A stretch of 64,000 bases of DNA from Mytilus galloprovincialis (Eukaryota > Mollusca > Bivalvia > Mytilida > Mytilidae): contig NC_134841.1 of NCBI RefSeq assembly GCF_965363235.1, positions 58,487,078 to 58,551,077 of the forward strand, read 5' to 3'. A program made the position numbers and the translations under genes. Numbering within the stretch: position 1 is the stretch's first letter; every line of letters begins with the position of its first letter. The notes below the pieces were generated by a model that saw nothing but the letters and a program-made list of their open reading frames with translations, searched no databases and had not been told where the DNA came from. Below are positions 1 through 64,000 of the stretch, one piece after another.

Positions 1-973
1 ACACGAAGAAATTTCTCTTCTCAGTGTAACTTAATCATTTGTTAATCATAAATTGAAAAAAAAACAAAAAACATATCAATCAATATCAATTAGTGGTAAC
101 TTTACATCATAAAACTGACATATATGATCACAGTGATCACACACCACTGTTTATTTGACGAGTGTGTCAGGAAGTCATCACACATTTCATATTTTATTCA
201 AACAAAAAAATCTGTTAGTCGAAATGGACACATGCTTTGATTAAATCAAGGAATATGACAATTCGTTCATAAATTATAATTATTCAATGTTTGCAAAAAA
301 AAAGCCACAAGATCATTCTATTTTTCAGTAACCCATTGAGATAATAGAGCCAACAAGTATTTGATATGAAACTGTTTGATTCACAGGACTACAAATATTG
401 TAATTTCGTTTCTTTTTTCCCTTTTTATTTAAAATGCATCTAGGGAGACTTTGAAAATGTACTTGTATATTTTTCATTAAACTGAACAGGTTGACAGCTA
501 GGTCATTCAAAGACGGTTGAAGAAATAAAAATTTAAAGCAAAATATCCATCCTTGAAATTTATGACAACAGAGAAATGATAGTACATTGTATCTGTCGAG
601 TGCTCAATTTTTCTCAAAATGATAAGGCCAATAGGGGTATCTGTTCAGTTCAATCTTTTTGTTTCACCATACGTGATTACTCTAGTGTGCAGGACCCTTC
701 TAAAATTATTAAAATATATCAGACTAATAACTGCATGGTGCCTTCAAAATCATGAACATGGACAACTTACTTTTGTCATTTCCAGTTTCATTTGTGTCCC
801 TGCATCAAATATGAATATGATTGAAAAAAGTGTATTATGTAATACTAAAACTAATATCTGCAGTTATATTTATCTATTAATATAAAGGGATAAACCAGTT
901 TTACAACCAGAAAAAAACAAAATAAACAAATGATTTTATCAGAAAAGCCTCAATAATCCCATGTAACTCTTAC
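1..973. other. AT-rich non-coding sequence beside PPIB exon 4
   Basis: I searched this stretch for the missing last PPIB exon on the minus strand and found no cyclophilin-like coding. It holds A/T-rich sequence with no repeat I can name. It is most simply the 5' part of the last PPIB intron. Confidence 0.5.
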
Positions 974-3900
974 CATTCCTTCTATAACTTTTCCAAAAAC
1001 AACATGTCTACCATCTAACCATTCGGTCTTTTTCGTTGTTAAAAAGAATTGCGATCCATTTGTATCTTTACCAGCGTTAGCCATGGACAACCATCCAGAT
1101 CCATAATGCTTCAGCTTAAAGTTCTCATCAGCAAATTTTTCTCCATAAATACTTCTACCTTTAGAAAGAGAAGAGAAATGAAGATCAATATATTAATTAT
1201 CTACATGTAAATAACTCTTAACAGAATTATCATATATATTCTGTTATACAACCTGCTAGGTAACAGATTGTTAAATCTAATATCTAATATAAAATACTAA
1301 TGACTCAAGTCCTCTGGAGTGAATCTGTTTGCAGAAAATACATATATGACTAATTCATTTTCTGACAAGAATTCTTGACAAGGTTAACTTGCTTGTGGCT
1401 ATATATATATATTTGTCTACCTATATATTTAAAACTGCCAAATGTTTCTGAATTAACAGTTGTATCCTTTTTTTTTTAATATTGTGTTTTTACAGGCTGA
1501 ATATTTTTTATTAAAATATGACAAATTTCAGCATATGGACAAATTAGTATGGTTAGAGGAATGGTTGAGCACTCAAAAACATGTTGTGCCACATTCTTTA
1601 TGTGCCTGTACGAAAGTCAGGAGCCTCTTATTCAGAAGTTGTTGTTGGTTGAGGTAGATCCAAAAAATATCATGCTTTTGGTTTTCTTGTTTTAATTCCT
1701 TTCACATTTTTCATAGTGTGGCTATTTATTGCTGACTTCATTGTATTGATTTTGTTTATTGTTGAAGCTTGTACAGTGACCAATAGTTCCTAACATGTGT
1801 ATATGCACATCACGAACTCTGGTTGATAATAGTCTCATTTTCGATTATATCACATCTCTATTTATTTTATACCATGATAAAGATACTGTAAATTCAAAAA
1901 TTATTGCGTGCATTTATTATCGCAATTTTGTCATTTTAATTTTCATGATTTTGAGAAAGGTCCTGCTTAATTCAGATATAATATTACAAAATGTGAGTTT
2001 AAATTATTTCTTTTATTCACAATAATAAAAACCTCGCAATAATTTCGAACTTTACAGTAGTTCTTCCTCTACATAATACAAACCTCCAGTTCCATCTCCT
2101 CTTGTAAAGTCACCTCCTTGAATCATAAAATCTTTAATAACTCTGTGAAATTTACTTCCCTTGTATGTTAAAGTTTTACCATCTCTCTCCTAAAATAACA
2201 AAGAAAATATCTTTTACTTTTTTTCAAATTCTTTGTCATTTTGAATTTGTCATGGACATGATGTACATGTATGTTCCTTAAAATTAAAAAAAAAGACCTG
2301 AATATATCTATTTTCTGTATTAAAAACCTAAATGTTTTAAGTTGATCCTATTGTATTGGGGTCAACAACTTTCATATCTACTTCTTCAAAATAGTCATCA
2401 TATATCACTGAAGAAATATTGCCAAAATCCTTATCCATATAAACTTAAAATAAAAAATATCACATTATCATGAAATTTGCTACTATTTCTCCAAAGTAGA
2501 ATAAATGTTTGTTAAGTTTCAGTTTTTCTTTAAGTATCTCCAACTATCTTCAAGTAAGAAATACACGAACATTATGATGATGAACATTTAATGCGCCTTT
2601 TCATCCATACCTCAGTTCCTTCTGCTAATGTTTTAAAATTCTTCACAGTTTTAGGGACAGTCTTTCCAAATAAACCAATAACAATTCTGCCAGCTTTTTC
2701 TCCTCCAATTTCTATATCAAAATAGACCTGTTAAAAAACAAAATATTGTATGATGCATTGCAAAAATGAACACGCGGCACCAGTAGATAAAACTAGAGGC
2801 TCTAAAGAGCCAGTGTTGCTCACAAAATTCTTTGGGTATCTTCTGCAATGGGACACTTTCCAATATTGTGGACTAGAAAAGAATTCATGACATACAATGT
2901 ACATCCCTTTAAATGTTGATCTTAAAATTAAAATTGAGAATGGAAATGGGGAATGTGTCAAAGAGACAACAACCTGACCATAGAACAGACAACAGCAGAA
3001 GGTCACCAACAGGTCTTCAATGCAACGAGAAATTCCCGCTCCCAGTCTGCACCGTTAGCCACTAGTCCGATGCCCCAGACTAGTAAATATTGATTCAGAC
3101 TAGTGAAAATTTTCAAAATTTTATATAGTCATATAGGGACAAGTTGTGATATTTATTTTCCGGACTAGTAGATGAAAAAGTTTTTGGCGCAGACTGCGCA
3201 CCTGGAAGCGTCCTTCAGCTTAAACAAATATATATACTAGTTCAGAGATAATGAACGCCATACTCTAAATTGTACACAAGAAAATAAAATTGTCTCTTTC
3301 TTCAATTTTGTTGTAAACACAAAAAGGGTAAACACTTGTCATTAAAGGCCATCACTCCTATCAAGAGTCTACCAACAATTTTGGGGAAACTTGATCCATT
3401 CAAACATTCATTTTTTTCTATTCCACCAGCACATTCATTGTCTAGGGATTGGATATCTATATATTTGCAGGAATTGCTGAAAAGGCAACAACTTGTGGGT
3501 GGTAACTTTTCTGAATAGCATATTGTTTCAGAGTTTGATCCCTTCATAATGTGGATTTTTCTGGAAAAGCCTCTAAGCAAAAAATACTACATTGTACTAA
3601 ACTGAACAAATACAATTTTTTTATTTTTTTTGTTAAATTCCAAAATAAGCAATTTTATACAAGTTTATCCTATTTACGACGTAACATGTTTCAGTTTGAT
3701 ATGCAACCATGCATGGACTCAAATTATAACAAAGAGTTCAACAACATTTGTCATACATCACATGTATCTTTAAAACGTGAGGTCGGTACCAGGTGCTATT
3801 TAAATATGTACATGTACATTGTATATGGACCATAATTTGCTATTGGGCTCGTTTCCTATAACGATAGAAAAGTGATAAAAATGTGTAATACTGTAAGAAA

Positions 3901-6900
3901 AGTTGTAACTACATCTAAAGATGCCTTTATTTTTATCAACATACAAGTGTATGCTACTCTTCCCTAGAAAAAAAATTGAAATTAACAAATTTCAAAGATT
4001 ATACGACAGTATTTTTGTGTTGTTTCTCGCGTTACTTTTCGCTTCCGAAGTGCATAACGCTGACTGATTTATAGATAATCGTCACCGGCAAATTCGTAAC
4101 TTTTGCTTTCAAATAATAAAGAACATCGACCAATAAGAATAGTCAGAAGAAAATGCAGAGAACTATAAGTATTTCTGTAGCAGGTGTAAGAACATTAGCG
4201 TTACTTTGGTTTCCAATTTCGTAACGCAAATTTTAGATGATGTAATCTGCTTTGTTGTAATAGAATTCTTTATAACAATATGCAAATATGAACTCTCGCG
4301 AGATGTTCAAACAGGTAAATCAGAGATGATTTACATTCTAGTTTTGTTCTTCGTAATAATTAAGTTAGAAAATGACATTATCGTTATGCGTTACATTTCA
4401 AACGAAACAGAAGTCCAGTTATTTCCTTTTTTTTATTAAAATTGTTTTTGTGGTTAAGTTCTAATCATTTCCGGTCATACGTGAAACATGTGACTAACAT
4501 GTGATCACGCCCTTACGGCCGGATGTATGAAATACTAGGTCTAAAAATTGTTTTCGTTTCCAACGGGATGTTAGCAAACATAATCTGTAGACTTGTTACG
4601 TCTTGTTTAAAAAAGGAAAATACAATTTTCAAAGAGATTGCACCGGGGGTCTATTGTTTTTCCTATGTGCATAATGTTACATACGATCTTGTGTGAAAAT
4701 AAATGCCCATTGACTTAACAAAATTGATTTCAGATTTGACAGACGTTATGACACACTTTGTTTCCTGATAACGATGTAAAGGGTCCTTGGAAAATTCAAT
4801 TGACATTACGTCTCTTATCATTGTGCAGATGCTCGTTGGATTGATTTTGCTTCAGCAGTAAATATTACTGGATATTTTAGGTGAATAAAGATAACTTGAT
4901 AAAAAATACATGTTAATATACCGTTACACTTGGAATGTACAAAGTTGGTATCTTTGTCACAATTTTTAATTATTTTTTTTTATTCATGTTCTGCAAACAC
5001 TTTTCAGAAACGCAATAAACTTGTCAAAGGAGAAGTAAACTTTTACCATGCATGACTTGAAAGGAAGTACTTTATTGATTTTAGCCCACTAAAGTAGGTT
5101 AAAATGTGGAAACCATGTAGATGGTGTACAGGTCACAAATATCACATGGTGCCTATTTTAAAGATTTTAATTCCAAGTTAAAAGTTTTTTTCTTTACTGG
5201 ATTTAAAGAATTTTACATTGCCAATGATTTGGAATAAAATGTATACAACTGGAATTTCAAAACCAAATATAAATACATTTTTTTGACTAAAACATCAAGA
5301 TACAACGATTATGGTATCCTGTATCAATGAAGAAAATAGGGAAATTTCTGAATAAATTGTACTAATTGTTTTCAAAACAAGCACATATTTAGGAGTTTTC
5401 TAATACTGTTACATTTAAGATGGATTTTAAGAAAAAGTATACTGTTCAGACTATTTTAAGCAGATTTTGCAATAAAATAAAACTAAAAAAACGCTTTCGG
5501 TTTCTTATGGTTTCCTGTCGCGTTTAAAAAAAACTTTAATTAAACATTGAAAATAAATTTTAAATATTAACATGAAGCAAGTAACACTAGTAATGGTGTT
5601 CATTTATGTCTTTTGAAATATATGGTACAAAATAAAGAAAATAAAGATTGGTTTCCTGTTTGGTTTCCTGTCATGTAAACGGTGAATCAAAATGTATTAT
5701 TTTATCTTGAAAAACTCAATTGTTCCATTAATACTATTTTAACACCAACACAACCCACAGAACATGCAGAATAAAAGTTAAAGTTTTAGAACTTATAAAA
5801 AAGGATACAAAAAGAAACCAAAGGCCGAATACCAAATTATGGTCCATATATTATATTGTTGGTAACCGTTAAAAAAAGATAAGTGCCAGTGCCCAAGGAT
5901 TTGTATAGTATAACTAAGGGGGTCTCATTGGGGGGCCCTGATCCCAGATCCCGCTTACTGTTTTGTCAGATTCCTGTATCCCGCTTTCACTAAGTATGTA
6001 AGAAATTTTCATTTTTTGCAATTTCCCGTGTCCCGCTAGACTTCATTTCCCAATATCACGACACAATACTTTGACTTTCATGTGTCATGCTTTATACTAG
6101 TCCAAATAATTATGACGTCTTGAAAGGCTATTATAATTTTTTTCTTTGACGCCTTACATCAACGTCATAACGCCAAACTCATATATTCAGTTGGACTTTG
6201 ATAAGGAATTTACTGCTTTATAAAAACGTTTAGCTGATTTCTCCTCTAGATGCTTCATTTAAGGTGTATAAAATATAATTTTGAACCAAACTCGGTACAT
6301 TTTGACCAACCTGAATTTCCGGATAATGTAAAACAATGGTTCCGGAAATTCGGGTTTTACCGAGTTTGGTGTAAAAATTATTTTATAATCTCCTAAAAAG
6401 AAATCCGACAAACGTTTTAAAAAATGCAGTCGACATGTTCCCGCCTCGGATGGAATTGTTACTTATATTATTATTTCTGTAGGGATTAATTGGAAATATT
6501 TTCGTAAAACAAACACATAAAAGGTAAGAATTTTTATATATGCATTTTGTTTTAGCCTTCTTTGAAATTTGATTGCTAAATTGGGTCTCAAAGTTGAGAG
6601 CAAAATATGCTCTCAAAGTCCAACCGAAAATGGCGGCTTCAGCATTATGACGTCGAAGTAAGGCGTCAAAGAAAAAAATTATAATAGCCTTTCAAGACGT
6701 CATAATTATTTGGACTAGCTTTATACAAAAAATTGACAATCCCATGTCACGCTTAGACCCCAATGAGGACCATTACTAACTTATAAGTTACTATAGTCCA
6801 AATAATTATGACGTCTGGCAAGGCTATTTTATTTTTTTTCTGGGACGCCTTCCTACGAAGGAAAGTTACTATACAAATCTTTGCTCATGAATTAGTTATT

Positions 6901-7292
6901 TGCTGACAATGCTGTGCCTAAAGTGATCTAAAGTATGTGATAATTAAAGCCTTTACTTGTTTATGCTGTTATTCCAAATATATACGTGATATCTATAATA
7001 GTATAGGATGCAAGGAACATAATTTTATGTTAAACAATACTACAACTAACGACAAACAAAAGTTTATAAACTGAACAATTTCCTCTCCCCCTTTTTCTTT
7101 CTTTTGTTTACAACTAAGTGAACTTACTTTGTCAGTAACTTTTGGGCCTTTAGCAGCACCAAAAACATACGACGGGACAACAAAAATCACTAGAAAGCAC
7201 CCCAAAATCATTGCTGCTATGACTTTCTTCCTGCTTAGCAGTCTACGTGTGCAGTCGTTCGTTAAGAGATTCAGCTTGCCGGTTCGTAACAC
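974..7292 (-). CDS. PPIB: Cyclophilin B, ER peptidyl-prolyl cis-trans isomerase (3' end outside window)
   Basis: Peptidyl-prolyl cis-trans isomerase of the secretory pathway; it speeds proline isomerisation of folding proteins in the ER lumen (family knowledge). Exons read on the minus strand: 7128-7292, 2611-2727, 2084-2189, 974-1158, all with GT/AG borders and matching phases, giving 191 residues. Residues 1-47 hold a basic start followed by a hydrophobic signal segment ([18 protein letters not shown]), then [13 protein letters not shown] as in PPIB. The cyclophilin active site is complete: R110, F115, M116, Q118 ([16 protein letters not shown]), W176 and H181 ([11 protein letters not shown]). 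The start at 7292 is chosen because it begins MLR as I recall for PPIB; an inner Met28 is possible. The C-terminal exon (expected about 30 residues) is not found in 1-973, so the gene runs off the left edge. Intron 1 (about 4.4 kb) is packed with mobile elements. Confidence 0.95.
2793..3295. repeat. Dispersed repeat (GAGAATGGAAATGGGGAATG family) with an insertion
   Basis: 2925-3295 matches 27178-27450 (same strand) and 61935-62222 (opposite strand) over most of its length. The copy here is interrupted at about 3040-3195 by roughly 160 bases that are absent from the 27-kb copy and are bounded by CAGTCTGC and GCAGACTG, an 8-bp inverted pair. At 2793-2830 there is also a fragment that resembles the start of the repeat at 51598 (GAGGCTCTAAAGAGCC). 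Non-coding. Confidence 0.7.
3822..5850. mobile_element. 2.03-kb TIR-bounded element in PPIB intron 1
   Basis: The ends are inverted copies: TATATGGACCATAATTTG at 3822-3839 is repeated in reverse complement at 5833-5850 (18 bases perfect), with weaker matching for about 20 more bases. Inside, short motifs recur near the two ends: GCGTTAC/GTAACG around 4.03-4.39 kb and GGTTTCCTG around 5.51-5.67 kb. No convincing transposase ORF is present, so it looks non-autonomous. The target duplication is unclear (possibly TA). Confidence 0.6.
5895..6882. mobile_element. Element with CAAGGATTTGTATAGTA ends, hosting a nested MITE
   Basis: AAGGATTTGTATAGTA near 5896 is mirrored by TACTATACAAATCTTT near 6866-6881. 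The enclosed segment of about 1 kb contains the complete 620-bp MITE at 6098-6717 and a left-end fragment of the same MITE family at 6794-6862. No coding potential. No clear target-site duplication was seen for this outer pair, so the boundary call is moderate. Confidence 0.5.
6098..6717. mobile_element. 620-bp MITE with long TIRs and 9-bp target duplication (Mutator-like)
   Basis: The termini TAGTCCAAATAATTATGACG (6098 onward) and its reverse complement (to 6717) form inverted repeats of about 60 bases, nearly perfect. They are flanked by an exact 9-bp direct repeat GCTTTATAC at 6089-6097 and 6718-6726. Long TIRs plus a 9-bp duplication are typical of Mutator/MULE elements (family knowledge). 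No ORF. A left-end fragment lies at 6794-6862 and a compact 120-bp relative at 47863-47982. Confidence 0.85.
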
Positions 7293-7400
7293 GGTACAAA
7301 TGAGGTGGATTGATTTGATTGGTTTTTGATAAATTCATCAAGTGTCTAGTGGCGGGAAAATTTAAACATGGTTTTCGTTGACGTCCGCGTTTCACGTGTT
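7293..7400 (-). promoter_or_regulatory. Candidate PPIB promoter with TGACGT and CACGTG boxes
   Basis: Just upstream of the PPIB start the sequence becomes relatively CpG-rich and contains TGACGT (7379-7384) and the palindrome CACGTG (7393-7398). These resemble CRE/UPR-type and E-box motifs, which would suit an ER chaperone gene. The link to the unfolded protein response is inference only. Confidence 0.3.
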
Positions 7401-7469
7401 GTTCATTTATTTTTGCGGATGATCTTTTAATCCTGTCAGAATCGAAAGAGGGTCTTCAAAACAGTTTAA

Positions 7470-7775
7470 GGGAACTACCATTTGATTTATATGGGGGGGG
7501 GGGGGGGGGGGGGGGGCTAGGATGAAATTTGAAAAAAATAGGCAGGACAGGAGTTTTGAGTAAAAAAAAGGCAGGATGAGACACTTGCAAAAAAAAAAAG
7601 TCAGGACGACAATTCAGGTAAAAAAAAGTCAGGATAAACTACAAAAAAAATGCAGGACCGAACAGACTGAAAAATAAAAAGGCAGGACAGAGATTACAGC
7701 TAAAAAAAGATGCAGGACAAAATTTTTCATCCTAGCCCCCCCCCCCCTCCCCATAAAAATCAAATGGTAGCTCCC
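7470..7775. repeat. Fold-back repeat with G24 and C-rich arms and an inner minisatellite
   Basis: GGGAACTACCATTTGAT at the left end is mirrored by ATCAAATGGTAGCTCCC at the right end. The arms carry a run of 24 G (7493-7516) and a matching C-rich run near 7735-7750. Between them a degenerate unit of about 30 bases with the core GGCAGGAC or GTCAGGA preceded by an A-run is repeated about six times. The arms can fold into one long hairpin. Non-coding. Confidence 0.75.
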
Positions 7776-8022
7776 TAAATAATTTTTAATTATATTGCAA
7801 CAAATGGAAACTCTCTTTGAATACATACAAAATTAAATCCATGATTTTAAGTCAGTCACACGGCCAAGGATTTGTATGAGGGTTTGGATGGGGTTTAATG
7901 ATTAAAGAATAATGCCCTTAAAAATTAAGATTAGAGAATAATAGGCAAAAAAAATGAAGATTAGAGAAAAAAGGGGTTAATTTTTTGAAGATTAGAGAAA
8001 AAAGGGGTTTATTTTTTGAAGA

Positions 8023-8200
8023 TAGAATACCTTAGCCGTATTTGGCACAACTTTTTGGAATTTTGGGTCCTCAATGCTCTTCAACTTTGTATTTGTTTGG
8101 CTTTTTAACTATTTTGATCTGAGCGTCACTGATGAGTCTTATGTAGACTAAACGCGCGTCTGACGTATAAAATTATAATCCTGGTACTTTTGATAACTAT
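8023..8200 (+). mobile_element. Short dispersed element carrying a hammerhead motif, copy 1
   Basis: About 178 bases from ATAGAATACCTTAGCCG to TTTTGATAACTATT that recur almost unchanged at 21800-21978. The 3' half contains the hammerhead sequence annotated separately. Non-coding and too short to be autonomous. The family probably moves through a reverse transcriptase supplied in trans (inference). Confidence 0.75.
8123..8166 (+). ncRNA. Hammerhead ribozyme motif, core mutated
   Basis: Stem I GCGTCA/TGACGT (8123-8128 with 8161-8166), core CTGATGA (8129-8135), stem II GTCT/AGAC with a 5-base loop (8136-8148), very short stem III CGCGCG, cleavage triplet GTC. The second core box reads TAAA at 8149-8152 instead of GAAA. 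The lost G corresponds to G12, the catalytic base in hammerheads (established knowledge), so this copy is predicted inactive although its stem I is perfect. Confidence 0.8.
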
Positions 8201-8301
8201 TTACAGAAAATTGGGGTGAAAATTAAATGTTTACAGAATAACAGACCCCCCCCCCCCCATTCAGACCCTCTTGTATTGTCTTACTTAACATAAAACCAAT
8301 T

Positions 8302-9049
8302 ATGACCTATAATTCAGAAGTTACATATTTGGATACATATATTTCTTTTCATACAGCCAAAAACATAGCCTTATCTTCAGGAAAACAAATTAACAAACTT
8401 GATTTTACAGACAAAACCCCTATTGAAAATATGCATCTTAAATTTTGTAAATCTACTCTAGGAATAAGAAAAAATGCATCCAATTTAGGAGCAAGAGTTG
8501 AATTAGCCTATAGAATGTTTTATTAAAACACAAACTCTTTTATATTTAGCTAGACTATATAATTATAATATTATTCCATTGATAAAGGAAGCTTTTTCTC
8601 TAGCACAGTCTCTAGATTTGACAGGAACTTATTCATGGTATACATATGCAAAAAATATTGTTGAAGAGACAAATGTTGACCTTAATATTCTTTCTACTTG
8701 TAAGGACATCAAAGATGTAAATAAAATAAAAAACGATATAAAGTTAAAAATGAAAAATAGACATGAAGATTTAATTCAAACTAAATTTGAAAACTTTGTT
8801 GATAAAAGTAAATTTTATCTATATATAATAAATTTAGATATAGATTATTACATTGATACAAGTGAATTATCGGATTTATCCAATCGAGATAGTTAAATTA
8901 TCAGTTTTAAAGTCCGAGCCTGGTGCTTTTTTTTATTGTGTATGATTGAGATGTATGTATATATGTTTATTATGTTAATATATGTTGGTCACAAACTGTA
9001 AAGTTTATACGACAATAAAATATTTGATTTGATTTAATTTGATTTGATT
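8302..9049 (+). pseudogene. 3' end of a non-LTR retrotransposon (reverse transcriptase C-terminus) with tail
   Basis: Two adjoining reading frames encode what I recognise as the C-terminal region downstream of a LINE reverse transcriptase: IENMHLKFCKSTLGIRKNAS, LGARVELAYR, then in a second frame from about 8517 IKTQTLLYLARLYNY, KEAFSLAQSLDLTGTYSWYT and the end near 8894. The frame change at about 8517 and the missing catalytic domain show a 5'-truncated, frameshifted copy. A 3' UTR with AATAAA (9014-9019) ends in repeated TTGATTTGATTTGAT at 9024-9049, typical of LINE tails made of short tandem repeats. Confidence 0.75.
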
Positions 9050-9199
9050 GATCGTGTTGCAGTTAGACGTCAAATCAATGATCCAATATTTAAAAACACA
9101 GCATATTCAGTCAAATTAAGGATTTTTACAGTGTACAAATCCTTGGTCAATTATATATCATTTTTATTAGAGCAACTATTTGTAAAGTAATATACTATA

Positions 9200-9281
9200 C
9201 AGGGGCGGATCCAGACATTTTTAAAAGGGGGGATGAAAACTATATGTTTCCATTCAAATGTATTGATCGTCCAAAAAAGGT
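9200..9281. repeat. End fragment of a CAGGGGCGGATCCAG-type MITE
   Basis: CAGGGGCGGATCCAG at 9200 matches the TIR of the 151-bp MITE at 53209-53359, and the following sequence shares its ATTCAAATG-ATTGATCGTCCAAAA core. No matching right end is seen nearby, so this is a truncated copy. A further CAGTGGCGGATCCAGAGG end lies near 38958. Confidence 0.6.
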
Positions 9282-10195
9282 CAGCCACTGTTATACAAAT
9301 CCTTGATAAATGTAGACATTGATATAGTATATGCTCAGTGAAGCATTTTATTTCAGTTGTATCCTTACTAGTGACCTCGTTACATGTTGACTTTTTTTCT
9401 CTTAAACTGAGACCACTGTAACACATTTAAGTAGTGTCAGTCGTACATAAACAAAACTTGAAGTATTCAAATGCTTGCTCTATAATAAAATAAATTGTTA
9501 AAGTATTTTAAAATGATAAACCTGGGTCAACAATGCTGATATAATGTTAATCATCGAGTGTATCATCGGCTTAAAAGTCATTGCTTCGGTACTGACAGGA
9601 TTTATAACATATTATTGTCCTTATTTAAAGTTTATACCTATTCAAAAATTAAGAAATTAAAAAAAAAACTAAGGTTCGAAAGATTTTATAAAGTATTTAT
9701 TTTTAGTTGAATTAAATTTCTTTGCACTAGTAGCGACACTTTAACAAGGATTTGTAATCTTCATGACATGTGAAGGTTTTAACTTCATCCTACATAGTAT
9801 CCGATATCAATAGAATATTATTTTGTGAATTAAATTTCCGCCGTTTACCCGAATTCAATGATGTATCATGTATAAGTATCAAGATCAATTTCTAAACATG
9901 CAGTAGCATATCATCTTTTAGTATATAACTAATTCAACTGACTTTTTTTTATGCATGACGTGCTGTGGAGCTTACACCAAAAAGACCAAATTAGCATCAA
10001 AAAGGGGAAAGATAATGATTATGCGAAAAAAAATCCATTAGTGATAAAAATATTTTTTCCTGATCCTTGAATATTCTATTGGCATCTTTCGCCTTAGGTA
10101 GGCACGTTTGCTTTATCCCCCTTTTTAAATGATTATTTTTTTTTCAATTTTTAGTATTTAATTTTTACTTTGTCTCTTATATGCATTCCTTAATT
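9282..10195. other. Non-coding stretch with isolated CAAGGATTTGTA ends
   Basis: No gene recognised. The motif ACAAATCCTTGA/CAAGGATTTGTA, shared with the element ends at 5896 and 37526, occurs near 9293 and 9742. The rest is AT-rich sequence without repeats I can identify. Confidence 0.4.
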
Positions 10196-10276
10196 AAGGT
10201 CTTTCCTCTCCGCGAGGAAAGACCTTATTGTTTTTCTAATGTTTTTAAGGTCTTTCCCCTACATGGGAAAGACCTT
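10196..10276. repeat. Two tandem GGTCTTTCC hairpins at the left edge of a tandem array
   Basis: Hairpin 1 (10196-10226): AAGGTCTTTCCTC, 5-base loop, GAGGAAAGACCTT. Hairpin 2 (10247-10276): AAGGTCTTTCCC, short loop, GGGAAAGACCTT. Both are followed by ATTGTTTTTCTAATG, so the hairpin unit itself is a tandem repeat of about 50 bases. GGAAAGACC recurs at the end of each large repeat copy (about 12242 and 14217), so these look like terminal or boundary modules. Confidence 0.75.
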
Positions 10277-12252
10277 ATTGTTTTTCTAATGTTTTTTTTT
10301 TTTTCTTTTTTTTCTTTTTTTTCTTCCAACATTTTTTTGACATGCCCGCCCCTTCTTTCTGTTAAAGTTACCAAGACCAAATATGGACCATTGATAGACC
10401 TCATCATGCAGTTTTACCAAATGACCCTGTTAAGGATTTCATCATCCTCTTTAGAAGTTATCTTCCTTTTATTGATTTTTTTCAACACGGCATCCCCTCG
10501 TTGTTTTTAAAGATATCATGACATTATTTGGACAATAGGTAGATCTCATCATAATTTATTACCATATGAGGTTGAATAGGATTTCATTGTCCCCTATGAC
10601 AGTTATATCCCCTTGAAACAATTTCTTTCCTTTGCATTTTTCTCAAAAAGTATAAGAGATAGAATTGATTTGAAAACGGCAACATGTACAGGAACAGATG
10701 GCAATGTTAATGAACATATACAATCATTTTGTTATTAACCCTTATAAGGAGTTATTCCCATTGAAAAGTCGTGTACAATTTAAAAAAAAATTGTATTTCC
10801 AGAACCGGAAGTCGTAGAGACTTGGGACCTTCACCAATAATCTTTAATTCATGTGACCTTTAATATGCACCCAAGGTCAAAGGTCACAGAGTGCAAAATT
10901 AAATTACGCTGCAATTTCAAGCTTACATATTAGGAAAACGATAAGACTTTGCTGCATACATACAGCGTATAAAAAGTTCCTCTCGACGAGCTCTACATTT
11001 TATATAATAAGCCCAAAAATGTCCGACCGTCTGTTCAAAAGTTACAACGGGCTGATTCTTAAAAGTATAGTATTTTGTGTATATCTTTTTAAAGGCAACA
11101 GATATCAACCTACTATAAACTGCAAAGATAATCAGTAATTCAAGACCTTCAATTTGAGGTCAATGTCAGGTAATGATGAAATTTCACCTTGACCTTCACT
11201 GTATACAATGACCTTGACCTTGTGGTATTTGAAAAGTTAAGTGGTCCTGAGTTGAATGGTGCTAGTCCCATGTTTCTACGACTTCCGGTTCTCAAGTATT
11301 GTATTGCATCATATATTTGATGATTAATTGTGACCTTGGTGAACTTTGAAATTGTCCCAATTCTTTTTCTATAATGTTGTCCTTTAAATGTAGATCATTT
11401 ACCATTGAAAAGATTTGAGATATCTATTGTTGTTTTAGAGATAATGTAGTTTGAAATTTTGCGAGCGGCGGCATGTATTTCTGAATTCACAACAGCTTAC
11501 CACTTAAAATGTTTAAGAAATTGAAGAGGTTAACATAGTTATATGTTTGACCAAATACCAGAAACATTCCATTGAAAAAAACACCAAAAAATCATTTTGA
11601 AATTTTCATGTTTTGCATTGACTTTGTAAGTTTCATAACTTCTATTTATATCGTTGATATTGCATCATTTTTGGCACTTTGTCAAATGGGGTCATCTGAT
11701 ATATCAAATTGAAGGTCTCAATAAACTCTACTTAAAAATGAAAATTTTAAACCTCCTTTTCATCCCAGGTGGAAGGGTGGGGTCATTTAGAGCAAACATT
11801 CAAATTTCGCAGATGGTAAGGTTGTCGCATATCAAATGAAAGAACATAAAGGGTACATTTCAAATTTCAAATTGACGTCCCCCAAAAATTGGTTGGATGG
11901 GGTCATTGAGTGCAAAAAAATCAATTTTCTTTTACAATAGGGTTGTTGTATATCAAATGAAAGGTCATGATGTGTACATTTGCAATATCAAATTCCCAAC
12001 CTCCAAAAATTGGTTGGATGGGGTTATTAAGTGCAAAAATCAAACTTTTCTGAACATGGCGTTGTCGCATATCAAATGAATGCTTATATACCCTGTATTA
12101 CATATACATCATACTTCCGATCTCAAAAATATAGGTGGATGAGGTCACTAAGTGTAAAAAGCGAAAAGTTTCAGAAGGTATGCTTGTCGTATATCAACCG
12201 AAAGGTCGTACAAAGTACATTACGAAAAAATCACTTTTACGGGAAAGACCTT
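10277..12252. repeat. Long tandem repeat, copy A (about 1.976 kb)
   Basis: Matches 12253-14226 along its whole length with a constant offset of 1974-1977 bases, interrupted only by small indels. Internal layout: a poly-T tract, an inverted pair GAACCGGAAGTCGTAGA (near 10801) and TCTACGACTTCCGGTTC (near 11273), a perfect DR1-like AGGTCAAAGGTCA at 10874-10886, clustered TGACCT half-sites near 11190-11220, then five degenerate subrepeats of about 120 bases whose common core is CATATCAAATGAAAG (11.69-12.20 kb). Short open frames in the subrepeats look like a by-product of repetition; I see no recognisable protein. Confidence 0.85.
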
Positions 12253-14226
12253 TCAATTGTTTTACAAACAATTGAGATACTAGTTTTTTCTTTTTTTTCT
12301 TCCAGCATTTTTTTGGCACGCCCTCCTACCGCTTCTATTGGAGTTATCAATACCAAAATTGAATCATCGATAGACCTAAACATGAACTTTTACCAGATGA
12401 ACTTTTGTAGGATTTCACCATCCCCTTTAGAAGTAATCTCCCTTTTATTGATTTTTTTCAACATGGTCCCCCACAAATGTGTTAAAAGATATCATGACTT
12501 TATTTGGACAATATGTAGATCTCATCATGATGTATTACCATATGAGGCTACATAAGATTTCATCATTCCCTTTGAGAGTTGTATCCCCTTGAAGCAATTT
12601 CTTTTAGTTGTATTTTTCTCAAAAAGTATTACTGATAGAATTGAATTGAAAATGACAGCATGTATAAGAACAGATGGCAATGTTTATAAACATAAACAAT
12701 TAATTTGTTACTAACCCTTATATGGAGTTATTTCCCTTTAAAAATTTAAAATAATTTTTCAAAAATTCTATTTCGAGAACCGGAAGTCATAGAGACTTGG
12801 AACCTTCACCAATAATCTTAAATTCATACGACCTTTAATATGCACCTAAGGTCAAAGGTCATCGAGTGCAAAAAAAATATTAAGCTGCAATTTCAAGCTT
12901 ACATATTAGGAAAACGATAAGACTTTGCTGCATACATACAGCGTATAAAATGTTGTTCTCGACGAGCTCTTCATTTTATACTATAAGTCCAAAAATGTCC
13001 GACCGTCTGTTCAAAAGTTGCAACGGGATAAGTCTTAAAAGTATAGTATTGTGTGTATATCTTTTTAAAGGTAACAGATATCAACCTACTATAAACTGCA
13101 AAGATGATCAGTAATTCAAGACCTTCAATTTGAGGTCAATGTCAGGTCATGACGAAATTTCACCTTGACCTTCACAGTATACAATGACCTTGACCTTGTG
13201 ATATTTGAAAGGTTAAGTGGTCCTGAGTTGAATGGTGCTAGTCCCATGTCTCTACGACTTCCGGTTCTTAAGTTTGGTATTGCATCATATATTTGATGAT
13301 TAATTGTGACCTTGGTGAACTTTGAAATTGTCCCAATTCTTCTTCTATAATGTTGTGCTTTAATTGTAGATCATTTACCATTTAACAGATTTGAGATATC
13401 TAGTGTCATTTTAGAGATAATGCAGTTTGAAATTTTGCGAACAGCGGCAAATATTTCTGAATCAACAACAGTTTACCACTTAAAATGTTTAAGAAAGTGA
13501 AGAGGTTAACATAGTTACATGTTTAACCAAATACCAAAAACATTCCATTGAAAAAAACACCCAAAAAAGCAAATTGAAATTTTCAAGTTTTGCATTGACT
13601 TTGTGAGTTTCATAAGTTCTATTTATATAGTTGATATTGCATCATTTTTGGCTCTTTGTCAAATGGGGTCATCTAATATATCAAATTGAAGGTCTTACTA
13701 AACTCTGCTTAAAAATGAAAATTGTAAACCCCTTTTTCATCCAAGGGGGAAGGGTGGGGTCATTTAGTGCAAAAATTCAAATTTATCAGATGGTAAGGTT
13801 GTCGCATATCAAATGAAAGAACATAAAGAGTACATTTCAAATTTCAAATTGACGTCCCGAAAAAAATGGTTGGTAGGGGTCATTGAGTGCAAAACATAAA
13901 TTTTCTTTTACGATAGGGTTGTTGTATATCAAATGAAAGGTCATGATGTGAACATTTGATATATCAAATGCCCGACCTCCAAAAATTAGTTGGATAGGGT
14001 TATTAAGTGCAAAAATCAAACTTTCTAGAACATGGCGTTGTCGCATATCAAATGAAAGCTCATGTACTCTATATTACATGTATCATACTTCCAATCTCAA
14101 AAATGTAGGCGGATGAGGTCATTAAGTGTTAAAAGTGAAAAGTTTGAGAACGTATGCTTGTGGTATAACAAACGAAAGTTCGTACAAAGAACATAACGAA
14201 AACATCACTTTTACAGGAAAGACCTT
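12253..14226. repeat. Long tandem repeat, copy B (about 1.974 kb)
   Basis: Second copy of the unit at 10277-12252, with the same order of parts: ACCGGAAGTC inverted pair (about 12778 and 13252), DR1-like AGGTCAAAGGTCA at 12849-12861, TGACCTTGACCTT cluster near 13186, and CATATCAAATGAAAG subrepeats to 14.18 kb. It ends in GGAAAGACCTTTCAATTG, as does copy A at 12242. The copies differ by scattered substitutions, so the duplication is not brand new. Confidence 0.85.
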
Positions 14227-14573
14227 TCAATTGTTTTACAAACAATTGAGATACTAGTTTGCGGATTGGTTTGCGTTTTTGCAATCGTCAGTCAGTTAAC
14301 ATCGAAATTCGTACCGTTGGAACTCCGTTGTCCAAGTTTTCGTAATTCGTGTAGATCAACTGGTTTCATGAGTTTCGAGTTTCGTGTAATTTTTATTTAC
14401 CTATATAACGGTTCATGTCAGAAAACCTCTTATCATTTTGACCATGTTCATTTTTTTTCAAATACTCTTTTATTCAGGCTGAATTTACTTCCGTCTTTCT
14501 AGAGTTATGCATCTTTGTTCATTATTTGATTCGTTTGCATTGATTGTACACTAGTTAATACCGGCGTCATACT

Positions 14574-14945
14574 TAAGAATTGAATGCTTCTTTTTGTAAA
14601 TTCATTGGGGTGTAAAAGCGTTGACCGAAGTACATTTTGTATGAAGCGCGGAAGCGCTTCATTCTAAAAATGTGCGCACGGTCAACGCATTTACAACCCT
14701 ATGAAGTTACAAAAAGAAGCATTCAATACTTATAATTACATTTTTTAGCTATGATCAAGAAAACACGAATTTTATATTGTTTTTATTTAATTGACCTGTG
14801 CACTTTATTGTGGGACCATGTGTTATCATGAATGAAAAGTTTTATTGAGTGATGCAATTGCTTACGGAATAACACCTGATGTGCAGTTAGCCAATCAGAA
14901 TAAAGTATTATAATGAAACATACATCTAATGTAATTATATCGGCG
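14574..14945. mobile_element. Fold-back MITE, copy 1
   Basis: Starts TTGAATGCTTCTTTTTGTAA, which is mirrored by TTACAAAAAGAAGCATTCAA at about 14706-14727; inner arms AAAGCGTTGACCG / CGGTCAACGC deepen the hairpin. The tail after the hairpin (TTATTGTGGGACC, TGTGCAGTTAGCCAATCAGA, CATCTAATGTAATTA) also recurs in copy 2 at 59195-59553. Two copies about 44 kb apart in one window suggest a common family. No ORF. Confidence 0.8.
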
Positions 14946-15300
14946 TATAGCTCCGACGTACGCTGATCGTGTTAAAGCAATTCCTGTACGCTGCCAATAC
15001 GCTAGTATTTTTGGATGCATTTAACCTGTCAATCATATCTGATATCGTGTGCACAACGAGCTTTAAGCGTGTATTGGGAGTACGAGAAGCGTACCTAAGC
15101 GTTTATCGGGCGTTCAAGTTATGTATGTTGGCGTATGTCTGGCGTTTGTCTAACGTAGATGGAATGCACGCTACGAAGGAAAAAAATTCTCTTGAACGTA
15201 TTTAAGACGCGTCCCGCTCGTATCTTGGACGATAATCCGTGCCTTTATCGTGTTTGGGACGTTTAATTATGGGGTGTTTGTTACAAATACACCCGCGTAC
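14946..15300. repeat. GCGT-rich phased simple-like sequence
   Basis: Unusually CpG-rich for this window. The word GCGT (or ACGT/CGTA) recurs at close to 10-base spacing, clearest around 15085-15165 (AGCGTACCTA, AGCGTTTATC, GGGCGTTCAA, GGCGTATGTC, TGGCGTTTGT). No coding or known repeat recognised. Confidence 0.4.
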
Positions 15301-15303
15301 GTT

Positions 15304-16980
15304 TTAGTTAAAGTCGAACGATCTTGAAGAGGGGCGAAAGATACCAGAGGGATAGTCAAACTCATCATGAGATCGAAAATAAAGTGACGCCATGGCTAAA
15401 AATGAAAAAGACGAACAGGCAAATAATAATACACATAACACAACATAGAAAACTAAAGACTTCGCAACACGAACCCCACCAAAATTGAGGGTGATCTCAG
15501 GTGCTCCGGACGGGTAAAAAGATCCTGCTCCACATGTTGCACCCGTCGTGTTGGTCATGTCATTACAAACCCGGTTTATAGTCTAATTTGGTAGGTCACA
15601 TTAATGAAAAGGGAGAGGGTTACGACGTAAGGAACATATCTGATATCATCTATTATCCATAACGGTCAAACAACTCGTGATGGTGTCCGTAAAATTTACG
15701 ACAGGAATGAATTCAACTTCACACTTTGGAACTCTTGATTTAATAGCTTCCTTGTGAGTAGCAATCCTTTATCAAGGAAATCATGATAGGAAACACAAAC
15801 ACGGGGATATCGTATCAATTGGGAGATATATACTCCGTATGCAGGCACAGCTAGAATGTTGCTACTTAGAAATGGAAAGTTCACAATTGGGAAGCTGAAA
15901 TTATCTCTTTTTTCGTAAAGTTTTGTTTTCAACAGACCCTCAATGTCAATTTCGAGAGGTAAGTCAAGATATGAGGCCGACTTATCTGTATCTGTTGTAT
16001 CCTTTATCTCTAGTTCGATGGGATAGATGCGTTCAACATAGTCACCAAATTTTGAATTATTTAGTTAGAGAACATCATCCATATAGCGGAAAGTAAAGTT
16101 AGAGGATATTGCTAACTTCTTATCTTTCTTTCTAAGAAGTTCCTGTATGAAGTCAGCCTCATTATAATAAAGAAACAAGTCGACAAGAAGAGGGACACAT
16201 TTTGTTGAAAAACACGTCCTCCAAACGTAACAAAAATGTTGTCAATTAAGAAATCAAGCATCTTGATAATGTCAGTTTCAGAGAATTTTTCATTTGAATC
16301 AGAGTAATCGTTTACAAAGTAGGAGTTAACCCTCCCTAAGACAAGATACTTGTGTCTACGTTGGCCATTCTTTTTTTATGAAACAAAGCAATACCAACTC
16401 TTTCAATTAATTTGTCCTTTAGTAGGGAATACTTGTATAAAGTGTAGAAAAGTCAAATGTTTTAATACTATTGCAAGATGAAAGAGTCTCAGATTGTAAG
16501 TTCTCTAAAAGATCTATGGAATTTTTTAGTATCCACATCTGTTTCACGACACCTTTAAAATATGCAGTTTCACAGTAACGTTAAAGCCCGACTTTTATTG
16601 CTGATAAAATAGATGTTAATAATAAGAAGAGGTTTCGTGGAGCACTTGGAAGACCCAGCAATATACCGTTGTTTGTAAGGACACTTATGTAGTTTAGGTA
16701 TCCAATACAGTGATGGAAGATCCAGTTCTTCATCTTTGGTTGAAATTCCAAAGGAACATTTAACAGATCATGATTATCCAAGATTTCCTCTTTGGTAAGT
16801 GTCGTGAGGATATATGTTGAGTGTCCAAGTGAATTGTCAAGAACTAATTCATTTATCAAGCAGTTAATGTAATGAGTTTTACACACAAACACGATGTTGT
16901 TTGGGGACAATACAATATTTGTCATGGAGGAAGGACAAGTGTTTTTTCGTCTCCGATGGTATCAACAGCCCAGTAGTAAG
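15304..16980 (-). pseudogene. Decayed reverse transcriptase ORF (YMDD type, possibly Penelope-like)
   Basis: Read on the minus strand, several frames join into a reverse transcriptase: an upstream part with NIVFVCKTHYINCLINELVL and LTKEEILDNH near 16.9-16.75 kb, FRYMDDV with the catalytic YMDD at 16074-16085, then KFGDYVERIYPIELEIKDTT, ASYLDLPLEIDIEG, FSFPIVNFPF, AYGVYISQLIRYPR and the C-terminal tail with GVRVAKSLVFYVV ending near 15304. There are stops (one three residues after YMDD) and frameshifts, so it is dead. The family is one I remember as abundant in molluscs and cnidarians; assignment to Penelope-like elements is inference. Three more 3' parts of the same family follow on the same strand. 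Confidence 0.75.
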
Positions 16981-17100
16981 AGATATAGTACTCTCTTAAC
17001 ACGGGTCAGCCAAATTAGTCTCCTTCCGACGGATTATCATCGTTTCTCAAAACATCACTTGGAAATGGTGTCAAGTGAGTGGCGAAAATACTGTCCCTGA
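16981..17100. repeat. Dispersed repeat shared with 37.73-37.87 kb
   Basis: ACGGGTCAGCCAAATTAGTC, GACGGATTATCATCGTTT and AAATGGTGTCAAG also occur in the same order at 37775-37850 (TGGGTCAGCCATTTATC, GACGGACTATCATCATTTT, AAATGGTGTCAAGGG). It sits at the 5' side of the reverse transcriptase remnant and may belong to that element's leader. Confidence 0.55.
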
Positions 17101-18060
17101 AGTTTTCTCTCCTCTCATTGAGTAAATGGTTTCAAGACTAGACACGGTACATATAAAAGCAATTGTTTTTTGACAATTTGGTAGCAATTATGTTTACCAC
17201 AGAGAGCATAATATATTATATGGAAACATTTGCTAATATAGAAATATTTTAACACAACATGTATGATGAGTTAAACAATTATTTGTTTTTATCTTAATCC
17301 AAATATCGTAATAAACCGGCTATGGCGTAAATGTACTACTTGAAAGGTTAAAATTTCAGCTTTATTTAAAGCCTTAAATATATTGAAAGCATTTTATATG
17401 AGCTTACTCAATATGACACCTTCAAGAATGACTAATGTTTCATGTTGAATTCGTTCAAGAAGCATAGATAATTACAAACTTAATTTAACAGTAAAATTAT
17501 TAAGATTTTATTCGTAAGTAAGCTTTATTAAAACAAATCCTGTTCATGTACATTCCAACACCAAGACAAGGCCTTGCGGCCATAAAACTTTCGAGCACGA
17601 TTTTTGTACTCAGACTCAAGAATCAACCAATCAAAATACTAGATTGTTTGTTTCGAGCATTTATTTTGTACTCGGAGTACTGAGTACAGTTTTATGACCG
17701 AGAGCCCTGATTTTGCCAGTCAAGCGTCAAAACTAATGTGAATCTTTTGATGAGCTTATTCCAAAAAGTGAAATATTACCTTTTCACTATTATAAGTACA
17801 CCTTAAAATGTAATTCAGGTATCCTTCATTCAAAGAAAGGAAAAGGTTAATGGTCATTTCTTTTAAATAAATAGATATATTATATGTTTTATGTATTTGT
17901 ATTTCTCCCTGAACTCATATCATTGCACGATCGGTCGCAAGATAATTAGTAAACTTGAGATCTAAGAGAAGGGTTGTGTACTTCAGTAAATGCCTCAACC
18001 CTAAAAGTACACTCTCAACTTAAAAAGACCTTACAATGAGTCCATACGTTGTCAACTGTT
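17101..18060. other. AT-rich stretch, nothing recognised except a short inverted pair
   Basis: No coding, RNA or repeat family recognised. Around 17570-17705 the sequence CCTTGCGGCCATAAAACTTTCG is partly mirrored downstream by TACAGTTTTATGACCG, giving a loose hairpin enclosing GAGTACTGAGTAC. Confidence 0.35.
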
Positions 18061-18192
18061 TTGACATATTACGTTATTGTTAATGAAGTTGCATTACTTT
18101 TAATGATATATTTATTATTGTTAATGAAGTTGCATTATTTTTAATGATATATTACGTTATTTTTAATGAAGTTGCATTACTTTTAATGATTT
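18061..18192. repeat. Tandem repeat of a 40-50-base AT-rich unit
   Basis: TTAATGAAGTTGCATTACTT followed by TTAATGATATAT is repeated three times with a variable spacer (TTACGTTATTG, TTTATTATTG, TTACGTTATTT). Non-coding. Confidence 0.7.
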
Positions 18193-18845
18193 TGAGTACG
18201 TAAACATTGAAGTAAAAGTATTACTTTCTTTGTTCAACTTACTATTTTCAAAAGTCTGTCAAACGTTTGAATTATTCTTTTGTTTTCATAAGTCTTTAAA
18301 TTTGTATACTTTCATTAGATATTTTTAAATTAGAAATTTAATAGTGCAAAATATCATAAATAAAATGTTCATTGTCCTTACCCGATATTTGAAATGCCAA
18401 CAATACCCTATTAGATATGTTTTAAGTGGTAATCAAATGGTACAAACTTTATGTTCCTTTTTAAACATTTCAACAAATGAAGTTTAGAACTCTTATGAAC
18501 TGCATGATGAACTTTCTTTTAAAAGTCGATCCTTTATATAATCAAAATCTTGATAAATGTACTGCTAATAGTTCGCCAATAGTTTCCCGTTTGGAGTGAT
18601 CACTAGTACGATATCTCTCGTTTGAACTTCAGCAACTGCACATGTTCAGCGCAATAGCGATTAGAAAGAATGTAAACACACGCGCACACTAGAAGGTACA
18701 AATGTAACTAGTAATAACTTATTCTTAAAAAACAAATTGAATGCACCAAATCATTTAACACTGTCAATGAAAAGCTTAATTAACAAAAGCGAATGCATGA
18801 AAAAAACAAATATCACATGCCTCAGTTATTTTTTCCCGTGCTCCA

Positions 18846-18990
18846 CGTGCTCTAAGTTGATTGGTTATCAAACAAGAAAAAGAAAAGAACAAGCAGACAA
18901 ACAAAAGCACACAAAACACAATATAGAAAACCGAAAAAGTAGCAACACGAACCCCATCAAAAACTGGGTGGCAAACGTCGTGTTTCTCAT
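18846..18990 (-). repeat. 3' tail fragment of the reverse transcriptase family
   Basis: On the minus strand it encodes GVRVATFSVFYIVFCVLLF, matching GVRVAKSLVFYVVLCVLLF at the end of the 15.3-kb copy. Only the 3' end is present, as expected for a 5'-truncated retroelement. Confidence 0.6.
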
Positions 18991-19094
18991 GTAAATACAA
19001 CCTGGTGATACGTCTAATTTCTTTTGAATTTAATTTTGGTTTATAAGGTTATTGTTGCGACCCTCTTATCAATGAAATCGTGATGATATAAAAA

Positions 19095-19855
19095 GCCCTG
19101 TAAATAAAGGCAACAGTAGTATACCGTTCAAACTCATAAATCCATGGACAAAAAACAAAATGGGGGTAACAAACTAACACTGAGGGAAACGCATAAATAT
19201 AAGAGGAGAACAACGACACAACACTACAAAGTAACACACATCGAAACGGACCAAGCATCAGACAAAATCCCACGAGAATAACAAATATAACATCAAAACC
19301 AAATACAAGAATTTGGGATAGACAAGTACCGTGACACGTCTTATCGCAATGTCAATTTACACTCAAAAATAAGAGAAAACAAACGACGCAACGTTAAACT
19401 GTAAAACACACAGAAACGAAATATAATATAACAATGGCCATATTCCTGACTTGGTACAGGACATTTTTAAAGGAAAAAATGGTGGGTTGAACCTGGTTTT
19501 GTGGCATGCCAAACCTCGCACTTTAATGGCAATGTTAAATATAACATTGAAATGACAACACAATATAACAGGACTACAATACAAATAAATAGGAGAACGT
19601 ATCCGATAAAGAAACACATGATTAATGAATAACAAAAAGCATCAGGTTTAAAATTCAATACGCCAAAAACGCGCCTTGTCCACACAAGACTCACCAGTGA
19701 CGCCCAGATATAAAAGATCGAAAGCGAAAAAAAGTACAAAGTTGTACAGCACTGAAGATCAAAAGTTGAAAAAGGTTGTGTCAAATACGGCTATGGTTTT
19801 ATGCTTGGGATAAGAACATCCTTATTATTAAGAACAATTAATGCTATTGCAAACA
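19095..19855. repeat. Long dispersed non-coding repeat
   Basis: Compact block without recognisable genes, containing CCTGACTTGGTACAGG and GAACCTGGTTTTGTGGCAT. Parts of it (CATATTCCTGACTTGGTACA followed by AACCTGGTTCTATAGC) recur at about 25.80-25.88 kb, and the CCTGACTTGGGACAGG word at 27.43 kb. I remember such blocks as frequent in mussel DNA; not verified here. Confidence 0.55.
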
Positions 19856-19872
19856 GTAATATCGTATCAAAA

Positions 19873-20820
19873 AAGAGGGACGGCAGATACCAGAGGGATA
19901 TTCAAACTCATAGATAGAAAATAAACTGACAACTCCATGGCTAAAAAAGGAAAAGACAAACTGACAAATAATAGTACACAAGCCACAACATAGAAAACTA
20001 AACACTAAGAAACACGAACGCCACCAAAACCTGGGCTGATGTCAACTTAGAGATATACACTCCCTGATACAGGCGCTGCTGTAATGTTTCTACAAAGAAA
20101 TGGAATGTTCACAATCGGGAAGCTGAAATCATCTCTTTTGTCGTGAAGTTTTATTTTTCAACCGACCCTCATTGTCAATTTCTAGATGTACGTCAAGATA
20201 TGAGACATACTTAACTGTATATGTTTCATTCTTGATTTAAAGTTCGATGGGATGGATGCGATCATCATAGTCACCAAATTTAGAATTATTGAGCAAGACA
20301 GCATCATCTTTATAGCAGGAAGTGAAGTTAAAGAATACTGCTAATTCTTTCTTTATTTTTGTTTAAAGTCAGCCTCATATGAATAAAGGAAAAAGTAATC
20401 AAAAAGAGAAGCACAGTTGATTCCCATGGGAATACCGACTGTTTGTTAAAAAACTCGTCCTCCAAGCGTGACAAGTTTTTAGTTGGTAACCCGGATTTGT
20501 TTTCGCTTAATCGATTCATGACTATTGGACAGTGGTATACTACTGTTGCCTTTATTTATCAATCAGGAAATGACAAAATGTTTTGATAATGTTGTTTTCA
20601 TGGAATTTTGTAATAATCTGAATGATTTATTTTTTTTACAAAGTACGACTTAAGTAAGCAGGATCAACTCTTTCAATTGACCTTTTAGTTTGGAATCTGT
20701 AATACTTGTGCAATAAGTAGAAAAGTTAAATGTTTTGATATTATTGCAAGATGAAGTATTGTTAGATTGTATGTACTCTATAAGATCTTTGGATTTTTTA
20801 AGTATCCACATCTAATTCAC
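19873..20820 (-). pseudogene. Second decayed reverse transcriptase copy
   Basis: Same family and strand as 15304-16980, and more degraded. The catalytic box reads CYKDDAV (about 20305-20325) in place of RYMDDVL, followed by LNNSKFGDY; further downstream KLHDKRDDFSFPIVNIPF and the tail with TTTTGGTGGCGTTCGTGTTT (minus strand) can be followed. Many stops and deletions. Confidence 0.65.
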
Positions 20821-21216
20821 GCATAGGTTTATTCACAATTGATGACTAACGTTTTATTTTATCTATTTTTAAGGACTTAACCTTTGTGAATTACCATAAA
20901 TTTGGTTTTTGTTTTGTTAATTCTATTTCATTTCAATGATTAAAAGTAGATTTAAAGCGAGCGTCATGTTATTTTTTATTGACGTACAGATTTCCAGAAA
21001 AGGGGTAAATGCCCTACCTTACTATTCATATTGTTAACTTGTATTCATATATATTTCAAATATCATTCGGTACATTATTTCAGGTAAACGGATTATAAGA
21101 TGATTATATAGAACAGGTAGGTCAGTCATCTTGGGCACATCTTTTCTTTCAGTGCACTCAATTATATAGCTACTCTCTGTAACACTTCAAGCCTTACTGA
21201 AGAAGCACCATTTGTC

Positions 21217-21385
21217 ACAAAGAGGGGCGAAAGAGACCAAAAGGGTCATGCAAACTCATTTTTAAAATAGAACATAAACTGACAACTACATGCCAAAAAA
21301 CAAAAAGACCAAAAGACAAACAATAGTTTACAAATAAACAACATAGAAAACTAAAGACTGAGAAACACGATCCCCACCCAACACA
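21217..21385 (-). repeat. Third 3' tail of the reverse transcriptase family
   Basis: Begins AGAGGGGCGAAAGAGACCAA on the plus strand, like AGAGGGGCGAAAGATACCAG at 15330 and the related start at 19877, and continues through AACATAGAAAACTAAAGACT. Only the 3' end is present. Confidence 0.65.
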
Positions 21386-21799
21386 TTTAGGGGTGGTGGG
21401 TGGCATCAGGTGCAGTGTAATAGGTGCTGAAAATGTGATTAACCGTTATATATCATTTGAATATATGTGTTTATATATTAGTGGTTTTTTTGGGGGAGGA
21501 GAGGCACAGCTTTATCTAAGTAAGAATATCCAGTTGGTTTTATCACAACAAAATTCTAGAATTACAATCATTGTGGTTTTATTTTCATGATATTATAAAC
21601 TATTACATGCTGTATTTCATGAATGAAATTCATTGAAGAAAAAAATCGGATAATCTTGCAAAATCGGAAGCATTCATTAGTTTGTAAAAATAATAACCGT
21701 ATCAAATTGTTCACGTTAGCTTACTGTAAATATAATACATTATTAACAATATAACTTTGAATTTTACGAAAAAAAATAAGGATTTTCTTATTCCAGGAA

Positions 21800-21978
21800 T
21801 AGATTACCTTAGCCGTATTTGGAACAACTTTTTGGAATTTTGGGTCCTCAATGCTCTTCAACTTTGTACTTGTTTGGTTTTATAACTATTTTGATTTAAG
21901 CGACACTGATGAGTCTTATTTAGACGAAACGCGCGTCTGACGTACTAAATTGTAATCCTGGTACCTTTGATAACTGTT
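21800..21978 (+). mobile_element. Short dispersed element carrying a hammerhead motif, copy 2
   Basis: Second copy of the element at 8023-8200, matching from ATAGATTACCTTAGCCG to CCTTTGATAACTGTT with scattered substitutions. This copy keeps the full hammerhead core. Confidence 0.75.
21900..21943 (+). ncRNA. Hammerhead ribozyme, core intact
   Basis: Core CTGATGA (21906-21912), stem II GTCT/AGAC with a TATTT loop (21913-21925), GAAA (21926-21929), stem III reduced to CGCGCG (21930-21935), cleavage predicted after C21937 of GTC. Stem I GCGACA/TGACGT has one A-A mismatch at its third pair. Such type I hammerheads with a tiny stem III are known from animal retroelements, where they act best as dimers (established knowledge). 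Confidence 0.85.
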
Positions 21979-23650
21979 ACTACATCCGAATAAAATGTTG
22001 CAGGTGTTTTGATTTGTGTTTGTAAAACATTTCTGTGTCGCAGTAACACTACAATTCAATTTCCGAAATAGTTTCTATATTGTCCTAAATTAATATGTAC
22101 AGCACTAATTTCCTTTAAAAGGCAAAGCAAAGCTTACATGAATGCACCAATGGTTAATACCTCAATACGATTTTTGAACGCCTGGAGAATGAACTATATG
22201 TTATCGTAGTTGTTACTTGAAACAGTCGTAAAGTGGTTCTTGAGTACTCATTTGACAATCAGGCAAAAATCAAAATAGATATAGACAATGAGTTAAAATT
22301 GATATGATATGAAAAATGCTAGAAAATTAGATATGAAATGTTCATTTTTACTTTTCGAGAAAATAATATCAGCACTAATATTCTGTTGTTGGAAATAACT
22401 AATATTTATACTGAAAATTATATAAAAATACTGGAGCATGAAAAGTTACGCGAAAACTTAATAGGATTGTGTCAGTCTTCGGGATCACTTGATATCAACG
22501 TGAACATACTATCGATAAAATGTCCACGTAATTTTATTTCGGTTTATCATTACCGGCTTCACTCTTCATCATATTTCAGTAACATTGAAACCTCCACATA
22601 TTATGTCTTTTTTCAGTTTGTATAGATGAATCTTCCATATATTACATTTACTTTTTAATTCTCAAGATCAAACAGCAGTAATTGAAACTGGTAGGAGCTA
22701 GTCTGTTTGAACCTATACAACCTTGAATTGTCGGTAATCAATACATAATCTTAATAAAAAGTAATGAAAAAGTAAAACAAGTTAATCGTAATACCAAATC
22801 GATCGTTTCAAAATCAATTATTCATTGAAAGTTTAATAAGGAGAACTATTTAATATTCTCAGTACACCTAAATTGTACCTCACGGACGCATATTTTTTTA
22901 ATAATCTAATTAGAATTTGGTTGAAGTATTTTGATTTATTTATCTTAAACCGTTTTTTGCTTGTGTACATTTTTACGCTTTACGACATTGTCTATTTACC
23001 ATTAATCGTCATAAAGTAAATTAAATAAACAATCGACCTGAAGTTATTGTTTGCCGAAAACACTCTATATATAGTCAATTGATTAAAAACAAAGCCGATT
23101 AATATGTTACGAAGCCATTTTTTAAATGTCTAAAAATCTATCCAGTTAATGATCAAAATAAAAGCTTGCAAAGGGCCTAATGATTTTATGAAAATGTGTT
23201 CAAATGTCTACTGCAAAAAAAATAAATAGTCTAACATATATACATTTCTACATGCATGTTTACGTTTTAGTAATACATTAACAGTGACTATGACTACTTG
23301 TAATATGAAAATAATACTGGATGAAAAGTTCATTGCTAATGCTTAACTGGTCCAATTTTAATATCTCAAAACAAAACTTTCTGGAATGCAAGTATGCATT
23401 CGTGTCAAAGAAGTTATTTCCTGTTTTTTACTTGCATAGTTTGAACACGTTTTGAATTATTTTCAGAATGTATAACAGGTTTTTCAGTCGAAGTCGAAAT
23501 TACAATAAACTTTTTTAACTCTTTCTATTTAAATCTTGTTGGTACGATTGTTTTAGCTGCAGGTTTGTTTTATCAGTGATACACAAAATCGATTCCTGCG
23601 TGACTATATTAGCAGAAACAAAAAACAAGCAAAAAAGTATTTCCTAAATA
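21979..23650. other. AT-rich intergenic sequence
   Basis: No gene or recognised repeat. Short open frames here show no similarity to any family I know and no splice context. Confidence 0.4.
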
Positions 23651-23663
23651 AGAACAAGGTGCT

Positions 23664-26600
23664 TCAACCTTTCTGCAAATTAAAATCAGCAGCCAATCTA
23701 CTCGGTCCAGTAAGTCCACCTTGTATTTGTAACGGTGAAATAGTTACATCTCCTAAATCTGTTGGTTGTTTTAAACTGTCATTTAAAACCATTTCAAGTT
23801 CTCTCTGTCGTTCAATTTCAGGTTTTAGATGTAGACTACTAAACTCGCGACACAATTTCCCATTTGCGCTTCTTCTATTTCGAAAGTGTCCTTCTGCAGT
23901 GTTCGGTTTGATATAAGTTTGTGATCGTTTGCCCTTTGATTTGAAACTTTGAACTTTAAAGCCATTGGATAACCATAAAGAGGTTTCTTGTCTTTTAAGT
24001 GGATGTATGTTGACAAGATGCTGATGAAAAACGTTCATATGAACCTGATTACCGTCAGATAAGAGTGTGCCAGAATGACTTTTGAATCTAGTTTTGTTGT
24101 TGTAATGGGGAATCTTCCTGAAATAAAAATTATACAGATTTTATAAACTACAATTTTGATTCTAAATACATATTTCATTTTCCTAATCTACTTGAATTGG
24201 TTGACTAATCAATTATTTATCGTCATTTGTATATAGCAGACTAATTAGAGTTACAAAGCTAAGGGAACGACCGTTTAGCTTCAAGGTTTTATCCTGAAGA
24301 AATATTTTGATCCTCATAACTGCCCCCCTCCCGCTGTAAAGTTGACTGGTTGCACCCTATGAATTTAGTAGGCCAGGTGCACGTTTCCTGTACATAACAT
24401 TCACCAGTGGCGTTCGAATCAAACAGTTGGAAACGGTAAAAAACGGAATTGAAAGGCAAAATAAAACCAAAATTTTGTAAATTAAATAGGAACAGTCATC
24501 TATTGCCAATGATAGCTTTACTGTTTCCTTTTTAAGCCTTGCCATTTTGATAATAACAGACGCAGTTCATTAAAATAAACTTTTGTTTAGGTCAGTACAT
24601 TTTGGTGAATTAACTATCTAACAGTTGGAGCAGTTGCAAAGGGATTCTTTCATCAATTATACTTCTAGTGTAATAAACTGAATTTGCTTTGAAAAATGAA
24701 GAATTCTGTAGATAGAAAAGGGAAGGTTCGAAAAAACTAACCTTTTCTCTTTTGGTTCCTGGTCTTCAATTTGCGAATTCGTATTTTTAATGATAAAACT
24801 AACATTTCCATTTGGATCATTCGCACAGCTGTATGGTATTGATGGAGCAATTATTCCAGTAGGCTCCGTGCTGTGAGGTCGTCTACTTGTGTTCAGCAAT
24901 TTCAGGCGTATCCCAGACATCACAACACGTTGTCTATAAGAGCTATACGAATTTTCATACAGCGCTGGTAATTTCTTAGAATTACAGAATGGCGAAGCAG
25001 TGGAAAGTCTTGCTGGCTCCGGAGGAATAATTGTCAAATCATGGCCATTTGAAGCACAGTCGTGACTACTGGTAACTGACGCATCACCGTTGACATAATA
25101 TGGTGGGGACGTCTGACCTACCTCTTCAACACCTATACAAAATTATACTTTGGTACAGTAATTCAAAACAATAATATTGTAATATTAAAACGTAACATGA
25201 ATAAAACTCAAATCCTGTGTCTTAAAATGTGATTAGCGTGTTATCTAAATACAGATATCAACAAAAGATAATTAAAACTGATCAAATACACATTTAAATT
25301 GTTTGTCTTTGTATACAAGGTCTGTTTGAATACGGTATTTTATCAAGCTTTGTAAGCTGTTTGTTTTACCAATATTATTTGCATATCTATTTGTGAACAA
25401 TTTGTTATGTCTTTTTTATGTGCATTCTGACTGCTGATTTTTTTTGTATGAGTGCTTAGCTACATCGTGTAAATATTATAAAGTGGTAAATATTTCAAGT
25501 CTGTTCAAGGCTCAATATGGGGTAAGATTGGTACATTTTTAAAAGTTACTACAACTCTTACATTTTGATAAGGTTCTCGCTGCTTACTAAAGCTTAATAC
25601 TGTTCGTGAAGCAAGTGTCTTCGAGGAAAAAAAACAAATTAAGGGATATCAACAAATGAAGTTCTATGGTTAATTGTATAATAGAAAAAGAGTATAAATA
25701 AAAAGTAAAATCACAAAAATACTGAACTTAGAGGAAGATCAATTGGGAAAGTCCATAATCACATGGCAAAATCAAATAACAAAACGCATCAAAAACGAAT
25801 GGACAAAAACTGTCATATTCCTGACTTGGTACAGGCATTTTCAAATGTAGAAAATGGTGCATTAAACCTGGTTCTATAGCGCTAACCCTCTCACTTTAAT
25901 GACAGTCTCATCAATTTCCGATATTTTTACATTGAAATTACACCTTCCAAGGAAAATTCAAAAAGGGAGGAGTCCACAAAAAGACTGATAAAATCAAACG
26001 TATACGTAAGACTGTCTAAAAGTTCAATACTGATCATGAACAACACATCAGTCTTAGAGGACCACTGGGGAAAATTAAACATCAACAAGTACAAACGGGA
26101 ACATGTAACAAACAATAACCATTATTTGAAAATGCATCAAATCTTATTAGAGTTTCGTTCGGCAAAGCAACCACACATACTATCAGAAAGTAATCTGAAA
26201 GGGTCGGTTGGAGATACAAGGTGGCTCGAAATAGCCTAGCTGTAATTTTAATTTAAAGCGTACTTTTATACTAGTATTAGGTATCTTCGAGATGGAAAAA
26301 AACATGGGAAATAAACAAATGAAGTTCATTGGTTAATTGTATAAAAGAAAAAAAGTATAAACAATATTACATCTTTTCAAGGAAAATTCAAATTCCAAGG
26401 AAAATTCAAAAAGGGAGGAGGCCATAAAGAAACTGATACAATCAACCGTAAGACTGTTTCAACCAACGGAAAAAAGGGAAAATCTATAGTAAAGTTTTAT
26501 TGGTTCTATTTGCACTGTTTATTGTATACTATTTTCCCATTAATAAAATAACCTGATACTGCTTGATTTTTTAAGGAATCTTCTGCGCATACATTTGAAA

Positions 26601-29600
26601 AGTTTCAAGGCAACAAGAAAGAGGCTGTCTGTTCCATACGATTGAACTCGGTCTTCTTAAAACAAATTATAGGCAAATGTGAATAGGATTCAAAACTCAG
26701 TCTCCTACAACTTCGAAATGGATTGACGAAGTAGGTTTTTACTGAACAATAAACAAAAGCATACAGTCTTCGAGAACAATCAACGTAATTTGCAAAATCA
26801 TCTCCCTATTAGTTCCAAAAGAATATATTAAATAAGTTTGTTTCACCAACAACCATAATGTCATATAAATTTTAAAGTATTGTATGATGATTTTTAATTC
26901 AAATATTATTTACAGACTATTTAACAATCTCCAATACAAAAAAAAAAAGATCAACTCAAGAACACAATTACATTTTTTTACCAGTTGTAGATTACTAAAT
27001 ATATATTTTGTAGAGAAGTACTCGATATATGGTACAGTTATTTAACAAATCTTATAATTCTATAATTGTGAACAAACTTGGCAAGTAGTAACAACGATTT
27101 CATTCGGTACCTTAAAAGTAACCACACATACCAATATGCATGGTCTATATGCAATTTTGTGCTTATTGTTACATATCTAAAATTGAGAATGGAAATGGGG
27201 AATGGGGAATGTGCCAAAGAGACAACAACCCGACCATAGAAAAAAACAACAGCAGAAGGTCACCAACAGGTCTTTAATGTAGCGAGAAATTCCCGCACCT
27301 GGAGGCGTCCTTCAACTGGCCCCTAAACAAATATATACTAGTTCAGTGATAATGAACGCCATACTAATTTCCAAATTGTACACAAGAAACTAAAATTAAA
27401 ATAATACAAGACTAACAAAGGCCAGAGGCTCCTGACTTGGGACAGGCGCAAAAATGCGGCGGGGTTAAACATGTTTGTGAGATCTCAACCCTCCCCCTAT
27501 ACCTCTAGCCAATGTAGAAAAGTAAACGCATAACAATACGCACATTAAAATTCAGTTCAAGAGAAGTCCGAGTCTGATGTCAGAAGATGTAACCAAAGAA
27601 AATAAACAAAATGACAATAATACATAAATAACAACAGACTACTAGCAGTTAACTGACATGCCAGCTCCAGACTTCAATTAAACTGACTGAAAGATTATGA
27701 TTTCATCATATGAACATCAGGCACAATCCTTCCCGTTAGGGGTTTAGTATCATACCATCATAACATATATGAGAAGAACATAACCCGTGTCATGCCAACA
27801 ACTGGTTTTTGAATAAATGTGTTTAGTTTATTTAGTGATTAAGTTTATAACACAATGTTGGCTGTTGTATTTTTGACATTTTTACCTATTATGTCTGTTT
27901 GTTTTGTTCACGCATCGTTGTCAATTTAATGGAATTTGATGCGACTGTCATACAAGTGAGAGGTTTAGCTAGCTATAAAACCAGGTTCAATCCGCCATTT
28001 TCCACGTAAGATTTTGTCATTTGATTAGGGACTTTCTTTTTTGAATTTTCCTTGCAGTTCAGTATTTTTGTGATTTTAATTTATACTATCAGAACGCAAT
28101 CTAAAAAGGTCTGTTGGAGATACAAGGTGACTAGAAATAGCTCAACTGTAATTCAAATTTAAAGCGTACGTTTGAATAAGGTATCTTCGAAAAAAAATAC
28201 CTAGGGAAATCAACAAATGAGGTTCTTTGGTAAATTGTATGATAGAAAAAAAGTATAAACAACAATACACCTTTCCAAGGAATGTATCCTATTTTCTCAT
28301 TAATAATAATAATAAAAAAAAAACCTCTTGCTTTTGATTGATTTTTTTAAAGAATCCTGTGTGCATACATTATAAAAGTTTCCATAGCAACAAGAAAGAG
28401 GTTGTCTATTTCATATTATTTAACTCAGTCTTCTTCAAACAAGTTATAGGCAAATGTGAATCGGATTCAAAACTCAGCCCCCTACAACATAATTTACAAA
28501 ATCAACTTAGTCCTAATTTGTTCCAGAATAAAAAAGAGTAAATAAGTTGGTGTTCACCACCAAGCAAAATGTCAGGTACCAGATACAAATAGCTTTCTAA
28601 GGAAGCACCGGATAAGAGAAAAATCATTGGAATTATTTTCCTACAAACATTTTTTAGCAGTTTCATCTATGGTCAAACGAAAATAAAATATGGCCGAGTT
28701 ATTACCACACTAATGGAAGGTAGAATAGTATGTCACGATTGTTGGTTAAATGTTCAATTCATTTACCCAAACAAAATCGTTCTCTCAATACAAAGAAAAC
28801 AAAGTTTGAAAATAGTGATCATTATGTATAGCATGATAATTATCAATTAAAATGATCTGCAAACCATTTAACGATCTCCAATACAAAAAAAAAAAAGATC
28901 AACCCAAGATCATAATAACATTTTTACAAAATTTTGTAGAGCAGTACTCGATATATGGTCCATATATAATGGTACAGTTATTTAACAAACCTTATTATTT
29001 CATAATTGTGAACACATTTAGCAAGTATTATCAACGATGTGTTTAAACAATTGCATAATAATGTTTGTCGATTTAATAATTGTGGCATATGTTCCAGCAG
29101 TTGATATGCTAGAAAACAAATGTTCTGGAATAAAATTAAGAAAGGAAACGGGGAATGTGGAAACTTATTTTGGACTTTTGGGAACACCACAAACCTAGAG
29201 GCTGTATGCGCTATGCTTATTGTTGTAAATCTTGGTCAAGGGGCTGATTCTTTCAATCAGTAATGCTTCTTTTAATGCCCCTTTCATCAATGTTTTGTAT
29301 GCACTCTTGTGATACATTAATATAATAATCTGTGTTTCTATGAAGCTTAAAAATATGTGGTTTTTATTTGTCCTGATAGGATGAATACCAAGATTGAATA
29401 GCTGGGTAAAATGGCGTTCCGACTATATGTAATCAAGACGGAATATTTCGCTCTTAAATATTTTATATTTTCTGCACAGTCCAAATAGTCGGGTATTTAT
29501 TGTCACATCAATTGGTTGGTATAAAAGGCAGCTTTTGACCTATAACTTTATCAATGATCTGTCCTCCTGTAACTCATAGATCTGATTTTGAAAGCATATG

Positions 29601-31328
29601 ATGAATGATGTATGCATTACATGAGATGCGTGTCCACCTTCATGTATACGATATGAAACACGACGGATGTCACTAATGGAGTGGGTACGGCTTACTCTTC
29701 TGTTGAGCACATGAATTCATCCTCAGTTTTTGTTGGGGTTCGTTTTACTCTGTCTAGCGTTCTGTATTGTTTTTTTTTTTTTTTTACTGTTGTTTGATTT
29801 TCACATTTTATGTTTTCTTTATGATACACTGTTCATGAACCTGGTCTAACTGTCTTGAAAGTGAATACAATGTTGTTTTCATATGTTTTTGTAAGCGTAG
29901 CTTAATTGCTGTAATTTAAATAGTTAGCAATCATGATGCATTTGAGTAACTATATGCTTTCATGATTTTAATGATTGTTTTTAACATTTTTTTTTTATAG
30001 AAAAATGCATGCTCCAAAAAGCGTATATCAACATACTGTAACGCGAAAATGAATAATTTTTAGCATTTCTCGATTTAGATAAAATTGAGACAACATTCCT
30101 CTTTTACATTGAGGAATATCAGAATTAGAGGAAAGAACATAACAATATGTCGCGAGCATTTTTTTTCTAGAAAAAATGCAAAGTTTTAGTTATCTAAATA
30201 ATATGCTGTACATACATAATGATTGTGCTGTAAGCCCTGCTTGTTCACTTAGATCTTTGATAGCAGGATGATAAATTTCTCTGGACGATTTCGACCGTCT
30301 TGACTGCGGCCGAGGGGATGTCATCCTTCCATCAAGATTTTGCCACAGCATATTGTCATGGCAACAGAAATATTCACTGCATCTAAAAAAGGGAAAGCGT
30401 AAGGCATTAATTTAATAAGGTACTTTGTATTGAATAAAACCATAAACTTACAACTTATCCAGGCTTTATATAAAATAAATGTAATATACAACATCGAGAA
30501 AACGTTTTGTTTGGCTTTCTGTTTCTAATTTTTTAATCATCGATTATGTTTTTTTTTGTTTCATGTCTGTGAATTTAGAAAACAAACTTAAGATTAGTAA
30601 AAAATACTTCTAAGTCGTCATTTTCGGATTATGTTTGATACTGAGCAAAAAAAATGGATATTTTCCTATTTGTGCTATCTTGTATTTGTTGGATTTATAT
30701 CCCCCAAATGTTTCAGATAAATAAATGAATATGTAAGAGCATTAAGGGTATTAAGTTAACGCAATAGATCGCTATGATTCTAGTATTTACTAGATTTTTG
30801 AGAATTATTTTGTAATGTTAATGAAAACCTTAATGATAAACAAAATAAGGGATAGTATAATAATATTCACGTTTAATACTTGATTGCAAACAAAAATTTA
30901 AATATGCAAGCTTTCGTGAAAATCATTCACTAACATGAACATTTGCGTATATTTAATTTCTTGTGATACAGTAAATTTTAGAAAAAAAAAATGAAGGAGT
31001 TTTAGAAGAGGCCGTAGCTGCGAAATGAATTCTTATGAAATCATGGTATCCTACATCTTTACATTTGATTCAAAGAAGTTTTATTATTGTACTAGTAGTT
31101 TATTCCATTAGAGATAAAAATTAAAAAAAAATCTATTTTTTTCTTCGTTTGTAATCATCATTCTACTACTATCCAGGATCCTCCTATAAAAATCTCGATA
31201 TTTCTATTTCTACTTGTAGATATCGGAATTCCGATTCGTACTAGGAGGATTCTGGATACTACTGAACTCAAACATATATATAAATAATTGATTAATTTAT
31301 AATACTAAGTAAATACATAAAAAAAAAA

Positions 31329-31410
<82 letters not shown>

Positions 31411-34056
31411 TACAGAGGGTAAAATATATCCTTTGAAATGACTAGTTTAAACTAAAAACTGAACTATAATACACAGAAATATTCGGGAGTAATTGTCCCA
31501 AGGATTATTAAAATCTAAACAAAACATGTAATCGACAGACGTCAACTTTTTTACAATGATTTCTCCGCCATTTCATTGATTTCTAGTGATAAACTAAGTC
31601 ACATTCACCCTGTGATTTTCATTTGTAAAACTTTAATTTCAGCAATTTGCCTTCCTCAAGATCACATATGTAAACAATATTTAAAACGATTTTAAATTTT
31701 GGGTGAAATTAACATTTTATTATTGTGTCAAGCAAAGGTTTTTAAAGCCGTTTTAAATTACCCCTAAACAATACGTATCTATTCGTTATCGGTGTAAAGT
31801 GTACCATTCAAGCCTTGCCCCTAAGACCTATCTATTGACAACCGCGTAAATAGATATCGATATAAAAATTAAATACATAAGAAAACAGTAAAACATTTGT
31901 TGAGTCACTGTTATGTCTTAAATGAATGCATTCAGCTTGATTAATTGACTATTGAAAAACTAGTGTTTATATTTAAAATTATTTGTTGCATAATTTGACA
32001 AGCAAGTTTTTTTTAGATGAACCTATCACCAGTATTATTTGTACTTTTACTTTTGATATTTCAACGTTTTCCCCTCATTTCTCAATAAATCTGGTAGTTA
32101 ACGTAAAATGAACTAGTGTAACCCCGAACAGAACGTTTTGTTCTGTATCAACTTTTATTTGAAAGTTGAAAATGCAACGAAAGCAAAGATATTGAGAAAG
32201 GCCGGCAAAAAAATTGACCAACAAAACGTTATAACTGCTCGTCGAAAATGCTAGGTCGTTCAGCCTATTTTATTTTACACAGTTTGTTCCTATTCTTTGT
32301 TAACAGAATATTCGAAACAATCTATGAAACTCCTCATTATATGATTTCAATATAAACCTCTTGTTTGAGATTTACCCAATTGCTAATATAAAGCAAATTA
32401 TGCACAAAAGGTCGTCCGTATTATTGACTCTAGTAAGAGTCTAAGACGTAATAGGTTCTTTCTGGTCAGTATGTAAAAAAAGTTTACCGTTAAATACTAG
32501 GTTGTTTGAAAGACTGTTGCACAATAAAATAACTATTTAAACGGAAATGTCAGAACTCATATATTATAGACCTTTTTGTAAAAAGTACTGTATATATTTA
32601 GCTGTTTCTCAAAGGTCAATTTTGTTCTCTCATATTAAACAATATAATTTTCAAAAATTGAGTTATGATATATATTGCTTTAATGAGAGTCGTGCTTTTT
32701 AATTTTAAAAGACGATCAACAAAGTCTACTGTAGAGTGTAAAACAAACACTAGTCTTACTTTTAAGTCTGAAGAGATTTATAGGAAAATGTATTGAAAGC
32801 AATTTAGAATTTTATACTTTTAAACGAGCCATTTAAGTGCTATCAAATAAAGCAATGTCGCTTGTATCCATTATAACATTGAATTGAGGCATGGTAACAC
32901 GACAATTTTCAATCTGTTTGTCTTTAATGCTTTCTTATCTATAAATCAGTTGGCGTAATGTGGTATGATGTCCCTCGTTTTTTTTTTTTATCATTTTAAT
33001 ACATTTTGACAAGTATAGTAGCTTTTGTTGTTGTTGTATTGTCAACGGAACACATACTAGTAACATGGGACGGAACACATACTAGTAACATGGAACCGTG
33101 AGAACACATACTAGTAACATGGGACGGAACACATACTAGTAACATGAGATGAAACACATACTATAGTAACATGGGACGGAACACATACTAGTAACATGGG
33201 ACTCTAATCTACATTTACTGTCAAAAGTCCTAATGTTTGTTAAAATCATAACAAGTTCTGCCACATATGCTTAATAGAAAAAAAAAACAGACGGAATAAA
33301 TGCATAATTTTTAAATGGAATTCAAAGTGTTCCTTTCCTTGTGTTGAATACTTTTTGTTGTATTCCATAAATACAAGAGTACAAGATTTGCATTAACAGA
33401 CTTTCCAAGTATAACTACTGGTATATATATATATGCAAGCAGTGAGGTTAAACACAAATAATACAACTTCAGTTGTAGAAAATATTACATTTATCAATGT
33501 TTTTCTATTACATATCTCTAAATATAGCTAAGCACGAGTTAACATACCAAAAGCAACCTCTAGATTGAACTGCTTCTATCATCAATATTATGTATGTACA
33601 CTTTCTACTTTTCATGCCAACCGCTAAAAGAATTGATCAATTCAAGTTACCCTTTGTATTATCATGGAAGGTCTTTTTTAGCAAGTGTTAACTGTTTGCT
33701 GACTGACGGAAAAGAGTTATTATTTTTTTTAAGACAGAGATGAAAGTCTTTAATTGAAATTGAAATACAGTTAATATTTTTTATCTCTTATTAGCTAAAC
33801 ATGGACTCGAAAAATTTGAGTTGACAAGCAGTATACATATTGCTTTAAGATCTTCAAAATCACCAAGAAGAAATCAAACGTACTATATGTCTTATAGTTG
33901 TTTATGTCGTTGCTCTATTGACATTTGTATGAGTACGTCAGAAATGTGTTCAAAAGATAAAATATCAACTTACAGCATACATTTGTCCCCAAATCCCGTG
34001 TAATTCTTTTCTCGTGAGCCACGTGCACTTGTACTTCCATAGTTTGGATACTTCAT
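23664..34056 (-). CDS. Four-exon gene for an unrecognised 364-residue protein
   Basis: I do not recognise the family. Exons on the minus strand: 33974-34056 (83 nt, start), 30216-30382 (167), 24742-25132 (391), 23664-24117 (454, stop). All junctions are GT/AG with good donors (GTAAGT, GTATGT, GTTAGT) and phases 2, 1, 2 that keep one frame; the total is 1095 nt. The protein starts MKYPNYGSTSARGSREKN, then a Cys-rich patch C26, C29, C34, C35, H36 (KCMLCSEYFCCH), a basic Ser/Arg stretch (SPRPQSRRSKSSRE), a long polar region, and a basic C-terminal third (HPLKRQETSLWLSNGFKVQS, SKGKRSQTYIKPNTAEGHF) ending FNLQKG. No signal peptide or membrane segment. The CxxC...CCH patch could bind metal (inference). 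Introns are filled with dispersed repeats. The start at 34056 is the first in-frame Met of exon 1; a further 5' exon cannot be excluded. Confidence 0.75.
25689..25920. repeat. Dispersed repeat fragment inside intron 2 of the 364-residue gene
   Basis: CATATTCCTGACTTGGTACAG, AACCTGGTTCTATAGC and CTCTCACTTTAATGACAGTC relate it to 19.43-19.55 kb and, in opposite orientation, to 27.93-28.09 kb (GACTGTCATACAAGTGAGAG, AAACCAGGTTCAATCC). Non-coding. Confidence 0.55.
26177..27110. repeat. Intronic segmental duplication, copy 1
   Basis: Four separated blocks (ACTATCAGAA...GGTATCTTCGA; CAACAAGAAAGAGG...ATTCAAAACTCAG; ATCTCCAATACAAAAAAAA; GTACTCGATATATGGT...ATAATTGTGAACA) recur in the same order at 28083-29040, about 1.9 kb downstream. 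Both copies lie in intron 2 of the 364-residue gene. Confidence 0.75.
27178..27520. repeat. Dispersed repeat, GAGAATGGAAATGGGGAATG family, uninterrupted copy
   Basis: Shows the family without the insertion seen at 3040-3195: AAATTCCCGCACCTGGAGGCG reads straight through. Ends with CCAGAGGCTCCTGACTTGGG and a GC-rich AAAATGCGGCGGGG word that also occurs, altered, near 36480. Confidence 0.7.
28083..29040. repeat. Intronic segmental duplication, copy 2
   Basis: Partner of 26177-27110 with indels between matching blocks. The region between the copies holds the dispersed repeat at 27178-27520, so the duplication or a later insertion separated them. Confidence 0.75.
29050..30215. other. Intron 2 of the 364-residue gene, unremarkable
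   Basis: AT-rich intronic sequence with a T-run near 29770. No coding or repeat recognised beyond those listed. Confidence 0.4.
31161..31256. repeat. Fold-back of about 95 bases
   Basis: CTACTACTATCCAGGATCCT and AGGATTCTGGATACTACT are inverted copies separated by a partly palindromic centre (ATATTTCTATTTCTACTTG, GATATCGGAATTCCGAT). A compact hairpin in intron 1 of the 364-residue gene. Confidence 0.65.
31329..31407. repeat. (ATT)n microsatellite, about 26 units
   Basis: Uninterrupted trinucleotide run after a short A-tract. Confidence 0.95.
33046..33202. repeat. Minisatellite, 24-27-base unit, six copies
   Basis: Unit ACACATACTAGTAACATGG plus a variable GACGGA spacer, repeated six times in intron 1 of the 364-residue gene. 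One unit carries an extra TA in ACTATAGTAACATG, another an inserted spacer (AACCGTGAG). Confidence 0.85.
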
Positions 34057-37000
34057 TTCAGACACACTGAACGTCTATGTGATTTACATATTTAAACCTT
34101 ATTCACATTATAAAGTTTCAACTCTGCATATTGAATGAGTTATATCTCGATAAAAAGTTTATATTTAAGAATTTAGTCTAAGAGGCTCATTAATAACAGG
34201 TTATTTGACGTATGGAACGTAAAAGAAAGTTCGTATGTTTGCTAAGTAAATATTTGTTTTCTATTGGCCGTATTAAGGAAACACATAGCTTACCGTCTAC
34301 TCAAGGGATTTAATGATTAAGAGAAAGTTAAGTTGCAAGCTTTTTTTAAATGAATTGAGAAAATATCCGTTTAAACTTAATAAGAAACACCTAAATAGTT
34401 CTCAATAAATATAATTGGTAAACCCTTTGTATCTAGAAAGAAACATTTAAAGTCTAAAACTCACCATTTTAAAGTTGGTTATATTCCGTTTTACTTTAGT
34501 TAAGGAAATTAGCATTTAGTTTTAAGAACATCAATACGCAGTATTACTTAGATTTCTCTCAAGTTTAAATACTTTAAGGTTTATTGATTAGGAAACTTGT
34601 CTTTTGAATCATAAAGGTGAAACGAGCGTTTGAGATTTCGTGACCCGTTCAAGTTTTCAACGCATTGATTTTCTTTTAGTTATTTTTTCACAATTTGTGT
34701 ATTGGTTTGTTAAGACTTGTAACTATAGCTTTATGTCGATATTTCTAACTATTATATTCTTGACATACGAGACGTGATTTATAGTATTACGAAACATTCC
34801 ATTAGCAACTATTGTTCTCTTTTTTCTGTTAAATTTTCGTTTTGTATTCCCGTTATTTAGTTTGTATGGTTTTCACATACTGTATATTTAGAATAAAACT
34901 AGGCTTTTATACAGGTATTCATAAGGAGTCGACCATGCAGCGCAATGAAGGCTATGATGTACCCGTATATTCATTGAACAATTGATGCATTAAGTGGCTG
35001 GATCTTTTCCGATAGTACATATATATTGATTGTGTCTCAAGCATCTACTATTTAAACAAAGTTATGTAAATGATCAATTCGGTTTATCATCTTAACCAAC
35101 GTTAAGATAAATTAGAGAAGTTATAGAACTATATGATGCGATGAGCTGTATATAATTAATGACAATAGGTATTAACACAAAGGGGGCTTAAGCTGTCAAA
35201 TTCATATTCACCGATTTAGATCAAATTCTCACATAGAAAACGTATATCCAAATCATAAAAAGAGTAAAATAAGCAATTTTAAGCAATAATGCATGGGGTC
35301 GATAACAGTATCAGTATTTCGTGTTTATTAAATTGAGTCTACAATTAACCCCCAAGGTGACCTCCGAAGACTGACGACGGTCATACAATCCGATATAATT
35401 AAAACATCGATATAATTATAAATATATAACCAACTCGTGCAATGCGATTTTTCTAGGTCTGTTTGAATTCATAGTATAATTGGTTAAAAATATGTTAGTC
35501 ATCGTTTTTAGCTGTAAGGGAATGACTTTTGTAGATCGAATCAGTCAATCAAATAATTTACCCTTGTGTCACTTTCAATGTTGACATGTTTTTCTTTTCA
35601 TAAATGAACACGCATAATTCATATGTAACCCATCGCTAGCTAAAGTGTTAAATGAAAGTTCACATGACTCTGAAACAGATTCATTAACTTAAAGGTCGAT
35701 TTATTCACTTGTAAGTGAATAATTTTTCAGTGATGTTTCTTATCTTATTTTGACAAATTAAATCAAACTTGTTGCTAAAAGCTTATTCCTATTTTACTAT
35801 TTTACTTTCATCAATGCCGGATTGAACCAATATATTTCGTGGCTAGTGTCCCATTAATTAATGCTTCTAAGCTGCTGATGTGTATCAAAATTCACCTGGA
35901 TTCTGCTTGTTGAAATAAAATGGTTAACATAGCTCTTCAAAAATTTACTTAATTGGGTGTAAACAAATTGCTACCTTGCCTCCTACCTTCGTATGTATAT
36001 GAAGGATTCCGTGTTTTTTTTTTGTGTTGTAAAATGTATACTTTGCTTGCACGTCCGACCTGAATAAAGTTTGAATCTGTTGCATCTTTTACGCTTGCTG
36101 ATCTGCGCGTTAAAAAAACCCTTCAAATTGCAATTGCGTTTGATGTGACCGTAGGTTATATGTTGCATGCAATTTAGGTCCGTATCAAGCATAACGGCAT
36201 CATTTTTCAGTGTTTGTATAAATTTTGCCGTCCTTTTATATCTACACTTTATTAAGAATATTCATCGATATTGTTAATCTGTTCTCGTCCTGATTATGAA
36301 TGCAATATTTGCCATTGTATAGTCAGCATACAACAACTAACCTAAATTTCCTAATGCATGGTCAACTCTACACCCATTCGGATTATTTTTTCTAGAAATA
36401 TATTGGACAATGATGTTTATTGTAGCATTAATTCGTACCCGAACATCAGGTACCTGACTTAGGAAAGGTTCAAACAAATGCAGCGGGTGTACACGTTTTA
36501 ATATGTACCAGCCTTCACCCTTAGTGTAACATCATAATTAACATAGAAAGACATATAGACATATAATTGTGTTTGTTTGCTTTTATCACAGTCCACCGTT
36601 ATATATATTTCTGCTTTTACAATGCATCTATAAAAAATATGATTGTTGCATGTAAATACTCAGTGGGTCTTGATTACAATAACGGAATGTCACACTCGGA
36701 ATTTGATTTGCTGAGAGAGAAAAAAATATGACGAATACCTTTAATAGTAAAAATGAATAAAAGGAGACCTTTTATTTGTTTTTCCCTATGAATTTCAGCC
36801 TCTGTTGGGTAGTTGTCCAATTGGTTATCTTTATCATTATCAATATACCATGTGCATATTTCTATTTTTCTACATGTTAACAACTCTTTTCCTGGATCAT
36901 TGGCAGGCCTGGTCACGATATCATAACTTCTGATGAAGTTTGTCGACTTTAAATACAGTTTTCCTAAAATTTAATAGGTTGATTTACTTATTTAAGTTAA

Positions 37001-37384
37001 CACGTACATTAAATACACTGAATGAAACTTTAATACTTGGAAGCCGTACGTGAGATACGCGGCGGCTATATTTATTTGAAAATGATTAAATGGTGAACTT
37101 CATCGGCGCCGGTTAAAATTTCCATGCCAGTATAAGTGCATCTCACATCTTTGAAGACAACTGTCATGGCGTTGTTATTTTGTCATCAACTTGTGAGTAT
37201 GATATCCTTTGGCAGATCTCATCTTCTGTCTCGTTTTGAGTCCGTTGTAGTGATAGCCTTTCAGAAATATTTTGCTGGTATATTAGATATACAGTTTTTT
37301 TTCATGATCGTAAGCGGTGTGTCGCGTACATCAAATTTCTCCCTAGACAACAACAACAACAACATATTTTTTTTCAAAAAGAAA
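34057..37384. other. Intergenic region between two head-to-head genes
   Basis: Lies between the start of the 364-residue gene (minus strand) and RIIAD1 (plus strand), so it holds both promoters. A 10-base palindrome arm pair TTATTCACTT/AAGTGAATAA lies at 35701-35722. A dispersed repeat fragment with ACCTGACTTAGGAAAGG is near 36450. Other short open frames (for example 36674-36916 on the minus strand) show no recognised family. Confidence 0.45.
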
Positions 37385-40300
37385 ATGACAGAACAACCAA
37401 AACATAAGCCTCCCCATGGAATGGAACCATACGATTTAGGTCGTGGAGATGACTTGGGAGCACTTAGCAAAGAACAACAACAGAAACTGAATGATTTTAA
37501 GGTTTTAATTTTTAAATGAGATAAACCAAGGATTTGTATAGTAAGATCTTACTATACAAATCCTTGGATAAACATATTTTAGCACTGTCGTCTATTAGTT
37601 TAAACATATGTATTTATAGTGGATTGGGAAACAAGTAATTGCAACTTATATTAATCCCTTTCCACTTTGTGGGTACGAGTGCTGCCTTGTAGCGGCATTA
37701 GCCTGCTCTTTTTTTCAAAATCTACAAGCCTAGGGTGTCTTTTTTGCGCAAGAGATACATGGCTCGCTCTTAACATGGGTCAGCCATTTATCTTTCCCTT
37801 GCGACGGACTATCATCATTTTTTAAGACCATACTCGCAAATGGTGTCAAGGGAGAGCCAAAAATTCAGTTCCTTCAATTTATGCCAATTCATGCAAAGGA
37901 AAACCCAATAATTTGTCAAAACCATGAGTTCTTAACGCTTTTACATAGTCGTTGCGTAAATCTATTTATGTAATATTGAAAATGGGAAATATCCTTTCGT
38001 TCTATAAATAGATTGTTGTTAGGATCCATGTGGCTTAAAGGTACACATGGTGATGAAAACATTTCGATCTTCTCTCTTTTAATCCAATTAACGTTAGCCA
38101 TGGCATCACAATTCTCTTCAAACTTCTCGGGATTGAAGTTGTACCACTTTGCAATGAATTAAAATGAAAGTAAATTTCCGGTAAAAATATTGAATAGATT
38201 AGCATGTTTGAGTTTATTTTTGAGAGGATTATGATGATAACAAAACTCAGCTAGTGTTGTCAGGAAGCGTCACTTGAACACACGGGGTCGTGCAATGGCG
38301 AGTGCAGACATGTTTATGTGCCTTTAATTACTTATATGAAGTGAGCATTGGAAATCAAAAGTTTTAATAAGGGACAAGTAAATCCAGATTTATGTAAATA
38401 AAATTAGACAAAGACATAGTGAATTTTTTATTAGTACAAGAGTATATATTTCATTTTAGTTGATGAGTGAACACGCATATTCAATATCGTGTTAATAAAA
38501 AAAACAACATTACATTAAGGAGCTTGGTGGTGAAAAACCCAATTTGATATTTGCTTGAGGGGATGAACTGGAATTAATAATGCAATTGAAAAACAATTTC
38601 ACTCAATTAAATATAAAATAGAGGGGTAAAAACCCCAATTTGTGAATTCTTATCTGGAGCTCTGTAAGTACAAATCACATGAAGCATGGTAAGAAAAGCA
38701 ATGTGAACCTATATTTCTTGGACCAAAAAATACTGTCCTAATAACTTTTCTTTAATTCTAGCAAGGTTTGGTTAAAAAAATCCTTTCTAAAGTCTGTCTC
38801 GAAAAAGGCAATCATTGTGGCATATGGGCTAATTAATTGTTTATTTCAATCTATACAACATCAACATTTCTTTATCATAATTAATGCTCAAAAAGTGTCA
38901 AAAACAGTAATTTTACTTGATATTTGATGTGAAACCGTATTTTTTGGTGACAACTCAGTGGCGGATCCAGAGGGGGGCGTAGAGGGCGTCCCCCCTTTGC
39001 TCTGACTTTTTGTTTGTTTGTGTAAAATGATTAATGAGACTAAACTTCGACCGTGAACTTTGCCATTTCCTGTGTACTTAAGTATTTAACAGTTCTTTAC
39101 TTATAAAGAAATTTTTTTGCTGGAATTTACTGATTACATGTATCAAAGTCATGTCATTCGCTATGGTGGAGTTGACCTGTGCGTCTAAAAACTGTCGCTC
39201 AGTCATTTTGAAATTCAAATTACAGTTACATATTGCTTAGGCTGAGGAAGACAATCATGACACCTTCAAATCGACACAGAATTGAGCAAAAAAGTATTGA
39301 CGTCTATTTCACTATACAGAAAGAAAAGAAAAGGAATACTCTTTCATTCTCATGAGAAAAAAAATTCACGGCAATATTATTTACCTACGCCAACATGTTT
39401 AACCCCAAACGCCCCAGCCTATTTTAAAATAACATAGCTGAATGATGATCCCCAGTCAGTTTAAGCTCTAGATAGATTTAAAGTCTAAGGTACGAACCAT
39501 TCAATTTGAGGAGACAGTTAGATAGGTGGGTTTGACTCTTGACTTACTGTGGTGAGAATATTTAATTTTCTGAACTTCTGCTGATTTGTTTGGAAAAAGC
39601 ACATACAATGTACATGTTCACATCTAGAGTTTGGATTTACACTATACTGTATATATATATATATATACATGTACATTAAAAATACAATTCTTTACATTTC
39701 AGATATATACATGTATAAAAGAAAATACATTGTTTATTTTATACATGTAGTTAAGGGTTGAAGTAAAAAAGATGAAATTGAAGAGTTTTGAATAACTTTA
39801 AAAAAAAAACTAGGAATACAAAAATATGCAACCAAAATTATGAAAGCACATGATTGTATAGTATACAGTAGTTTAGTTCTGAATAGGAAATCCCTAATCA
39901 AGACTCTATTAGGTACGTGCTTCAGAGGCTGACATTATACTTTTATATATTCAGTTACATGTATGTATTAATATAAATTTTATCTATTGCAGAAAAAGAC
40001 CAGAGTAGAAAATGAGAAATACCTAAGAGACCACCCAGAAGTAGAATGCTTATTATCAGGATTCCTTGGGTATGTGACTGTTCAAGTAATTTTAGTGACT
40101 CCTCCCTTCTTTGCTTATAATCTGCCTGTAATATGAAATGGATGGAAAATTTTAAAACGGTTGTAGACATAATATTAATTTTAATTGATTATTACATGTA
40201 TCTTTTTCTAATTTGGCTTTTATAAAAACAATTTTAAAAAGAGAAATTTTCAAATGAAGATATTATCATATATAATATATCTTCAAAATTTCAAATTTGC

Positions 40301-43075
40301 TGAATTTGTAAAACAAAAATTAAAAAGCATGCCTTGTTACATATAACATGACAAAATTTTGTCCAAAACCCAAAGCTACAATGTTAAACTTGTTTTTACA
40401 ATTTATTTATGTGAAACAGTTGACTGAGTTTTTTCTTTGAAGATTCATTTCAAGAATGTAAAATAAGAAAATGCAACCCTTTCCAGCCGATACAGTTTGT
40501 CCTTAATTCAAAAGAAAGAAGAAAAAATATACCCTCATGAAACAAACAGATCTACATATATATTAAAGGGGATCCAAGAATTAAATAAATCACTTTTGTA
40601 TCCTGACAATTTGAAGACATGACATGTACAAAATGTATATATGTCTTGCCTGGAAATGACTCTTACTGTTTATGTAAATTGAGTTTGTATGGAACAATTG
40701 AATGTATATTTCATCATATATAGATATAGGAAGATGTGATATGTGTGCCAATGAGACAACTCTCTATCCAAGTAACAATTTATGAAAGTAAACCATTATA
40801 GGTTAAGGTACGGCCTTCAACACGGAGCCTAGGCTCACAACGAACAGCAAGCTATAAAGGGCCCCAAAAATTATTAGTGTAAAACCATTCAAATGGGAAA
40901 ATATATTACAGTAGAAAATTTACACTATTTGTGGGATGGTGAAAGGGAGGGGGAATGAGGTACATGTATAGAAGCATGGCATTATGAAACTCCATTATAG
41001 TTTATTTGCCATGGCTACAATACAAAAATGGCAAATGAATAAGGCTGGTAGATTATTTGAATAAATTGGGATGATTCTTTTTTGTAATTGCTAAATAAAC
41101 CTCTAGGGATAACTTCATACCTGTCCATTTAAGTGTGGTACTCCTCAACCCTTAGATTTTGAAGACCTCTCGATTTCTTTAGAAACAATCATAACTTTTT
41201 TATGCCTCCACCTGAGGCAACTGGTCATTAATTTGTTGCTGACGGTCTTTAACGGTCATTAATTTTCAGTGACTATAATTAACTTTTTACATGTTAGTTA
41301 AAAAATATAAGATACATGTACATGCAAACAAACATATGTACTGGTAACATGTACAGGTATATATTTTTTTTAATTCTGCTAGAAGTCATTTCAAGATTAA
41401 AAATTATATTGTTGCAAACTATACACACCACTCCTTGAAAATTTAACTATGGTGATCTCTGTATCTGACATGATCTATGTTGTACAAATAAATACACTTT
41501 TAAAAATAAGATAGATATTGTAAGTTGGCATCTGCATGTACATAAAAGCGTCACCTATTTCAATGACAGACTATACTTCATGTCATTTCGGGGCCTTTTA
41601 TAGCGGACTATGCAGTATGGGCTTTGCTCATTGTTGAAGGCCGTACTGTGATCTTTAGTTGTTGATTTCTGTGTCATTTTGGTCTCTTGTGGATGATTGT
41701 CTCATTGGCAATCATACCACATCTTCTTTTTTATATTTCATATTTTTCTTTATAGTCTGTCAATAACAGGAAACACTGTACACAAATAAACCAATATACA
41801 TTTTTAACATGTACAATGTATATACCGGTAACTATTTTCTATGTCTTTTTATATTTGTAATTCAGAGAAGTATTAAAAGAAAGACCTGAAAACATAAGAG
41901 ATTTTGCTGCAGGTGAGTGAATTTAAAGATGACTTGTATATTAGAATACTTGATATAACATGTAAGTGGTAGAACACTATAAAGAAAGTCATCTCACATT
42001 CTCAATACCACTTTTTGTTAATTTAGATATTTATAGGTATCGTTTGGTGATTGTTTTAACAGATATATTTATAAATATAAATTATTATAATCTTGCTTAT
42101 AAATTGAGCCTTTCTACCAAAACATCCCTAAATCATGAAAAACACAAAAGAAAACATATGAAAGCAAATATAGGGTCATTTAAAAAAGGATTTTTTTTTA
42201 TTGAAGAGTAGATTTAAATGGGACAGACAACAACAGAAAACTTACTTTTTTTTTTACATTGGAAATATAAAATTACAGTATAAAGGCTATTTCAATCTAA
42301 TGAAACTTTTCAAGTAATAATCATTGATCAATTTAACATTTCAACTATTTATTTCATGTATGTTTGATGTGACTGATTGTCAGTACTAAAATTTCAGGAA
42401 GTAAATTCAGATATTTTTTAGAGGCCATTTAGGGATGACATTAAAAGATCAATGTATGATAAAAAAAAAAGGCGTACGGTAACCTTTAGTTGTTGATTTC
42501 TGTGTCATTTTGGTCTCTTGTGGATGATTGTCTCATTGGCAATATAAAATTACAGTATAAAAAAAAGGGGGGGGGGGGGGGTCAGTGAAAAAAAAACTAT
42601 GTGATTAAAGTTTTTTATCCCAACATTGAACTTTGAACTTTTGATGCCGTCCCTTAGATAAGAAGAATATGACAGTGTCATTGTAGTCACCTAGTTACTT
42701 TTTTTTAGAAAAAAAATAGAGCCCCCTTAAATTTATATCAACCCATACCAAAGTCAAACTAATATCTCTCTTTTTCATTGCATGAATTGTGTCATTTTTG
42801 TAGGTTTGCCCTCATCTTAACCCTAAATGAGTCTGATTGCTACACAAATTGGATACAAGAACACATTTACTTAGTAATTGTACCCTACTCAGTTGCTGTA
42901 GTTTTTCTTTAAGATTTTATTCATGGAATCAAAGATGCATGTATATGGTTGTTCATTTTTTTAATGTTGTTTTGCAGATCATTTTACAAATACAGAATTA
43001 CCAGGACAGTTACAGAAAACATTAGAGATTAGACAAGCTAGAATGAAACAGAATAGGATTTTACAGAAAATATAA
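37385..43075 (+). CDS. RIIAD1: RIIAD1-like protein with PKA RII-alpha docking/dimerisation domain
   Basis: Small protein with an RIIa (PKA regulatory-subunit dimerisation/docking) domain; such domains form helical dimers that bind AKAP-type helices and are frequent in ciliary and sperm proteins (family knowledge). Exons: 37385-37501, 39993-40069, 41866-41912, 42978-43075, all GT/AG with phases 0, 2, 1; 339 nt, 112 residues, complete with stop TAA. Residues 1-39 include DDLGALSKEQQQKLNDFK, then KTRVENEKYLRDHPEVE and the domain core LLSGFLGEVLKERPENIRDF to AADHF (about 43-84). Length and order agree with RIIAD1 as I recall it. The frame is open upstream to a Met at 37136, but the hydrophobic and Asn-run extension is unlike the family, so 37385 is preferred. 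ATTAAA follows at 43139. Confidence 0.92.
37526..37567. repeat. Perfect 42-bp palindrome flanked by ATAAA direct repeats
   Basis: Left half starts CCAAGGATTTGTATAGTAAG and the right half is its exact reverse complement. ATAAA stands on both sides (37521-37525, 37568-37572). The arm equals the end sequence of the element at 5895-6882. It lies 24 bases after the RIIAD1 exon 1 donor. Confidence 0.9.
37640..37880. repeat. Dispersed repeat related to 16981-17100
   Basis: Shares TGGGTCAGCCA, GACGGACTATCATCAT and AAATGGTGTCAAG with the 17-kb segment, in the same order and orientation. Intronic (RIIAD1 intron 1). Just beyond it, 37916-38101 on the minus strand stays open for about 60 codons without a recognised family. 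Confidence 0.5.
40725..40900. repeat. Common mussel-type repeat (CCAATGAGACAAC family), plus orientation
   Basis: Contains GATGTGATATGTGTGCCAAT, GAGACAACTCTC, ACGGCCTTCAACA and AGCTATAAAGGGCCCC. Reverse-oriented relatives are at 41578-41735, 42474-42543 and 49505-49660. Non-coding, short and repeated, so SINE- or MITE-like. Confidence 0.7.
41578..41735. repeat. Same repeat family, minus orientation
   Basis: GGGGCCTTTTATAGCGGACT, GCTCATTGTTGAAGGCCGTA and GATTGTCTCATTGGCAATCA are the reverse complements of the family words at 40.7-40.9 kb. Confidence 0.7.
42474..42600. repeat. Truncated copy of the same family plus a G-run
   Basis: Only GTTGTTGATTTCTGTGTC to TCTCATTGGCAAT is kept (42474-42543). 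It is followed by an A-rich stretch and a run of about 14 G near 42567-42581. Confidence 0.65.
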
Positions 43076-43138
43076 TGGAACTGCTGTTATTTCATATTTA
43101 TTGTCATTGTGTATAATGTTGAATATTGTATAAAAAAT

Positions 43139-43144
43139 ATTAAA
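43139..43144 (+). promoter_or_regulatory. Polyadenylation signal ATTAAA of RIIAD1
   Basis: The common variant ATTAAA stands 64 bases after the stop codon, with a (TA)n run just downstream. Confidence 0.55.
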
Positions 43145-43473
43145 CTGTTTTAAGATATATATATATATATATATATATTGATCTCAGTTTCTATTAATGA
43201 CTTGCTGCCTTTTATACATTTGCCATTAGGTATTCATCACATTTGCACAAAACTTTATTCATTACCCCATTCAAAACTTCATTATCTGTTCAATTTATGT
43301 TTGGAAACCACTGTTACAAACCCTCAATCAAACCAATACAAACTTACAGCTATCATGTCGGATATTGAAAGTCACAGATTTCTAAACCAGTTCGCATTGG
43401 AAAAGATGAAAAAGAGAAAAGATGTTTTCTCAAATTTTGTTTGGCCAACATAGGTCAATGGGGTCAACTTAAG

Positions 43474-43640
43474 ATCCTTTATCATAAATTAGTTCATCCG
43501 AAAATACCTCCTTATTTTGCAGGATCTCAATATTGATGACTTCAAGTCTAAACCTCCTGATTGCACCTGTGCTTGTTCCAAATTCACATATAATCTGGCT
43601 GGCTATTTTATTACGCACGTTATTCAGTGTGCACTCAATT
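43474..43640 (+). pseudogene. Fragment of a reverse transcriptase element, upstream region
   Basis: Translates, with a frame change, to FVHPKIPPYFA then LNIDDFKSKPPDCTCACSKF and TYNLAGYFIT. I recognise this as the Cys-rich linker that lies upstream of the reverse transcriptase in the same retroelement group as the 15-20-kb copies. Isolated fragment without catalytic part. Confidence 0.55.
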
Positions 43641-43859
43641 TTTTTTATGTTATTTCTTCATAGACAGAAAAAATATTAGTCATTCCTTAAATAATTATGA
43701 AAAACAGCAGGGTCACCAGGGTGTGAAAACCATGTCATCTGAAATAAATATTAAGCATAGATCTAGAAATGAACAGATAATCATGACATATAAAAAAAAA
43801 ATCACTCTTGTGTTCGTTTTTTTTGCAGTTTTGTTTTGTTTTGCCTAAAAAATATTGAC

Positions 43860-45200
43860 ACCCAAAATGAATATATATATAGTATTGAGGAATTTTTTGA
43901 ACTTATGTTCAATACATTGATTACTAGGATAATAATCCTGTCACATATGAATTGGGTAAAATATTTCAGAAAAGACGATGCAAATGTGAAAGTTTACGTG
44001 CAGTAGGTGCAACAGCATACCAACAGCTTATATGGCTCGTCAGGGTGGAAGCTAAAAAGTGGATCAAAGTCCATGAAAATTTGATTTAAACTTTTATCTG
44101 ACCTTCAACAATGAGCAAAATCAATAACGAATACTAGCTATAAAAATGTAAACGATTAAAAAATGTATACCTTCAGCCTGATTTTTACTACAACTTTGAA
44201 AAAAATACAAACATCAGAGCCGTAACTAGACTCTTTTACAAGTGAGGCAAAATATATTCGTTCAAGGCCCCAAGGAGCTCGATCAAAAAAAAAAAGAAGC
44301 AAAATCATGCATTTTAAGCATTTTCCAGACTCTTTCTTACTCTGAAAAGCATTTAATGTGTAGCTATTTTCGACAATATTCTGGTTTCAAAGCAAATTAT
44401 ATAGATTCAATATGATTTAAGATATTTAGGTTTTAGGGAGAACTTCAAAAGACCGATATGTAGGATAAGTCAAAAATCGTTTTTCTAAAATCATTAATAC
44501 CGATTCAGTCTGTTCTTGTCTTGTATTATGTTTAGACTTTGGTGATTTTTTGAGACTGAATTTTAATATAGTGACCGTGAAGTATTTAAGTATTACTTTA
44601 AGTACTGCTCAAGTCGACACTATATAGGGACAATCTTGGCCTTGTTTTATGGTATTAATGGTTCTTTTGTGTTAATTGAAGACCGTCCAGCGACTATCAA
44701 GATGAAGAACAGGAATAAAACCCCTGACCATTGATAATTTTTATTTTTTCTATGTACTAGTATTGGGTTTGTGTTCGATTAAGTCCTGTGCAAGTTTACT
44801 CAATACTTCTTTAGTTTCTATTACCGTATAAAGGGTCTAAACATGACTTAATGCAAGTTTAATCCTTCAATGCAAAAGGGCATATTGCCAGTGGCGTAGC
44901 TGGTTCATTTTACCTGTACGCCCGAACATTGACGAGGAATATGAGGTTAGTCAACCGCTCAATGTTAAAGCACCTGCTGGTAGTGGGTTCGAAAGAGACA
45001 AAGCCCCTGAAAGCTATAGAGAATGAGATACCGTAATGATTCCTGTCAGTAAAAAATCATTGATAGCAACATACTTTTGAATCTAAATGGTTTATTTGTT
45101 TTGCTTAAATTTTGTAATATGTTAACTTATTCATCGTGTTAAACTGGAAGCTAGCCTTGTTTTACTGGTACATATTTTGCTTGTGGTGTCTGTAAACCCT
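43860..45200. other. Non-coding, with hAT-like end words
   Basis: CAGAGCCGTAACTAG near 44215 and CAGTGGCGTAGCTGG near 44890 resemble 5' ends of hAT-type MITEs, both in the same orientation and without clear partners. A fragment with GACCTTCAACAATGAGCAAA (about 44100) belongs to the CCAATGAGACAAC family. No gene recognised. Confidence 0.35.
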
Positions 45201-45205
45201 GTTAA

Positions 45206-45797
45206 GGTGTTATGGGTGTCTTCCTCCATCTTGGATTGTAAAAAACAGAGAACCAAAGGTCCAGATTTTCCATCAAGTTAGCAAAATTTGATGCAGGAAA
45301 GCAGATGTTAAATGTACATTTTCATTTAAAAGTACCAATTTATAAGAATATAACTTCTAAATATTGATATGTTTGCAAATGTTAATTATTTTTGGTTGGT
45401 TTTTTTTTTTTTTAAATTGGCATTTTAAGGGAAGGTAACTCTAAAAAAGTGCATTTTCTGAAGGATTCTGTGTGGAATTTTCCTATTTTGTATTTTAGCT
45501 GGAAAAAACGTACGGTGACCCTATCTTTTCTTTTGATATTCTCAAAGCAGTGTCTGAAAGCTGTCTTTTCCTGAAGTATTTAACAATTCTATCATTTTGT
45601 TTAGTTTCTAATCACAAAATGGTGTTTTTTCCTGTATAATCCATACAAAATGTGTCATTTTGTCCCGTCCTGTAGCTTGAGAAAATGCGCGGTGACCTAT
45701 CATTTTTATTATATTTTTCAACATGTATCAATAGATACAACGTTTTGGCAAAGTATGAACAAATTCTATCATTTTTATTTTAGACTCCCATACCACC
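45206..45797. mobile_element. 592-bp MITE with TTAA target duplication
   Basis: GGTGTTATGGGTGTC at the left and GACTCCCATACCACC at the right are imperfect inverted ends, each directly flanked by TTAA (45202-45205 and 45798-45801). TTAA duplication is characteristic of piggyBac and Kolobok groups (family knowledge). The interior repeats ATTCTATCATTTT-like and GCGCGGTGACC/ACGTACGGTGACC words; no ORF. Confidence 0.65.
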
Positions 45798-46141
45798 TTA
45801 AAATGAAATAATTTTGTTTGTTAATTCTCTAATTTTTCCTCTTCAAAACCAAGGAAGTTAGAAAATGTCTAGCATGTTACATATATGGTAACTTGTTAAC
45901 AATTTTGAAATGGATGCTATATTCTGTTACGCGTTGTCCTTTATTTAAAACCTCTTCATTCTATTAGCTTATCAGATTTCAATCTTGAAAATTGATTTGT
46001 TAATTTCCATATTGAAATCTAGTGTTGTCCCAAGATAAATACACAGAAAGAAAACAACAAAATGTCCTTGCATCATTAAACGAAGAAAAAAAACTTCAGT
46101 TGCAAATGTTTGATTACTTTGTTCAGGAAGTAAATAGTATT

Positions 46142-46386
46142 ACCTTTGAGATGTTCCTGTATCACTTTATCATTATTACCTTTGAGATGTTCCTGTATCA
46201 CTTTATCATTATTACCTTTGAGATGTTCCTGTATCACTTTATCATTATTACCTTTGAGATCTTCCTGTATCACTTTATCATTAATACCTTTGAGATATTC
46301 CTGTATCGCTTTATCATTATTACCTTTGAGATGTTCCTGTATCACTTTATCACTATTACCTTTGAGATGTTCCTGTATCACTTTAT
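46142..46386 (-). repeat. 36-bp minisatellite, seven units, covering an exon-intron boundary
   Basis: On the minus strand each unit reads ATACAGGAACATCTCAAAG followed by GTAATAATGATAAAGTG and encodes IQEHLKGNNDKV. Spacing is exactly 36 bases. Every unit contains AAAG|GTAATA, a usable splice donor. The frame stays open across all units. Confidence 0.9.
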
Positions 46387-49300
46387 GAATTTTGGCCTGT
46401 TGTAACCTGGGATCTTTTTCTGGCGTAATTTGTATGACCTGCTGAACAACTGAAAATCAAATTACAATAGATTACAGTTTCAAGTACCAGAGATAAATAT
46501 ATCAATATAAGTTTGCTTGTTTATGTTCATTTAAGGCAGTATATTTAATCCAACACTTATTTTCAGGTAATCTGCATGCATTCTTTGTTCAAGTGTTATG
46601 TGTTACCAACATAAAATCTGCTTTTAGATGTAAATAGATGATGCCTTATGACTGTATCAATCTACCAACAAATACACAAACCCAATTTGTCAAAAATCAT
46701 ATATACAAGTCGGTATTGCACAATATCTGGTTGATTAGTTGGTGCTATGGCTTTCTATGACATTTATAATGCTTGAGTGTCTTCTTCATTTACACACACA
46801 TCCCGTAAAAGGCCAGCACCAATTCTTGCAGTCATCTGCGGATTGACACTGTGCTGACCTCTGTGCTTCTGTCAGCAGGAACTGATACTGTGGGTTGTCT
46901 ATTGAAAACAGAAAAAGTAATAATACTATGTACCTGGTATTTTCAATCTCTATCATATAATTAGTAGTGCAATACAAATATTTAGTATACCATAGTGACT
47001 GCTCTAAATATGCATCATGACTGAGAGGATTTATGTTAGATTGTCAACGTATATTTGTTCCGCCTAACAGAAGTTCCAATGGAAACTTTGTTATAAACAT
47101 TGTCATAATATCTATTCCTGTTGGAACAAATATTCTATACCATTTATTCCGTTAGGAACATATACTGTAATATTTATTCCTGTGGAAATATTTATATTTC
47201 AGATTCTAATATGACGTGCTTCTTTAGCTTTGTAAAGAAACCATACTTTATTATCCAATAAAATTAGTTTACACATGCGTATACTGACTACGGCAGAAAA
47301 ATGAATTTTATCAAATTGGTATACACATTTAATGTATTTCATTAGCTTGGGACATTTTCAAACACTAAAATATGATACACATTTTGTTACTAATACTTTT
47401 ACAATGACAACAATGTGTTACAATTCGAAATTGACATATTTGACCTAGATACCGCAATGTTCATGTTGGCTGTTCAAATCCAAAACCCCTCCCTCTGAAA
47501 AATATGTTTCATCTATCCTGTTAAAAAGCATGTATATAATAATTTCATTGAAACATATGATCTGACGATAAAATATAAAATAAAGTATAGGTTAATTATA
47601 ACTGTTGTACTGAAATGACAAAATTGTTTCATATTTATGATAAAATGGATTGACCCTAGCAGGGAATCGAACCCCAATCTCCTATAAAAAAAAATAGGCG
47701 TAATTACCAATATACCACCAAGGTTTCCAATCCATTTTACAAATGCAACAAGATTGTCACTCAGTATTAATTTTAATCATCATGTAATACAGCATTTGAA
47801 ATCGTCAGATGCACAAAGGCGTGCCCTTTCATCAACTTTACAGGGTGTAGCTATCGCAAGTATAGTCCAAATAATTATAACGTCTGACAAGGCTTTTTTT
47901 TCTTTCTGGAACGCCGTTGTAGGAAGGCATCCCAGAATTTTTTTTAAAATAGCCTTGCCAGACGTCGTAATTATTTGGACTAACGCAAGTATAAATGAAT
48001 CTCTGTCAAAGGGCCCCTCCTGCCAAGTCTTGAATGTCAGCACAACTTTATCAAGGAATCCTCTATCAGATATGAACATATTTACCAAAGCTACAATAAC
48101 CAGCGGAACATTTACAATTAATTTAGTAAATAAAGATCGACCTACCTGATTCTTCTTGTGCGTCCACCGCCATTGACAACTGACTTGAAAATGTGTATGT
48201 CAGAAATTGACCTCAAAGAAAAAGACGTTGAATTATAACTTTTCTGTTATATTGTGACACAGATATTGTTTAAGTTCATAAATTTGTTAATTTCCGTTTC
48301 AACTTTAAATTTTAGAAATACAACTTTGCGAAATTAAACTGGTTTAAAACTAGTTGGATAAAAATCGACAGGGAGGTTGATGGAATAGCCTACACAAATA
48401 CTGTACACTTATACACAGCGAACATAGAAATTACCATAATTGTCCTAATCAGAATCGAAATAATTGATGCCAGCTATACTTTATTTTAGTTTTAACATGG
48501 GTAGGCATTATATTTGTGTTATTTTAGCCCTCGCTATCGCTCTGGAAAAAATAATCACGAATATAATGCCTACCCATGTTAAAACTACAATAAAGTTTAG
48601 CTGGCATCAATTATTTCTTAAATATATTTTCCTTTTGGAACTTATATTATGAAGGAACTTCTATTCCGTGACAAGATTTCCTTGCATATTCAAAATTCTT
48701 GCAAATCTTCAGCTTGTCCATCATATGCATTGTTGTGTATCATGTTTAGTTTGTGACTTAACCATTGACTTAAATATCAATTGAATGATACAGATCTGAC
48801 AGAACATTTTTCTGAAATGACTCTCGTGCAAATCAAAAATAGGAAAGTTTAATATTCAAATAAGTCTATTTTCAGCTGTAGGTCTTTCAAAAACTTACCC
48901 TGTTGTAGAACACTATTCATCTGGGTCAATATCCCTAATGGACCTTGAGATGAGGAACTCATATCTATGAAGTTATTAAAAAAAATGTCAGTCCACCATA
49001 CAATTGTTGATGCTGTGATTTTAAAAATGAACATATTTAATGAACAATAAGACCTGTTTAATAGAGCTGATGTGATGAGTAAAGAAATAAGTAGAATTGA
49101 CCTTAAATAAATTATTTATTTAATGAATTTTATGTTAAGAATTTGGGGATTATTTCATGAGGAGAATGACATTTTTTATCATCTTCTAGGGTCCAGCAAT
49201 TTGTGAAATAAGTAATTTCACTTGTCACCCTGAAAATTTAACCAGTATCAGCTTCGATATGAGCCACCATACATATTCTAGTAAATGATATGGACTGAGC

Positions 49301-50789
49301 AACGGAGGAAAACATAACCATTACCACCTATGAAGAATTAATTAAAGATCTTGACCCATCTCCTAAATTAAAGGTTCTATAAACCTTAAACAATTGATTG
49401 GCTTAAAAAAGAATAATTTCTACTTAAAATGCTGTCAGTTTCTTTTTACCATTTGGGGTTATGATGCTCTTAGACCAAAGAAAATTCTCGTTTGTATTGT
49501 TTTACATTGTCTTATCGGGGCCTATTATAGCTGACTATGCGGTATGGGCTTTGCTCATTGTTGAAGGCCGTACTGTGACCTATAGTTGTTAATGTCTGTG
49601 TCATTTTGATCTTTTGTGGATAGTTGTCTCATTGGCAATCATACCACATCTTCATTTTTATATAAGTTCCTTGATTTTACATATGACAATATTAAAACAC
49701 AACACTGAAACAGGCCTGGTTACCAGTTAGCTGAGTTTGTTATGATCATTAACAACTAATTGTGATTACCTTAGGTGTTCTTTACATGAAGGTAATTTAA
49801 GAAAAAGAAAATATCCATACCTTTAAATTTTTCTAAGACAAATAAATTTTTATCTTCAAACTGGTTCACACAGGTGACATCTGTTTGTAGGTCTACATAA
49901 AGAAATATTGCAATGGTGTTATAAACTAAGGTTCCATGGGCATGGAATGATTTGTGAAAATGAATTGAATTTTGATATGTCATCTTGTTCTTCAAATATA
50001 ATAAATAAATATAAGTGTAGCCATTACAGAAATAAAAATACATATGGGAAGTTGGACTGAAACACACAATAATGAATTGTTGGTTGTTGCATTCTGTTTA
50101 TAGTTCATTATTCAAAGTGAAATGAAAATTTCATATAATGTCTAAGGCCTACAAATTTTGTCCCTATGTTTATATGTTACATAAAATAATGTCCCCCATG
50201 AAATATTGTCCATCAAGACAAAATTATATATAAAATATTGTAAATAAAGAAATACTGTCCTTGTCCTTTTCCTTCTGTTACAATGGTTTATTATAGATTA
50301 AAGAATTGTCTAACATATGTTTCATTGTACATCATCATCAAGTATTACATTATACGTGCTGTACAAATATAAGTAATATACTGACATTGTCACTTATTTT
50401 GTAAATATATAAAAAAAAATCATTGGAATACCAGTAATAGTATTTGTAAATACTAGATTTACGATTTTTTTATTTTCGATATAGTTTTGGAAGTACATGA
50501 GTACAATGTAACAGGAATATTAATTTGTGTTAATTTGCTATTATAAGTCAAACAAAATATGAATATCTAACATGAATATATGTTGATAACATCCACTTCA
50601 TGAACAAAAATTCCCTAACTATAGCTAGATAGATCAATTTTGTGAGATTGATCAAAAGCCAGTAATCTGGTTCAAGCTAAATTTAAATGATATGTTTCAC
50701 ATACCTTGCACAAAATGAAGATGTGAAGTGACTCCTGCCCCCTTCTTTATTACACACACTATTTTTGTCATCTGCTTCCTGGTCTTGTT
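46360..50789 (-). CDS. Candidate multi-exon gene of unknown function, symmetric phase-1 exons
   Basis: Not recognised. Candidate exons on the minus strand: 50705-50789 (possible start Met inside: MTKIVCVIKKGAGVTSHLHF), 49821-49892 (LQTDVTCVNQFEDKNLFVLE), 48899-48964 (MSSSSQGPLGILTQMNSVLQ), 46794-46898 (NPQYQFLLTEAQRSAQCQSA, then a Cys/Trp-rich part CKNWCWPFTGCV), 46360-46449 (VVQQVIQITPEKDPRLQQAK to HLK). All four later exons begin and end in phase 1, so any could be skipped without breaking the frame. An alternative first exon, 48146-48173 (MAVDAQEES), also ends in phase 1. The last exon here ends at the first unit of a 36-bp repeat; later exons are not found. If 46794-46898 is not spliced out it gives a stop after CVCK. 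An acidic QDQEE-like word is shared with the neighbouring SWIM pseudogene, so the upper exons could belong to that instead. Confidence 0.4.
47653..47724 (-). tRNA. tRNA-Lys(TTT)-like sequence, probably a pseudogene or SINE head
   Basis: 72 bases that fold as a tRNA: acceptor ACCTTGG/CTAGGGT (two wobbles), a weak D arm GTA/TAC, anticodon stem CCTAT/ATAGG, and T arm with the perfect B box GGTTCGATTCC. The anticodon loop is eight T instead of seven bases, so the TTT anticodon is only nominal and function is doubtful. AAAATGGATTG/CAATCCATTTT extends the acceptor as a further inverted repeat on both sides. Confidence 0.5.
47863..47982. mobile_element. 120-bp palindromic MITE, relative of 6098-6717
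   Basis: TAGTCCAAATAATTATAACG at the left and CGTAATTATTTGGACTA at the right, with only a short centre, so nearly the whole element is one hairpin. Flanking 9-mers TCGCAAGTA (47854-47862) and ACGCAAGTA (47983-47991) agree at 8 of 9 positions, again a 9-bp type duplication. It sits in an open frame on both strands, which is a consequence of the palindrome rather than a gene. Confidence 0.8.
48456..48620. mobile_element. Fold-back MITE with arms of about 60 bases
   Basis: AATAATTGATGCCAGCTATA...TTTTAACATGGGTAGGCATT is mirrored by AATGCCTACCCATGTTAAAA...TAGCTGGCATCAATTATTT. A diverged, partly rearranged relative at 51133-51290 has AATAATTGATGCAAGCTGA, GGGTAGGCATTATATTCATGA and the flanking ATTACCTTAATTGTCC words in the other order. 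Confidence 0.75.
49505..49660. repeat. CCAATGAGACAAC-family repeat, minus orientation
   Basis: Nearly the full family sequence: GGGGCCTATTATAGCTGACT, TTGAAGGCCGTACTGTGACC, AGTTGTCTCATTGGCAATCA, ending in ATCTTCATTTTTATA. Confidence 0.7.
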
Positions 50790-51597
50790 CTAACAAGATA
50801 TTAATAAATACTCAATACAATCAAACATAAATAACAATGATGGTAAAGAAGGTCTAGCATTCATTTATAATAATGTACTTTGAATTTTAATGAAAGAGAA
50901 TATTTTCACAAACAATTATTTCTATTATATAGAAAAAGGATGTTTCTATGAGACACATATCCTACTCCTGCTTGCATATATAAAACATCAATGGCCATAA
51001 CACGAGAACAATGCATGGACACAATCAAATTCAAAATTGAGAAGTGTTTTGTTGTTCAAATAAGTGATGTGTACCAATATCAAAACATTTGGTTAATGCT
51101 AACTTCAGTTATAGAACAGAAACAAAATTAAGAAATAATTGATGCAAGCTGACAACTTCATTGTAGTTTTAATCTGGGTAGGCATTATATTCATGATTAC
51201 TTTTGTCTCAGGCAATAATGAGGGCTAAAATACCAGGACAATTAAGGTAATTTCTATGTCTGATGGGTGTCTGTGTTTGTGTAGAGCATTTGTGAAGGTT
51301 TTTTTCCATGAACCTCCCTTCTTTTAAGTTTTTACAGTATAGTACCTTGATCTGACTGTTATGTTTGACAAATATTTTGAATATAATCTATCACTTCTCC
51401 TTCCTGTTCTTGGCTATTTACATGGTCTGAAAAGGAATTCATTAATAATAGTCATTTATGGCAAAATGTAATAAAATTAAGGCTTTCATTTTCTTGTTCT
51501 TCTGAAAATATCTAACTTAAATTTGTGGAAGTAATCAAGGGAAAAATATTCAATAATTAAACATCTATCTGCATGGATTGCTTATAGTATAAATAAA

Positions 51598-52297
51598 CAA
51601 GAGGTTCTAAAGAGCCTGAATCTCTCACCTGTATTTCAGAGGAGAAATTTTTTAAATGTTAGCAAAATTGATGAACAAAATATGTAAAATTGTCTTTAAA
51701 GGGCACTAATTAACTCCTTAAGGGGTCAATTGACAATGATGGTCTTATTGACTTTTTGTAGATCTTTCTTTGCTGAACATTATTGACTTTTTGTAGATCT
51801 TTCTTTGCTGAACATTATTGCTGTTTACAGTTTATATCTATAATAATATTCAAGATAATAACAAAAACCTGCAAAATTTCCTTTAAACTACCAATTCAGT
51901 GGCAGCAACCCAACAAAGGGTTGTTCCAATCGTCTGATGATTTCAAGGCCAATAAATTTTGACCAATTGAACAATTTTACCCCTTGTCGGATTTGCTCTA
52001 AAAGCTTTAGTTTTTTGAGATATATTTAAGCCAAAAACTGCATTTGACCCCTATGTTATATTTTTAGCCATGGTGGCCATGTTTGTCGATGGATCAAAAC
52101 TTCAGATACAATTTATAAATTAGATACTCTAAGGAACTTTCAGTTAAAGTTTGAAGGTATTTGGCCCAATAGTTTCAGAAGAGAACATTTTTGAAATAGT
52201 TAACGACGACAGACGACGAGGACAGACTATCGACGACGACGGACACCAAGTGATGGCATAAGCTCACATGGGGCCCTTCGGGCCCTGGTTAGCTAAA
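51598..52297. mobile_element. 700-bp repeat with AGAGGTTCTAAAGAGCCTG start and GCCCTGG..TTAGCTAA end
   Basis: A block of a bivalve repeat type I remember: start GAGGTTCTAAAGAGCCTGAA, inner GGTCAATTGACAATGATG, a GACGACGACGGACACCAAGT word and the palindrome GGGCCCTTCGGGCCC near the 3' end. An inner 50-base segment (GACTTTTTGTAGATCTTTCT...) is duplicated in tandem near 51748-51830. No ORF. Confidence 0.65.
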
Positions 52298-53208
52298 AAG
52301 AACATGAAACCATGAATATTTTATAATGACCTGTTAGCCAGGAAAATGAAGCCCTTTCAGGTCAACCCTGCCAGATGTACATGCACGCTTTAAAATCATT
52401 CCATGCATTAAATAAAGTTGACCTATTGCTTATAGTAACTAAAAACCAAAATAATCTAGGATAACTTAAAATTGACCAATGAACCATGAAAATGAAGTTC
52501 CCATTGTGTTCTGCCACTGTGTAATCCATGATGGTTGTATACAATGCAACTACCTTAGGCAAATACCAAAAGTTTGTATGTCTAATATTCAATTGTTATA
52601 TCAGAACTATTTTCCAAGAAAAAAATACAAACCAGTGCACAACTGTTCCACTCCACTCCTGGTTTGCATTCTCCTGGTCTTCTCAGCCCATACACCTACA
52701 CAGCCGCTGGCCTTTCTTTTTTTAGTTTTTGACGGCAATTTCTTCAGTTTACCTTTTGACATATTTCCTCTAGCAATTTTGGTCATGGGAATTAGAGTCA
52801 ATTATGAAATGACCATCCTTTGGTGTAGAGGTTTTGATTGTTATAGTGCTGTCAGATCCTCCTCTACCGTATCTAAGATTGAACTGTCAGCACAGTGATT
52901 AACCCATTCTCTAATAACTTGACAAAAATTTCCAATCCTTGATCGCTGCCATTTAGTTCTGCAGCCAAAGACATAGGAAGGTTAAGAATGGGAGAATGAT
53001 CAACTTATTCTTCCTGATCTTGCCTATCTTCTTGTGGAATTGAATTATTATCTTGCATGGTATCTACTAGCTATATATATATATAGTAGAACAGACACAT
53101 TTTGACTGTAGATTATGTTGTCAATGCCCATGTTAAGTATAGGATTGTCCCTATTTACTTCTGGGAGCTTATTCCAACCAAACTCAGTGTTACTAAATAC
53201 AGCCATGA

Positions 53209-53359
53209 CAGGCGCGGATCCAGAGGGGGGGTTCCGGGGGTTGGAACCCCCTCTTTTTTTTGGACGATCAATGCATTTGAATGGGGACATGTAATAGGAA
53301 CCCCCCTTTGTCCTGGGTTAGGAACCCCCCCCTTTTCAAAATGGCTGGATCGGCCCCTG
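53209..53359. mobile_element. 151-bp MITE inserted in the SWIM finger, CATGA duplication
   Basis: Imperfect TIRs CAGGCGCGGATCCAG / CTGGATCGGCCCCTG, G/C-rich interior with GGGTTCC and GGAACCCCCC runs. CATGA stands on both sides (53204-53208, 53360-53364). Removing the element and one CATGA rejoins the minus-strand reading CKHIM|AVFSNTEFGWN, which confirms the insertion point. Confidence 0.85.
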
Positions 53360-54691
53360 CATGATATGTTTACATACAAGATGTGATTGATTGCTTCCAA
53401 GCCATACAATCACAATGGGGCATATCAGAATCTGGTAGAATGAATTGAACCAAATATGTTCATTTTGACTTTTTACAAGAAAGTTGCCGTCTGAAATCTC
53501 ATCAATGTCACTGCTTGGAATATTTGCTCCTATCTCAGAAAGCAGTGATCAATAAATTTTCTAGGACGATTCTTCAGTAAATCTGGTATGTCCTCACCAT
53601 ACCCTCTAGCCAATGCAGAGGCTGCTGCATTTAAATGTAAATATCTAGAAAAAGAGAGAATGAATATTTTTGAGAAATGTATACTTTAGAAAAAACTGAA
53701 GTTGTTTACAATTACTACATTTGTACAATCATTTTTAAATAAAATTAACTTTTTCACAAACAAATAAATTATCACATAGAATGATGGTCAATAACAATAT
53801 AACAATACTGTTGAAAGAAAAACAATCTTTCATTAAACAATCTCAAAACATAGAACAACCTGAAATTACTTAAGAATCAACATATCATACACCAGGTCCA
53901 AGGGCATAGTTATACACCTATTCTCAGAATAAGTGTCCACGGTTGGAAAATAATTTCTAATTCAAAAAGTTGTAACAAACATCAATATTTATATTTTATT
54001 TCAAACATAAGCATACAACAAATCAAAATGCAAAACGGCAGATCTCAACCAATAGAAATAAAAAAGAAAATACAATGCCAAAATATGGGTATAGAGTATG
54101 CTGTAATCTACGTTTCAGGTACTTATGCATAGATTCAAATGAATAGTTCAAACATATTTTGTAAATTTGAATAGTTTTCAATGGCTAAATAAACTGATAA
54201 TAATACAGTCAAATAACTGTAAAAGTTTCTCCTCAAAATTCCTATTAAAAAAAAACATTGGATCGAAATATAAACTGATAAAAATTTGGTATAAAACATG
54301 ACAATAATATGACAGCTTACATTTTCAGTATTAAAAAACATGCTCAGTGTATGCAAACACTCTACATGTTGTGTATTGCCTCTCATCTGATGAAAAAATA
54401 ATTACTACACATCTTTTTAAAATGTTTTCATAACAAACTTGGATTGCCAACAATGAAACAATAACGTAAATTACACAAAACTGTAACGTATCTTACAAAG
54501 AAAAATTCTCTCATAATCAGGATTGTTTCATCCTTCTTCCTGAATTCTTTCAAAATGTATGAAAAAAGAAATATTGTAACAACATTTTGGGTGTTTTATC
54601 ATTAAACTGTAAATGTTTTACAAATATAACGTAAATTACACTTTATAAAAAAAGAATGTTCTTTCTTGATTTTCAGTTTTTAAGCATCTGT

Positions 54692-56385
54692 TTAAGTATT
54701 AGATCTTAACTGTAACAAACTACAGGCATTTCTATAGTCCTGAGGATCAATTTCAAAGCTTCGACCACTCCGTCCAACTTTATTGGGCTCTCTAATGTTA
54801 CACAATATGTCTGTGACCTGTAACCATATTTTGTCTTCTGGGTTTGGCCATTTATACAAAGGATTTCCAGTATTCCTTCCTTGACTTGGCCGCAAAAAAT
54901 TACATTTTCACACGGTAAATTTTCTTTCAGATTGTTTAAGGCTTGGTATTGAAGTCGAACTCTTGACACGTGTTCTTGAAAATCACGAACTTGAGTATGT
55001 ACAATTGAAATGAAGCTGTCCCTTGTTTCCTCTCTCTCAACAATTTTTGTTCTTTTTTTGCCATCTGCCATCTCAACCTTTTTCCACTGTTCATACCTGA
55101 CATTTTCATTTCGAATTTCTGAGAGTATCTCTGGGAGTGGCTTGTCTTTTAGCTGCCTTACAAATTCATCGGGATTGATGGTTACGTTGGCACCTGACGT
55201 TTTCATGTTCTTAAGGGCTAACGCCATGTTTTGGTGCTTTTGGCAGAGGCATTTATTTCTACTTAAATGTTTGGTCAGGCATATATGCTTTGGTCTCAAA
55301 CGACAGAAGGTAGCAAGTGAAATTTTCTTCGGTGACTCAGTTTTGAATTTGAGATGCAAAAATAACATGCTGTCGTTAAGAACTCTTTTTTGTATATGAC
55401 CGGTTTCAGTTTTCTTTTTATCGTTTTTGCCAGGCATCATTCTGCTATTATCGTCTCTTTCTAAGAATGTGACGACGTCTCCACGAAGTATTTCTCTTGA
55501 TTCTACACGCTTCCTCAATAAAGGAAAAGAGAGCAATTTGTTGGAACACACTGTGGCCTTGAAGTGATGACGTCTTATTCCGGATTTGATGCCTAACATT
55601 TTCTTCATCTTGTACTTCTTGATTATTTCTCCGTTAACAATTTTCTTCAAAACGTGTTTTCCCTTCAACCCATTTGATTTCTAAGCAGCCCCTATCTCTT
55701 CTGTTATAACATTTGCAAAGAGTAGTTTTTCCTGGATCTTTTTTGGAACCTTATGTGGTGTCAGACCCTCTTCTCTGATTTCTTGTATAGTTCTTTTTCT
55801 AGGTGTCAGAGCAATTGATGTTGATGTAGAAGGGCTATTTCTGGAGGAGGATGATGTAGTAGGATTTCTTATGATAGTTTGTGTTTTCTTTTCCCTGTTT
55901 ATTAATCTCTGATATCGCTTTGATACGGTCCTAATTTTTCTATTGAGTAGTTCATTTTTGTCTGTCAGGTCTGCTATTGTTCTTCTATGTTTGGCGTTGG
56001 CACGATTTACTCTAGTTCTGGTTCTTTTCTTTGTAGCCAGTGACGGTAACTTAACTATCAATTGTTCAGTCACAATGTTAACTGTAGATGTGACATCTGA
56101 TGATGATGATATTTCTGAACATTGCTCCAAGTTATTAGCTACTGTTTTGGTTTGCTCCAAATTATTAGCTACTGTTTTGGTAAGATTCTTTTTCTTTAGC
56201 CTATGTTGTCGAACCCATTCACGAACCTTTTTACGCCTTTCATTTGCCTTTCTTTGTGGCTTTTCTTCTATTGGCACATAGTATCCTTTGACTCTTTCTC
56301 TTTCTTTTTTAAGATAAGCTTCTCCTTCTTTCTGTTTTTTTCGCTCTCTATAGGCTTTCTGAATTTCAGCCTTTGATTTTCCCAT
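54692..56385 (-). pseudogene. Transposase-like ORF of the 4-kb element, one in-frame stop and a probable internal deletion
   Basis: From the Met at 56385 a 234-codon frame starts MGKSKAEIQKAYRERKKQKE, very basic, with RRKKVREWVRQHRLKKKN and a coiled Arg/Lys region (RANAKHRRTIADLTDKNELL). It stops at a single TAG (55681-55683); the same frame then stays open for 320 codons to 54706, including FCRLRPKHICLTKHLSRNK and CLCQKHQNMALALKNMK (Cys/His cluster) and VSRVRLQYQALNNLKENLP. After about 54905 the frame loses sense, while the next frame reads NPLYKWPNPEDKIWLQVTDI to a natural-looking end at 54692. I remember unnamed mollusc and cnidarian proteins with both parts separated by a larger central domain, so I infer that the catalytic middle is deleted. 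Splice acceptor TTTTCAG precedes the start. Confidence 0.7.
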
Positions 56386-57109
56386 TTCTGAAAATAAAAT
56401 AAAATTTGATTAAATCAACAGAACACAAATTAACTACAGCATTATAAAGCCAGCTATCTGAAATGATGGTAGAAATTCTTTGATATACTCTTAATAAGAA
56501 TGCGTAATCTACGTTATCAAGTTGTGTAGTCTACGTTATAACATTTTGCACACGTTAAATGAGAGGATACTTGGAAATTAAATAGCAATGAAGCCGTTAA
56601 AATAACGATAAACACCCTTGCTGTTGTTTACATGCTTTCAAAACATGTTTGACTTGACACAGCAAAAGAAATGTTATAAATTATAAGCCTTTCTGTAGCC
56701 ATAAGTAAGCTACGTTATCAGGGATTCAAAGGAGCAAATATGCAATATATTTACACATCTGGATACACAATGGAATAAGTTTGCAAAATTCATGAACAAT
56801 TATGTCTATTTTTATAAATTTTTGGGATGCTAACTTCTTTGTACCTTATTTGTAGTCATAACATTCGGACACTACTGATCACGTAAATTACCAATTTTTC
56901 TAGTGTTTTTAAATTGAAAATACATGCTGTAAATGCTTATAGCCTCTAATGAATGCATCACAAAAGGTTTGATAAATATGCATTTAACTTTATATATAAT
57001 CTTGAATCACAACGAAAGACAATATAAACTCCTTACCTGAATTTAAGCTGAGTATTCCACATTCATATATTTTGAAAAACCTTGAAGGTCAAATGACGCT
57101 TTCCTTATA

Positions 57110-57117
57110 TGACGTCA
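57110..57117. promoter_or_regulatory. CRE palindrome TGACGTCA upstream of the transposon ORF
   Basis: Perfect 8-bp CRE, about 70 bases upstream (minus strand) of the inferred 5' UTR exon that ends at 57037. A plausible promoter element for the transposase gene. Confidence 0.4.
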
Positions 57118-57970
57118 GACGAAATATGAAAACAAAGAACCACTGGCGGTAGAATAACGTCAAAATTTCCGTACTAACGTCGCGTTTTATTGTCATATTG
57201 TATAGCAGGTAACGTAATTTACAAAACGTAAATTACAACCACCATCTATTTTCAATTTTTCAGCAAGTTCTAAAGCCTCAAATCTAAAACACCGGGTATT
57301 TAATTGGTCTTTACAATAAGGTGTACCTTTTAAGGCAAACAATAAGCATTAATTCACATACTTATGTTAGTAATCGCTATAACGTAACTTACAAGCTTAT
57401 AGCAACGCTCGTTTTCGGTTTCATAAAATGTAAAAAAAAATATTTCAATGAATTTCAAGACAAAGTTTGTACATATGTTTAACAGCAATACTTTTAAAAT
57501 AAGTTTGGTCTAGTTAACATTCGTTAAATACTATATGTAGTAAAATTGTATAAATTTTAAGCTTAACAACGTAGATTACATAGTTTTCGGCGACATCAGA
57601 AAAAAAGGTGTATTGAAAAAATGTATATATTTGAATGAGAACTGTTTTTTTCACTTTGTTGTAACGTTAATATGCTACAAGAAAACACTTTACATTGTTC
57701 AGAACTATAGATTGGTTTTTATTTGGCAGTTGTTTCATTATAGCCCTATGCCTGGCGACATGCATTTTTGGTGAAATTAGCGTACTTTCGACACTAAAAT
57801 TTTACTGAACTAATGTAGGCAAGTCAAATAAATTGATTGAAATCATTAAATTATATATATCTTCGTATAAAAATCACAATAATTGACAGATATATGCTGT
57901 AATACTCCCCTCGGGCATCAGCGACAAGGATTTCACAAGCGTGGACACTTATTCTGAGAATAGGTGTATA

Positions 57971-59190
57971 GTCCCCAGAGTGAACAGTGTATAACTTGCA
58001 AATTTTTTTTAAACTCCTTCGCAATTAGATTCTTGATATTTGATGCATAAAATATTAAGTAGTGGGATAAAATTACATGTTGAAAAAATTTGGGTGCTGA
58101 ATCTTTCTGATAAGTAGTGATTTGGTTCAAATTTTAGTATACGTCTGAAGCTGTCAAATTGAATTCTTGACCCCCTTCACACAGATTTGTTAATATTTTG
58201 AGTTAGAGCTGTTAGAAGTTTCTATAACTTTGATATTATTTGTCCCACTAGTAGTACATTACATAGTAAAAAAAATTTCGAGAAAGAGCAGGTGCGATTT
58301 TTTAAATTTTAATTTATTGTTTAAAAGAAATGCACTACCAAGTAACTGTGTAATCTCAGGCCATCAGCATTTCTATAACCAAATTTCATCAAACTTTGTT
58401 GAATAATGATAACCATCACGAGTGATGGTATAATTCATATTGATTGTAATAATGCCTTATGTTCTTTAAAAAGCCTGACAATAAATTGTATTATCCCATG
58501 ACAGATATTTAGACATGCATATTTCACTTGTTATGGTTTCTAGATAAATATCTAAACTATGTTAAGTTGATAAATCATTATAGTGATGAATTTAAAGTGA
58601 TTGATTATATAGAGTATGGAAATGTTTAAGAAAGTGGAGTGAAATTATATAGTATGCAACTATAAGCATTCATGTGATAAGCAAAGCTATAAGAATGTTC
58701 TAGAAAGTAAGATTATAGATGTTGCTGTAAAACATTTAAAAACCAAAAATGCCATTGATTGTGCATCTAAATAATAGTAAGAAAGAAAAGCATCCTAAGA
58801 AAGATAAATGAACACCTTTCGAAGTTCAGTTGTATGTACCTTGTTTAAATTAAGATTACAAAAAAATGAAATATTTTTAATTCAGAAATCATTGCGATGT
58901 TTTTATTAATGCCACAGGGTTATAATTGCATGAAATAAAAGTTGCATTTTGAATTTAGATATGAACAGGACCGTTATTTCTAAGTAGAGTAGAAGTTTTA
59001 TAAAAGATAATTTGGTTGCTAATCAAGTTGCTATGATGAACTACAGATTACAATACACACATTCCAGCACAAAGTGTTTTATGAAAGAAATAACTTACCA
59101 TCAGACTCTACATACATGAACAGAAAATACAAGGAAGTATTAGTAATGTTAATCATAAATTTATAAAACTTGAGAATAAATTATATTATT
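57971..59190. other. Intronic remnant between transposon and fold-back repeat
   Basis: AT-rich, no recognised coding. It belongs to the long intron (53645-60051) of the MULE/SWIM pseudogene. Confidence 0.45.
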
Positions 59191-59194
59191 TATG

Positions 59195-59553
59195 AATTGA
59201 ATGCTTCTTTTTGTAAGTTGGGGTGTAAAAGCGTTGACCGAAATACATTTTGTATGAATTGGGAAGCACTTCAGTCTAAAAATGTGTGCACGGTCAACGC
59301 TTTTACAACCCTATAAAGTTACAAAAAGAAGCATTCAATACTTATAATTACATTTTTTAGCTAGGATCATGAAAACATGAATTTTATCATTTTTTTATTT
59401 AATTCACCTGTGCACTTTATTGTGGGACCTCGTATAATCATGAATGATAAGTTTTATTGAGTAATGCAATTGCTTTAGAAATAACACATGGTGTGCAGTT
59501 AGCCAATCAGAATAACGTCGTTTTATAATGAAACATACATCTAATGTAATTAG
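59195..59553. mobile_element. Fold-back MITE, copy 2
   Basis: Same element as 14574-14945: AATTGAATGCTTCTTTTTGT and ACAAAAAGAAGCATTCAA arms, AAAGCGTTGACCG/CGGTCAACGC inner arms, and the tail to CATCTAATGTAATTA. The central loop differs (GAATTGGGAAGCACTTCA here, GAAGCGCGGAAGCGCTTCA in copy 1). Confidence 0.8.
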
Positions 59554-61934
59554 GACAAAATGCATGCTGAATGTGTTATAAATTTAGAGTTTTGCAATTA
59601 CCTAAGATACATTCCACTGTAACTGAGCAAGTATTAGATCACAATTTTTCTCCATAACATTAATATGAAATGACAAGAAAAATCACAAAAACTGATAAAA
59701 AGAATGGAGTCAGATTTTTTTATAATATTAATTATAATAAACACTGAAATTTCATTATACAGCATTACATTTCTTCAGTGGGCAAGTTTTAAAAGTACTT
59801 CATCAACTGTAATTGCTTGCAATCGAACACTGAATTTGCAAGTTTGGAACAGGAGTGTGAGGGTGTACTGGAAAATCTTAATTGACAATAGCTGTCATTT
59901 ATCCATGAAACTTGATTTCTTTGGCACATCAACTTCCATTAAAAATAAAACTGGCGAACATGAAATAACCCTGGTGTGCTTAAAAGTGCCTAAAACAAAT
60001 ATTAAACATACAGTCCCTTTACTCTCCAAATGAACATCCTAACATAGGTACTTTACATACTTGATATAAGAATCAGACAGGAACTTGGTCAGGATTGTTG
60101 ACAGAAGCTGACTCAAGGATTTTGTCTTCTTCATATCCATGTACACATTCTTTAAGGCTTTCTTCTGCCTTTATACACCAATGTTGGTGTTTACTAACAC
60201 ATTGAATACTTCTTGTCTATATGCTTTAACCCATCGCTGAAATAAAAATGATAAATTAATGTGTGTTACTACATTGAAAATCACAAATTAATCAACCAGA
60301 GGAATGTGAGCAGGCTCACAAAATGGATATACCTACTTCAGTTGGACTCTTCAAATGAACAACATACATGTATACACATTCCTTCTAAAAATCATGCAAG
60401 TTTTATAGATTTCAATGGTTTTACTGGCTTAGATGCTTTTAAAGACCCTTTAAATAATCTCTTTCATGTTCAGTTCACCAGGAATAATAAACAGGAAGAA
60501 ACAAAAATGTGTCTAGAGTACTAAAATCTTAGAAAAATTTTCCCATACATATCCATATCTTATCAGATTTGTGCTGTAAATATCTTTTAAACAAGAACAT
60601 TACCCTTTTTTTAATTTTCATAACAAATATCTATGGGCCTACTGAAAGTATTTTAGCTGAAGAAAAGTTTGTGCATATGCATGCATCATCTTTTCTCTAA
60701 TTTTGCATGATTATCTATCTGAAATCATGCTTTATTTTGATTATCTCCCCTTTCAATGATCCAACAATTTTCTACCTCCATGCATATCTATGATATGATT
60801 CCAAACCTTTCAACCATTTAAAATAGAGGTACCTTATCTTTTCTGAGCCATGTCCTTTCAAACCAAGTCCTTAGTCCTTTGCTCTCTTTCAAGATTCTGT
60901 TGGCCTATGTAGAATATGAATATTTCTTTAGTAAAAAGTATTCAGTTTCTCTTTTTACAGTTTGCTGATAATATTTGAATCATTAGCAGCGTACCATTAT
61001 ATTTTGAATAATGCTAAAAAAAACCTGTCATTTATGTAAATAAAATGTTTTAAATGTATACTGAGTTATGTGCTTACAGTAAAATCAGTGATGTAATCTA
61101 GCTAGACTGACTTTCATGTGTTCACAAAAATGTGTCCACTATGCTGCTGCTCAGACTGCAGGATCCATTTCTATGTTCAGTGGAACATAAATTTAGGGTC
61201 AAAGACCTTATTTCACATCATAATAAAAAACGTTGTATCATATGGAACTGTTGAACTAAGCTTCAAGTTGATTGACTTCATCAAAAACTACCATGAACAA
61301 AAACTGTAACATGAAAAGGAAGTAATGATAAATGCACAGACTAAAAAATAAAATCCTGATCTGTAATTGTAGTTGGGGCATTTAATGTACCTGAAGAGCA
61401 TCTGTTGCAGTTACATATTCTTCTTCTGTCATTGACAAAGCGATGTTTCTAAACATTTCAAGAATGCTTGATTTGTACTGCACAACACCATTGTGACTTG
61501 TTGACAACCAACAATCCCAGGACTGCTGTGTATGGAAGTCACAGAGGAAGACAAAGGATTCTAAAATAATAAGAAAAAATAAAAATAAAAAACATGTTTT
61601 TTACAATTTCTACAAATGCATTTTCACAATGGGATGTTCACCCTCATTGTAATAATCATCTGTTTTACATATCTTACAATCTTCTAGAATATAACCAGCA
61701 CATATATCTTGTCTATTTTAGTTCTTCCAAATCAGTTAAAATTCCATTGAATGTAGTAAAACAAAAATCAAATCATTTAACTATATTAAACAAACGTTCA
61801 ACCATAACCACTTTAATCATGTATTACCAATTCTGCTGTGTACGCATGGTTTCAACTATACATCTTAAACTGAATTCTCTTAAACAGAGTTTTACTGTGC
61901 ATATAGTTGTGAGTTTGTTTTTCTACATTGGCTA

Positions 61935-62222
61935 GAGGTATAGGCGCCTGTCCCAATTCAGGAGCCTATGGCCTTTGTTAGTCTGGAATGATTTTTAATT
62001 TTGGTTTCTTGTGTATAATTGAATTTTAGTATGACGTCCATTATCACTGAACTAGTATGCATATTTGTTAAGGGGCCAGCTGAAGAACGCCTCCGGGTGC
62101 CAGAGTTTCTCGCTTCATTGAAAAGCCATTGGTGACCTTCGGCTGTTGTCTGCTCTATGGTCAGGTAGTTGTCGCTTTGAAATGGGGAAGGTGTCAAAGC
62201 GACAACTACCTTACCATAGAGC
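61935..62222. repeat. Dispersed repeat (reverse orientation) ending in a palindrome
   Basis: Reverse-oriented copy of the family at 2925 and 27178 (TTAAGGGGCCAGCTGAAGAA, CTTGTGTATAATTG, GGTGACCTTCGGCTGTTGTC). Its end is palindromic: GCTCTATGGTCAGGTAGTTG...CGCTTTG at 62152-62178 is mirrored by CAAAGCGACAACTACC...ATAGAGC to 62221. Confidence 0.7.
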
Positions 62223-62584
62223 TCTTGAAAGCATATTTCCAGGTATTATTTTTTTAAATGTTAAAGCTAGATTAGTGCAGATTGATGAAAGTGCTACAAT
62301 GTTCTTTCATATTTAAAGCTGTTTGCAATTTTTTTTTAGATGGAAAGTGGCTTTCAAGAGCTCCAATTTCCTCTTCAGCATCATCATTCATGAAAAATTT
62401 GGGTTCCCAGCTTGGATTCCACTCCTTCAAAATAGACAGTGCCTCCTTTATTGACCGACTATCCTCAGTTTCTATGATGAAACTTGCCACTACCATGTAG
62501 TTTATATTAGTTGGTACACATAAAAAATACAAAGGAAGGGAATATTTGGTGGTTCTATCATTGCATCCATCAAGGAGAACCTGG

Positions 62585-63775
62585 AAATCTGAACTCAAAT
62601 GGTGCAAGGCCAGTGCCAAGGGTACAGACCATGCATACTCCACTTCATGCAAAGTTGACTTCAAAATATGCTACGGTGGCCGTAATGACCTGACCAAACA
62701 TATGGAGACAGATAACCTTCAGAAAGACCACAACTCCATCAGCTCAACACCTTCTGTTAGTAGTATGTTTAGTAGTGGTACCAAAGTTGACAATGTTGCT
62801 TATAATACTGAAGTACTTTTCGCCAACTATGCATTCCTGATGGCTGACCACATTAGTGACCTAATCAAGGCTGAGTTTCCAGACTCTTAACTGCACAGAG
62901 TTTTGCCTGTAAGAGGACCAAGACAACCCACATCATCACACAAGCTTTAGCACCACACTGCCAGTGGGACAGTAAAGTAAATGACATGTGTCGTAGTTAG
63001 AAATTCACAGTAATGATAGATGAGTCAATTGACAGACTTGACAACAAGAAGCTCAACACCCTTGTACTTGTATACAATCAGACTTTACACAAAGTGTCCA
63101 CACAGTTCTTTGGCATCCCAACCTGCAATATTGGAACCAGCTCATCAATATTCAACTGCCTAAATCAGGTGTTCATGTAAGTACATTTTTTACATCTTTT
63201 AAAGATTATTAAAATAATGTGGGTATATATCAGTGAGACAGCAACCCATGTACAAAAATAATTAAGAGACATCAAGAAGGCATATTACAGTCTGATACGA
63301 TTTTAAAATATTAAAAATACATGTGTCAGTGTGCTAGTTTTAAAAATGAACAATAATATATTAAATTAAATAATGTGACATGATTGCCATTTTGAATAAG
63401 ACAAATGTAATAATTTTATTTAATCAGATATTAAACTAACACAATGGTATTCATAATTCTTTTTTTTTTTTAAATTTTATATTTCAATTCAACTAGACGA
63501 GAGAATTACAAGCAGTTCCAAGAGTTCACAGAGACTGACCCAATGAAGATCATCAAGCACTGCAGTACCAGGTGGTTGTCTTTAGAGAGGTGTGTTCATC
63601 ATACTCTACAGAAATAGCCAGCTTTAAAGAGTTACTTTCAGAGCCATGCAGAGTGTGAGAAGCCAGGTCAAATCAACAGATGTATGTAGCACTTCACCAG
63701 TGACCAGATGGGGTTGTACTTTGCCTTCCTGGATTTGTCATGTCTGTCCTGAATGACTTCAATGTGATGTTTCAG
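62585..63775 (+). pseudogene. hAT-type transposase pseudogene with degraded BED finger
   Basis: Plus-strand pieces: a BED-like finger YSTSCKVDFKICYGGRND...LTKHM near 62625-62705 (first Cys and the distal His are altered), SSMFSSGTKVDN, FLMADHISDLIKAEFPDS to 62887; after a one-base shift AQSFACKRTKTTHIITQALA; then KFTVMIDESIDRLDNKKLNT, STQFFGIPTCNIGTSSSIFN to a GTAAGT at about 63178; and from about 63498 RENYKQFQEFTETDPMKIIK, HCSTRWLSLERC and PALKSYFQSH. KHCSTRWLSLE is typical of this hAT group as I remember it. Stops (CRS*KFT; QK*PALK) and a missing central block make it non-functional. It abuts the oppositely oriented MULE pseudogene near 62585. Confidence 0.8.
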
Positions 63776-63876
63776 GTATTTTATTTTTATAATAATTTTA
63801 AGGCATAATTTGAATATATTAAAAAAAGAGATGTGAGGTATAATGCAATGAGACAGCAACCCAGAGACAAATATAT

Positions 63877-64000
63877 GTCAACATACAGTCTTCAACAGTT
63901 TACAGATGTCTATACAATATAAGTCAACATACAGTCTTCAACAGTTTACAGATGTCTATACAATATAAGTCAACATATAGTCTTCAACAGTTTACAGATG
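63877..64000. repeat. 46-bp tandem repeat at the right edge
   Basis: GTCAACATACAGTCTTCAAC followed by AGTTTACAGATGTCTATACA repeats with a 46-base period at 63877, 63923 and 63969 and runs off the window. It grows out of a CCAATGAGACAAC-like sequence (GCAATGAGACAGCAACCC) at 63845. Confidence 0.85.

Follow-up and report, generated by a model that had tools for sequence, protein, structure and literature searches.

The window analysed here, a 64,000-nucleotide stretch of the Mytilus galloprovincialis genome, carries a copy of a mobile element that we take, with a probability of about 0.93, to be a non-autonomous, internally deleted member of a young family of DDE/D-type mussel transposons. Full-length members of the family are about 4.97 kb long, with 27-bp terminal repeats beginning CACC, arrays of GTAATYTACGTTAT motifs inside both ends and one 870-aa transposase. 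The mechanism would be ordinary cut-and-paste, and the superfamily is possibly an undescribed one, its nearest candidates having been compared by description only.

Element ends and sister copies

The element occupies 53915..57966 of the window (CACC...GGTG, 4052 bp), as delimited by comparison of 11 copies. Its perfect 27-bp terminal inverted repeats, beginning CACCTATTCTCAG..., lie at 53915..53941 (plus strand, at the 3' end of the gene) and 57940..57966 (minus strand, at the 5' end), and directly outside them are the two copies of a 4-bp target site duplication, TATA, at 53911..53914 and 57967..57970; inverted repetition in the window extends over 53911-53951 and 57930-57970. The original prediction had described a 31-bp terminal inverted repeat; inverted repeats are indeed present at both ends, but the stated length combines the 27-bp repeat with the 4-bp TATA duplication. 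With up to three mismatches, the 27-mer has exactly two matches in the window and none in 100 shuffles of it. At the same tolerance the genome (1.38 Gb, 331 contigs) contains 22 matches, all arranged as 11 inverted pairs, against none for a reversed-pattern control. For the recommended search for further full-length copies this gives, in the window's own genome, a lower bound of 11 copies that have the two ends.

The CACC...GGTG termini are found in all 11 copies and are the true ends of the element, as had been proposed; the 27-bp inverted repeat is perfect in 10 of the 11 (25 in L018). A perfect 4-bp duplication lies directly outside the ends in 10 of the 11 copies, and its sequence varies: TATA in the window, and elsewhere TTTT, TACA, TGAA, CTCA, TAAC, AGTG, TACG, TTAA and TACA. 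Because the ten duplications differ in this way, TATA is merely one instance of a variable 4-bp target duplication, and the TA or TATA site that had been envisaged is not a requirement. The remaining copy, L009, has flanks AAGT and AATA, is adjoined by 27-bp tandem arrays and was omitted from the target-site counts. Read in the direction of the gene, the ten sites form a weak palindrome, Y-TNNA-R, or loosely YTNNAR, a pattern that was spotted post hoc and from these ten sites alone: T at position 1 and A at position 4 of the duplication account for 14 of 20 bases (binomial p 9e-4), and in raw counts the preceding base is a pyrimidine at 10 of 10 sites and the following base a purine at 9 of 10. 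This description of ends and duplications applies to the one mussel family from which it comes.

The other ten copies measure 4941-4993 bp, so that the window copy, once described as complete, is in fact a shortened one. Pairwise identity among copies is 99.74-99.96% over ungapped columns, and the substitution count comprises 49 found in single copies and 1 common to two. With nearly all differences confined to one copy each, the copies derive from a burst that radiated star-like from a single master sequence, and their near-identity shows that this burst was recent; judging by the sequences, the family may be young enough for present-day activity. The 870-codon frame is open in seven of the 11 copies (L010, L011, L012, L013, L014, L015 and L017), none of which is identical to the Mytilus edulis protein P0001 (870 aa); at M699 of P0001 each of the seven encodes V. 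Frameshifts occur near codon 17 in L016 and near codon 747 in L018, and in L009 a 29-bp insertion breaks the gene, the frame stopping after 685 residues. These 29 extra bases, present in L009 only and within the transposase frame (alignment columns 3607-3636, gene-forward), are pyrimidine-rich and then read ACAG, resembling the 3' end of an intron.

The disrupted gene of the window copy

The transposase gene of the window copy lies on the minus strand and is broken twice. Its first piece, at 55681..56385, comprises codons 1-234 and an in-frame TAG (55681-55683) at codon 235, where P0001 has W; the frame continues through codons 236-496 at 54898..55680, as far as the join of an internal deletion at 54899..54902, beyond which a C-terminal fragment in another frame (54692..54895) encodes residues 804-870 and the stop codon, including the second half of the Tudor-like domain. 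Residues 1-496 of P0001 match the window with the single difference of W235 to stop, and its residues 802-870 match again in the other frame. By match coordinates about 919 bp are absent, a loss that shifts the frame and removes residues 497 to ~801 and with them the catalytic core. The tetranucleotide TAAT stands at both edges of the deleted segment in the full-length copy L010 and constitutes a 4-bp microhomology at the join. A tblastn search with 236 proteins found no other related transposase in the window, its matches falling at 54-57 kb only. A transposase-like gene with an intron in its 5' UTR had been predicted here; the gene is not intact, but splice consensus marks out a putative intron, on the minus strand at 56388..57036 (649 bp, CAG/GTAAGG...TTTTCAG/AA). 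The donor string is found in all 11 copies and the acceptor string in 10, the exception being L015; the interval is 649 bp in 8 of 10 copies, 640 in L013 and 620 in L017. Splice consensus in this position, ahead of the ATG, is consistent with a 5' UTR intron.

Two side observations concern the same gene. At 56122-56181, near codons 69-88, 30 bp of the window are duplicated in tandem and in frame (97% identity between the copies), and the predicted M. edulis protein P0003 has only one copy of the peptide repeated there. The first ~98 residues of P0003, which precede the transposase start, are not encoded in the window; it may be a predicted chimaera in which an exon from elsewhere is joined to the transposase at the acceptor site.

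The motif arrays anticipated at both ends are present. GTAATYTACGTTAT-type motifs, putative binding sites for the transposase, occupy 56503..57580 on the 5' side and 54102..54640 on the 3' side. Full-length L010 contains 11 GTAATYTACGTTAT sites (up to two mismatches) where 0.09 are expected and the largest number in any shuffle is 1; none of the 11 falls within the coding frame: eight are 5' of it, at 388-1462, and three are 3' of it, at 4246-4782. The other ~60 kb of the window have one such site. When the scan was loosened to three mismatches and run over the entire window, it gave 35 sites against 32.2 expected, which is no excess.

The transposase and its relatives

A structural model and its matches point to an RNase H-like core of integrase/mariner type. 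Alignment of 65 of 117 related proteins, picked as mostly full-length, shows D500 in 64 of 65 rows and D584 and D625 in all 65; E616 is conserved beside them, and D625 is the likely third catalytic acid. The spacing of the core is D-83-D-40-D, with the motif GHGKGPCDGIGG; the second and third acids are separated by 40-43 residues across the family, with no large insertion seen between them, so that the core is compact. The 870-aa protein is further predicted to have charged N-terminal helices, a coiled coil at 118-172 and a C-terminal Tudor domain resembling that of PHF1/PHF19. Together these features describe what is probably an integrase/mariner-like DDD transposase with a Tudor-like C-terminus. 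In the modelled structures the compact RNase H core is shared with retroviral integrases, the Tc1-mariner transposase Mos1 and IS21 IstA, yet sequence similarity to these is undetectable in Pfam and PDB sequence searches; the long N-terminal helical region and C-terminal Tudor-like domain likewise set the mussel transposase apart from all three, and mariner makes TA duplications, unlike the mussel family. Among the 50 rows listed by a structural search with the model of an insect member (VIA-align), the Tudor-like domain accounts for most, and 2 reach the core. The absence of hAT, RAG/Transib and P-element transposases from the best 50 structural matches excludes nothing.

As had been expected, this transposase lies beyond the reach of common family models. 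No transposase-core Pfam match was found at E<=1 for 10 members or at E<=0.1 for 8 more, nor for the pieces of the window gene; NCBIfam gave nothing relevant for 7 proteins, its two weak matches being irrelevant; and PDB sequence searches, one started from a window piece and one from the 65-row profile, produced two chance-level matches each. At the C-terminus Pfam offers an Agenet hint, below threshold (E 0.14). We set aside a match to HTH_Tnp_Tc5 that lies above the cut-off in P0122 (residues 776-841), together with sub-cut-off matches to Dimer_Tnp_hAT (P0201), Glycogen_syn (P0115, P0122) and others.

Relatives of the window frame, read through its stop codon, number 117 proteins at E<=0.001 among 7993 candidates scored; those named come from four Mytilus species, Ruditapes, Mya, Argopecten, Haliotis, three Branchiostoma, Danaus and Pyrocoelia. 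The core region of an insect member has 543 relatives at the same threshold, and those with names among the 120 listed come from moths, butterflies and beetles. Mollusc and cnidarian hosts had been foreseen, and mussels, clams, a scallop and an abalone are indeed named, in addition to amphioxus, moths or butterflies, and beetles; no cnidarians occur among the named relatives (117, and 120 of 543 listed), most entries in both sets being nameless. None of the 117 has a precomputed Pfam domain, and among the 120 listed P0122 alone has one, HTH_Tnp_Tc5. A tree of 54 proteins, rooted at its midpoint only, contains two deep clades, one of molluscs and amphioxus and the other of insects. The transposase group is a large, animal one, and for the members scanned no matching transposase model turned up in Pfam or NCBIfam.

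Four of the relatives (P0022, P0046, P0083 and P0089) are filed under Sedimenticola or Candidatus Thiodiazotropha metagenome-assembled genomes, and are probably bivalve host DNA in symbiont bins. Five scans of GTDB genomes and IMG/VR with A1, A3 (a smaller alignment, of 17 proteins) and P0010 yielded 24, 11, 72, 113 and 3 pattern matches, none of which was confirmed by tblastn.

Candidate superfamilies and proposed mechanism

According to a passage in PMC4455052, the Repbase classification of DNA transposons rests on how similar the transposases are and on the ends and duplications. The prediction that this element fits no familiar group well on its ends and target site has held. Tc1/mariner elements would be expected to duplicate TA, rather than ten varied 4-bp sequences, and piggyBac and ordinary Kolobok elements TTAA, which is found at 1 of 10 sites here; hAT and P elements duplicate about 8 bp (PMC3706591, in excerpt), against 4 bp in this family. 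An excerpt of PMC9587614 separates the KolobokP lineage from Kolobok by its 3-5 bp duplication, and places a C/DxxH signature between the second and last acids of hAT, P, MuDR, Kolobok and Dada; in P0001 this signature is absent between D584 and D625, where ExxH (E616/H619) occurs.

The family may belong to a widespread, unnamed animal superfamily with a ~870-aa DDD transposase and two deep clades, to which the CACC ends and 4-bp YTNNAR duplications can be added for this family; we advance this tentatively, at somewhat less than even odds. PMC9587614 lists 20 DDD/E superfamilies, and a survey of bivalves (PMC10294476) relied on profiles of 17; a group outside those 17 would have escaped that survey.

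A lesser but serious prospect is that the family is of Sola type (Sola1, 2 or 3), in which case the superfamily is described and only the mussel family new. Sola was reportedly defined by Bao and colleagues in 2009 by a DDD transposase and a 4-bp duplication, and the duplications seen here fit that definition; D500/D584/D625 would fit it too if they are the triad, E616 being conserved as well. Sola3 duplicates TTAA, however, which fits 1 of 10 duplications, and the ends of the mussel family appear to differ from those of Sola, in a comparison by description. Sola1 and Sola2 families do occur in bivalves (PMC10294476, in part), and a Sola2 transposase of 888 aa, close to 870 aa, appears in a section of PMC3627910; the AWWT duplications that the same section gives for amoebal Sola2 elements fit none of the 10 sites here. 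Sola is the described superfamily whose reported definition fits best, and the main known candidate. Because the comparison was made by description only, we do not assign the family to Sola, nor do we regard a new superfamily as demonstrated.

It is unlikely that the family is a strongly diverged branch of CMC/Chapaev, Academ, Ginger, MuDR, PHIS/Harbinger or a similar described superfamily. The CAC start, short duplication and subterminal motif arrays are reminiscent of CMC (CACTA/Mirage/Chapaev), in which CACTA elements carry such arrays, but CMC ends read CMCWR, which CACCT, present in 11 of 11 copies, does not fit, and a Pfam match is again missing. Ginger1 and Ginger2 have ends TGT..ACA, unlike the CACC..GGTG found here, which comes without an integrase-core Pfam match. 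An integrase-like core and a 4-bp duplication are shared with them, and PMC10045372 gives 4-5 bp for Ginger, 4-10 bp for MuDR/IS256 and 0-4 bp for PHIS. Four-base duplications are found in Ginger1 and in part of MuDR/IS256 and of PHIS, and are by themselves compatible with all three; the missing Pfam core matches in all 18 members and the missing C/DxxH, with ExxH in its place, count against them, as do the ends in the case of Ginger. A reading of the window copy as no more than an inverted repeat, fortuitous or structural, that flanks a host gene can be dismissed, for although movement itself was not seen here, 11 same-ended copies stand at different places, 10 of them with their own 4-bp duplications, and chance repeats are excluded by those copies and by 0 of 100 shuffles.

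Returning to the window copy as a deleted transposon, we propose that transposases from sister copies, joined by the coiled coil (118-172), would bind the terminal repeats and inner motifs; D500, D584 and D625 of the integrase-like core would then cleave the element at its ends and carry out the joining to target DNA, staggered by 4 bp, at sites of loosely YTNNAR sequence. Recognition of chromatin at the insertion site may fall to the C-terminal Tudor-like domain. In this scheme the copy in the window would serve as substrate only. Since it keeps both ends but encodes no active transposase, an intact sister should be able to mobilise it in trans, much as Ac moves Ds. Ac/Ds belongs to the hAT family, with its 8-bp duplication, and we claim no kinship; the likeness lies in pairing a copy that has lost internal sequence but kept its ends with autonomous copies that seem intact. 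A microhomology deletion such as this would be of the type left when gap repair after excision is interrupted.

Whatever name the family receives, 11 near-identical copies, seven with open frames and one deleted with intact ends, offer a natural setting in which the origin of non-autonomous copies can be followed. Were the superfamily undescribed, transposon annotation would have a gap extending over molluscs, amphioxus and insects, as judged by the 117 and 543 relatives (E<=0.001), a short-spaced DDD transposase with a histone-reader-like domain would be added to those described, and chromatin-guided target choice by a cut-and-paste transposase would become directly testable.

Elsewhere in the window, tandem arrays of 120-121-bp units at 11820-12080 and 13757-14058, some 1.7 kb apart, look mutually related (GGTTGTCGCATATCAAATGAAAGAACATAAA...), and a minisatellite at 46138-46386 consists of 6.9 copies of a 36-bp unit with 96% matches. 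A tRNA-family match on the minus strand at 47652-47724 scores 42 bits (gathering score 29), and could be a tRNA gene or a tRNA-derived repeat.
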